A stretch of 64,000 nucleotides of DNA from Xestospongia bergquistia (taxonomy: Eukaryota; Porifera; Demospongiae; Haplosclerida; Petrosiidae). How positions within the stretch are numbered: the first letter of the stretch is position 1; each line of letters begins with the position of its first letter. Of the stretch, positions 1 through 64,000 are shown in pieces. The position numbers and the translations under genes are program-made. The notes under the pieces are model-generated. The model made no database searches and was not told the DNA's origin. It saw only the letters and a list, made by a program, of their open reading frames with translations. The stretch spans positions 9,233,230 through 9,297,229 of the forward strand of contig OZ014414.1 of NCBI GenBank assembly GCA_963965975.1, read 5' to 3'.

Positions 1-1070
1 TGGTCAACTGTTCGAGTACAACAATACATATTTCTGCTCACTCACATAGTAAATGATGAGATGATATTAATAGACAACTCCATTAGTCCTATACGCTACA
101 ATGATATATTAATAATGTAGTTATCACTACAGAAAGGATTGGATACTATATTGAGAATATGAGACCTTTAACTGAATACAGTATACTCTGAATACAGAGG
201 AACTAAACCTTTATACAGTATAATGGACATGAGATCACTGGATGTAGAGGTGGAATATTATGAGATGTAAGTTGAAGACAATAATTATCATCTCTCCTCT
301 CTCTTATTAACTAGACTAGGTACAAAGGTCACCAGTTATACTAGATGTTATACAATCAACTGATCCTAATAATTATATTAAATATTATTGTTTTAAAATT
401 GTAGGCTTATATTAGTAGGCAACAGTAATAAATCATTATAATAGTAAGTTCTCTTATTATAATTCTCAACATTATATTGTCTTGTGTTAATAGATCATTT
501 TCCTCTTTTAATTGTCTTAATGAACAAAGTTTATTAAGTAATATTATTACATCATTTTAATGTATTCACAACACAAACAAGACAACAACAATAATATCAA
601 TATATATAATATAAGATATACTCGTGTTAAGAAGACATGTAATATTGTTGTAGATGAAGTTTTTGAATAGAGGACAAGAGATGGTTAAATTTAGTATTTA
701 TTGAGGTTTCTGTGATTGTTGATTCTTTTTACAGCTGCCATTAATTTTAATATTTCTATGCATCTCTGTCAACTAAAATTTAATGATATTTATATTAATA
801 TTTAAAATTAAATAAATATTAATAATATTTAGCAAATATTACATAATTATGACATCATATGTACACATGATAATATAACAGTATTACATAGTGTTCAATT
901 AAAGTTGACATTGTTGAAAAATCAAGTAACTTATAAACCTCATCAATTATTAATAATAATGAATTCAGTGACATTAATGAAAACAGTCTGTAATGAGAAA
1001 GAGAGAGTCAATATTTTCCATATATATATATACCTGTTGCTGACCTTAATATCATCATAATCACATATAT
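1..1070. repeat. 3' flank of an upstream (third) copy of the tandem unit
   Basis: This stretch aligns by eye with 9,150-10,075 and 21,890-22,800, the sequence that follows the LRR exon in copies A and B, with shared small indels and the same word order. The window therefore opens just downstream of a third death-fold/LRR gene whose coding part lies outside. Its minus strand carries the short open stretch also seen at 9,459-9,668 and 22,205-22,405, which I do not accept as a gene. No other coding signal is visible. Confidence 0.75.
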
Positions 1071-1089
1071 ACATTGATCTTATTATAAG

Positions 1090-1860
1090 TTCTACTGTAG
1101 TAATATGTGTGGTACTGGAGGACTTGATCGTTTACGAGTTTTTACTTTAATAGGTAGAGTAGAACTATAACTTGTATCATTTTTAACTCCTTTCTTATGA
1201 TTATTAGTAGGTTGTTTTTGTATGACCTCTGTAGATTCCTCTATCTGCTATGGAGAGAGAGAGAGAACTATGATAACATGATAAGGTGTTTAATACATTA
1301 ATTAATTGTTGTAATATTATTGTGTAGTAGTAATTATAGACTAATGTATGAATGGATAGATGGATGAATTAAATGGATCAATAGTATATGAATGTAATGT
1401 TGATAACATCTGTCCATTAGTTGACTATCTATCAATCCATTACAGACTATTGTATGATAACTAACGAACAGATGAATGTATGGATGACTTAATATGACCA
1501 TTTAAAAATGGATGTCTTCTTGATAAAGTGATGATGATGATTGGTTAATATAAAGTTAATATATTTTTAGGTCTAAGGTTCAAGGATTTAGATACATACA
1601 ATAATTAAATAAATTAGAGTACAATAAAAATTGATATAAGTACACAATAAGTTATAATTGTTACATGTACATGTATTGTCATGGATATAGTTTTATATGT
1701 AATATTTACATAAATAAGAGTACAATAAAACTTGAAGCAATTTTAATAACATAATTAATGATACAAGTAACAATATCTTATCTGTTATTAAATATGCTCT
1801 CTGTTTACAATTCTCAGGACAGTCAGATTGTCTCTGAAGTCTATAAGCAATAGTTGATAC
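1090..1860 (-). pseudogene. 3' remnant of the FN3 receptor-like gene (copy 0)
   Basis: This matches 10,430-12,010 but lacks the 552-bp element inserted there. On the minus strand, just inside a splice acceptor near 1,240, a short open tail ends at a stop near 1,095 and contains SSPPVPHI, like the tail at 10,395-10,577. Upstream exons of the receptor are missing. The sequence near 1,806-1,850 matches 11,971-12,010. It is a truncated duplicate left at the boundary between tandem copies. Whether it is expressed cannot be seen. Confidence 0.5.
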
Positions 1861-1947
1861 TACCCAGACTACACCACGCCTACAGATTAAGAGCTTTGGG
1901 TGTGGTGTTGTCTACTAACGCTGTGTGGGCGTGTCAGCAAAGAACCA

Positions 1948-4900
1948 ATGGCTACAAGAAACCTATCTTTCGAGGAGATTCTAGAAGAGAAACCAACACT
2001 TGATGAATTATGTGAACATATTCGTATTGGTAGTAAATGGTATCAGTTGGGAATTCAGTTGAAACTGAACGCTAAGAAGTTAGAAGATATTCACAAGCTA
2101 CCAGATGACTCCACATACAAAACAACAAAAATGTTTGAGTTGTGTTTAGATACCAAACCTGATGCTACCAGAAGACAAGTGGTAGATGCTTTGAGGAAGG
2201 AATTAATGACTGTTGCTGCCCATGAGTATGAGCAGACATTGTGGAAATCCAGTAATCTTCCTACCAGTAAGTACAAGACCTTTTATATGTACATCATGTT
2301 ATAAATGTTATATTATTAGTTTATTAATGGTTATGTGTATTGTTCTTATTATAGGAATGGATATCCCAGGTACTGAAGCAAGTGCTATTCTTCAATCCCA
2401 TACACACATACTGCCTCAAACTCAAGAACCAGGTAACATACAGGACTTGATATAACATTCACTATCAGTTGTTTTAATGTATTACTTCATTTAGATATTT
2501 CAGATCTTTTGAGGAAGGCTCCTACTGAACATGAACTACATTATCTATTAGCTGATATTAGTAATATGTGGTATGAGATTGGATTATCATTGAAAGTCTC
2601 TTGTAGTATTTTAAATGGTTTAACAAACAGTGAAAAGAGCAATACTTACAAACTAGCTCAAGTTATTTATAGCTGGTTAACTACTACTGAGTCACATCTT
2701 GTTACCTGGGAAACAGTGATTGATGCTATTAAGAGTCCTATTGTTAATAATATCAAGAAGGTCAATGAAATACATCAACATTTAACTAAAGGTAAGTTAA
2801 TATAACATTTATTGATGCAGTCAGTGAATATGTGTTTGTTCCTTAGCGAAAGAAGATACTCTCCAAAGTATTATTGAAGAGATATCACAGTCTCAGATCA
2901 ATCCTGTAAAAGTGTCCCAGCTCTTATTTAGTGAGAGCTGCATCAGTGAAGAAACACTTGATAGAATTGAGACGTTGCAGGGCACTCCAGATGAGAAGAA
3001 GACAACTCTGTTATCTGCTATACATATAGCAATATCTTCAGATCATAAGAAGTTGAAAATGTTAGCAACAGTACTGTCCAAGTTTGAAGAGACGAAAACA
3101 CTATCTGAGAGAATTATCAGTGAATATGGTAAGAGGTCAATTAAATAATTTATAATTAATACATATTGTTAATAGGTCAAACATTTCCAGATGACCAGAC
3201 AACAGTAGCTAATGTTCAAGAGGTAGTAATGACAAGTTATAGTAGTCATGAAGATCATGCCAGTGACATTTTACGTTGTCATTATGGTACTCTCTCTCAG
3301 TCTCTTCGATATCCTGTTAGAGTAGCACACTACCTCTATGGAGAGGGAGTTATTACAAAAACTAGACTAGCAATTATAAAATATACTGCAAAGTCTTTGT
3401 CAACAAATAAAGCATTATTGATGTTATTAGGAGCTGTACGTCATGCTGTACATACCAACTATCATCATCTGATGATCTTTGTTAGTGTATTGTTAAAATT
3501 TACTAGCACTGTACCATGTGCTAATGTTATCTTAAAAAATTGTGGTAAATACATCATTATGTACTCATTATATTAAATTTTATTATTAATTTTTGATAGA
3601 GAAAGTATTTCCTGATGTCATCATTCCTGAAGTACAGACCAGAGTTAAACACCCATTGACCACTAAATCAGTAGATAGCACTAAAGCTTTAAGACAAGGT
3701 TAGTATATACTGTGTGTGATATATTGAAGGATTATTTCTTGATCTTATTGTAGATGATGTAGTAAAGGAAGTTATACTTCCTCAAAGTTTGAGTCCTATT
3801 TTTGGATCAATTAAAAGTGAATTTGCAATAGCTTTTAGAAATATCAGAAAAGCTATCAACACCACACCTCCACCTCTTGATGAATTGAAAAGATTTCTTG
3901 AAGATGGCTATCCTCACCTTGAATCTCAAATTGTTCATTGTGAATCCATTGATGAAGTACTAACTGTTGTGAGGAACCATTGTACACTGATCAATATCAG
4001 TTGTCTGGAGGGTATTGTAAAGTGCTTTGAAATTAAAGAAGCTGAGACACATATACAAAGATACAAAGATATAGTTCAGTCATTTTGTGAAAAAACAAAG
4101 GCTTCTCTCTGTCTGGACAAAAGTTTTAAAATAACAAACACTCCTTCTCTTCTCAAATGTGAGACAGTTGTCTTTGTGTTAAACTGGGATCCTAAAGATT
4201 GTACTTTGAAAGATATCGAGGACATTCTTTCCATATCACTTGAGATCAATGTGGAAATTCGTTACATACAAAGAGGGAACTCCATCATTGTCACCTGTTT
4301 TTTTCCACTCAATCTAACAACTCTACTTATTACCAGAGCTCAGGAGACTCTTGAAATAATGAAAGAGAAAGGATTACTTCAACTTACAGTTGGTCACTGC
4401 ACCATTTATGATCATAGAAGAGACAAGGTAAGAGATGAGTAGTATTAGACAACAGTTACTACATGTGTTGTTTATTGATATATAGGAGATTAGAACTATT
4501 GTAGAAGAGAATACAAAGGAGTTGAGAAGTCGTCTGGAACTAGAACAAACCATGCGGAAAAAGATGACTATACAAATGTCATCTATTGTCAGACAAAATG
4601 AAGGTATATTGTGTACAACTATTGTTTTATTTAATAACTGTCTATTATATGATATATCTGATTAATAACTTAATGTTCCTTTATATAGAAACAAGAGAAA
4701 TGAAAGAAAAGACAATTGAAGATTTAACATCACTTGTGAAAACAAAGGAAGGTAAATTAATACAACATCAATGACAAGTCCAATGTTGTCAGTATTTTAC
4801 ATAATATATTAGTGATCAATTTTCTTCTCATTTTATATAAAGCTATTGAGAAGAATATACTGTCAGTGTCTACTGAGAGACAGAAAGAGCTAGAGACACT

Positions 4901-7900
4901 ACAAGAAATAATAACGTCATTGACTTTACAAGTAAGAGAGAGAGACCAACAGATTGAGGAGTTAAAACAGAGCTTGAAAGGTAACTGGTATTAGTGACTT
5001 CTCATTATATGACATTGTTACTAGATCTAGCATTCATACCAAAGGTTCGTAAACCAGTAACTGATCAAGGAGTTGAGGAAACACAAACAAAATCCAGTCA
5101 AGAAGAGTCCACACATGAAACTACAGGTAATAATATAATATTGTTAATAATATATATGTCTTAATGGTAACTACTAGAGTCTACACTAATATTAGAGTTA
5201 AAAGATCAGTTAAAAGGTTCAGCTAATAATAAAGATGAAACCACTCCTCCAAGTAAGTTTATATGATAATATTCTATCTCTTACAATCAATAATGTTAAT
5301 AATTATTAAATTTATAAACCACAAATTATTATATTGTAAATTATATTCATAATTCTCAAACCACAATAATTAAATTCATAATATATAAAAAATGAATTTC
5401 CATATTTACTATACACTCCCTTAGTGTCAGTATAATATGATAGAGTTATGATTATGATAAGATCTATAAAATGTTTATATTAAGTGTTATCATATTACAC
5501 TATATACATGTACATGTTTAATATAAGTATCTTATATAGAGTCTCCAGTATTACATGATATATTAAAGGACTATGATGATAATAAAGAGACAAAGGATGA
5601 AGAGTCAGACAAAAGAGGTAAGACTCAGTATAGTACTCAACCACACCCACCAAAAATTTTTGTGATAACAGGACATTCCTATGTACAACATTAGTATCAT
5701 ATATTGTTACTGACAAATATTAATACACTTGACTGTGTCTTAGTTGACTCCACCTATAATTGACATAATTAATAATGATGTCATTATAACTATTGATAGT
5801 ACATCTTTGTATGTATATAAGCAGGAGTGAATGAGTGTCATGAAGGAGCGTCCAACTCCCATTAACCAACTGTTGTCGAATCAAGGCTTAGAACATATGT
5901 CCATATATGGACATAACTGCTAAGTGTTTTGCAGTTTAATAGCTTGTGGGTTGTAACTTAGGTGTGCTTTAAATAGAAAAAAATTTAAGAGAAGTCAAGA
6001 AGATGGCCAAACGACCTTGTAATAGATGCAAAAAACCTGGCAGAGTTTTCTTTAAGAACTTCAGTAACTTCCCTAGGCTGAGGTTAGTCTTGTGTAGTGC
6101 TAGAGAACTCATCTTGTTAAATAAAGAGAGAAATTTTGTTCAATTGTTTCCATCTCTTTAATGACAAAAGTCTCCATAACCTCCACGTCCAATTCTTTTA
6201 AGCATTTCATAACTTCTTTCTTAGTTTCTTTACTTAGTAACACAGTATTTAATAACCGATTTATATTAAAGTAGACGTCAACATCATGAATATTCTAAAA
6301 AGTCTATATGTAGCAAGTCCAGCCTTCATTTTACTTGTGGTTGCTAATTGTAATAATATTCATTGCTCCATCACATACTAAACAGTACTTATGGTACTTA
6401 AGTTTATTTTCCTTATATGGAATAATTCCTGACTGTGTTTTGACAATGCAAATATAATGCGAGTTGGAATCTCCTTCGTGACGCTCATGTGGTCCTGATA
6501 TAAGAGAGATGTGTTAACTATAATTTGATATCTCTTAGGAATGACTAATATAACAAACTTGTTTGTGTATTTCTTAAATATATCTCTTGTTCTAGTAATA
6601 GGTAGTTATAATTATGTTATAATCTGTAGTGAGTTGTTGATTAGTTTTAATCTTATGATTTTCATATACAAACTTTATAATTATAATAACTACATCATCA
6701 GTAATGATAGTATTTAGTCTCAGAATTATCATGATTTTCTATTAATGATTTCTTTTCTCACAAACTTCATGTGTCATGTGACCATCAGCTACTTGTCATG
6801 TGACCATTAATATATGATTGAGTGGAGTTGACATGTCACACTGATAACACTAGGACCAAGAATTTTGTAGCAAATACAACAGACTGCCTTTTGCTTTGCA
6901 GTCTGGGAATGAGATTGTCAAACTCCGGACTTTTTGATCAAAGCATTTTTCAGTTACACTCTACTATAAAAACAATGTGGTTTGTCAGTTCAATAAGCTA
7001 TAATCTCACCATGAATTATAGGATGTACAATGTATTATTATAACTACAATAATTCATAATCAAGATTATTTACCATATCAAGAAAAGCATCAAAATAAAC
7101 TGATAAATAATCTTACCTGTGGTTCCTTCTACTTTTGTTTATATCTATTAACATGTACTGCTCGGTATAGTTACTGTACTTAACCACACCCACCAAACAT
7201 TTTTATGACGACAGAGCATTCCTATGTACAATGTAGAGAGATAAATAATTTCCTCATGTAACAAATATATCAACTCAATTCTGTACTCAATGAAATAGAA
7301 TGTAATAATGTTTACAATACATATTATAAAGACATTGTAGTCTTGTGTCACCTTATATTACAGTAACATTAGACCACACAAGACAAGACAATTTAGACTG
7401 TTCATTTCAGTCTCTATTCTTTACCTATTGACAACTATTATCAAATAAACTTTACACATTTCACTTAATATTGACAACAAAAGTATATATGTTAAGAAAC
7501 AACAAACAGGAAATGTCTAAAGAATAATTCATTTTCAGATCTTGTATTAGATCAAAACAGTTTATTGTCACACTAAACTATAAAAATGTGTTTTGTCAGG
7601 AAATGATTGATAAGCTACAATACCTCTCAAAGCAAAGGGGTTGATCTCACCAGACTAAGTTGATGTATGAATACCAGAAATCCATTATATAATAATGTTC
7701 TGTTAGTATGAAAGAATTGTTCCTTTGTAACCAATAGAACATACTAGACAGCGAATTTAACAGTAAACCACACCTCCTGTGATTCGTTGCCATAGTAACC
7801 ATATTCAGTAAACAGTAATGGCTTCCTTTCTTCTTCAGTGTATTGTCTGTGTATTGTAGTGTGTTATAGTATATTACTATGTGTGTACTATACTATATAC

Positions 7901-8714
7901 TAACTCTGTTTTTTTAACAGGAGACACTGGAAGTGTTCAGTGGTATGATGATATCAATAGTGTATGGCTCTTTAGTCCAAGTATACTACAAAGTGAAGAT
8001 GTTATAAGTAAATTAATAAAAGAACAACAAACAGGAAAAGAATGGAGTATTACTCTCTCCTCGTCATCTCCTGAAAGTGCTGCAGTTATTATAAACAATC
8101 TTAATAAGTGTACAGTGAGGAGACTTTATATAAACAACACTTCATTGGACAGTAAGTGTGTATCGATATTATCAGAGATACTAAAAACTAATAAAACAAT
8201 AAAGAAACTAGAGCTGTACTCCTCTTTACTTACTGGTGGTATCAAACAAGTCAGTGATAGTCTCTTTAATAATAAAACACTTGAACAGTTAGTGTTGTCT
8301 AATGTTACTGGTATCACAGATGAAGATATAACTCACTTATCTACTATGTTATCAAGTAATACAACTTTAAAAGAACTACATCTCTACAACTGTAACATCA
8401 CTGATAATGGAGTCCGATATATCTGTGAAGGACTTACTAAAAACCAAACATTGACTACGTTGCACATCGGACGTAATCCTCAGATCACTTCAGTTAGTAC
8501 CAGTACAATAGCAGATCTAATACAAACAACTACATCATTGACAAGACTATCTCTCTACTATACTTCACTGAACAATGATGATATCAAGACAATATGTACA
8601 TCACTTAATAAAAATACTACAATAAGGAAACTATACTTATCAAGACAACATAAAGAGTATTGTAAGATGTTAGACAGTTATCAAGTTATTAAACACAGAC
8701 TTGTGTTCGTGTAA
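1948..8714 (+). CDS. Death-fold/LRR receptor-like protein, copy A (14 exons, 1161 aa)
   Basis: Exons by splice signals and frame: 1948-2266, 2355-2432, 2495-2791, 2847-3128, 3176-3544, 3600-3698, 3754-4427, 4486-4603, 4689-4751, 4843-4980, 5025-5126, 5178-5252, 5540-5617, 7921-8714. They total 3,486 nt with no internal stop. Order: death domain (residues ~6-105), linker, second death domain (~133-231; WYEIGLSLKV core), two related CARD-like helical repeats (~232-325 and 326-448), an unnamed domain (~490-700), coiled coil (~706-812), acidic linker (~813-897) and LRRs of ribonuclease-inhibitor type (~960-1145). I see no NACHT, transmembrane segment or signal peptide, so it is probably a cytosolic sensor/adaptor. 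Twelve of 13 introns are phase 1. The start is the first ATG, conserved in copy B. The 2.3-kb last intron is the least certain join, although its phase fits and the LRR exon has no usable ATG of its own. Confidence 0.8.
5826..6092 (+). other. Inverted partial copy of the unknown exon and a short Cys motif exon-like block
   Basis: At 5,826-5,860 the plus strand resembles the beginning of the minus-strand block at 6,494, with the same ~30-nt core and conservative codon changes, so the two lie as a fold-back pair. At 6,003 an ATG opens a short block containing CNRCKK and ending at a donor-like site near 6,083. In copy B the same block is frameshifted by two bases. Function unknown; probably decayed. 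Confidence 0.3.
6109..6494 (-). pseudogene. Minus-strand exon pair of an unknown gene inside intron 13 of copy A
   Basis: Two exon-like blocks lie antisense in the long intron. Block 1 (6494 to 6335) has an acceptor-like edge and is open for 53 codons, with HYICIVKTQ and YCLVCDG. Block 2 (6294 to 6109) follows an acceptor, is open for 61 codons and ends in TGA; it contains KKEVMKCLKELD and a charged helix. The donor phase of block 1 does not fit block 2 exactly. The same blocks occur in copy B, where block 1 has a stop. The product is not recognised; it may be an exonised relic or a mobile-element fragment. Confidence 0.4.
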
Positions 8715-10206
8715 TAGTAAGTAGTTTGTTGTTTATTCTTAATTTGTCTTCTCGCTCACTTTTATTTTCTCTTTAAATTTCTTTTAACTTCATTTTCTCA
8801 TATTTTATTAGCAATTTATTTCTCTAACAAAAGTAGTAGACAATAAAAATAGAGCAGTTTTGCTTGACACTTACTTCTCTAACGTCGCACTTTTTTTGCT
8901 CTCTGACAGCTGCTTATTTGCCGCCCGTAATTATTATTTGTGGGTGGGGCATTAATTTTGACCCTTTGTAGTTCCAATATGTTCTGTCGAGTTCTAGCTC
9001 CTGAACAGAATATTTGAAGACGTCAGACAGTAAAGAACGTACTTGTATCCCATTTTTTAACCGAATAAAGAATTCAGCATGACGTATATTAAGAAAAGAT
9101 GGAAGACAACAATTTAACTATTATACTGAGATCAGTTCAGTTGAATAATGAAAATTGTCAACTGTTCAAGTCCAACAACAAATATTTCTGAAGTAGAGAC
9201 GTTTGCTCACTCACATAGTAACTGATGAGATGATATTATGTAAGTTGAAATAATTGAAGACAATAATTATTACCTCTCCTCTCTCTTATTAACTAGACTA
9301 AGTACAAAGGTCACCAGTTATACTAGATGTTATACAATCACACACATCAACTGATCCTAATAATTATATTAAATAGTATTGTTTTAAAACTGTAGATTAA
9401 ATGTTAGTAGACAGCAGTAATAAATCATTATAATAGTAAGTTCTCATATTATAATTCTCTACATTATATTGTCTTGTGTTAATAGATCATTTTCCACTTT
9501 TAATTGTCTTAATGAGCAAAGTTTATAATGTAATATTATTACTTCCATTTTAATGTTTTCACAACACAAACAAGACAACAACAATAATATCAATATATAT
9601 AGTATAAGATATACTGCTAGGTAGACATGGTAATATTGTTGTGGGTGGAGTTTTTGAATAGAAGACAAGAGATAGTGTGTGTCTAATAAACTCTTTATTT
9701 ATGGAGATTTCTATGATTGTTGATTATTTCTACAGCTGCCAATAATTTTAGTATATCTATGTACCTCTGTTAACTAAATTACTTTTATATTAATTTTTAA
9801 GTTAAATAACTATTAATTTTCAGCAAAACATTACATAATTATGACATCATATGTACACATGATAATATAACAGTATTACATAGTGTTCAATTGAAGTTGA
9901 CATTGTTGATAAATCAAGTAACTTATAAACCTCATCCATTATTAATAATAATGAATTCAGTGCCATTAATGAAAACAGTCTGTAATGAGAAAAAAATAGA
10001 GTGTCAATATTTTCCATATATCCCTAATCTTGCTGACCTTAATATCATCATAATCACACATACAGATTGATCCTAATATAAGGTAACTTATCAAAATACT
10101 ACTGTTTAAATGAAAATGTAGTTATGTAATCTATAGGGTAGATGAGTCTGGAGAAGATACGTATATAGCAGGAAGAAAAATTTCAAATTATTTTTTATAC
10201 ATAATA
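8715..10206. other. 3' flank of copy A, no gene seen
   Basis: This AT-rich sequence is shared with 21,461-22,932 and, for its second part, with 1-1,070. A minus-strand open stretch at 9,459-9,668 contains a charged segment and has counterparts in the other two flanks, but it has neither splice support nor a consistent length. I see no RNA gene. Confidence 0.6.
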
Positions 10207-10376
10207 TTGGATTGAAGAATGCTCCTAACCAGAATGTTGGTGTATGTTCTAGTCCCCAAGTGATAATTTTGTCCATGAATGCAAATCTCATCACTAAATC
10301 TGTACACCATTCTTTTAGATCCCATTTCTCAGGAGGTGGAGATGACTCCATTCCTACTATATTAGACCAGTTACAT
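10207..10376 (-). pseudogene. Stranded fragment of a dynein heavy-chain exon
   Basis: The minus strand reads [14 protein letters not shown] and [10 protein letters not shown], almost identical to the exon at 23,919-24,080 of the intact dynein-like gene; one clear change is R to H before TPTFW. The match starts abruptly after the shared flank, at a junction equivalent to joining 22,932 to 23,919, and stops abruptly near 10,376. It has no neighbouring dynein exons and is a duplication-junction relic, not a gene. Confidence 0.85.
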
Positions 10377-10878
10377 TAATTCATTAATTATATTAATTAA
10401 TTTAATTGTTTCTGCCTCAGACAGAACTATATATGTGTGGTACTGGAGGACTTGAATGTTTATGAGCTTTTACTCTGATAGGTAGAGTAGAACTGTAACT
10501 TGTATCATTTTTAACTCCTTTTCTACGATTGTTAGTAGATTGTTTTAATATGACCTCTGTTGATTCCTCTATCTGCTATGGAGAGAGAGAGAGATAGAAC
10601 TATGATAAGGTGTTTAATACATTAATTAATTGTTGTAATATTATTGTGTAGTAGTGATTATAGACTATTGTATGAATGGATAGATAGATGAATGAAATGG
10701 ATCAATAATATATGAATGTAATATTGATAGCATCTGTCCATTAGTTGACTATCTATCAATCCATTACAGACTATTGTATGATAACTAATGAACAGATGAA
10801 TGAATGGATGACTTAATATGACCATTTAAAATGGATGCCTTCTTGATAAAGTTGTGATAAAGATTGGTTTGATCTAAT

Positions 10879-11430
10879 ACTATGTTTACACGAATATGTT
10901 TTTATTATAAAAACAATTATATTTGTCAATGGATACATGTTTTGTTTACACGAAAAATCATGAAAACAGTCGAAAACATATATAGTATGAAAACGCTCAC
11001 CAAAGTGGAGACCTCCCAAAACTAGCTGTGAACACTTCTGGGAAAACACAAAAACAGATACAAAAACGCATGAGTGGGATTGGTCAAAAAAAGATGAAGA
11101 CTTTTTTATGTGATTATCCTGCTTTTAAAGACTATTTTGTTATATCAACTGAATTTACTGTGACTAATCCATAACATTAGGATGTATTATCAAAGAAATA
11201 GAGTACTGTGTGAACTTATTGGTATCAGTGGTCCACAGTTAAGAAGAAAGTTGAGGAAAAGAAGAAAATGTAGAAAGTTTTGGTCATAGTAATGTAGAAA
11301 ATGATCTGTTTACTATAGAGCTGTGTAGCTGTGTAAACACTTGAAAACAGACACATGAGATAACATGTAAACAGTCAAACATTATTTGTTTTCCATGTAA
11401 GTGACTTAAATAGATATATGTAAACATAGT
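10879..11430. mobile_element. Non-autonomous DNA element (MITE), 552 bp
   Basis: Perfect 12-bp terminal inverted repeats, ACTATGTTTACA and TGTAAACATAGT, bound the element. CTAA lies next to each end (one base away at the left), a candidate target duplication. Internal copies of GTTTACA-like words lie near both ends. There is no transposase reading frame. The related copy-0 segment (1,090-1,860) lacks it, so insertion followed or accompanied duplication. Confidence 0.6.
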
Positions 11431-11530
11431 CTAAGTCAGCACTGGCACAAGTATATTGTGTAGTTAGTAAGGAAGAACATACTATCAACTGTTAATGTTA
11501 TCTTTTTAAATATTAAAACAGATTATATCA

Positions 11531-11638
<108 letters not shown>

Positions 11639-12101
11639 CAAATACTCCATTATTTAGAGCTAGAGAAATTAAGTTCAATAACTTTTTTGTTTGGTCCAAG
11701 GTTCAAAGGATTTAGACACTTATAATAATTTAATATTAATATCACATGACATTGAAATAAATAAATATAGTGAATTAATAATAAATATACATATTGTAAT
11801 ATTATACATGTACATGTATTATCATGGATACAGCTGTATATTACATAGAACATTTATATAATAGCTCTAAATAAGAGTACAATAAACTTGAAGTAATTTT
11901 TATAACACAATTAATGACAATTACTACACAAGTAACAGTATCTTACATCTCATGAAAGATGCTTTCTATTTACAATTCTCAGGACAGTCAGCATTGTCTC
12001 TGAAGTCTATGAAATATGGCGTAATAGCAAATTGTTGATGCTGTAATTGAAGGGAAAGGTCCATACCCCACCCATCAATTAAGATTCCTCTATCTGCTAT
12101 G

Positions 12102-12132
<31 letters not shown>

Positions 12133-12139
12133 AGAGAGA

Positions 12140-12176
<37 letters not shown>

Positions 12177-12220
12177 AGGGAGAGAGAGAGAGAGACAGAG
12201 ACAGATACAGACAGACAGAC
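12102..12220. repeat. GA-rich microsatellite
   Basis: Purine run of GA and GGGA units followed by CAGA repeats. It lies just upstream, in minus-strand terms, of an acceptor-like CAG at 12,094, so it would act as a polypyrimidine tract on that strand. It causes Ser-Leu-rich spurious reading frames. Confidence 0.85.
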
Positions 12221-13462
12221 AGACAATATAAACAGATATATATAATGTACATGTACAGTAAGTGACAATATACTACACACACAGGACATACCGTACAAGG
12301 AGACATTACAGGAACATTAGTACCAAACCACAAAAGCACTAATGAAACTTGATAGATAACAGGAGAAAACATAAAGTTTGATGAGTCCCAAACTATATCA
12401 ATAAATGTTGTATTAGATGTATTATTGTTAAGATTGGGGTATCCTGGAGGGGGAGGAGTCAGAATAGCTATGTCACCAGTCATGTCAGCTGTGAGACCAT
12501 CTATAAAATACAAAGTATAATGTATAAGACAATATAATTGGAGGAATAGTTAGAGAAATAGACTAATGAATGGATGGATGAATGAAATATTACAATGGAC
12601 AAATAAAGTAGTAAAAAGTTGATTTGAAAATAAAATCTTTCATCTATTTATTCATTACATCCATCTGTCCATCCATCCATCCATCTATCCATTAATACAT
12701 CAGTCCATCTTGTCTATCCATCCATTCATCCATTAACTTAATACAATTGGATAAATACAGAATCAAGAACTTACCAGGTAGAGGTTGTACCTCCAGTAAA
12801 ATATTTGATATAGCTTTAAATTGTTGTGAACTAGGATTAGCTCTGACCACACCCAGAGATAAAGTGTGGTTTGAGTTTATATCATGAATATCAGTGGAGA
12901 TTGTGTAGACAACAGTTGGAGAAGATTGTTGAGTTATAAAATAATGAGTAATATAGAGTGTGTTAACACCATATGATAATGAGACTAAAGCAGATGTTAA
13001 GTTAACTAACTGAGAGATATTATGAGTGATATGTCTATGAAAGAAATAAATGGATACATAGAAGAGTGAATGGATGGATGGATAGATGAGAAAAAAAGGC
13101 AAACAGTTTGTCATTCATAAATACATAGACACACAATACAAAGAGGATGGTCTAAACACGAATAAAAAAGAATATGTCTAGAGTGTTGGTAATGCCATAC
13201 TTTAATGTGAAAATAATACATTCAGGTTCTAATGTTTAAGTTTAGGGTCTGGAGTATAGTATTAAATTCTCATTAAATATTGTAATATTGACATTCTAGA
13301 CAGTGCAATCAAAAATGGTTAGATGATAGATAGTTTGATGAAATAGAGAAAGTAATGATATGGTTATTAAACTATAAAACAATTCTAAAGAGATTACTAA
13401 CTAAACATTATGTGATATCAATTTAACATGTACATATTATATATGAGTACATGTTTGACTGT

Positions 13463-13580
13463 AAGTGTACATGATAAATGATGATAGATGATGATAGATG
13501 ATGATACATGATACATGATGATACATGATAATAAATGATGATACATGATGATAGATGATGATAAATGATGATATTTTAAT
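13463..13580. repeat. GATGATA-type short tandem repeat
   Basis: Imperfect units of ATGATGATA, TACATGATG and TAGATGATG repeat across about 115 bp in an intron of the receptor-like fragment. Confidence 0.8.
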
Positions 13581-14777
13581 TTACCTCCTTCAAGTGTTCT
13601 ATTTTCTCTACTATCTCCAAATAAATAACCACCTGTACTAACTTTTGTAAACTGGTTACATGTTTCAACTTTAACAATATATTCAGTATAAGGTAGTAAA
13701 TTTGTTAAGATGACCTCTGGTTTAAAGAGAGTCTGTAAAAAACACAAAATCAAGGGTTACATATATAATAAGTACTGATGAAAAAGGATGTACTGACAAC
13801 AACAAAAATAATAATGAATTACACTTACCACAGGGTAGCCAGGTACAAAATGATGAGTAGTAATTCTTAGATCAACACGATATGTTAGAGGTAGTGATGA
13901 TACAACTCTATCAGCACAATTATCTGGTAATTTGGGTACTTCCCATCTGATAGCTAGAGTTGTATTAGTAATGTTGATAAAAATAGGAACTGGACGATCA
14001 GCAAAGTCATTTAAATCAGGAGATAGATAATAATCATCCATAATATTGAAAATACCAAAATGATTTAGGACTATAGGAGAGAGAGAGAGAAAGAGAGAGA
14101 AACAAAGTCATACCCAAATCCAAGTGAATTAAAATTAGACTCCATTTTAACAAACAACTATAAAATAAATTAGAGAAGGTTAGTTCTACTAACCTCATCT
14201 TGACTATTAATATCTAATGTTCTCTTATATACAACATGTTCTAATGAATTATAATAATAGACAGTCCTATCCAATGTGTCCAATGTAATAGGGGGAGTGA
14301 CATGAGAGAATGTGACATTCCCACGTTCATCTTCAATTGATCCATCATTAGATGAAGAGTGTTTCAAGAAGGGATGTGGTCACTACAGATTAAAAACAGA
14401 TGTATTATTGTCATACTAGTCCTGGATCAATTACAATTGTAATGAATTCATTATGTCCAAATATAACAACAATATGATTCACATAATTATCATTAATATA
14501 GGAGGATGAAGTCCTTGAATATAAATTAATACAGTCAGTACTGAACAATAGAACATATTGTAATATAATATAGTTACATGTTAAAATACTAGATACATAA
14601 TATTGGAGGATAGATCAGATAACAATAGATGAATACAATACTAACTTGTAATACTTAACAGTTCAAATTTAACTGTTATGATTATTATTAAGATGGGTGT
14701 GGTCATTATATCTCATGTGATGAGCCCCACCCAAAAGGTCACCAAATTCATTGGGCGTGTCACCTTACAAAGAAGCA

Positions 14778-17700
14778 ATGGCTACAAGAAACCTATCTTT
14801 TGAAGAGATTCTAGAAGAGAAACCAACACTTGATGAATTATGTGAACATATTCGTATTGGTAGTAAATGGTATCAGTTGGGAATTCAGCTGAAACTGAAC
14901 GCTAAGAAGTTAGAAGATATTCACAAGCTACCAGATGACTCCAAATACAAAACAACAAATATGTTTGAGTTGTGGTTAGATACCAAACCTGATGCTACCA
15001 GAAGACAAGTGATAGATACTTTGAGGAAGGAATTAATGACTGTTGCCGCTCATGAGTATGAGCAAATATTGTGGAAATCCTGTAGTCTTCCTACTAGTAA
15101 GTACAAGAACCTTTTACACGTACATCAAGTTATAAATATTATATTATTAGTTTATTAATGGCTATGTGTCATTTTTATTATAGGAATGGATATCCCAGGT
15201 ACTAAAGCAAGTGCTATTTTTCAATCCCATACACACATACTGCCTCATACCAAACAACCAGGTAACATACAAGACCTGATATAATTGTTGTTCCTTTTAA
15301 CATCTTACTACATTTAGATATTTCTGATCTTTTGAGGAAGACTCCCACTAAACATGATCTACTCAAACTATTAGCTGATATTAGTCACTTGTGGCATGTG
15401 ATCGGTTTATCACTCAATGTTACTGACAATGTTTTGTTTGGTTTAAAACATAGTCAAGAGAGTGATACCATCAAACTCTCTGAAGTCATTCATAGCTGGT
15501 TAACCACTACTGAGTCTTCCTGGGAAACATTGATTGATGCCATCAAGGGTCCTATTGTTAAACATATCAGGAAGGCTAATGAAATACATCAATACTTAAC
15601 TACAGGTAAGTTAATATAACATTTATTGATGCAGTCAGTGAATATGTGTTTGTTCCTTAGTGAAGGAAAATACTCTCCAAAGTTTTATTAGAGAAATATC
15701 ACAGTCTCAAATCAATCCTGTAAAAGTGTCCCAGCTCTTATTTAGTGAGAGATCTATCAATGAAGAAACACTTGATAAGATGGAGTCATTACAAGGCTCT
15801 CCAGATGAGAAGAAGATGACTTTGTTATCTGCTATATATACAGCAATATCTGTAGATCATAAGAAGTTGAAAGTGTTAGCAACAGTACTGTCCAAGTTTG
15901 AAGAGACGAAAACACTATCTGAGAGAATTATCAGTGAATATAGTAAGAGGTCAATTAAATAATTTATAATTAATACATATTGTTATTAGGTCAAACATTT
16001 CCAGATGACCAGATAACTGTAGCTAATGTTCAAGAGGTAGTAATGACAAGTTATAGTAGTCATGAAGATCATGCCAGTGACATTTTACGTTGTCATTATG
16101 GCACTCTCTCTCAGTCTCTTCAATATCCTGTTAGGGTAGCAGAGATAATTTGTGGAGAGAGAGTTATTTCACAAGCAGCATTTTCTATGGTAAAACGTAT
16201 TGCAGAATCTTATTCTGAAGCAGAAGCATTGTTTGTCCTGTTAAGAGCTATACGTCATGCTATACATAGTAACTATAGTAACCTAGGAGTCTTTGCTAGT
16301 GTACTGTTAAAACTTACTAGCAATGTACCATGTGCTAATGCTATCTTAAAGGATTATGGTGAGTATACAAAGTCATTCCTTGATTGTTAAATATGTTTGA
16401 TGTAGAGAAAACATTTTTTGAAGACAAAAGTTATGAAGTCCAACATGTTAATACTGGAGTTAGTGAAGGTATAATTTCTATAGTACATTGAAATTATAAT
16501 ATCATTGTATCAATTAGTTAATTCATTGACCTCTACATCAGGAGGAGCTTCAGTTGATAGCAGTTTAACTTTAAGTCAAGGTTAGTAGTGAGACTGTGAT
16601 TATAATAATAAAGTTTTTTAATTGTAGATGAGACTAAAAAGGAAGTTGTAATTCCAGTCTCACGAAAGTTTAAGTCAGTACTTGCAGAAATGAGAAAGGA
16701 ATATGCAATAACATTCAGTAATATTCGAGAAGCTATCAACACAACACCTCCACCTCTGGATAAATTGAAACAGTTTCTTAGAGATGGTTACTCTTATCTC
16801 AAATCTCAAATAGCTCATTCTACTTCCATTGATGATGTCCTAGATGTTGTTAATAATCATTGTACACTGATTAATATCAGTTGTTTGGAGGGTATCGTAA
16901 CACGATTCAAAATCAAAGAAGCTGAGACACATATACAAGCATACAAAGATGTTGTTCAGTCATTTTGTGAAAAAACGAAAGCTTCTCTTTGTCTAAATGA
17001 AAATTTTAAAGTGACAAACACTCCTTCTCTTCTTAAATGTGAGACAGCTGTCTTTGTGTTAGACTGGGATCCTAAAGATTGTACATTGGAAGAAATCAAT
17101 GACATTATTTCAGAGTCAGTTGAAGGAAATGTACAGATTCGTGTCATTAGAAAGGGGAACTCCATCATTGTCACCTGCTTTTTTCCACTCAATCTAACAA
17201 CTCTACTTATTGCCAGAGCTCAGGAAACTCTTGAATCGGTGAAAAGGAGAGGATTAATTCAACTTACAGTTGGTCATTGTACCATTTATGATAAATATCA
17301 AAGAGACAAGGTAAGAGATGAGTAATATTAGACAACAGTTACTACATGTGTTGTTTATTGATATATAGGAGGTTAGAACTATTGTAGAAGAGAACACAAA
17401 GGAGTTGAGAAGTCATCTGGAACTTGAACAAACCATCCGGAAAAAGATGACTATGCAAATGTCATCTATTATCAGACAAAATGAAGGTATATTGTGTACA
17501 ACTATTGTTTTATTTAATAACTGTCTATTATATGATATATCTGATTAATAACTTAATGTTCCTTTATATAGAAACAAGAGAAATGAAAGAAAAGACAATT
17601 AAAGATTTAACATCACTTGTGAAAACAAAGGAAGGTAAATTAATACAACATCAATGACAAGTCCAATGTTGTCAGTACTTTACATAATATATTAGTGATC

Positions 17701-20700
17701 AATTTTCTTCTCATTTTATATAAAGCTATTGAGAAGAATATACTGTCAGTGTCTGCTGAGAGACAGAAAGAGCTAGAGACACTACAAGATATAATAACGT
17801 CATTGACTTTACAAGTAAGAGAGAGAGACCAACAGATTGAGGAGTTAAAACAGAGCTTGAAAGGTAACTGGTATTAGTGACTTCTCATTATATGACATTG
17901 TTATTAGATCTAGCATTTATACCAAAGGTTCGTAAACCAGTAACTGACCAAGGAGTTGAGGAAACACAAACAAAATCCAGTCAAGAAGAGTCCACACATG
18001 AAACTACAGGTAATAATATAATATTGTTAATAATATATATGTCTTAATGGTAACTACTAGAGTCTCCACTAATATTAGAGTTAAAAGATCAGTTAAAAGG
18101 TTCAGCTGATAATAAAGATGAAACCACTCCTCCAAGTAAGTTTATATGATAATATTCTAATAATGTTAATAATTATTAAATTTATAAACCACAAATTATT
18201 ATATTGTAAATTATATTCATAATTCTCAAACCACAATATCATATTACACTATATACATGTACATGTTTAATATAAGTATCTTATATAGAGTCTCCAGTAT
18301 TACATGATATATTAAAGGACTATGATGATAATAAAGAGACAAAGGATGAAGAGTCAGACAAAAGAGGTAAGACTCAGTATAGTACTCAACCACACCCACC
18401 AAACATTTTTGTGATAACAGGACATTCCTATGTACAAGATTAGTATCATATATTGTTACTGACAAATATTAATACACTTGACTGTGTCTTAGTTGACTCC
18501 ACCTATAATGGACATAATTAATAATGATGTCATTATAACTATTCTTGTTATGATAGTACAACTTTGTATGTATATAAGCAGGAGTGAATGAGTGTCATGA
18601 AGGAGCGTCCAACTCCCATTAACCAACTGTTGTCAAATCAAGGCTTAGAACATATGTCCATATATGGACATAACTGTTAAGTGTTTTGCAGTTTAATAGC
18701 TTGTGGATTGTAACCTAGGTGTGCTTTAAATAGATAAAAATTTAAGAGAAGTCAAGAAGATGGCCAAGCGGCCTTGTAATAGATGCAAAAAAGCTGGCAG
18801 AAAGTTTTCTTTAAGAACTTCAGTAACTTCCCTAGGCTGAGGTTAGTCTTTGTGTAGTGCCAGAGAACTCATCTTGTTAAATAAAGAGATAAATTTTGTT
18901 CAATTGTTTCCATCTCTTTAATGACAAAAGTCTCCATAACCTCCATGTCCAATTCTTTTAAGCATTTCATAACTTCTTTCTTAGTTTCTTTATTTAGTAA
19001 TACAGTATTTAATAACTGATTTATATTAAAGTAGGCATCAACATCATGAATATTCTAAAAAGTCCAGCCTTCATTTTACTTGTGGTTGCTAATTATAATA
19101 ATATTCATTGCTCCATCACATACTAAACAGTACTTATGCTACTTAAGTGTATTTTCCTTATATGAAATAATCCCTGACTGTGTTTTGACAATGCAAATAT
19201 AATGCGAGTTGGAACCTCCTTTGTGACGCTCATGTGCTCCTGATATAAGAGAGATGTGTTAACTATAATTTGATATCTCTTAGGAATGACTAATATAACA
19301 AACTTGTTTGTGTATTTCTTAAATATATCTCTTGTTCTAGTAATAGGTAGTTATAATTATGTTATAATCTGTAGTGAGTTGTTGATTAGTTTTAATCTTA
19401 TGATTTTCATATACAAACTTTACAATTGTGACAACTACATCATCAGTAATGATAGTATTTAGTCTCAGAATTATCATGATTTTCTATTAATGACTTCTTT
19501 TCTCACAAACTTCATGTGTCATGTGACCATCAGCTACTTGTCATGTGACCATTAATATATGATTGAGTAGAGTTGACATGTCACACTGATAACACTAGGA
19601 CCAAGAATTTTGTAGCAAATACAACAGACTGCCTTTTGCTTTGCAGTCTGGGAATGAGATTGTCAAACTCCAGACTTTTTGATCAAAGCATTTTTCAGTT
19701 ACACTCTACTATAAAAACAATGTGGTTTGTCAGTTCAATAAGCTATGATCTCACCATGAATTATAGGATGTACAATGTATTATTATAACTACAATAATTC
19801 ATAATCAAGATTATTTACCATATCAAGAAAAGCATCAAAATAAACTGATAAATAATCTTACCTGTGGTTCCTTCTACTTTTGTTTATATCTATTAGCATG
19901 TACTGCTCGGTATAGTTACTGTACTTAACCACACCCACTAAACATTTTTATGACGACATAGCATTCCTATGTACAACGTAGAGAGATACATAATTTCCTC
20001 ATGTAACAAACATATCAACTCAATTCTGTACTCAATGAAATAGAATGTAATAATGTTTACAATACATATTATAAAGACATTGTAGTCTTGTGTCACCTTA
20101 TATTACAGTAACATTAGACCACACAAGACAAGACAATTTAGACTGTTTATTTCAGTCTCTATTCTTTACCTATTGACAACTATTATCAAATAAACTTTAC
20201 ACATTTCACTTAATATTAACAACAAAAGTATATATGTTAAGAAACAACAAACAGGAAATGTCTAAAGAATAATTCATTTTCAGATCTTGTATTAGATAAA
20301 AACAGTTTATTGTCACACTAAACTATAAAAATGTGTTTTGTCAGGAAAAGATTGATAAGCTACAATTCCTCCCAAAGCAAAGGGGTTGATCTCACCAGAC
20401 TAAGTTGATGTATGAATACCAGAAATCCATTATATAGTAATGCTCTGTTAGTATGAAAGAATTGTTCCTCTGTAACCAATTGAACATACTAGACAGCGAA
20501 TTTAACAGTAAACCACGCCTCCTGCAATTCGTTGCCATAGTAACAGTAGTCAGTAAACAGTAATGGCTTCCTTTCTTCTTCAGTGTATTGTCTGTGTATT
20601 GTAGTGTGTTATAGTATATATTACTATGTGTGTACTATACTATATACTAACTCTGTTTTATAACAGGAGACACTGGAAGTGTTCAGTGGTATGATGATGA

Positions 20701-21460
20701 CAATTATGTTATACTCACTAGTCCAAGTGTATTACAAAGTGAAGATGTTATAAGTAAATTAATAAAAGAACAACAAACAGGAAAAGAATGGAGTATTAGT
20801 CTCTTCTCATCATCTCCTGAAAGTACTGCAGTTATTATAAACAATCTTAATAAGTGTACAGTGTGGAGACTTTATATAGAGCACACTTCATTGGACAGTA
20901 AGTGTGTATCGATATTATCAGAGATACTAAAAACTAATATAACAATAAAGATACTATGGCTGTACTCCTCTTCACTTACTGGTGGTATCAAACAAGTCAG
21001 TGATAGTCTCTTTAATAATAAAATACTTGAAGAGTTAGTGTTGTCTGATGTTACTGGTATCACAGATGAAGATATAACTCACTTATCTACTATGTTATCA
21101 AGTAATACAACTTTAAAAGTACTATCTCTCTACAACTGTAACATCACTGATAATGGAGTCCGATATATCTGTGAAGGACTTACTAAAAACCAAACATTGA
21201 CTACGTTGAACATCGGAGGTAATCGTCAGATCACTTCAGTTAGTACCAGTACAATAGCAGATCTAATACAAACAACTACATCATTGACAAAACTAGATCT
21301 CGACAATACTTCACTAAACAATGATGATATCAAGACAATATGTACATCACTTAATAAAAATACTACAATAAGGGAACTATACTTATCAAGACAACATAAA
21401 GAGTATTGTATGAAGTTAGACAGTTATCAAGTTATTAAAGACAGACTTGTGTTCGTGTAA
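14778..21460 (+). CDS. Death-fold/LRR receptor-like protein, copy B (15 exons, 1162 aa)
   Basis: Exons: 14778-15096, 15184-15261, 15318-15605, 15661-15942, 15990-16358, 16406-16468, 16542-16580, 16628-17310, 17369-17486, 17572-17634, 17726-17863, 17908-18009, 18061-18135, 18289-18366, 20667-21460. They total 3,489 nt without a frame break. The domain order is that of copy A: two death domains, two CARD-like repeats, the unnamed domain, coiled coil, acidic linker and LRRs. Differences: the second death domain is three residues shorter, exon 6 of A is replaced by two small exons with a diverged linker, and the intron before the SPVLHD exon is 134 nt shorter. The coiled-coil exons are nearly identical to A, whereas the LRR exon has about 31 replacements. 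Both copies appear intact and under constraint. The cytosolic sensor role is inferred from domains only. Confidence 0.8.
18869..19239 (-). pseudogene. Minus-strand exon pair of an unknown gene inside the last intron of copy B
   Basis: Counterpart of 6,109-6,494. Block 2 (19,054 to 18,869) is open for its full 61 codons and ends at the same TGA; its changes from copy A are silent or conservative. Block 1 (19,239 to 19,080) has an in-frame TAG at 19,139-19,141, so at least this block is broken. No family recognised. Confidence 0.4.
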
Positions 21461-23330
21461 TAGTAAGTAGTTTGTTGTTTATTCTTAATTTGTCTTCTCG
21501 CTCACTTTTATTTTCTCTTTAAATTTCTTTTAACTTCATTTTTTCATCTTTTATTAACAATTTCTTTCTCTAACAAAACTAGTAGACAATAACAATAGAG
21601 CAGTTTTGCTTGACACTTACTTTCTCTAACGTCGCACTTTTTTGCTCTCTGACAGCTGCTTATTTGCCGCCTGTAATTATTATTTGTGGGTGGGGCATTA
21701 ATTTTAACCCTTTGTAGTTCCAATATGTTCTGTTGAGTTCTAGCTCCTGAACAGAATATTTAAAGACGTCAGACAGTAAAGAACGTACTTGTATCCCATT
21801 TTTTAACCGAATAAAGAATTCAGCATGACGTATATTAAGAAAAGATGGAAGACAACAATTTAACTATTATACTGAGATCAGTTCAGTTGAATAATGAAAA
21901 TTGTCAACTATTCAAGTCCAACAATACATATTTCTGAAGTAGAGACGTTTGTTCACTCACATAGTAACTGATGAGATGATATTATGTAAGTTGAAATAAT
22001 TGAAGACAATAATTATCACCTCTCCTCTCTCTTATTAACTAGACTAAGTACAAAGGTCACCAGTTATAATAGATGTTATACAATCACACACATCAACTGA
22101 TCCTAATAATTATATAAAATATTATTGTTTTAAAACTGTAGATTAAATGTTAGTAGACAGCAGTAATAAATCATTATAATAGTAAGTTCTCATATTATAA
22201 TTCTCTACATTATATTGTCTTGTATTAATAGATCATTTTCCACTTTTAATTGTCTTAATGAGCAAAGTTTATAAAGTACTTCCATTTTAATGTTTTCACA
22301 ACACAAACAAGACAACAACAATAATATCAATATATATAGTATAAGATATACTGCTAGGTAGACATGGTAATATTGTTGTGGGTGGAGTTTTTGAATAGAG
22401 GACAAGAGATGGTGTGTGTCTAATAAACTCTTTATTTATTGAGGTTTCTATGATTGTTGCAGCTGCCAATAATTTTAGTATTTCTGTTAACTAAATTATA
22501 TTCATATTAATTTTTTAAATTAAATAAATATTGATAATTTTCAGCAAAACATTACATAATTATGACATCATATGTACACATGATAATATAACACTATTAC
22601 ATAGTGTTCAATTGAAGTTGACATTGTTGAAAAATCAAGTAACTTATAAACCTCATCCATTATTAATAATAATGAATTCAGTGACATTAATGAAAACAGT
22701 CTGTAATGAGAAAAAAATAGAGTGTCAATATTTTCCATATATCCCTAATCTTGCTGACCTTAATATCATCATAATCACACATACAGATTGATCCTAATAT
22801 AAGTTAACTTATCAAAATACTACTGTTTAAATGAAAATGTAGTTATGGAATCTATAGGGTAGATGAGTCTGGAGAAGATACGTATATATTGCAGGAAGAA
22901 CCTTTTCAAATTATTTTCTATACATAATATTGTCATGTCTTTATTGATACCTTTCACTTTCAATCTTCTTAATAAACAAAGAAATATTTCCTTCAATTTT
23001 AGTATTCTCAATGACATATGTACCTTCTAATAAAGTCAGTAGATAGTGACAATTGTATATAACATTAATATATACAAGTGGAATGTGTAAGTTATTATTA
23101 GACAAGATGTGATGCTGGTAATATAATATCATTAACTAACTTGAACTTTAACTATTAATAAAAATTATACATTTATGTGTGTACTTGTAATAAAGACTGA
23201 TGTCAGTAACATTATAATACTGTACATCATATAGTATTAATACTGGGTAATATATAATGTAATAAATATAATAATATATTATATATAATAATTATTTATG
23301 TTATATAACAGTCTACATTACTATATAATG
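21461..23330. other. 3' flank of copy B and spacer to the dynein-like gene
   Basis: 21,461-22,932 is the shared tandem-unit flank. 22,933-23,330 is present here but missing after copy A, where the junction skips straight into the dynein exon. Minus-strand open stretches near 22,820-23,132 have charged segments but no convincing splice structure. No RNA gene seen. Confidence 0.55.
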
Positions 23331-26300
23331 TTAAAATGGTCTAAGAGTACAACATAAATTTCTCAATGTCCATTTAGTACTTTGAACTTCATTACTATAT
23401 ATCTTAAGATAAAACAAAGGTTCTATATGTCCTCCTCTTCTCTGTATACAAGGAACATAATGTATATAAGGTGGTTTTGACTCTATTGTAGTATGTAACG
23501 GTGGAGAAGACTGGAGTGTGAGATGGATTACTGGAAGTGATGAAGGTTGAACTGATCTTGGGGGTGTGTCATGTAATTCTAAGTTTGTTGTTTTCTCAAA
23601 GTGTGTTCCCCAGAGGTAGACACCATAGAGGAAGAGACCATCTGATGGAGGATCTCTAATCTATAATACAAACCATATACAGTAACCAAACTAGTTTATA
23701 TTTTGTATTATTACTATATTAATTGTGTTAACTTATGTGTATTACATGGTCTTTGTCTCTGCTTGTTAACTCAGCAACAAAAGTAACTGACTCAGGTCCC
23801 ATACAAGTAGTTACTGAATACTATAAATAAAATAGAGGAAGTTAATATTTTGTATATATATATATATAAGATATAGTGTTATATTACCTGATGGAATATG
23901 CTCAAAAGAGACTTTGGATTGAAGAATGCTCCTAACCAGAATGTTGGTGTACGTTCTAGTCCCCAAGTGATAATTTTGTCCATGAATGCAAATCTCATCA
24001 CTAAATCTGTACACCATTCTTTTAGATCCCATTTCTCAGGAGGTGGAGATGACTCCATTCCTACTATATTAGACCAGTTACTAGGTACTTTAAGAAGAAG
24101 GAGAGCCAGTGCTGTTTCATGAAGATGAGATGATATTAACAGGACATCATCTATTGATGAAATCTTCAAGGATGTCTGAAGATTCTAAAGATTACAGACA
24201 ATAAGTTAGGAAGTCATTATGTTACATTAATAATGATATATATGTGTATATTACCTGTAGATCATTGACAATATCTAGCATACATCTGTTCAAAGTCTGT
24301 GTTTCTTGCATCAAGAACTTTCCATATGGACTCTCTGTATTAAGTTTACGTAATCTTTCCAACAAAATGTCCTTGAAAAAAGAGAAAAAATAGATTTTTC
24401 ATCTATTCTATAGACTATTGAGCTAATAGAGACCCTCAAAGCCTTTCTTACTACATGTTACTACACTAATGATTATACCTTCTTCCATCCAGGTGGAAAA
24501 GTGTCTAAAAGCTTAGTGACAGTTCGTAAAAGTATGGACTGTATTTCAGTAGCCATAACAGTATCAGTTAATGCTATAGAGAGCATTTCTGGATGTACAA
24601 TTTCCAGTTGACAATCTAACATGTTACAGGGAAGTTGAATAAATGTAGGTAATTTATCCAAAATATGTGATGATGATGTAGACACTGGTTGAGAACTGGA
24701 CTTCTTGCCAAACTGTGATAGAACACTCATTGCAGACACAGCATGGATGTCTCGTAATATTCTTCCAGACATAGGAGATTTTCTGATAGGTTCAGTTGAT
24801 AAAGAAAGGACAATAGAGTCTTGCTTTATCTGATTGAGTTGAGCTAATAAGGGGAAAATGACGTCTTTCCATCCCAACTGCAACTAAAAGAAAGCAGAGA
24901 TGAGTTCTAATATAGCAGTATATACTAGTATAGCATTAACAGAACTGATATAGTGATATTATGAATGTACTTTATGATAAGTAACTTACATCTGGTGTGT
25001 AATGGAGTCCATATAGTAAGGCACTTGGAACTAGAGGAGGTGAGGCATTCTCTATAGCTTGAAGGAGATTATTCAGACGAGTATTAGGAGTGAAGAACAC
25101 AGCAGGAATTTGATAACGACCTAGAAAAATAAAGAATAAGTACTTCAATATAAATGAATGGTATATTAAGTTATATGTAAAGTTCTGTAAACTATATCTA
25201 TTATCTTGTATAAGAGGAAGTTGCAAGAACAGAGACTTACCAGACTCTCGTTTAGGTCCTCCAGGATGCAGCCAATATTCAGTGATAGCATTTAATACAA
25301 TAAAATCTGACTCACTCGTCACTAAAGATCCATAATATACCTACAACAAAATTTTAATAGACAGTTTTATGCTGTAAATCCATTACAAATAATATTTCTA
25401 CCTCTGATATCATATATCTAATACCACTCCAAGAAACTGGCTGGACTCCACCATTATTACCCGGAACATCACAGTTTGTGAACTCTCTTGATACATAACT
25501 TATAGCATCCTAAGATAATAAAATAAAAGACAACATGTCTCCTCTATAACCCTACATATTATATATTGTGTGTGTGTGTGTAATGAAGTAGATGAATATA
25601 CTCAGTAACATACCCAGAGGTGAGTAATTCCCCATTTATAATTGTTATGAAAGGACCAATGACAAGTGATTTGTTTCAAAACAAGAATGATGTGGAACAT
25701 AGCAATACTATGAAGGAGTGGTAACCATTCTGTACGAGAACTTCTATTGATAATGTCTTTTTGTCCACTACACAAGTGTAGAGTATGAACTAGAGAGTTT
25801 AATGGTGACTGTGTTATGAAAGAAAGAAAAAGATGAGAGCAGTTCATTATTTTATTAAAGTAGTACAAATTATACTAGTATATATGTTGTAAAGTTTATT
25901 AGTTGTGTCCTAAAATCATTATGTCATTATATACTGTTATATTATCATTGATGTACCATTGAGGCATCTAGAGCTATTCTAAAGCAGTGCTTTAGTATCA
26001 GTGGAGGTTCTTTAACTGAACTAATATCAATTGAGAGCCAAAGTCGTCCTTTAGGTCTGTCACTGCTCTTCTCTTTATTGAGTAGTATATTAAGTGACAT
26101 CATTAGATGACTAGTGTTGGAGCTATTGATATGAGTTAATAAGACCCACTGTTCCTACATGTTAATATAGAGATCAATTTAAACATGTGTGTTATATGAT
26201 CAGTGAGATATGTCACCTTGCTTTTAATGTCTTGTACAGTTTTCAATATGACATCAATCTCATGATCAGTTTCAATACCTGAGAGATTTTGAACAGTCAG

Positions 26301-27755
26301 AGAAACCTGAAATGATCAAATTAAATACACATACATTAAATACACATACATTAAATACACCTACATTCATGTTAACATGTTAACTCAATTCATTTATTGT
26401 TACTCTGGTTATCTTAATATTATACTTACATGACATTTCTGTGCTAAATGCTGTAGTTTTATTGCAGGGAGATGAGGATCATTTTCATAGATCAACAGAG
26501 AAGTCAGTTGATATGGAAGACCTTTTAAAACTCCTTGCAAATCAAAATGACTTGGACTATTAAAATAAAACAAATTAAAGTACATGTAAATAATGGCCAC
26601 TTCTCTTTATACCTGAGTGGTTTGTGTTCAAGGACACGAGCAGTAAATACTAGAGCAAATTGAGTGACTCTTTCTGGTCTCAGTGCACATTGTATTAAGA
26701 ACTGTTGCATCAATGTTAACCTATTGTATGTAATATATATAACTACTGATAATTCTGATAACTTGCTCATGTATATTAGAATTTAATCACAGTATCAGTT
26801 TTGAACTTACTTTTGTCCTATTCCTTCTGCTATTAGAATAGTTTCTGGTGAAGCTCCTTCACTGATTGTTCTCCAAAACATTTCTTTACCATCTCTTCCA
26901 AAAGATGCTAGAATTGGATGGATCCACTCAAAATGAGAAGCAACCACCTAATTAACAAATATAAAAATATTAATTTGTTAATATACAAAGAATTAACAAT
27001 ACTATATTAATTTTCTTGAATGTCTTGACTTACCAATAACTTCTGCCATTGGGTTTCAGTCATCCAATCAAATGGTTTCTTTCCAAAATTAATGACAGGG
27101 ACTTCCTCATATGGTCTTTGATTCAACAATCCTCTGACAATAAACTTTGAACCAGGAGATGAACAAAGAAGAAATTCTCTTTCTTCAACTGAAGCCCGTC
27201 CTTGACTTGACTCAATCTTAAAACAAAAAAAATAAACTATTAATTTTATAATAAGTAATTTGATACCTCAATTGCTAAGAAAATAGAAAAGATTTGTTTA
27301 TCTAATTCCATGAAACCTCTTTCAAAGTGAGAATGTCCAAACTTTGTGAGTTTAGAGAGAGAGTCTTCACCTTGGATACGACTAAAATAATTTGAAAAAA
27401 ATGTAATCAAACATCTTATTTATATATATATATATTTAACAGTTAATTTCTATCTGTCGTAAATATTGTACTTTCTCTCTACCTTCCAGCTTGTCTGATA
27501 TATTCTTTGAAGACTAGCAGAGCATAATCAAAGGATGTATTATACAATGGTTGAATGTGACTCATCAAACAAGCAGTGTTGATAATGATAGAAGATCTAT
27601 TAGCTAAAGTTGTAATAGTAGATAAATGAAAGGTGTTCATCTCTGTAAGAGACTGTCTTAATTGTTGGAGACTATATGTAATAAAAGGAACGTGTCAAAG
27701 TTAGTAGTTAGTATTAGACATAGTTAGGTATATTGAATATTGAAGATATTAGTGT

Positions 27756-27791
<36 letters not shown>

Positions 27792-30700
27792 GATATATAT
27801 AATTATATCATTGTATAATAGATGAGTTATGGTACCTTTCTTGTGCAAATTCCAAAGACTTATTTAAAGTCAGTAATTTATTGACTGTCTTTGCTTCTAT
27901 TTCTAATTCCTTTCCTTCATCTAATGATAATAATAGTTCATTTTCTACAGATTTTGAAGTGAGAATAAGTGAACAGATCTCCTGCAAATAAATATGTAAT
28001 AAATGTTAAACTTATGTCACATGTAAAGATTTTCAACAGTTGATCTAGTCCACACAAGGTAATAAGTTCATCAAAAGGAAATAGAATAGTAATATTATTT
28101 AACAGTACCTTTCTGATCTCTGTCCGCTCACTGAAGGTCTTGGGGTTCTGAATCTCAAGAAATTCATCCAGAAGTCGACTTTCTAATCCTGAACAGTCGG
28201 GATGAAAAAGGACAACAGAGCATTGAGATGAGACAAGTCTTGGAAGATGATCTGGTTGAGTTTTAGTCACAAGAATCAGTCTAGTGATAAAGGATACATG
28301 TAAAGTCATTCAAGTATTGTAGATTAACATACTTGAATTTACTGGAACAGTCAACTTCCTTTCCATCAACCTATAAAATTAACATCATTTGTTATATTCC
28401 AAAAACCAAACTTGGTATAGTATATATTATAATTGTTATACATTCATTTATTCTAGTCTCATACCCAAACTTGATACTGGGAATGAGACTCTAATGTGTG
28501 CTAATATATTTACCATAGTCTTGATTGTTGAGTGACTTTTTATTAACTGTTTTTTACTAGCAATAACAGACTTGAGCATGTCATCATGATTGGCTAAGTA
28601 AAGGACATCAACATCTGTAATTACTAGGGTTTTACTCTCTGTCATACATTGAATGAGACTGGACTTCAAAGATTGATCCTATAATAAACATAACCAAAGA
28701 AAGAACCAATTAAATCATTAATTATAACAAAAAGTTAATATTGGCTTCAATAGCTGCTATCTAATAATAACTCTAGACTTGTGCATTATAGCATTATATC
28801 ATGTAGTCATAGGAATAGGAACAAATTTAAGTTGGGAGGGGCTATATCCTCCTTAGCCTCTACCTTTCCTATCTCTATACAAGTAGTGCTTCATGTTAAA
28901 ATATATATGGCTCAAACTTACTTGATATTTAACTATCACTATCTCTTCCTTCAACATTTCCTTTCTACCTCTAAGCCAACGACAAACCATTTCTAGTGGG
29001 TCTATTACTAATGGCCATTGAGAACTGTGTGTATTAGATATAACACAAGCTCTTAACACAGTCTGTTGATCCATTGGTAGTCCCTCAAGATAAAGATGAT
29101 GATAGTCTTGAGGTGACACAAGGAATTTGGAGAGGCTTTGGAATGTGGTATTATTTGAAGAGAGGCCATTTGAGGAACAGAGAGTAAGTAGACTATTAAA
29201 GACTGTTTGCCTGAAGAATGAAACATTCTCACAATTAATTCATAGACACTTGTATACAGGTAACTAAAGCCTGTCTGTTCATTGTCCTATTAATTGTTAA
29301 CTTGAGAAAATGATTATAGAAAAATACATTATATTTCACTGAACTATTATCAGTTAATTTGATAAGAAACTAATTTCTAGTATTAAACAGAGACATTTTA
29401 TACATAATATGTACTAACATTGCTTGGGCTTGAAGTGGACCACAGTAGGTTAGAAAAGCAGCAGATATAACACAATTAGCAAGTAAAGTTTCAGTAGAAG
29501 GCAGTTCAGTCAACCTTTCATTCCATTCTTCTTGTCTTAGTTTCAAACTGAAAAATGATATCAAATATAATTCAACGTAAACAGATGATCTTTACCTTTC
29601 AAGAAGATTTCGAGCAAGTTTCAATTTTGTGACCAATTCTTCGCAAGTTTTCTGCAAGCTATGCTTTTCCATGACACACTTGTCAAACTGGTTCTGTAAA
29701 CCAGTAAGATCATTCTCTAATTGCACTAGGTCATCTTCTCCAACTTCTGCCTCTTCTTCATCACCAGGAAAATCACTAGAAACAGTTGTTGGAGGGAAAC
29801 TCAAATCAACTGGAATTTCCTTTTGCAAAGCTATAAGAAAAAGTGACATATTCATAATGAGTGAATTAATGTATGTGTATATATGTAGGTACAAGCAAGA
29901 TGGCTACCTTCTAGGTCTTTGTTTAATTTCTCTACTTTTTTGAGTGCATTAAGATGTGGTTGAAAGGAGTATTGGTAATTAACAATAGCTACTGCAAATG
30001 CACACATAATGGCAGCTGACTCTGAAGCATATTTAGCCATTGCTACAGTAATTAAACCAGTAGAGTTTGAAGTAGAACTATCACTTGTTGATGACTGTCT
30101 CTTCAGTGATGGCGTACTGCTAGTATCAGATGTGGCCAATTTGGATTCTATTAATGCTACAGCATCATTGGACAAGCCTTCTTCCCATTTTAAGTTGTTT
30201 AAAAGATCCAGGAACCGTTGAGAGTCTCCGATGGCTATCTGTAACTGTGACCAATGTTCTCTCTCCATTTTAGAATTGACAGATGAAGACATTGATGTTG
30301 TCTTTCTATATGTTGGGACATTCAGTGATGAGGTATCTCCTGATAGGGGTGCACCATATTTCTGTAAAAGATTTAGCATAAGTTCCATTATAGTGCCAAT
30401 TAGAGCTGGAGGATTATGCAATGTTTTGATCTGATCAATTGTGTTACGATCTATTCTATTCTGCCAATAATGAGCCTACAAAGAAAAGAACATTAAATAC
30501 AACCAATAAAGTCTATATAGAAAACTTTACAACTTTATTTAATACACTGCTACTAACAGATCATCAATTGTCATTCAGTTATTTCATACACTATACATGC
30601 AATGTATATTAAATGTAATTTGTAACAAATGCTAAGTCCTCTGTTGTAGGAACATTGTGTCTATTACTTACTTGTTCTTTGGTTTTAATCATAGCTTGTC

Positions 30701-33700
30701 TTGTCTCTTCTTCCTCTTTCATTGCTAATTTCAGCTGTTCCTGAGCTCTTTCCATCAAGACATCAATACGAGAACTCTTACGAGATAAACGATCAAAAAA
30801 CACAGCCAACAACTCATAGTCATCTTCTTCATTCTCAGAGAGAAGTCTCTTCTGTTCCGACACCATTCTCATAGCACTAAGGACAGCACCCCCTTGACCA
30901 AGGAGAGCTTTTACTCTCTCTAGTTCACATGATTTAGAAATAACTTGTTTCTGTAGATCATTTGAGCAAAGACTAGTCTCATGGAGCTTCTGTTTAAGGT
31001 TGTCCAGTGTACATTGCATTTCTTGTACTGAGTCAGTAATACTTTGTAAAGTGACCAGAGCTTGTCTAGAAGTGTGTGTGCAGGTAATAATATTATATAT
31101 TTATGTATCATTGATATCATAATATATTGAAGGATATATAGTCTGGTAATAGAGTAGTGGGGTGACTATACTATACTAACTGTGTCTCTTACCTCAGACT
31201 GACTCTTTCTTTTTCAATGCTCGTATTTTTTTCTCTATATAGTCGACAAAAACACTCTAAAAAGTGCCTCAGAGTCAAGGGGCCTACATATGGCAGAGAA
31301 AGACAAACGCTTTTTGGATCTAACACTTGTGACATTTTTTCCATGAGGTAACGAAATGATTGAGTCATCTTGAAATGTTCTGTTGAAGTTCTATTATTTT
31401 GTATGTTTGCACTGTTTTTTATTCCAGCTTGTTTTAAGTATCCACTCTCAGCTAACATATAGTAATGGATGGCTGTGATAGTCTCTGTCAGTAAAGTGTT
31501 GTGTTCTGGTGCAACAATACTAGCAAAGAACCATGTTGTTTGTCTATTAATTGTTAATGTATTCCATTCTTCCATCCATATTATATGTGCTTGTTGTAAG
31601 AGACCTTGATATAAACTGGTAAGAGAGAAAAAAAAATTCAAATTTAATACCAATAATTCATTGTTTATGAATTTGTCCAACTGTTTGTTCCTTCCTTCAT
31701 TCATTTATTTAAGTATGCATATCATCATCATTATCCATCTGTCTGTCTGTCTTGTCCATCAGCCTGTCTGTCTGTCTGTCTGTCTTGTCCATCAGCCTGT
31801 CTGTCTGTCTGTCTGTCTTGTCCATCAGTCTGTCTGTCTGTCTTGTCCATCAGTCTGACAGTCTGTCTGTCTTGTCCATCAGTCTGTCTGTCTGTCTTGT
31901 CCATCAGTCTGACAGTCTGTCTGTCTTGTCCATCAGTCTGACAGTCTGTCTGTCTTGTCCATCAGTCTCTCTGTCTGTCAGTTCATTCACTCATCCCTCA
32001 TTCCATTTATTAAACATACTGTGCTTTATCATTGAGTATATCACAATGTGGTGTTACACACATGACAACTCGCAAGTTCTGACATATACGAGCTGAAAAG
32101 TATTGTTCAGGATCAATTTGTTCACTTGGGAAATCTCGTTTTATACACGGTACCAGAGCTTGTAGGAGACTATCCATCTCATCAACAGTAAATAGAGTAG
32201 AAAATTCACTTGATGATAGAAAACTGTTAAGTATTCCAAGAACTTGTGAATTTTGTAAGTGTTGTTCCTAATTATAAGAATAATAATTTTATACAATGTT
32301 TGTGTAATATTTAAATGTGGTTTTTATGAGTATGGATAATAGGATCAATGGACGTTAAGATGGATGGGTCAATGGGTAGATGGATGAGTAGATGGATGGA
32401 TGGCAACAGACAGATAGACTTTTTTTAAGATTTTTTTTTGTAATAGACAGTTTTGTTAACTCACTTGTAATATAATTGCAACCTGCTTTCCTTCTAATCC
32501 TGCTAATCTAAACAAGGATCTCAACATATCTCGTAACTTCATATCATTGTCTTGTGCATCCTTTAAATAGAATATAGTATATCCAGCAATGTAGAGAGAC
32601 AACTGTGCTAAGTTATAGATTGGTTGTCCAAGAGAACCAACAAGAACACAATTACCCCTGCAGAACAAAGTGACAAGAGAGAAATAAGAGAGAGTAGATA
32701 GAGAGAGTAAGAGTGTGAGGGAGAAACAATACAAAATATTAGAAGTAAGGAGACAACAAAGAAAGGAAGGAAGTAGAGAGAAAATGTAGAGAGAAGAGAA
32801 AGACAAAGAAGTCACAAAGAGTTATGTTATTAATCTCTATCAATGACAAACCTTGCGTGTTTAATGGCTCTGTGAGTAGTAACGACAAAACGTAAGTTAT
32901 CATCACACAGTTCTAATGTCCAAGGTGATGTTATGGCCTCCTCTTCACAATATCTTGTGATGTAATGCTGAACTGCTTCCTGTATCTTCTCCCATTTTGT
33001 AACAGCATGCAATGACACTTCAGGCATAGCACTGAGTGTAGTACCAGTATTACTATCAGTTGAACTATTTTCAATATGAGGCGATATACCAGAGAACAAG
33101 GTCTCTGGTAGGGAATTAAAATCAACTCCTTCAAAACAATCTTGAGCTGTAGTTATAATGGTTTCCTCTAACCACTGTTTGTCCTCCTCGTGACACAGAG
33201 AAGAACCAAAAGCTCTCCTTACTTCACTCTTCCATAGAACAACAAATTGATCAATATTAGAAGCTTCAGGCCAAAATCCAAGTCCCTAAAATCACCAAAA
33301 ATTACAATACATTCACAAGAAGTAAAGGTCCTGTTAAAAATTCTTGTACTTACCTGCAGGGCTGTCTCCAATTGGTTCAGAGAAAACATGTAATGTTGTC
33401 TTCCATGAGACTCTGATTTCTTAAAAGTTGAGGCAATCTTCTGATATAGTATTCTTGAGGCTTTAGAGAGTGAACCGACTAATTGTTGAGGTATGTTCTC
33501 AGTAAGTCTAGTGAAGTTCTATAAAGGAAGTTAAGACAATAGTACATATTATTATGAGTTGCTAGTATATAATGGTTGACTGGGACATCTATAACAATAA
33601 GGTTGCTGTTAATTGTTTCATAAATATTATGTAAATGTATACCTGAAGAGCTAATGGAACAATAGCCTCCAAATCATCTTCTATTAATGGACTGACTGGT

Positions 33701-36700
33701 ATTACTGTAAAATGTCTCTATAATATGTATTAAAAACGAGTTAGTTAGTAACAAATATTATTATAGATAGTACCTTCAGTCGAGGATCTATCATTGATGT
33801 TCCTTGATAACTGGATATTGTACCAAATAATAATAAGTCTTCAATTGTTATACATTGATTAGTTTTAGTAAGATTATATATTCTTTGACTATCAACTATT
33901 TGACGCAAGTACTGAGAGAGAGAGAGAGAGAGAGAGAGAGTTACATTACCCTCAATATACTTACATAAATGCAGCACGTATATTAGATGAATGATGTATA
34001 TGATATATTATTTCATATAAATACCTCAAATGTACTTATTGGGACTGATGTGGTCTTCTGAGGTAAATGAAGGTCTTCCAGTAAAAGATGAAGGCACCGA
34101 TTATCATTAGGTCCATATGTGTAACCTATAATATGTACATGTTTTATATATAGCTACATACTATATAGTTATTTCATACCTTGTCTATGATGAAGATGAA
34201 TTTGCATAAAATGATGTAGATCACTTGATTGAGTGTAGCCATTAAGTATCACTCGTTTGACTGACTCTGTTTTGGAGAAATGTAGAGCTAAAAAAGAAAA
34301 GAGTCAATCTACTTTATTTTCTTCTTTATTATTATATACCTCTAGCTGAGAGAAAGTGATTTAGAGTAGCTGTCTTTCCGCTAGCATGAGGACCAACTAA
34401 GAGAACATGTCTTCTTGAAGCCTGTGCTAACTCGAGTAACATTTCAACACGTATCTTTAACAAAATGTCTCGAATGAACATTAATATACTAATACTATAA
34501 TAGTATTACATTTACAATACTGCACATGTACACACATAGACACACATATATACATATGATACATGATACATGCACACACTGCTATCGTCCTTATCTTACA
34601 GTGCTAGGTGTCTCCACAAAGACTCTTCCCATTAAATCAACACCTTGACATCTTTGTTCAGGTATCCTATAATAATAAAGTACATGTATTAACTATTAAT
34701 TGTACATGAGTACTGTATACAATATGGATATGATAATATCATTAATAACAACAATTATATATAATTGTACTATGTATACACTAGATGTATCTCTATCTAT
34801 ATGTACATGGAGTGTATCTGATAGTGGAAGGATCTACTCACTTGCTCTGCCAGACGTCCCATTCTCCTGACTCATCGACGTAATAGTCAAATACTGAATA
34901 TTCAGTGTCATCATCAGGTAAACTAGAAGAAAGAGTAAAAATAGACCAAGTTAAGGAATTATAAATTGATTAATGGTATAAAGACAAGCTCATAGATAAT
35001 CAAGTGATTCTTCTATAGTCAATTGGAATATAAATTAATTTTTTAATTGACTATGAATATCATGACAACACAACATTACATGATAAACTACTCTATGAAT
35101 AATTTATATAATAAACTACTACTGCTCTTTAGCGGACACCTAAGGATTGATACCTAAGGATTGATACCTAAGGATTGATGTCATCACTACAAACATCTTT
35201 GATCACCATAATGATTATAATAATGTGATTATAATAGATATATATATATATGTACTTTACCTGTTTGTTAGTTGTCTTAGAAGTTGACTGAACTTTTTTT
35301 GTTCTTTCTCTTTCAATAAAACTCCACCAAAACTCCAAATAAGAGAAAATAGAAAGAGTCTTTCAACGTGAAGTTCACTAAATACCTCAGCAGTCTCCAT
35401 GTATGCCTATAACATAGAATAACATATTGTCATATATAATATATAGTAATGTTATTGTATTATAATAGTACTTTATTGTAATATAATATGTATTATGTAT
35501 TATAGTAGTGTATTGTAATGTAATATGTATTATGTATTATAGTAGTGTATTGTAATGTAATATGTATTATGTATTATAGTAGTGTATTGTAATATAATAA
35601 TGTATTATATATTATAGTAGTGTATTGTAATATAATAATGTATTATATATTATAGTACTTTATTGTAATGTTGTCTTACATTAAGTAGAGAACCAAGGTA
35701 GGCAAGACATGTCTTGAATAGACTTACTTCATTCTCACTCTCTCTATATCTAAGGAAATAAGGAAAGTACAATATTAGTACTTCATCTGTCCATCTCTTT
35801 ATTCACCCATCCATCCATCCAGTCAATCATTCATCCATTCAACCCTCTATCCATCCATCCATCCATCCATCTATGTATATATCCATTCATCCATTACATA
35901 CTCTAACTTATAAAGAACAAATTGAGAGATTTGATCAACAGTAGATTCAAATAATTTTTGTAGACACTATATTAAACAAAGAGTATCATTATTACAAGTA
36001 TTATTATAATCAGTGCTACTTACTGATCCTTCATTTGTTCTTCTTGTCTTCAACCATGAACTTGCCAATGTCCTCCAACCCAAAATATAAGAGTCAAAAT
36101 ACACCACACTCTATCATAAAGAAGGAACATTTGTAAATACATTAACTGTTATCATAAATACCAGTACAATCATTACTTGTCAATATTGTACTATTTAATA
36201 CTTACACAATACGTCAGAGCAGCAGGTGAGGCATTTACTAGATAACCAGTTTCAAAAACCAGTTTAACAGTATCTGTATTTATTCGAAGGTGTTCCCCAT
36301 CACCCAAACTCATACACTATAAACGAGAACAAAATACATGTGCTATACATGTGTTATACATGTGCTATACATGTACATGTATTAAATGTACCATTACATG
36401 TAATAAAGAGTTAATGTAAATTTGTACTGGTGTTAGTAATATGTGTGTATTACTAACTTTATTTGATGTTGTTATTTCACCAAGATATTCATACCAATAG
36501 TTGAGAAGTGGTCCATCAAAACATATCCATATTGTAGTCTGTGTTGCCTAAGGAAAAGATAACAGCTAAAATATGATCACATAATGCGTGAAACTCGGAG
36601 TAACAGCAACACAGCAAGAGCCCTGTTCTTTTGTCCTTAATTCTGTTCTAACCCGCTCTGTCTAAACGACATCAAGCACTCTTCAACAGACTTAGATACT

Positions 36701-39700
36701 TCAGTATATTAGTAGATATAAACTATAGTAGATGTAAGTATACCAAATCCTCAATCTTATTTCTTTCTATATAGAACAGTTCATTGCAGTGTGTTTTAAT
36801 AAAAGGATTCATTGATTGTGTTACTAAAATCTTTTAAACTTCCAATCCAAAGTAATTGAATCTTAATTAGTTACTTTATATTATTAATTACTTTACAATA
36901 TCTCTGTCTGTTACCTTTATTGTCTTTCTCAGTAAACCAGTGAAGATGCCATCTCTCCAACTTCCATTCTTGTCAACACTACCAAATACTTCAGATTGAT
37001 CCGTGAAAAGACAAGGATATATCTTTTGTAATCTGACAGTTTTCATGTCTGTGTCGCCATCTTTAGAGTTTAAAGCTGAGACAACTGTCTTTAAAGCACT
37101 TGTTTTACCAGACGCTTCACTCCCAGACAGAATTATAGCTGAAAGAAGTTGAAGTAAGTTAGTTCATCTGTTCCATAGGAAACAGCCATCCATCTATCCA
37201 TCCATTCATCCATTCATCATTAATATTAATATATCCATTCATCCATTGATCTATCCATCCATCTATCCATTAAACATCCAATGATGTATCCATTGATCTG
37301 TCCATCCATTCAACCATCAATGATGTATCTATCCATCCATCCATGTATCTATTTGTCCTTTTATACATCTATCTATCTTTAATCTATTTATATCAAATCA
37401 TTTTTAGTTAGAACTATCTAGTTACATACTTACCGTGATTGGTTTTACTTAATAGATACAATTGTTCAGTTTTTTCCAACCATGCTTTAGTTGGAGTGAG
37501 TCCATTACTTCTAGCATGTTCTTCTAATAATGACAATTGACTCTTAAAACATGAAGTTGATTGTAGAAAATTAGATAATTGTAAATTAGAATCAGGTGAT
37601 CCTATCCTCAGATCAATATCAGGACAATCTTGAAATGTATCTTTGAGAATGGCTTGAAAGACTGGTAACTCCTAAAATAAAAGGAATTGTTTTTTTAATA
37701 ATTTTAATATTAGTTATTAAAATATTTACTAAATTGTATTATTATATTGAGTGTTTTAAACTAATTATTTGGTAAGTTTTGTTTAACTAACCTCATTATT
37801 AAATTGAGCTCCTAACAAAACAGCTAAGGTCTCTGCTACTAAAGTATGTTCTCTAATAACAGCTGCTGTTAGTGGTTGCAGTGATTGTTGGTTTGGAGTA
37901 TAACCTGTTTGTTTAGCAGGAGATCGAACTGTATATAAATAGAGAAAGTTTGTGCTCAATAATTTAAAGGAATATTTTGAATATTAGTATAGTCTGACAG
38001 ATGAATTGATAGATCAATAGATTAGTAGATGTAGATAGTAATAGAAATGGAGAGTAAGAAGGTGAAAAGATAGACAGACAGAGAGATAGACAGAGAGACA
38101 ATAAACTTTTATTTCAATTTTACCTGGAGATGTTTTAGGGACATCTAATTTTGATATTGTATTTAATGATGGTATTGTGTGTGACGGTGTTGTTGTTGAG
38201 TTTCTTGATCTTTTAGCAGCTACTACTAAAACAAGACACATTATAGGAACACTAATACGAGGATATTGAGAACTGGTAGACCTACAATATATAGGAAATA
38301 ATTCATGAAACAAATGTATTAACTCAGTAAGTTAAAATCATACTATATATTCTTAACTGAACACTTAATATCAACAAGGATTATAGGAAAGTGTCTTGAA
38401 TATAGAGAGTTAATGAGAGACTTATAAAGACACTTGTCATCATGCATAGAGGTAGTAGTACTCCTGCTAATTCTAACCTTATATTATTTTAAAAGTATAA
38501 TGAGGAAATTTATAATTCAGTAATATAATATCTCAAACTGTCCACTATAGACCCTAGTTATCTGACTTATAATCTTTGTTAGTACTTACAATTGATCATT
38601 AATAAGAGAGAACACTGTCTCTAGACGATGTATGAGACTCTTTGATCCTTTGAATCCTAATGCTAGACAATGGGTTCTCAATGTAAGATGACTGTCATGT
38701 GACGGTAAAGAGAAGGAACGGAAGTGTGGAGTAAGAATGGTTGGGAGGGACCAGTTAGTAGAGTGAGTAAGAAAGACGGCCATATTTGGTTGAAGATGTA
38801 TCTAGGGAGTCAGGGAGGGAGGGAGGGAGGGAGGGAAAGGGTTAAGGAGAGAGAAGGATTGAGGAAGGGAGAAAGTAAAGTATACAAAAATAAAAATCAT
38901 TAAATATATTTCTTTTCTTTACCTGTAGACTATTGTTTAAAATTGTAGTCATTTGACGTGATCTTAATGCATTAGACAATGTATTCAATATGGCTGACAA
39001 CAAAGACAGTCCTTCTCTTTGTATGAGGTGAGCATCACATAGACAACCCCATGAACCATCCTGTAATGTAACACACATTTGTAACTATGGCAACGATGTA
39101 TACATGAATGAATGTATGATATGGTAGTAGTGTGGAGTAATAAGTGTTATTGTGTAGCCATTTTTACTTGTGCTATTCCTGTTAATAGTCGTACTATTGC
39201 AGCAGTTTCTGTAAGAGATGAACAGTAAAGAGTGGGAGTAAACTGTCCTATAAGAAAGGCAAATCCCTAGAGAGGAGAGAGAGAGAGAAAAGGAGAGAAG
39301 AACAGAGACAGATGACTCTTATTCTTATAAAATTAACTGTGTAAAACTTACTTTGATTATTTCAGTTTTATTTCCTCCTGATGGCAGTACGACACAACTT
39401 CCTAGATTATCTCTCGATGACTTAAAATAAAATAAAATATTTCTTAACACAAAAGGTTATGTGTATTAAGTTCATGATAACTCATTAGATGGTTGATATG
39501 TTATAGATATATGCTGTAGTGTGTATGCATGTTAAGTTTACCTGTGTGAGTGATATGATATATGCATCTGTTTTTGGTGAGAACACAGGAAGTTTTTGAC
39601 AACCAAGAAACTCATTATGATAAGGTAACTCCACATCAAGACAATGTAATTTTAATTCTTGATCTCCTTCCCCTACAGTTATAGAAATTATATGTACCTC

Positions 39701-42700
39701 TTATAAATGACATTCTAAGTTAATAATAAAGACATTTGTTCTAGTCCCATACTAATACTTTAGTGTATTATACAACCTCTATATTGAAGACACTTGTTCT
39801 AGTCCCATACTAATACTTTAGTGTATTATATAACCTCTATATTGAGGACACATCAACACTATGGATGATATCAAATGTCCTAAAGTGTCCATTATAGTGA
39901 GGTCTCACTGTATTATGAGCAATATGCATACAAGTCTTAAGTACATGAGTATACTTGTATTAACACTCAGTCTGTAAATGCTTTCCATATTTTTGCAACT
40001 TTATTTACTTACCAGAAACATGAAGAGATAGTCGAGGAAAACGTATCCATTCAAAATCATTTGCATCCCTTATCTTTCTCTGACACAAATCATCAGTTAA
40101 GTCACGTAACCATAGAGACAACTATATAACAACAAATGTTATAGTAATATAAGAATATATATAGTGGAAGTGTCTTATAAAAAGACTATCAGAATTAATA
40201 CTGTTATTAATATAATATTAATTACAATATTAATTATTACTAATGTTATTAGAAGTATCATATAGGAGCTGTATTATAATACAACAATGTTTAACCTTAA
40301 TTTAAGGACACCTCTTTACTGAGAACATGTACATGTACATGTAGTTTTAAAATGTCCATTACAGATATCATATATTACATACCATAATAAGACACTCTAG
40401 TCTTGTATGATGTAAGTAAGTGACTGCTTTATCTGAATGTCTCCATGATTGTCTCATAAGTAATGTGCTCAGTTTATTGACGACAGAGTTATTGAATTTA
40501 TTTCTAACACCTGGTATTGCACGCCTGTCATAACGACAACTAGCTAGAGCCTATAATAGTGAATATATGATAAATATAAATAACTTTAATAATAACATTG
40601 ATCTAGGATAGCTACCATTAGTAAGCTCAAGACTAGTGTACTACAAAATGCATCTAACCTGTTCACAATCTTTAGTCCATTGATGATGGAGACTAACACT
40701 TGCTACCTGTGTTAGTTGATATAGCACTAACTCTTCTAAAGATGGCAAATCATTGTCCATAGCTTGAAGAAGACATTGTTGAATAGTAGATCGAATAGAT
40801 GACAATAAGGATATAAGCCAGTCTTCAACATTAGCAGTCATTAGTACCTTATATATGAGACAATGATGATTATTATAATATCCCCAATAAGTCTATAGTG
40901 TACTCTCATGCTCAGACTATCATGCCTTACAACTAATTTCATTATGGGATATGGTAGTCTGTGGATGAGACTCTCTGTGCTGAGTCTAATACAGTATTGG
41001 ACTATACAACTATTAAGTTTAATATGTACTTATATTGGAAGAATAAAATGAGTCTTTTTAGTATAACTTTGTTATTCTTTATTCACTTACAGTTTGTGCT
41101 AATAGTAATTCTTCTTCTTCAATTGATATTGCAGTTGTTATATTTAGTGGTGAGTCAGGATTAGTACAAAGATTTGCTACACCTCCAAATAAACTCCTTT
41201 ATAAAATAACAAGAGATAAGTCAGTTAATATAATCAGACAATATAGTATTATTATTAGATACTTCAATATTACTGTATGTGGTTTCTATACCAACACAGT
41301 CTCATACTCATGTGAAATACGTGGGAATGAGACTGTACATGTAAATAACAACTTACAGGTAGTCTCATTCACTGTTTGGGAATGAGACTATATGTACCAC
41401 AAGTAGTTAATACTTACCCAAGATAATATCATTGTTAACAAAAGTACTTATGTTACTATGTAGTTAACATTACTAATACAGTCTCATTCCCGGACATTTG
41501 GGAATGAGACTGTGTAATGCATACAGACTAGTAGTTGATACTTACCCAAGATAAGGTTTAATTAGTGTTGATGATAGGGAGTTACTCATAAGAGTTAATA
41601 AAGCATCGTCTGGTATAAAATAAAGTCTTGGAAATGTTTGTCTTTTAGTTGATAAATATGACGACAGTGACATTTTACATTGTTCTAAATCAATATTTAG
41701 TTTTTGAAGTATTGGCTGAATAGGATCTTCACTAGCTAAACAGCACTATTGTAAAAAAGAAAAAAATAGCTGAGACAGAAAATACAAAAACAAATAAACA
41801 AGCAAGTACACAAAACAACAGGTAAACAAGTAAACAAATATATGTACAAACAAGTTCACAAACAGACAGATAGACAAGTGGACAGAGTGGGCCAACAAGA
41901 GGATAGAGAGTTCTTACTTGAATGCAGTTCTTAATAGAAGCTGCTTGATTCATTATATCAATCCAGATATCAGTAATATTACTAAATGTTACAGATTCCT
42001 CAGGAAAATCCTATAAATAATATAAGTATAAAATCATTACTGTGAAAACTTTAAGCAAACATATAGACAAGATGATTGTGTATCTATGTCATATATCATG
42101 TACCTTAGATGTCAGTGTGTTACTGAAGACTGGTTGTAGACTTAACCACAGTTCTTGTACTGAGAGCCATAATTGAAGTACCTCTGCTATAGCAGATAGT
42201 TTACCAGCCCACTGTGATGTTTCATTTCTAAGAGGGTTAATATGTTGAGACATAAGCATTGTGGTTAGTTGTGTCTGTGTGGAGTCTAGTTGCTCTAGGA
42301 GTGAGAGCGATTGTGAGAGAGAAAGGAGTGGACAGTTTGTGGACGAGTGCATGTGAAACTGGAGAACCTTTAAAGAAAAAGATATTATAATGAAGACACT
42401 CTTTCTCCCTCTCAAAAATGTAAGTTAATATATTCTTTATTATTTAATAGTTATCAATACTAACATTATATTATAATACATATAGTTTACCTGTTCACTC
42501 CATTCTTCTTCAATAGCTAAGAACTGAGTTTCTAACTCTTGTTCTTTTAGTGCATTCTCTACAATTCCATTTATCTCAACAGAAAACCTGAAACATTTCC
42601 ATGTTAATTATATTGACACTTACATTTCTAAATCTCTCTTTAACTTACCGTAAAAGATCAGCCTCAAGGAGATGCTCCATTTTAAAAAATCTTGCTTCTA

Positions 42701-45700
42701 GGGGAAAATTGCAACCTGAGACATTCATTATTTGAATCCAGTGACGACTTCTAATCTCCTGTTTGTGATAATGAAAGTTTCAAGCGACTATCCTTTTCAA
42801 AGACAATCCATACCTTTGAGTGGAGTCTAATAAATAGCGGCAAAATCAGTCTGTAATTATTGATGCCATGACTCAATTTCTGAGAGGCCTCCCAATCTTG
42901 CTGTTCTTGAGGTAAAGAAAGAAAGGACTGCCAAAACTTATCCACCTGAATGAACATGTTGTGTAAATATGATCGAAAGATTATAACAGATATTAGTAAC
43001 AAACCTTCATTATTGCTGATTCAAGATCTACTTCAGACCATAGTACTTGTTGAAATGACTCATCAAATGATATGTAGTCTTGATAATTGCTGTAAAGAGC
43101 TCTCAAGTAAGACAATTCCTATAAGAGAGAGAAAGAGAGAGAGAGAGATAGAGGTTACTAATCTATGTATATCTTTATTAATTACTTCTTGTGTGTGTTC
43201 TAATTCAGGATAAGGAGTCAGAGAAATATTGAGTAGTTTCTGTACTGCATCTAACAAATCTTGTCGACTTTGAAGTTCCTCACATTGCTCCAAGAAATAT
43301 CCTTTAATAAAACAAAGTCATTATAAATACAAAGTAGTCCATATTATCTTACCAACTCTTGATACTGCCTCGTTTGGAGTCAGTCCAGGAACTAAGGGTC
43401 CCTCCGTATCAAACTCATTACGAAACTGAATAGTCTTTACGACAAATTCTTTGACTTGTTTAATTGTCTCTTGTTCATGTATTAATCTTTGATGTATTAG
43501 TAACTTATCATGAACCTATAAAATAAAAGGTAAGTACATTTAGTACATGAAATATTAAATGTGAGGTAACTGGTCAATAATATAAACAGGAGTATATAAA
43601 AAGATACAATGTACATATTATATATTATAATAATATTGAACTGTTCTTTAAATAAACTTTTAATATATTGTATTAGTTACAATAGCTATAATACATTAGT
43701 GATAAATGGTGTATATATTAATGATGTACATATTATGATAGATCTTTGTACCTTCTTAGTAGTTGAAATTAAATGATCCCATTGGATGCGTAAACTGTCT
43801 ACCTCCTCTGTCTCATGTCTTGGTAATACTAACTGAAACTCCCTGTATGTGAATGGATGAATAAATAGATAAATGGATGAATGAATGAAGGAATGGACAG
43901 ACAAATGAATAAATAGGCTTGATTGAATGGATGGATGATAGTATTAAATCTCTTTATCTATTCATTTATCTATCATTGTATTCATTATCTATTGACCTAT
44001 ATATATTACCTCAGTTGTCTATACATCTCCTCTACAGCTAAATACTTCTCATCTATTGTGAGTTGTAATTCATCTATCTGCTCCAACAACTCAAGAACTT
44101 CTCTCAGAAATGAGAGATCTCCAACAACAACTTCAGAAGTCAACACTTGTATCATTGTCTCTCTCTGTTGTACAAGTGAGTCAAGAGCTACTTTTGCTCT
44201 ATCATGTAAGTAAGTGGAGTACAGGCTTCTCCAATTTGAGGCTAATGCTTGTAGAGTGGACTTCAATGGAGTGGTGATGAGCTGTAGAGGGCCAAGTCTT
44301 AAAGTACCAGGTAAAGACATAATCTGAAATAAGAGAAGAACTTATAAATTAAATGATTCTGTATGTACATTCAATCATAGATTAAGTCTGAATATTTGAA
44401 GTTTAAGAATTGAGTCTCGAGTTATCGTTGAGATTAAGAGTTCTTTTTTTTTTCTATAAACTATACACTTTTTACCTCATTCTCAATTTTTACTAGTTCC
44501 ATTACTTCATCTCTCCATTGCTGTGGTGTGGGACAAGTCTGTTGAAACCTAGTGTGGCTGACATGGAGATCTTTCTGCCAGAGATGATCAAATGTCTTAA
44601 GAGTGTCAATATATTGAGAAACTTGTGGATTGAGACCTAAAAAAGATACAAAGATGAAGTTATCATAGCATTGTAGACACTATCATTGGCCAAGTGGAAC
44701 CAGTTCTAACATTAACTCCCTCCTCCATTGAGAGTAATCCAGAACATAATTTGATGGAATGGTCAGTAGGTCCTTCTCTCATTGTAAAAGTCTCACACTT
44801 CAAGTCTACTCTCTAACAACTTAATAACTTGTAACTAAATACCATACAATACATGTACATGTACAGGTATCTCTCTTTTTAGAATAACATACCTTCAAAG
44901 TAAGTCTTCAAAGAGGTCCTCATCTCATAAACTTTATCAACGACCTTTTCCATATCTTCTTCATCTTCATCTCCGCTGACACCCCACGGCTGTAACCTAG
45001 GCAACAAATCAGCTAGAGATAGTATCAATTCGTTGATAATATCATAGACATTGGCCACAGTGGGTACCAACAAGACAGAAGGGATAGAGAACTTGATCAT
45101 AACTATTAAACCTATTCTTGATTCAATTGGCTCCTTCAGTTCTTGGATAGTGATGGGAAACTGACAGATCGCATCATGTAGGACAGTGAGAGATTTAATG
45201 ACAAGAGAAGCAACAGCCTCTCGTATCAGATTTGAAAACTCTTGTAAAACTTTCTGAATGACATTAGTAGAGAGAGAACTTGTAGGTTGCTTAACTGGAG
45301 TATCTTGTAAAACCAGTTTGTCTGCTTTATGACTTGTTTTAATAACTGGTTTTCTTTTACTTTTTGTTGTTGTCGTTAGTGTTGGGAGTTTTACAAAGTC
45401 TTTACTTTTACTCATCGTATTGCTGTGATCTTGTAGTGTCTGTAACAATTGATCATGTGTCTCTTCAACTAGTACTACAATCTCTTGAAGAGCGTTCCTA
45501 ATTTGAGTAGCCTTGTAAATGACAATATCTTTTTGATCATCAATAAAATTTTGCATTGCCTCTGAGAAATCCTGTGGAGTCTGTGAAGAGAGAGAGAGAG
45601 AGAGAGAGAGAATATCATCATTATTTTGCAAATAAACTTACCCATACTTTACTGTTAGCTAGATCTGTATCTATCAGAGACAGTTGTTCAATACTTTCCA

Positions 45701-48700
45701 GAACAGGGTAGACTCTTGTGTTAAGGATGTTATGACATGTGTCTACTGTAGTGTGCAGTATATTAGTAGAGGTATCCACTTGATGGAGATAAGGATCAAT
45801 GTTAAGTGTACTCCAAGTTAATGTAGTCCATCCAGGTAGATAGAATCTATGAATGTTGATGTGAAGTTAATACAATTTTAACACAACTTTTATATAGTAT
45901 TTAATGTAGATTTACATTGTTCTTAACACTATCTTAACACAAATTCATGTAATGCAAACATCAATAGATCTATATAATCTTAGCATGACTCACTACTAAC
46001 CTAATGACAGTATCAACAAGACCATCAAACAATGGAGACACTCTTGGATCTATCTTTTGTATAGCAGATAAGAGCCGATTCACTTCATATTGTAATTGTT
46101 GATTAAACTCCTTTATTCTCAGTTCTTGATTTAATAAAGAAGTAAAGTTAACTGGAAGAGTTAGTTTGAGTTGTTTCATAGCTTTAGCTTCATCCAACAT
46201 TTGCAATAACCTGAGAGAAGTAGAAAGGGATTGACCTGTCAACTTATCCATCTCGTCATTGTTCATCTATACAATATCTGTCTGTCCGTCTGTCTGTACA
46301 TTCATCCATTCATCAGTCAAGCCAATATTCATTCATCTATCCATCCATCCATTCATCCATAGATCTGTTCACTTTACCCTGTATCTGAGTTGACAACAAT
46401 TCTTGTCCTTCCTCCTTTTTCATCTTGTAATCTCAAGAGAGGTGCTGTAATACTAACAGCTACTGTCTTCTCCATCCTTTCTTTTAATTGCTTCAATAAA
46501 ACAGTTTCATATTGAATTAATGCTGTTGCAAGACGATTGTGTAATGAACATACATGATGTGATTCCTGTCAATTGAAAGAGAAAGAGACAAGGGAATAAG
46601 CAGGTCAGTTAATAATGCATGTATCATAAATATATTAATATAATATATATTTTATAGCTAACAGGTGTTTTCATGAGCATTTCATCTTCTCTAAATATAT
46701 TCATTGGACCTTCCACTCTCTTCAACAAATTCCTGGCCCACTCTATAGCTCCAACTATTGGTGAACGTCCTCGAGGAAGAGGAGGAGAACCCTATCATTG
46801 AAGTCAATAGTAATTTTATAATAAGAAATGGAACTGTAACCTTTTGATTTTCATAATTTTGTTGAAGTTGTTCAAGTTCAATTGAATATCTTTTAAATGC
46901 CGTTATTGCACAACGATGTAGAGTACTTTGTATTGACGGCCAAAATGAGATAGAATGAAACCTAAAAGTGAACTGGTATATTACTACTGTAGTTATAGTT
47001 AGTAATGGAAAGTAATCCACTTATAAGCACTATATATACATAGGTACTACTGACTAAGTATTACTTAAACTAATATACAATACTATAGTCTGTTACTTTT
47101 CCATTATATCAAGTCCTCTCTTTGACTCTTTCACTTGAGGAAGCAAAGTCTTGAGAGAGAATAAGAGAGAACAGTAAATAAATAACTAGAAAAACATTAT
47201 TTTAGCTCACCAGTAAATATCTACAAATATTTTCTTGTAATTCTGTTACAAGGTGACAATATTTCTCATAAACTGGTTGAAACGAGTCCTTCTCTTTTCC
47301 GTGAGTAGCAAACACTTGACTAGAACCACTAGGACATCCAGTCTGAAGACGAGTATGCATACCAGTAAGATAACTACATATCATAACAACAACACTATCG
47401 TCAGTACTTTCAGAATAAGCTACTGGTTTAGAAATTTGCTTTTCAGCCATTTCTTCCATCTTCTTTTGTAATCCATCTCTATCATCTTCAGGTGTCTTCC
47501 ATAAACCAGTTAAACGAGGTAGACCAGTTAGTTGCGGACACAAAAGGGACAATTTCTGTGTTGTTTTAATAATCTCCAATACATTCTCTGCTCGAGATGA
47601 CAAAGCGATTAATGGTTCTACAATATCAGCAATATTGTTGAGTGAGAGACCTGACCGTATATGAGGTATACAACCTTGTACAGAGCTAGTACTTACAGGT
47701 TGTAAAGAACTACCACTACCAACGCTAGAGGTTTTAGTATTTGATTTTTGACTGACACGTCTTCCAGCATTTGAGAAACCTTGTTGAAATAACAGTGAGT
47801 CCTTACTTTGGTATACCAGATCACGATAGGCAGAGCTTAGTCGTATGACTTCTTGTAAAGTTGTTGATAATATATTGAGATTTTTAAAACTATTGGGTTT
47901 AAAGATTTGACTCCATAAATTGTTGTCAGAGTCTTCCGAAGTAGATTTTAATAATTGTTGGCATTTACTCGTAAGGAGATTAGCAATCTGCAAAATAAAT
48001 TTATGAATTAATAGAGAGCACTAATGGTAGCTATCTTAGTTCACTGTGGTAAGTACTGATGTTCACTAGTGTAGAGATTACTAATGGTAGCTATCTTAGA
48101 TCACTGTGGTAAGTACTGATGTTCACTAGTGTAGAGATTACTAATGATAGCTATCTTAGGTCACTGTGGTAAGTACTGATGTAAAGTATTCTAATAGTAC
48201 ATTGTAGGTATCCTAGGTCACTGCAGTAGTGTTTACCTTTCGAAAGACCACAGCAATGTATCCTGTCTGAGCAAATAGACGTGATATCCCCTCCATTTGT
48301 TTAATACTAGTTGCAATGCCAGGGAGAACATCAGTAAGTATCACAGCAGGATGACTAGCTACCTGAATTGCATCAAAGTGTGGTTGTAGTGCTGAGAGAT
48401 ACCACACTTTGTCCTTACAACCATTAAATGCTTCAGTTAACCTAGAGAAGAGAGGTTAGTAAGTGGTATGGAAGCCCAGAGGGACAGTCCATGATCAGTG
48501 TATTTTAATATTGATCGCTATCCAATAAATCTTAAAAATTAAGTATTAAAGTATGTGGTCAGAGATTCAGACTGTCCCAGTAGCCCATACCTGAAGGCTG
48601 GGTGTCCCACTGGGCTTCTGTAATGTGGACAATTGTATATTCCTATATGTAGCCGATACTACAGTGTATTATATTCTATTTTAAGGATAGATGCATACAT

Positions 48701-49899
48701 ATGATATCTATAGATATATGTACAATACTGATGATCTATAAGGTCTCATAGTTAATTGAGCGCTGTTGTTATAAAGATGAGTCATTTTATTATAGAGTTA
48801 TCTTAATCATAGTGATAATATTATAAGGATATTAACATACTGTGTATCAATAGCTCTCCATTTCTTGATGGTCTTAGATTTAACAGCTGCTAATGTAGCA
48901 ATAACTGCTGTACTTTCCCTCCATTTTAACTGTTCTATAACAGAACAGAGATGTATCTGCCTTCTCTCCCATTTTTGTCTCTCTGCATGAGGAAAACCAA
49001 TGGGATCCTCTAACCTGAGAGTGTAAGACAAAATAATAGAAATAAATAGAAAAATAAGTAAGTGGATGTAAAGAGGGAAGAAAGAAGAAAGAGAGAGGAA
49101 ATGAGGTAGAAATGAATGAGTGATAGATTATAGCAATGGAGGGAGGACAAAGAGAATGCAGTTGATGAGATATAAAGCAAACAGACCTCTCATCAGTAGC
49201 ATCTATTAATAATCCTTCAATAGATGCAATCCAATCGCTCAGTAAAGACTCACATTCAGACACAATCTCGTTCCCTAAATTCATTCTTGCAACTCCAGAT
49301 CCAGGCTGAGATTGTATGTGAAGTAGAGTTCCTTTGAGCATCGGAGAAGGTTGCAATAGGACAGCTTTTTGGCACAAAGACTGGACGGCCAAGTCTTGTA
49401 TCACAACTGTAAGTTTATCAAATGTCTGCAAGAAGGAAGAAATGTTCTCTTTTGAACATGATCCCCAATCTTCATGTCCATGCAGAATGGGAGCATAAGC
49501 ATCTGATAATAGAGACGAGAGACTAGCCAGTACTGAGTGCTGTATTTCTCCGCAGTAGAGTTCTTTATCGATTTGAGTGACATCAATTTCCTTCAATGGA
49601 TCCTTCTTTAGTATATAAAGACAGACACCTTCATTTCGTAACAATGGTAGATCTTTTGTGATATGAGATGTTACTTTTATCTGGCGATTAATAGCACTCG
49701 ATGCTCTATTCTCTTCATCCTCAATCTCCTCACAATAAAAGAAGAGTTTCCTAGGCTCTCCGGGTGCTAGAAACTTTGTGATCAAATCAGCTACTTCAAA
49801 ATCAGAGAGAAAATCTTCCAACACTGAAGGATTGTCATAGCCACTGAAATGAAATGTCTCCTGTAGTTTACCAGCAAACCACCAATGACGTTCGTCCAT
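23331..49899 (-). CDS. Divergent dynein heavy chain (DNHD1-like)
   Basis: One intron-rich gene. It starts at ATG 49,899 ([18 protein letters not shown]) and ends at TAA 23,331-23,333. In order: N-terminal stem exons (49.9-44 kb), linker region (44-40 kb), six AAA modules, a coiled-coil stalk with tip (~31.7-29.6 kb) between AAA4 and AAA5, and the C-terminal domain ([12 protein letters not shown], then LPVIHL). AAA5/AAA6 landmarks are visible, including WPLVIDP near 29,010. AAA1 has LPSGGNKTE where motile dyneins have GPAGTGKTE, and LCDAH in place of the Walker B FDE motif. AAA4 has VGSLGQP instead of VGxxGxGK. AAA2 (GSEASGKT) and AAA3 (GPHASGKT) keep GK. Loss of the AAA1 site argues against a canonical motor and fits the DNHD1 group; the alternative is an axonemal chain that decayed in this lineage. 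All sampled exons are open, so the gene is probably functional. I did not resolve every exon. Confidence 0.8.
27752..27790. repeat. TA microsatellite
   Basis: Short TA run in an intron of the dynein-like gene, followed by AT-rich sequence. Confidence 0.8.
28455..28490. repeat. AGTCTCAT hairpin, isolated copy
   Basis: AGTCTCATACCC pairs with a GGGAATGAGACT arm (one mismatch) around a short loop. It is intronic in the dynein-like gene and belongs to the same family as the 41.3-41.5 kb cluster. Confidence 0.55.
29592..31704 (-). other. Stalk and stalk-tip region of the dynein-like protein
   Basis: Coiled-coil arm 1 is at 31.0-30.6 kb (heptad-rich, from [15 protein letters not shown]). A tip-like segment lies near 30.45-30.35 kb ([18 protein letters not shown], comparable to the FKSPP/VMEAV block of microtubule-binding domains). 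After a Ser-rich insertion, arm 2 is at 29.75-29.6 kb. The stalk is retained despite the degenerate AAA1. Confidence 0.6.
31733..31983. repeat. CTGT / TTGTCCATCAG minisatellite
   Basis: Units of (CTGT)n followed by CTTGTCCATCAG repeat about nine times in an intron of the dynein-like gene. Units vary in the number of CTGT and in CTGACAG versus CTGTCTG. Confidence 0.85.
32465..32657 (-). other. AAA4 exon of the dynein-like gene, P-loop lost
   Basis: Reads [20 protein letters not shown] followed by [12 protein letters not shown], aligned with the AAA4 block LVGVGGSGKQSL...FIAGY. The GSGK core is replaced, so nucleotide binding at AAA4 is doubtful. Confidence 0.65.
34340..34454 (-). other. AAA3 P-loop exon of the dynein-like gene
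   Basis: Reads [20 protein letters not shown], a near-canonical AAA3 Walker A. The following exons carry [12 protein letters not shown] at the Walker B position (IDDMNMP in motor dyneins), with glutamate retained. Confidence 0.7.
35462..35671. repeat. 37-bp AT-rich tandem repeat
   Basis: About six copies of a unit beginning TAGTAGTGTATTGTAATGTA, with small length variants in the last copies. It lies in an intron of the dynein-like gene. Confidence 0.8.
36915..37138 (-). other. AAA2 P-loop exon of the dynein-like gene
   Basis: Reads [19 protein letters not shown], then [15 protein letters not shown], matching the AAA2 block where motor dyneins have HEWTDGxxA. The GKT of Walker A is intact. 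Typical AAA2 sites bind ATP structurally. Confidence 0.65.
37185..37380. repeat. CATC/CATT short tandem repeat
   Basis: Imperfect CCATCCATTCATC-type units across about 190 bp in an intron of the dynein-like gene. Similar CATC runs recur at 35,800-35,880 and 12,655-12,730, so this is a common simple repeat of this genome. Confidence 0.75.
38923..39060 (-). other. AAA1 Walker B exon of the dynein-like gene, degenerate
   Basis: The exon begins [19 protein letters not shown], the equivalent of the SGAWxCFDEFNRI block of motor dyneins. The catalytic glutamate position is alanine. Together with the altered P-loop this suggests that AAA1 does not hydrolyse ATP. Confidence 0.65.
39352..39420 (-). 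other. AAA1 P-loop exon of the dynein-like gene, degenerate
   Basis: The exon reads [20 protein letters not shown], aligned with the motor-dynein AAA1 Walker A. The glycine directly before the lysine is replaced by asparagine and the first glycine of the loop by leucine. The KTE end is kept, so this is the right position and not a mis-assigned exon. Confidence 0.7.
41296..41512. repeat. Cluster of three AGTCTCAT...ATGAGACT hairpins
   Basis: Inverted repeats at 41,296-41,336, 41,360-41,390 and 41,479-41,512, all intronic. The last has a perfect 13-bp stem, CAGTCTCATTCCC with GGGAATGAGACTG, and an 8-nt loop. A related hairpin lies at 28,455-28,490. Probably a very short fold-back repeat family. 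Confidence 0.7.
48019..48182. repeat. 60-bp tandem repeat
   Basis: Nearly three copies of an exact 60-bp period, with about one mismatch per copy in the word CTATCTTAG[T/A/G]TCACTG. A fourth, degraded copy follows. It is intronic in the dynein-like gene. Confidence 0.9.
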
Positions 49900-50079
49900 C
49901 TTCGATTCTGATCAGCAAAGATGAATACGAGTATTGCCTGCAGCAAACCTCTAGGCAATTTTGCATAGCAGTTGCTATGGTAACCTGTCTGTTGTGGGCA
50001 TTAATTAGAAAGAAGAGAGGTGAGTTTAAAAATCTTTTCTTCATGATATAATGTAATTTAGAATTATCTATTTTTTAGT
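49900..50079. promoter_or_regulatory. Shared divergent promoter region
   Basis: Only 180 bp separate the dynein-like start codon (49,899, minus) from the IRAK1BP1-like start codon (50,080, plus). A donor at 50,020 and an acceptor just before 50,080 suggest a plus-strand 5' UTR intron inside this space. Both promoters must overlap here. I cannot identify individual factor sites. Confidence 0.5.
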
Positions 50080-51638
<1,559 letters not shown>

Positions 51639-51849
51639 TTTATGATTTTTATACCTCATATATCAATTACTGATTATACAGAGCTATAGTCTTACAATGT
51701 ACTCTGCATTATATTATAGTTAATATATTACCATTAGCGCCAGTTTGACAAAATGAAAAAAATTGACCAAATTAATACAAAATAGTTTGAATAATCCATT
51801 GTATTAATTGTAACAAGGGAGGTACATTATAATGGTCATAGTGTATCTA

Positions 51850-53181
51850 TTCTCATAGACCCAGTGCATTTATCGTGTGTAACAAATTTATTACAGCCTC
51901 ACATTTAGCTTCAGACTCAGTATAACCTGTACCATGTCCTACAAGAGGTCGTTCTTTGATATCATATTGACATTGCTTAGCAACAACGGAGTCAAGGTTT
52001 AGATGATTTGTGTATGCTAAACAAAGATATTTAGATGTTGATGGATCTTTTTTGTCAGCTGGTTCAGATTTCTCTATAAGATATTCTGGGAGATTACAAT
52101 CTTTAGATAATACAAGAGCTACTAATTCATCTAGGGTAAGTGGGTCTTCTTCTACTGTGGTAGAGTCTGATTTAACAGGTCTAGGTGGATTACGTGGTAT
52201 GACTCCACCAGATGCCATACTATCAATAAGAAGAAGTTTTAATTTATTATACAATTTAGTAGCTGCATCAACTTCAGCTGCTCGCTTAGATTTTCCGTTA
52301 CCATATGTCTCTTCTAAACTATCACCATTCCCATCTCGTACTGTACATTTAATTGTAAAGTCTGGATTATGTGATTGACCTTTTACACCAATAGTTTTAT
52401 ATATAGGTATTTGAAATAAATTCTGCTGACAAAGTTCTTGCAATTGTCCTTTCACATTCGGAGCACCTGGGCTACTGGATCCAATAGGTACTCCTCTGGA
52501 AGTTTGAATTGGTCCTTGTTTGAGTGAGCTACTGTTATCTGTTTGATCTTCTGGTATTTCAAGAGCTGGAAATGGCATTCTAGGATCAGTTGTTTTTAAT
52601 AGATTTTCAAAATCTTCTATAAGTTTTCCAGCTACATCCATTTCTGCAGCTTTAACTGTCTTAGCAGTACTAGTTCGCTGAGCAATGACTGCAGTATCAT
52701 CCATCCGATAAATACGACCTCTAACAGTATGTTCTAATTGGTGGGAGGGGCCAGTTTGACTTACTATTTCGTATTTTGGTATGGGTAATCCTTTCCTTTG
52801 ACACATTTCTTGAAGTCTGTTTTTATTATTGTTCTGTGAAACAGGGGAAGTGCCACATAATGGTATAGTTGTATACATTGGCTCTAAAGAGAAAACAGAC
52901 CCAGACATAGGTACGTCTTCTGAAAGTTTACCCTTGTCTAACCCACTCCCCCTTGATACTGGAGAACCTTGTATTCTAGATAATAAGTCAGTAGCAGCAT
53001 TAGCTTTAGCTTCTTTCTTTGTCTTTCCCTCTCCATTTCCAGTGTATTCTCCCATTTTCATAGTACATATAAAAGTACGGTTATGAGAAGGACCAGTTTG
53101 TTCGTACTCATCAATAACTTTAAGTCCGTGTCTGGTAGCATACTCGTTTAAACGACCAACTGGATTATCAGAAGAAGCCAT
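51850..53181 (-). CDS. Intronless protein with four dsRNA-binding domains (442 aa)
   Basis: A single uninterrupted frame from ATG 53,181 to a TAG stop at 51,850-51,852. dsRBD1 is at residues ~6-73 (GPSHNRTFICTMKMGEYTGN, then KKEAKANAATDLL). dsRBD2 is at ~118-190 (QTGPSHQLEHTV, weaker C-terminal helix). dsRBD3 is at ~240-318 (GQSHNPDFTIKCTV, then SKRAAEVDAATKLY). A divergent fourth domain is at ~350-440 (ESEAKCEAVINLLH). No catalytic domain is present. Relatives are the PRKRA/TARBP2/Staufen class of dsRNA-binding adaptors, which act in RNA silencing or antiviral sensing in the cytoplasm. Lack of introns among intron-rich neighbours suggests retroposition or a naturally intronless gene. The exact orthologue is uncertain. 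Confidence 0.85.
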
Positions 53182-54240
53182 CTTTTAGGAAGACGGTTGC
53201 TACATGCCCAAAATGAACAGGAAGCAAGAAGCACAATGATTGCCCTCTGTGATTACCTACTTCCTGTTCTCAATGTCTATTAAAACTATATATAGTAACA
53301 TTAAATAACCAGTCATTATTTAAACAGTAATGATGTAATATATTATTAAATCATTATTGTATAGATAGTCATTGAGGATTGTACTGGGTAGATATGAATG
53401 ACTAGATACATACATGATTGATGTAATATTACAATAATTGTGTTAGTTGAATGAAAATTAATTGAAATGTTAATTCTAATTAGTTGAAATATTGTTATTT
53501 GGAAGTTGGTATTTGAAAGTTGAATCAGACTGAAATATCTTTTTGTCAATTTAAAAAATACTCCTTCTAGATAATAAATAAATATCAGTCACATAACAGG
53601 CAGCCATTGTGATTAGAGGTTTCTTGAAAGGAATCCTCCCAATTAGTCAGCAAGAGCATACCGAGTCACCATCAGCCAAGGAGAGTGAATTCAGGAGTAA
53701 AGATAAAGGAGAATAATATAGATCTGTCTATACTGCTATACTGCTATAATACCAGAAATCATGAGAACTAGACTTCTCCACATCTTTTGAGAATTGATTC
53801 ATGATAGAAGCAAGAGGAAACATTTTAAATAGGCTAGTACTTCTCAATAGCAAACTGAACATCAATTAAGTGACAGAAATCATGAACATCATTTTAAATG
53901 GTAGACTGGCACAACAATGGCAGGCAACAATTGTATAGTTTATATATAAACAGAACATTGAACAATAATAAGGAACAAAAGATAATGATGAGGGTTTTGA
54001 ACTTTTGATAAGGATTTTTATTTAAGCACCTAAAAAATTAAAATATGATAGAAATTATTATAATTAGTAGTGTTGTTCTGGATTGCTTAAGTTGGACTAG
54101 TTTCATTCCTCGCCTTTAAAATATATTTATTCATTCTTACTCCATAACTATCGTTAATGAGATTCATAGCGTTGATCGACGCGCCCCACAAGAGCATGAA
54201 GGAAAAATCTGACGTACATATAAAAAGAAACTAAAACAGT
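53182..54240. other. Intergenic, no gene seen
   Basis: AT-rich sequence upstream of the dsRBD gene. It contains its promoter region and short open stretches with no splice or similarity support. I recognise no RNA gene. Confidence 0.6.
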
Positions 54241-54615
54241 CATGAGTGCCAGTGTGTTGTGGGCCAGCGTTCTGCAATGCATCAGACCTCTGAGATGGTT
54301 ACCAGCATACTCTACGGAGTATCCGAAAGGCCGACTAGGATAGGGCTGGTAGTCTCCCTTTAAACGAGATGAGGCTGGTGTATTTGTGGTTCCCGGTTCC
54401 TGAATGCGACATTCCCTAAGAGCTGGAATCCCGTACGGCTGGTTTTAAGTTAGGGCGACGCTCCAGCCAGGATTACCTCGCGAAGACGAGGGTTACCATG
54501 CCAGGTGGCGGTCCCAGCTAGCAATAGCAGGGAATCCTGGAGCCTAAGTGGAAGCCTGAGTGGGTGAGCGAGTAGGAATCGTTTGGGCAACACACAAGGG
54601 TTTTTTTTTTTTTAA
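54241..54615 (+). mobile_element. SINE-like element, longest copy
   Basis: A GC-richer block of about 370 bp ending in AACACACAAGGG and a T12 run, as expected for a Pol III-type transcript. Degenerate relatives lie at 55,210-55,420 (shared TCTCCCTTTAAAC and CCAGCCAGGATTACCTC) and 54,834-54,900 (shared CTGGAGCCTAAGTGG and TTTGGGCAACACACAAGG). I see no clear tRNA A/B boxes, and it is not rRNA that I recognise. The source RNA is unknown. Confidence 0.55.
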
Positions 54616-54833
54616 TTTTAAATCTATTAATAATATATAGTTGTTGTCATCTCTCTATTACTATAGCTATATATCAATGAAATAGTGCTAAAGACAGACA
54701 GACAGATCTCTGTATTTTCTTCATATTTATTACAATAATTTATGTACTTGAAAACTCCATTATATATACAAACGTATACAACTTGACTACTTTACATACA
54801 GATATCCTAAATATCATAATGTTGGAAGACAGC

Positions 54834-54905
54834 AATTCTGGAGCCTAAGTGGGTAAGTGAGGAGGGATCATTTGGGCAACACACAAGGTTTTTTTATTTT
54901 TAATC
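54834..54905 (+). repeat. SINE-like element, 3' tail copy
   Basis: About 70 bp matching the 3' end of the 54.24-kb element, including the T-rich end and the downstream AATCTATTAA. A 5'-truncated copy. Confidence 0.55.
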
Positions 54906-55209
54906 TATTAAGCCAATGTCAGTAGAACTTACCAGTCTGTCATAGTGAGTATTCTATATGATAAAAAGGTACTTAAAAAAACATATTATTATATAGACAA
55001 TAAAGAAACTATTATAAAATATTATTAGCATAAATGTTATCAGATAATTCTTTAACTGGTTTAACGAGTTTGACTGGTTTATTAGATGTATTTAAATCTT
55101 GATATTGATAATCTAATAAAAAAATTAAGATATAATATTAAAAAATACAATGGAATGCAGTAGTCATGGTCACCATGGTCATCAATTAAAAATTATGAGC
55201 ACCTTTTGT

Positions 55210-55425
55210 ATTTCCTTGTGCATGACCTCTGAGGTCAGCATATTCATAAGAGATTACGATTTTTTGGAAAGGCGAACTACTGGTAATCTCCCTTTAAACT
55301 TGAAGAGGCTTGGTATATTTATAGTCCTGGTTCTACCAACAATGATAGGGTGAATCCCAATATGGATGTTTTGAAGGTGACGGGCAACGTTCCAGCCAGG
55401 ATTACCTCATCTTTGGAGCAGTGAT
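55210..55425 (+). repeat. SINE-like element, diverged internal copy
   Basis: Shares the order GACCTCTGAG, GGAAAGGCGAAC/GAAAGGCCGAC, TCTCCCTTTAAAC and CCAGCCAGGATTACCTC with 54,272-54,480, with many substitutions. It is older than the first copy. The 67-codon open frame across it is not a gene. Confidence 0.5.
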
Positions 55426-55933
55426 ACCAATGTCATATAACAATGACCTATACAGCTAAGTGATTTTGAGGTGTGGACCAATTCTCAATTTTTAACTTGA
55501 GATTATGGACTTATAAAAATTTTTAAAATGACCCAACATCATTGATAGCAAAATCACTCGAATTATTTTCAACGAAGTTAGTTATATAGGTCATTGTTAA
55601 GTAGAGTGATTAATTGGGCATATAAATTTGGTAAAATATGTAAAACAACAAAACAGTTCATTAAATGTACTTATACATATAGTAGTAGAACAAAGGGTAT
55701 TATAAGAATAATTATATAGAAATCAAATGCAACATTTACTTACTATTATAGCGGCTCGTAACTTCGCGTCATATTAATCAATTTGTCTGGAATAACTGGT
55801 GTAAATAATACTCTTTGTAAAGGAAACCGACCGGAGTTTTTAAATAATCCAATTGAGAGTCCAAATGCTGCTTGTTAAATGAGCCCCACCCCTTTATAGC
55901 GCTGCAAGGCTATGAATATCATTATACAACAGC
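55426..55933. promoter_or_regulatory. Spacer and presumed SEC63 promoter
   Basis: No coding signal. The stretch 55,740-55,930 is less AT-rich and lies directly upstream of the SEC63 start codon, so it probably holds the promoter and 5' UTR. Individual elements cannot be assigned. Confidence 0.35.
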
Positions 55934-60618
<4,685 letters not shown>

Positions 60619-61658
60619 CCCTCTAATAACAAATTAATAAATTATTTTAATTATCTTTTACTAACCAATCAATTCTTATGTATAATGTCTTAATATACAG
60701 CTGTTACTTTTCCATTAATAATATTGTATATGATATTACATGTCATACTCCATATTGGAACTCCCAGTGTATCTATAAATAACACACAAAAAAATATTAA
60801 AAGAAACTGTTTGAATTATTATGATAACCTGTTAAACCTGTTAAAAGGAAAGGCTAATATAATTTCTCTAGTGGCCATAATGGGTCTTGTGGGAAGTAAG
60901 CAACAGGTGTACTTTTATTGGCTATCACAACAGCAATATGAAAACCTTCCTATAAATATACATATCATTCCTTTCTTTTAATATTATTGTTCTTCTATAT
61001 ATTATAGGAGAGACAATAGCCTCACAAAGGATTAAGAACAAAGTATACAACTACAATATTGTAGCATTTAGCTCCTTCCTTCTTTGCAAGGTTATTGGGT
61101 TCTGTGTGTGTCTATTCTCCTTATGAAGAGAATGGATGTGAACATAATTATGTAAAACTTGTTTGTTTGTTATTGGAACCTACTATTAAAATCATTAATG
61201 CTATTATATTTTTTGTTATTGTTGGCAAGATCATAAAACCAGCACTAACTTCCAGAGGATGGCCTTTTCGTGCCTACCTGATATACATAATGGAAGATTG
61301 TAAAAGAGAAAAACTATTGTAACAGTTTATAACTCTAGAGCATGAAAGATCATGAACACATCTTGTTTGACTACTAGCGAAGAAAAGATTTGGACACGTT
61401 AGGATAGTTGCATTGGACCGAGATTAATGGAGGCGCTTGCGAAGATTTGTATTATAATAACTTCCTACAGTAGTATTATCGGCTCGTATATTGTATCAAA
61501 TCTATCGATAAAGGGGAGGATACTACGCGAGAATATAATATACAACCACAGCGAAGAATGCACAATTGGACCCAAATGAAAATTACCTCAAAAATTCCCC
61601 AAGTCTAGGATAAAACCTTGAGACACTGCTGTGAATCTGTGATCTGGGAAGAGACAAA
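60619..61658 (+). other. Intergenic, with two weak open stretches
   Basis: Downstream of the SEC63 stop there is an AATAAA-type signal near 60,640. Open stretches at 60,724-60,981 and 61,095-61,322 have hydrophobic segments and lie close together, but I recognise no family and cannot splice them convincingly. 61,400-61,650 is less AT-rich and probably holds the promoter of the next gene. Confidence 0.35.
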
Positions 61659-63093
61659 ATGTCAGCTAAGGTGAAGGTTATTCTCATGGCTAACTGAGAA
61701 TTAATAGGACTTTTTAAAAAATAATTATATAATCAAATGTTTTTTTCATTTCTAGAGACAAAAAGATGATCATGGTGATGAACAACCACCACAAGAGGTG
61801 AGTCAAATATTTGGTCTTTAATTTAGTGAGTCATTGTTATTTTTAAAGTGACTATTTGACTATTTTAAAGTGGAATTTGTGCTAGGTATGGTATGCTATC
61901 CCGCAAGTTCTCTAAAAATTCAACATAATAGCTATGGACCAATTAATTTTATACCTAAATGGTGGTCACTAATCACTGGACTATATAGACTACTGGGATT
62001 AAATTTAACACACACACACAAAAAGCTTATAGCTAGCTAGGTCTAATTAAATTTAAAGACTGTATGCGCATGTATGTTAAAACAATAATGAATATATAAA
62101 GAGTCTGTGTTTCAACTTGTACTATTGTTGCTCTTAATTATAAGCTTCAAAAAATCAATTATATGTGATATGTGCATTTTTGCATTAGCTGGACCTAATA
62201 ATATACTTAGTTGTGTATAGCTATTGAGCAATTTCCAGGAGATCACTAGTATAACTTATAGTTATCTTAAGTGACCACATTTCTTCTGACACTAAAAATG
62301 AATTGATTTATCCAATCGATTATCATTAATTTTAGTTATAAACATACCATATTAGGAAAAACAAGAAAAAACAGGTGTATTTTTATTACTATGCAGAACA
62401 ATTTCCAGGAGATCATTATCATAGGTACATATGATAATGATCTCCTGGAAATTGTTCTGCCGGTTATAATTATCTTTAGTTACCACACTTCCTCTGATGA
62501 TCTCCTGGAAAACATTCTATAACTATACACAACTAAGTATCATTAGGTCCAGCTAATGCAAAAATGCAAGTAGTACATATAATTGATTTGTTGAAGTTTA
62601 AGACCAACAATAGTACAATTTGAAACACATCATTAAGTATTATTTCAAGTGGTTGCTATTGACTTTAGTTTCTTTTTTGATCACCAAGTTTTGACTTCAA
62701 TTCAGGGAAGTAATTTAATTATTATTACTTTAAGATTATGTAAGACATATATAGTTTACAATAGTATGTATTGTGTTTATATAGTATATTATGTTAAATC
62801 TTTGTATTAAGTAAGGGATTGACCATAACTAAGTGCATATAAATGAACTGTCATCCTATTGATATAATAAAAATTTAGTATGAAATTACCTTACTTCCAT
62901 AGTCTAGTATAAACAAACTTTTTATGTGATCTCTTTTTGTTAGGAAGAAGAGGAAGGACAGCAAGATGAAGAGCCTCCATCAAAAAAGCCTACAGCAAAA
63001 CCTTCACCTCAAAAACGTAGACGAGGACCTCCTTCTGGAAGCACTTCAAGTACCCAAAAAAAAGGAGCTGCAGAAGCACCACGTTCTAAGAAG
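61659..63093 (+). CDS. 5' part of a gene for a charged, probably nuclear protein
   Basis: Three in-phase exons: 61,659-61,670 (MSAK), 61,756-61,797 and 62,944-63,093, each bounded by GT-AG sites and all phase 0. The encoded 68 residues are disordered: an acidic Glu/Gln run, then a basic Pro/Ser/Lys segment with QKRRRGPPSG, a likely nuclear localisation signal, and SKK at the donor. No domain is reached before the window ends, so the product is unknown. The coding exons continue beyond 64,000 or after 63,093 in sequence I could not resolve. Confidence 0.55.
62107..62632. repeat. Fold-back repeat with ~105-bp arms and a nested perfect palindrome
   Basis: The arm at 62,107-62,215 is the inverted complement of 62,530-62,632 with few differences (shared TTTTTGCATTAGCTGGACC / GGTCCAGCTAATGCAAAAA). 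Between them, 62,393-62,423 and 62,430-62,460 are perfect 31-bp inverted arms around a 6-nt spacer. It lies in an intron of the 61.66-kb gene and resembles a MITE array. Confidence 0.75.
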
Positions 63094-63414
63094 GTGAATC
63101 ACTTCATCGGTCCTTAACAAGTCAATTATTAATAAGCAATTGTCTTAAGTACCAGTAACAGAATGCCTTTTTTTAATTTGAAATTATACATTTATATTTA
63201 GTGTATACATGTTGTATGCAAGATTTCAAAATTTTACTGATTCCTAAGCTTAGGATACTGACATAAACAGACTTTTCAATGACTCTGATTTCAGCATATG
63301 GTATAAGATTCCATACATGCATCAAATTCCTCAGGTTTAGTATTGATAAACTTACTATGATAACAATAGATGGGGTTTGTTTTATGATTGTAGTACATGT
63401 ATTATTACTATCTA

Positions 63415-63900
63415 TATACCATATTACGAAAAACAAGAAAACAAGAAAAACCAGAAAAAACAGTTGCATTTTATTACTACACAGAACAATTTCCAGGAGA
63501 TCATTAGCAAGGTTATAGTTATCTTTAGTGACCACACTTCTTCTGATGATCTCCTTCTACAGCTATACACAACTATAAGTATATCATTAGGTCCAGCTAA
63601 CCTAAAAATGAATGTATCATGTATAATTGTTGAAGAGCAGCAATAAGTACAAGTTAAAACACATCGATCATTAATTAAGTATTATTTCAAGTGGTTGCTA
63701 TTGACTTTAGTTTCGTTTTTGATCACCAAGTTTTGGCTTCAATTTAGGGAAGTAATTTAATTATTATTACTTTAAGATTATGTAAGACATATATAGTTTA
63801 CAATAGTATGTATTGTGTTTATATAGTATATTATGTCAAATCTTTGTATTAAGTAAGGGATTGACCATAACTAAGTGCATATAAATGAACTGTCATCCTA
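63415..63900. repeat. Direct repeat of 62,345-62,870
   Basis: A second copy of the same intronic sequence: AGAACAATTTCCAGGAGATC, GGTCCAGCTAA, TTGACTTTAGTTTC and a near-identical stretch AGTAATTTAATTATTATTAC onward. It lacks the second palindrome arm. The source is a local duplication of the fold-back element plus flank. Confidence 0.75.
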
Positions 63901-64000
63901 TAGATTGCCTTTCGTTAATACTTAAAAAACTGAGTTCTACAAATAAATTCATAATATTTAGTGATTTTAAAGTCCAATTTATTTACTTAACTAAAATTTA

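Follow-up and report, generated by a model that had tools for sequence, protein, structure and literature searches.

A hypervariable LRR exon, probably drawn from a shared pool, in a family of Death-LRR genes with no detected NACHT domain

Gene organisation in the window

The window, meaning the whole stretch of 64,000 nucleotides that was analysed (C4:9233230-9297229), contains two genes in tandem, A and B, preceded by 3' flanking sequence from a third copy. The features referred to below are as follows.

255..1091, + strand, 3' flank of the third copy, with its leucine-rich repeat (LRR) exon located immediately upstream of the window, at C4:9232252-9233037
1948..8714, + strand, gene A, 14 exons with GT-AG joins and an open reading frame (ORF) of 1161 aa with no internal stop (predicted splicing)
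1948..2266, + strand, exon 1 of gene A, Death domain (Pfam PF00531)
3754..4427, + strand, exon 7 of gene A, mid domain, no Pfam match
4486..5617, + strand, exons 8-13 of gene A, short exons, probable coiled-coil linker (judged by eye)
7786..7920, + strand, conserved 3' end of intron 13 that accompanies the LRR exon (left edge placed by eye)
7921..8714, + strand, exon 14 of gene A, encoding the entire LRR domain, with seven RI-type repeats and N-terminal cap strands
8715..8905, + strand, partly conserved 3' flank common to the copies (edge placed by eye)
14778..21460, + strand, gene B, exons homologous to those of A (tentative boundaries for exon 6, predicted reading frame)
20667..21460, + strand, exon 14 of gene B, LRR domain

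The product of gene A runs from the Death domain through several exons that have no domain assignment to the mid domain, the probable coiled coil and the LRR domain, and exons 8-13 are 94-100% identical between A and B. The Death domain scored 23.2 bits, against a cut-off of 22.6, on the ORF at 1891-2301 and 21.8 bits, below the cut-off, on the full 1161-aa protein. A Pfam search with the full protein (E<=0.05) returned LRR_6 above its cut-off, Death and LRR_4 below theirs, and a weak match to NELF-A_N. The mid domain of B gave a TSNAXIP1_N match below the cut-off, and the AlphaFold2 model of the mid domain was poor (pLDDT 53.6). An AlphaFold2 run on the LRR domain, made with A and B alone, gave a pLDDT of 85.3 with strands where expected, and both the sequence and the fold matches were led by ribonuclease inhibitors and the LRRs of NLRP and NOD2 proteins. 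The fold of the LRR exon is thus predicted to be that of an NLRP/ribonuclease-inhibitor LRR.

Gene A shares with the NLRs a C-terminal RI/NLRP-type LRR domain and an N-terminal death-fold domain, but the NACHT or NB-ARC domain that an NLR would also carry was not found in the 1161-aa protein (Pfam, E<=0.05). Likewise, none of the 95 NACHT matches listed for the genome (103 of 156 candidates scored) lay in the gene cluster to which A and B belong (C4:8.43-9.63 Mb). No leader sequence was seen by eye, the N-terminus of gene A being the Death domain, and the products of both genes are probably intracellular. The Death exon and the mid-domain exon each had at least 150 matches in the genome, with identity down to about 40% for the latter.

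Elsewhere in the window, the - strand has an open frame at 51853-53184 in which Pfam places three dsrm (double-stranded RNA binding) motifs, and long simple-repeat tracts at 50560-50900 and 57970-58180 are open in several frames.

Comparison of genes A and B

The LRR exons of A and B start in phase 1, with the first full codon at 7923 and 20669, respectively, and were aligned without gaps over 263 codons and the stop. The original prediction, made from the sequence alone, had counted about 31 replaced and about 4 silent codons in this alignment and had placed the replacements on the variable x positions around the LRR strand motif. The count proved to be exact and the strings quoted as examples of strand replacements were correct. 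The placement was also borne out, as 16 of the 31 replacements fall at x positions in the seven LxxLxLxx strands, which number 35 (hypergeometric p=2.4e-8) and had 20 nonsynonymous changes and no synonymous change. These 35 sites had been set beforehand from the motif, and one of the five offsets that they comprise (offset 1) is mostly conserved. On the family scale described below, 25 of the 31 replacements lie on positively selected sites (55-copy set, A and B included). The scaffold, said to be identical even at silent sites, is nearly so; it carries the four silent changes (codons 14, 22, 47 and 216) and six replacements away from the selected sites (codons 53, 91, 102, 119, 248 and 258).

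For the whole exon, dN was 0.068 and dS 0.026. Intron 13 differs between A and B at 59 of 2287 positions (2.6%), a value similar to the dS of exon 14, whereas exon 14 overall differs at 44 of 794 positions (5.5%), and a chance origin of the pattern is therefore unlikely. The comparison took in all exons but exon 6, while introns 5 and 6 were misaligned and not comparable. In exons 1, 3, 4, 5 and 7, dN was lower than dS (dS 0.11-0.46). Two results run counter to a simple contrast between the LRR exon and the remainder of the gene: dN exceeded dS in exon 2 (0.092 and 0.061), and exons 9, 10 and 12 pooled had five replacements and no silent change.

Genes A and B are mosaic over the stretch from 2267 to 4485 (15097-17368 in B). 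Exons 3, 5 and 7 are about 20% diverged there, with dS of 0.26-0.46, and introns 3, 4 and 7 are identical at 98-100%.

The LRR exon family

The LRR exon had 148 matching stretches, with fragments and split matches counted, in the 146-Mb genome of 21 contigs. Of these, 92 were read, namely the best 90 full-length matches together with A and B, a set that leaves out the distant copies. A single 1.2-Mb cluster (C4:8.43-9.63 Mb) holds 59 of the 92. Stops or frame damage were present in seven of the exons read, leaving 85 intact copies, 57 of them in the cluster. Two pairs of cluster exons are identical and have a constant spacing of 73,989 bp. The 57 include 55 distinct copies.

A recent direct segmental duplication was seen in the cluster (C4:8775635-8800300 and 8849624-8877680, with copies L011/L012, L039/L040 and L149/L150). 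It spans at least 22 kb by matched exons, the extent being taken from the fetched parts, and its offset is 73,989 bp at first and about 77,380 bp farther on. It holds three pairs of LRR exons, of which two are identical and one has a 104-bp block difference. This duplication could be an unpurged haplotype.

Diversifying selection on the exposed LRR face

Among the 57 intact cluster copies, dN was greater than dS in 1495 of 1596 pairs. When sites were separated, again by pairwise comparison without a tree, dN was 0.378 and dS 0.094 at the x sites, and 0.029 and 0.040, respectively, at sites that belong neither to the x set nor to the N-terminal strands. The ten N-terminal strand sites were chosen after A and B had been viewed, and dN/dS there is post hoc.

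A site-wise likelihood analysis of the 55 distinct intact cluster copies, run on an MG94-type grid written for this work, with FastTree trees and kappa set to 2, found beta greater than alpha with a posterior probability above 0.95 at 46 of the 263 codons (2dlnL 373). The selected codons include 28 of the 35 x sites and none of the 21 buried strand positions. Repetition of the analysis on four segments with separate trees gave 47 selected sites, 44 of which are common to the whole-exon set. By strand offset, all seven positions were selected at offsets 2, 4 and 7, six of seven at offset 6 and one of seven at offset 1; none of seven was selected at the inward offsets 0, 3 and 5 or at offset 8. 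Outside the x set, selection was called at 18 sites, comprising 12 N-terminal sites (codons 6-46), codons 130 and 186 directly behind a strand, and the C-terminal codons 244, 249, 261 and 263. Mean entropy was 0.07-0.08 bits at offsets 0, 3 and 5, and 1.55-2.07 bits at offsets 2, 4, 6 and 7. Taken as a face of 46 residues, the selected sites are found in 55 distinct combinations in the 57 copies, with a mean difference of 28 of the 46 sites.

The proposal of diversifying selection on exposed LRR positions, first made from A and B, is therefore supported by the x-site excess of dN over dS and by the site likelihood. The ratio at the x positions exceeded 1 whether or not a tree was used, and no buried strand position was selected, exposure being taken from strand geometry on the predicted fold.

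Such variability is not intrinsic to this type of exon, given that it was not seen in a sister family on another contig (L004, L005, L006 and L008, C3:0.25-1.08 Mb). In these four copies, 0-6 of the 35 x sites varied against 6-45 of the 213 sites elsewhere (0-17% and 3-21%), and the x sites do not exceed the remainder in variability.

Unpurged haplotypes, assembly errors or pseudogene decay might also produce divergent copies, and the seven damaged exons of 92 and the two identical pairs at a constant 73,989-bp spacing are of the kind that such artefacts would leave. However, 85 of the 92 exons are intact, and the variation follows strand geometry, while errors would not spare silent sites and buried leucines. 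We give an origin of this sort hardly any credence.

A homogenised exon on divergent backbones

The LRR exon was compared with the mid domain in 39 cluster genes (741 pairs), using 40 fetched mid exons, which were the top matches among the best 150 scored of 482 candidates, together with those of A and B. LRR codons were divided into the hypervariable (HV) sites and 217 non-HV codons. Across classes of mid-domain identity, the mean mid-domain pS rose from 0.045 to 0.62, while the LRR non-HV pS stayed flat at 0.026-0.038 and the HV pN at 0.31-0.36. The mid domain is thus close to silent saturation while the LRR exon is homogenised across the same genes. A weak correlation with the backbone remains (mid pS against LRR non-HV pS, rho 0.19; against HV pN, rho 0.16).

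Individual pairs illustrate both sides of this pattern. Gene B and L041, 650 kb apart, have a mid-domain pS of 0.345, a non-HV LRR pS of 0.000 over the 217 codons and an HV pN of 0.21. L024 and L038 differ by 1% in the mid domain and at 40 codons of the LRR exon, 32 of them HV and 2 silent. For 25 pairs at 1-3% intron divergence, the mean HV pN was 0.30.

Long flanks were compared for 27 of the 57 cluster copies, or 28 with L016 added. At the intron end before the LRR exon, median divergence was 2% within 100 bp and 16-33% farther away (27 and 28 copies). In the 3' flank, it was 2% at 0-50 bp, 12% at 50-100 bp, 5% at 100-200 bp and at least 31% beyond, where divergences of 25% or more largely represent unalignable sequence and not point differences. 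The conserved block therefore takes in some 100-130 bp of the intron, the LRR exon itself and a portion of the 3' flank, and abuts diverged sequence on either side.

The conserved intron end includes GTTGCCATAGTAAC at 7786-7799, which was found exactly in 16 of 28 flanks and with at most two mismatches in 26 of 28. We take this sequence to resemble an X-box (RFX site), and it might be an internal promoter for the LRR exon.

Constraint on silent sites, from splicing or an overlapping function, could account for low silent divergence in the exon in place of exchange. It would be in keeping with a non-HV pS that is flat at about 0.03-0.04 at all backbone distances and with the conservation of the neighbouring intron end. 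Against this, 9 of 12 outlying copies tested have a non-HV pS of 0.12-0.22 relative to the cluster, and in the C3 family silent divergence over the whole exon is 0.05-0.15. The silent sites of the LRR are therefore able to diverge, and we regard constraint as a very improbable source of the pattern. Exchange of the LRR exon among genes, by comparison, seems to have occurred.

Linkage between hypervariable sites

Pairs of HV sites are near linkage equilibrium, with a mean z of 0.4-1.0 and a fraction of 0.02-0.08 above 3. Pairs of mid-domain residues in the same 38 genes, for which 60 variable sites and 700 pairs were sampled, gave a mean z of 5.9-7.2 and a fraction of 0.76-0.89 above 3. No association was found between HV and mid-domain sites (mean z 0.19). 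The nearest HV neighbours, less than 3 codons apart, are still somewhat associated (mean z 1.7, 55-copy set). The PHI test was significant for all sites (p=0.0005) and weak for the non-HV sites alone (p=0.046). Runs of at least 8 shared HV sites were found in 18 of 1485 pairs, against 11.3 after shuffling, and runs of at least 10 in 7, against 1.2. Long shared runs are thus slightly above free assortment, which indicates that the donors are mostly unsampled or that the tracts are very short.

Recent duplicates and a 104-bp block difference

Two copies derived from a recent duplication, L047 and L049, were compared over 6.7 kb. The 17 substitutions between them are confined to a 104-bp segment of the LRR exon; the remaining 6.6 kb has no substitution and a single 2-bp indel in an intron. 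The block corresponds to codons 66-100, where 10 codons differ; every one is a replacement, and 8 fall on selected sites. Neither version had an exact donor among the matches scored, 40 of about 150 candidates each (best identities 93% and 96%). The HV runs of the block at codons 66-72 and 95-100 had no exact partner among the 85 copies, while 24% and 33% of copies, respectively, generally have exact partners over these codons. Other copies carry 17 of the 20 codon states seen at the 10 codons where the two versions differ. The block probably arose by gene conversion.

Four further recent pairs, of which two lie outside the cluster, have no block difference, and HV codons make up 4 of the 26 that differ in them, where 4.5 would be expected at random. 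On these few pairs, set against L047/L049, the faces seem to change by blocks and not by point mutations that accrue at HV sites in steady excess. Three recent duplicate pairs (L060/L065, L062/L064 and L063/L067) have a nearly unchanged face, with scattered scaffold changes that are mostly replacements.

The HV codons include G- and C-based alternatives at the first and second positions, an observation made with a diversity-generating retroelement in mind, whose target would show adenine-templated changes alongside a template repeat and a reverse transcriptase. Many HV codons have fixed third bases. Targeted mutagenesis that spares third codon bases was therefore considered and was not supported, with 27 single-step replacements at third positions against 33 expected.

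These observations bear on two further explanations. In the first, recent birth and death, the copies are young duplicates whose HV sites diverged by point mutation under strong positive selection, with no exchange. An HV dN/dS far above 1 combined with low silent divergence is what this would give, third-position HV replacements close to expectation (27 and 33) are what ordinary mutation predicts, and few conversion tracts could be identified. It is unlikely, however, in view of the mid domains of the same genes, which reach a mean pS of 0.62, the HV sites, which are nearly unlinked, and the four recent pairs, where we estimate that a steadily accelerated rate would have made most differing codons HV instead of 4 of 26. 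A gradual build-up of point mutations under selection accounts poorly for the pattern.

In the second, a dedicated diversifier, somatic or germ-line, would rewrite blocks by templated or targeted mutagenesis instead of conversion between genes. The L047/L049 block, with 10 of 10 differing codons replaced and otherwise one 2-bp indel over 6.6 kb, would be a natural product of such a process, as would the lack of an exact donor within the candidates and copies searched and a free assortment of HV sites that is library-like. On the other hand, third-position HV replacements are not clearly depleted, and the occurrence in other copies of 17 of the 20 codon states is as would be expected of a converted tract. 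We consider a dedicated diversifier quite unlikely, and gene conversion between copies is the preferred source of the block.

Comparison with known systems

The lamprey VLRs are variable LRR receptors whose diversity arises by a conversion-like mechanism; their assembly takes place in somatic cells and their action is extracellular. The family in the window resembles them in having variable LRRs but differs in that its variation lies in assembled genomic genes and its protein is probably intracellular.

The closest known systems are the HNWD genes of the fungus Podospora anserina and the NLR-B30.2 genes of zebrafish. According to PMC1805685, the recognition repeats of HNWD (NACHT-WD40) genes undergo concerted evolution within and between genes, with positive selection at residues of the interaction surface and homogenisation of the remainder of the repeat. 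The family described here likewise has a recognition module that is homogenised across divergent backbones, with positive selection on its surface residues (surface assigned from strand geometry). HNWD genes, however, are fungal and have a NACHT domain and WD40 repeats that are shuffled as units (PMC1805685), whereas in the window family an animal-type LRR exon with a nearly fixed number of repeats is shared whole or as sub-exon blocks. The window family is therefore HNWD-like in its mode of action without belonging to that group, as the combination of NACHT and WD40 was not found (Pfam). In zebrafish, gene conversion across groups acts on the recognition exon of the NLR-B30.2 genes while the NACHT domains are group-specific, surface positions are under positive selection and the genes lie mostly on one chromosome arm (PMC4852459). 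A recognition exon that is selected and probably exchanged, and a clustered location, are likewise features of the window family. In the zebrafish genes, NACHT is present and the authors favour the B30.2 module over the LRRs (PMC4852459), while here it is the concave face of the LRR that varies and no NACHT was found. Concerted evolution combined with a selected recognition module is thus already known from these two reports (PMC1805685, PMC4852459).

Variable LRR faces are also known, from plant NLRs. In PMC8226289, high-entropy residues of the LxxLxLxx motif cluster on LRR surfaces, with agreement between entropy and positive selection for RPP13, and the same kind of residue on the LRR surface varies here. 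The plant comparison concerns NB-LRR alleles among ecotypes, whereas ours concerns paralogues in one genome with an RI-type LRR and a Death domain. Large NLR families that, like the present one, have Death and LRR domains have been described in the demosponge Dysidea avara (PMC12909245), but those genes carry NACHT and the word 'selection' is absent from the text. No description of a NACHT-less Death-LRR family of this kind was recognised in the open-access literature searched by listing.

Proposed explanation and significance

We explain the observed excess of replacements at exposed strand sites, the homogenised scaffold, the near-zero linkage between HV sites and the single 104-bp block difference by a pool of LRR exons common to a Death-LRR family without NACHT, which short-tract gene conversion reshuffles while selection favours diversity, an explanation to which we assign a probability of roughly 0.78. 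Counting against it are the lack of an exact donor for the 104-bp block and its HV runs within the candidates and copies searched, the small excess of long shared HV runs over free assortment, the weak PHI result at non-HV sites and the residual correlation with the backbone. A and B would belong to a large family of receptors, arranged in tandem and probably intracellular. Short-tract ectopic conversion between copies, and probably also between haplotypes, would homogenise the exon and its nearby flanks and would at the same time recombine the exposed residues of the beta-strands. Diversifying selection at about 46 sites in the concave sheet and the cap regions would maintain many residues per site, and the pool available for conversion is probably population-wide and larger than one genome. 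As a consequence of conversion and selection acting on such a pool, each gene would combine the signalling backbone of its own lineage with a near-random binding face. The variable face presumably binds ligands, with signalling through the Death domain, and a role in immunity or allorecognition is suggested.

A further reading, which we consider unlikely, is that the LRR exons form a heritable, library-like repertoire, perhaps a sponge one, in which an active mechanism renews the faces block by block, about 100 bp at a time. This mechanism would be either templated writing or conversion that occurs very often and draws on the pool of a whole population. If it were true, an old signalling backbone would be joined to a quickly renewed binding face in each gene.

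In this family, paralogues without a detected NACHT domain clearly show diversifying selection that is concentrated on the caps and concave face of their LRR domain. It comes with built-in controls, in the mid domain and intron of the same genes and in a sister family that has no hypervariable face. The near absence of linkage and the 104-bp difference between duplicates make the question of how receptor specificity is renewed in animals that lack V(D)J-type systems one that can be tested by sequencing alone.
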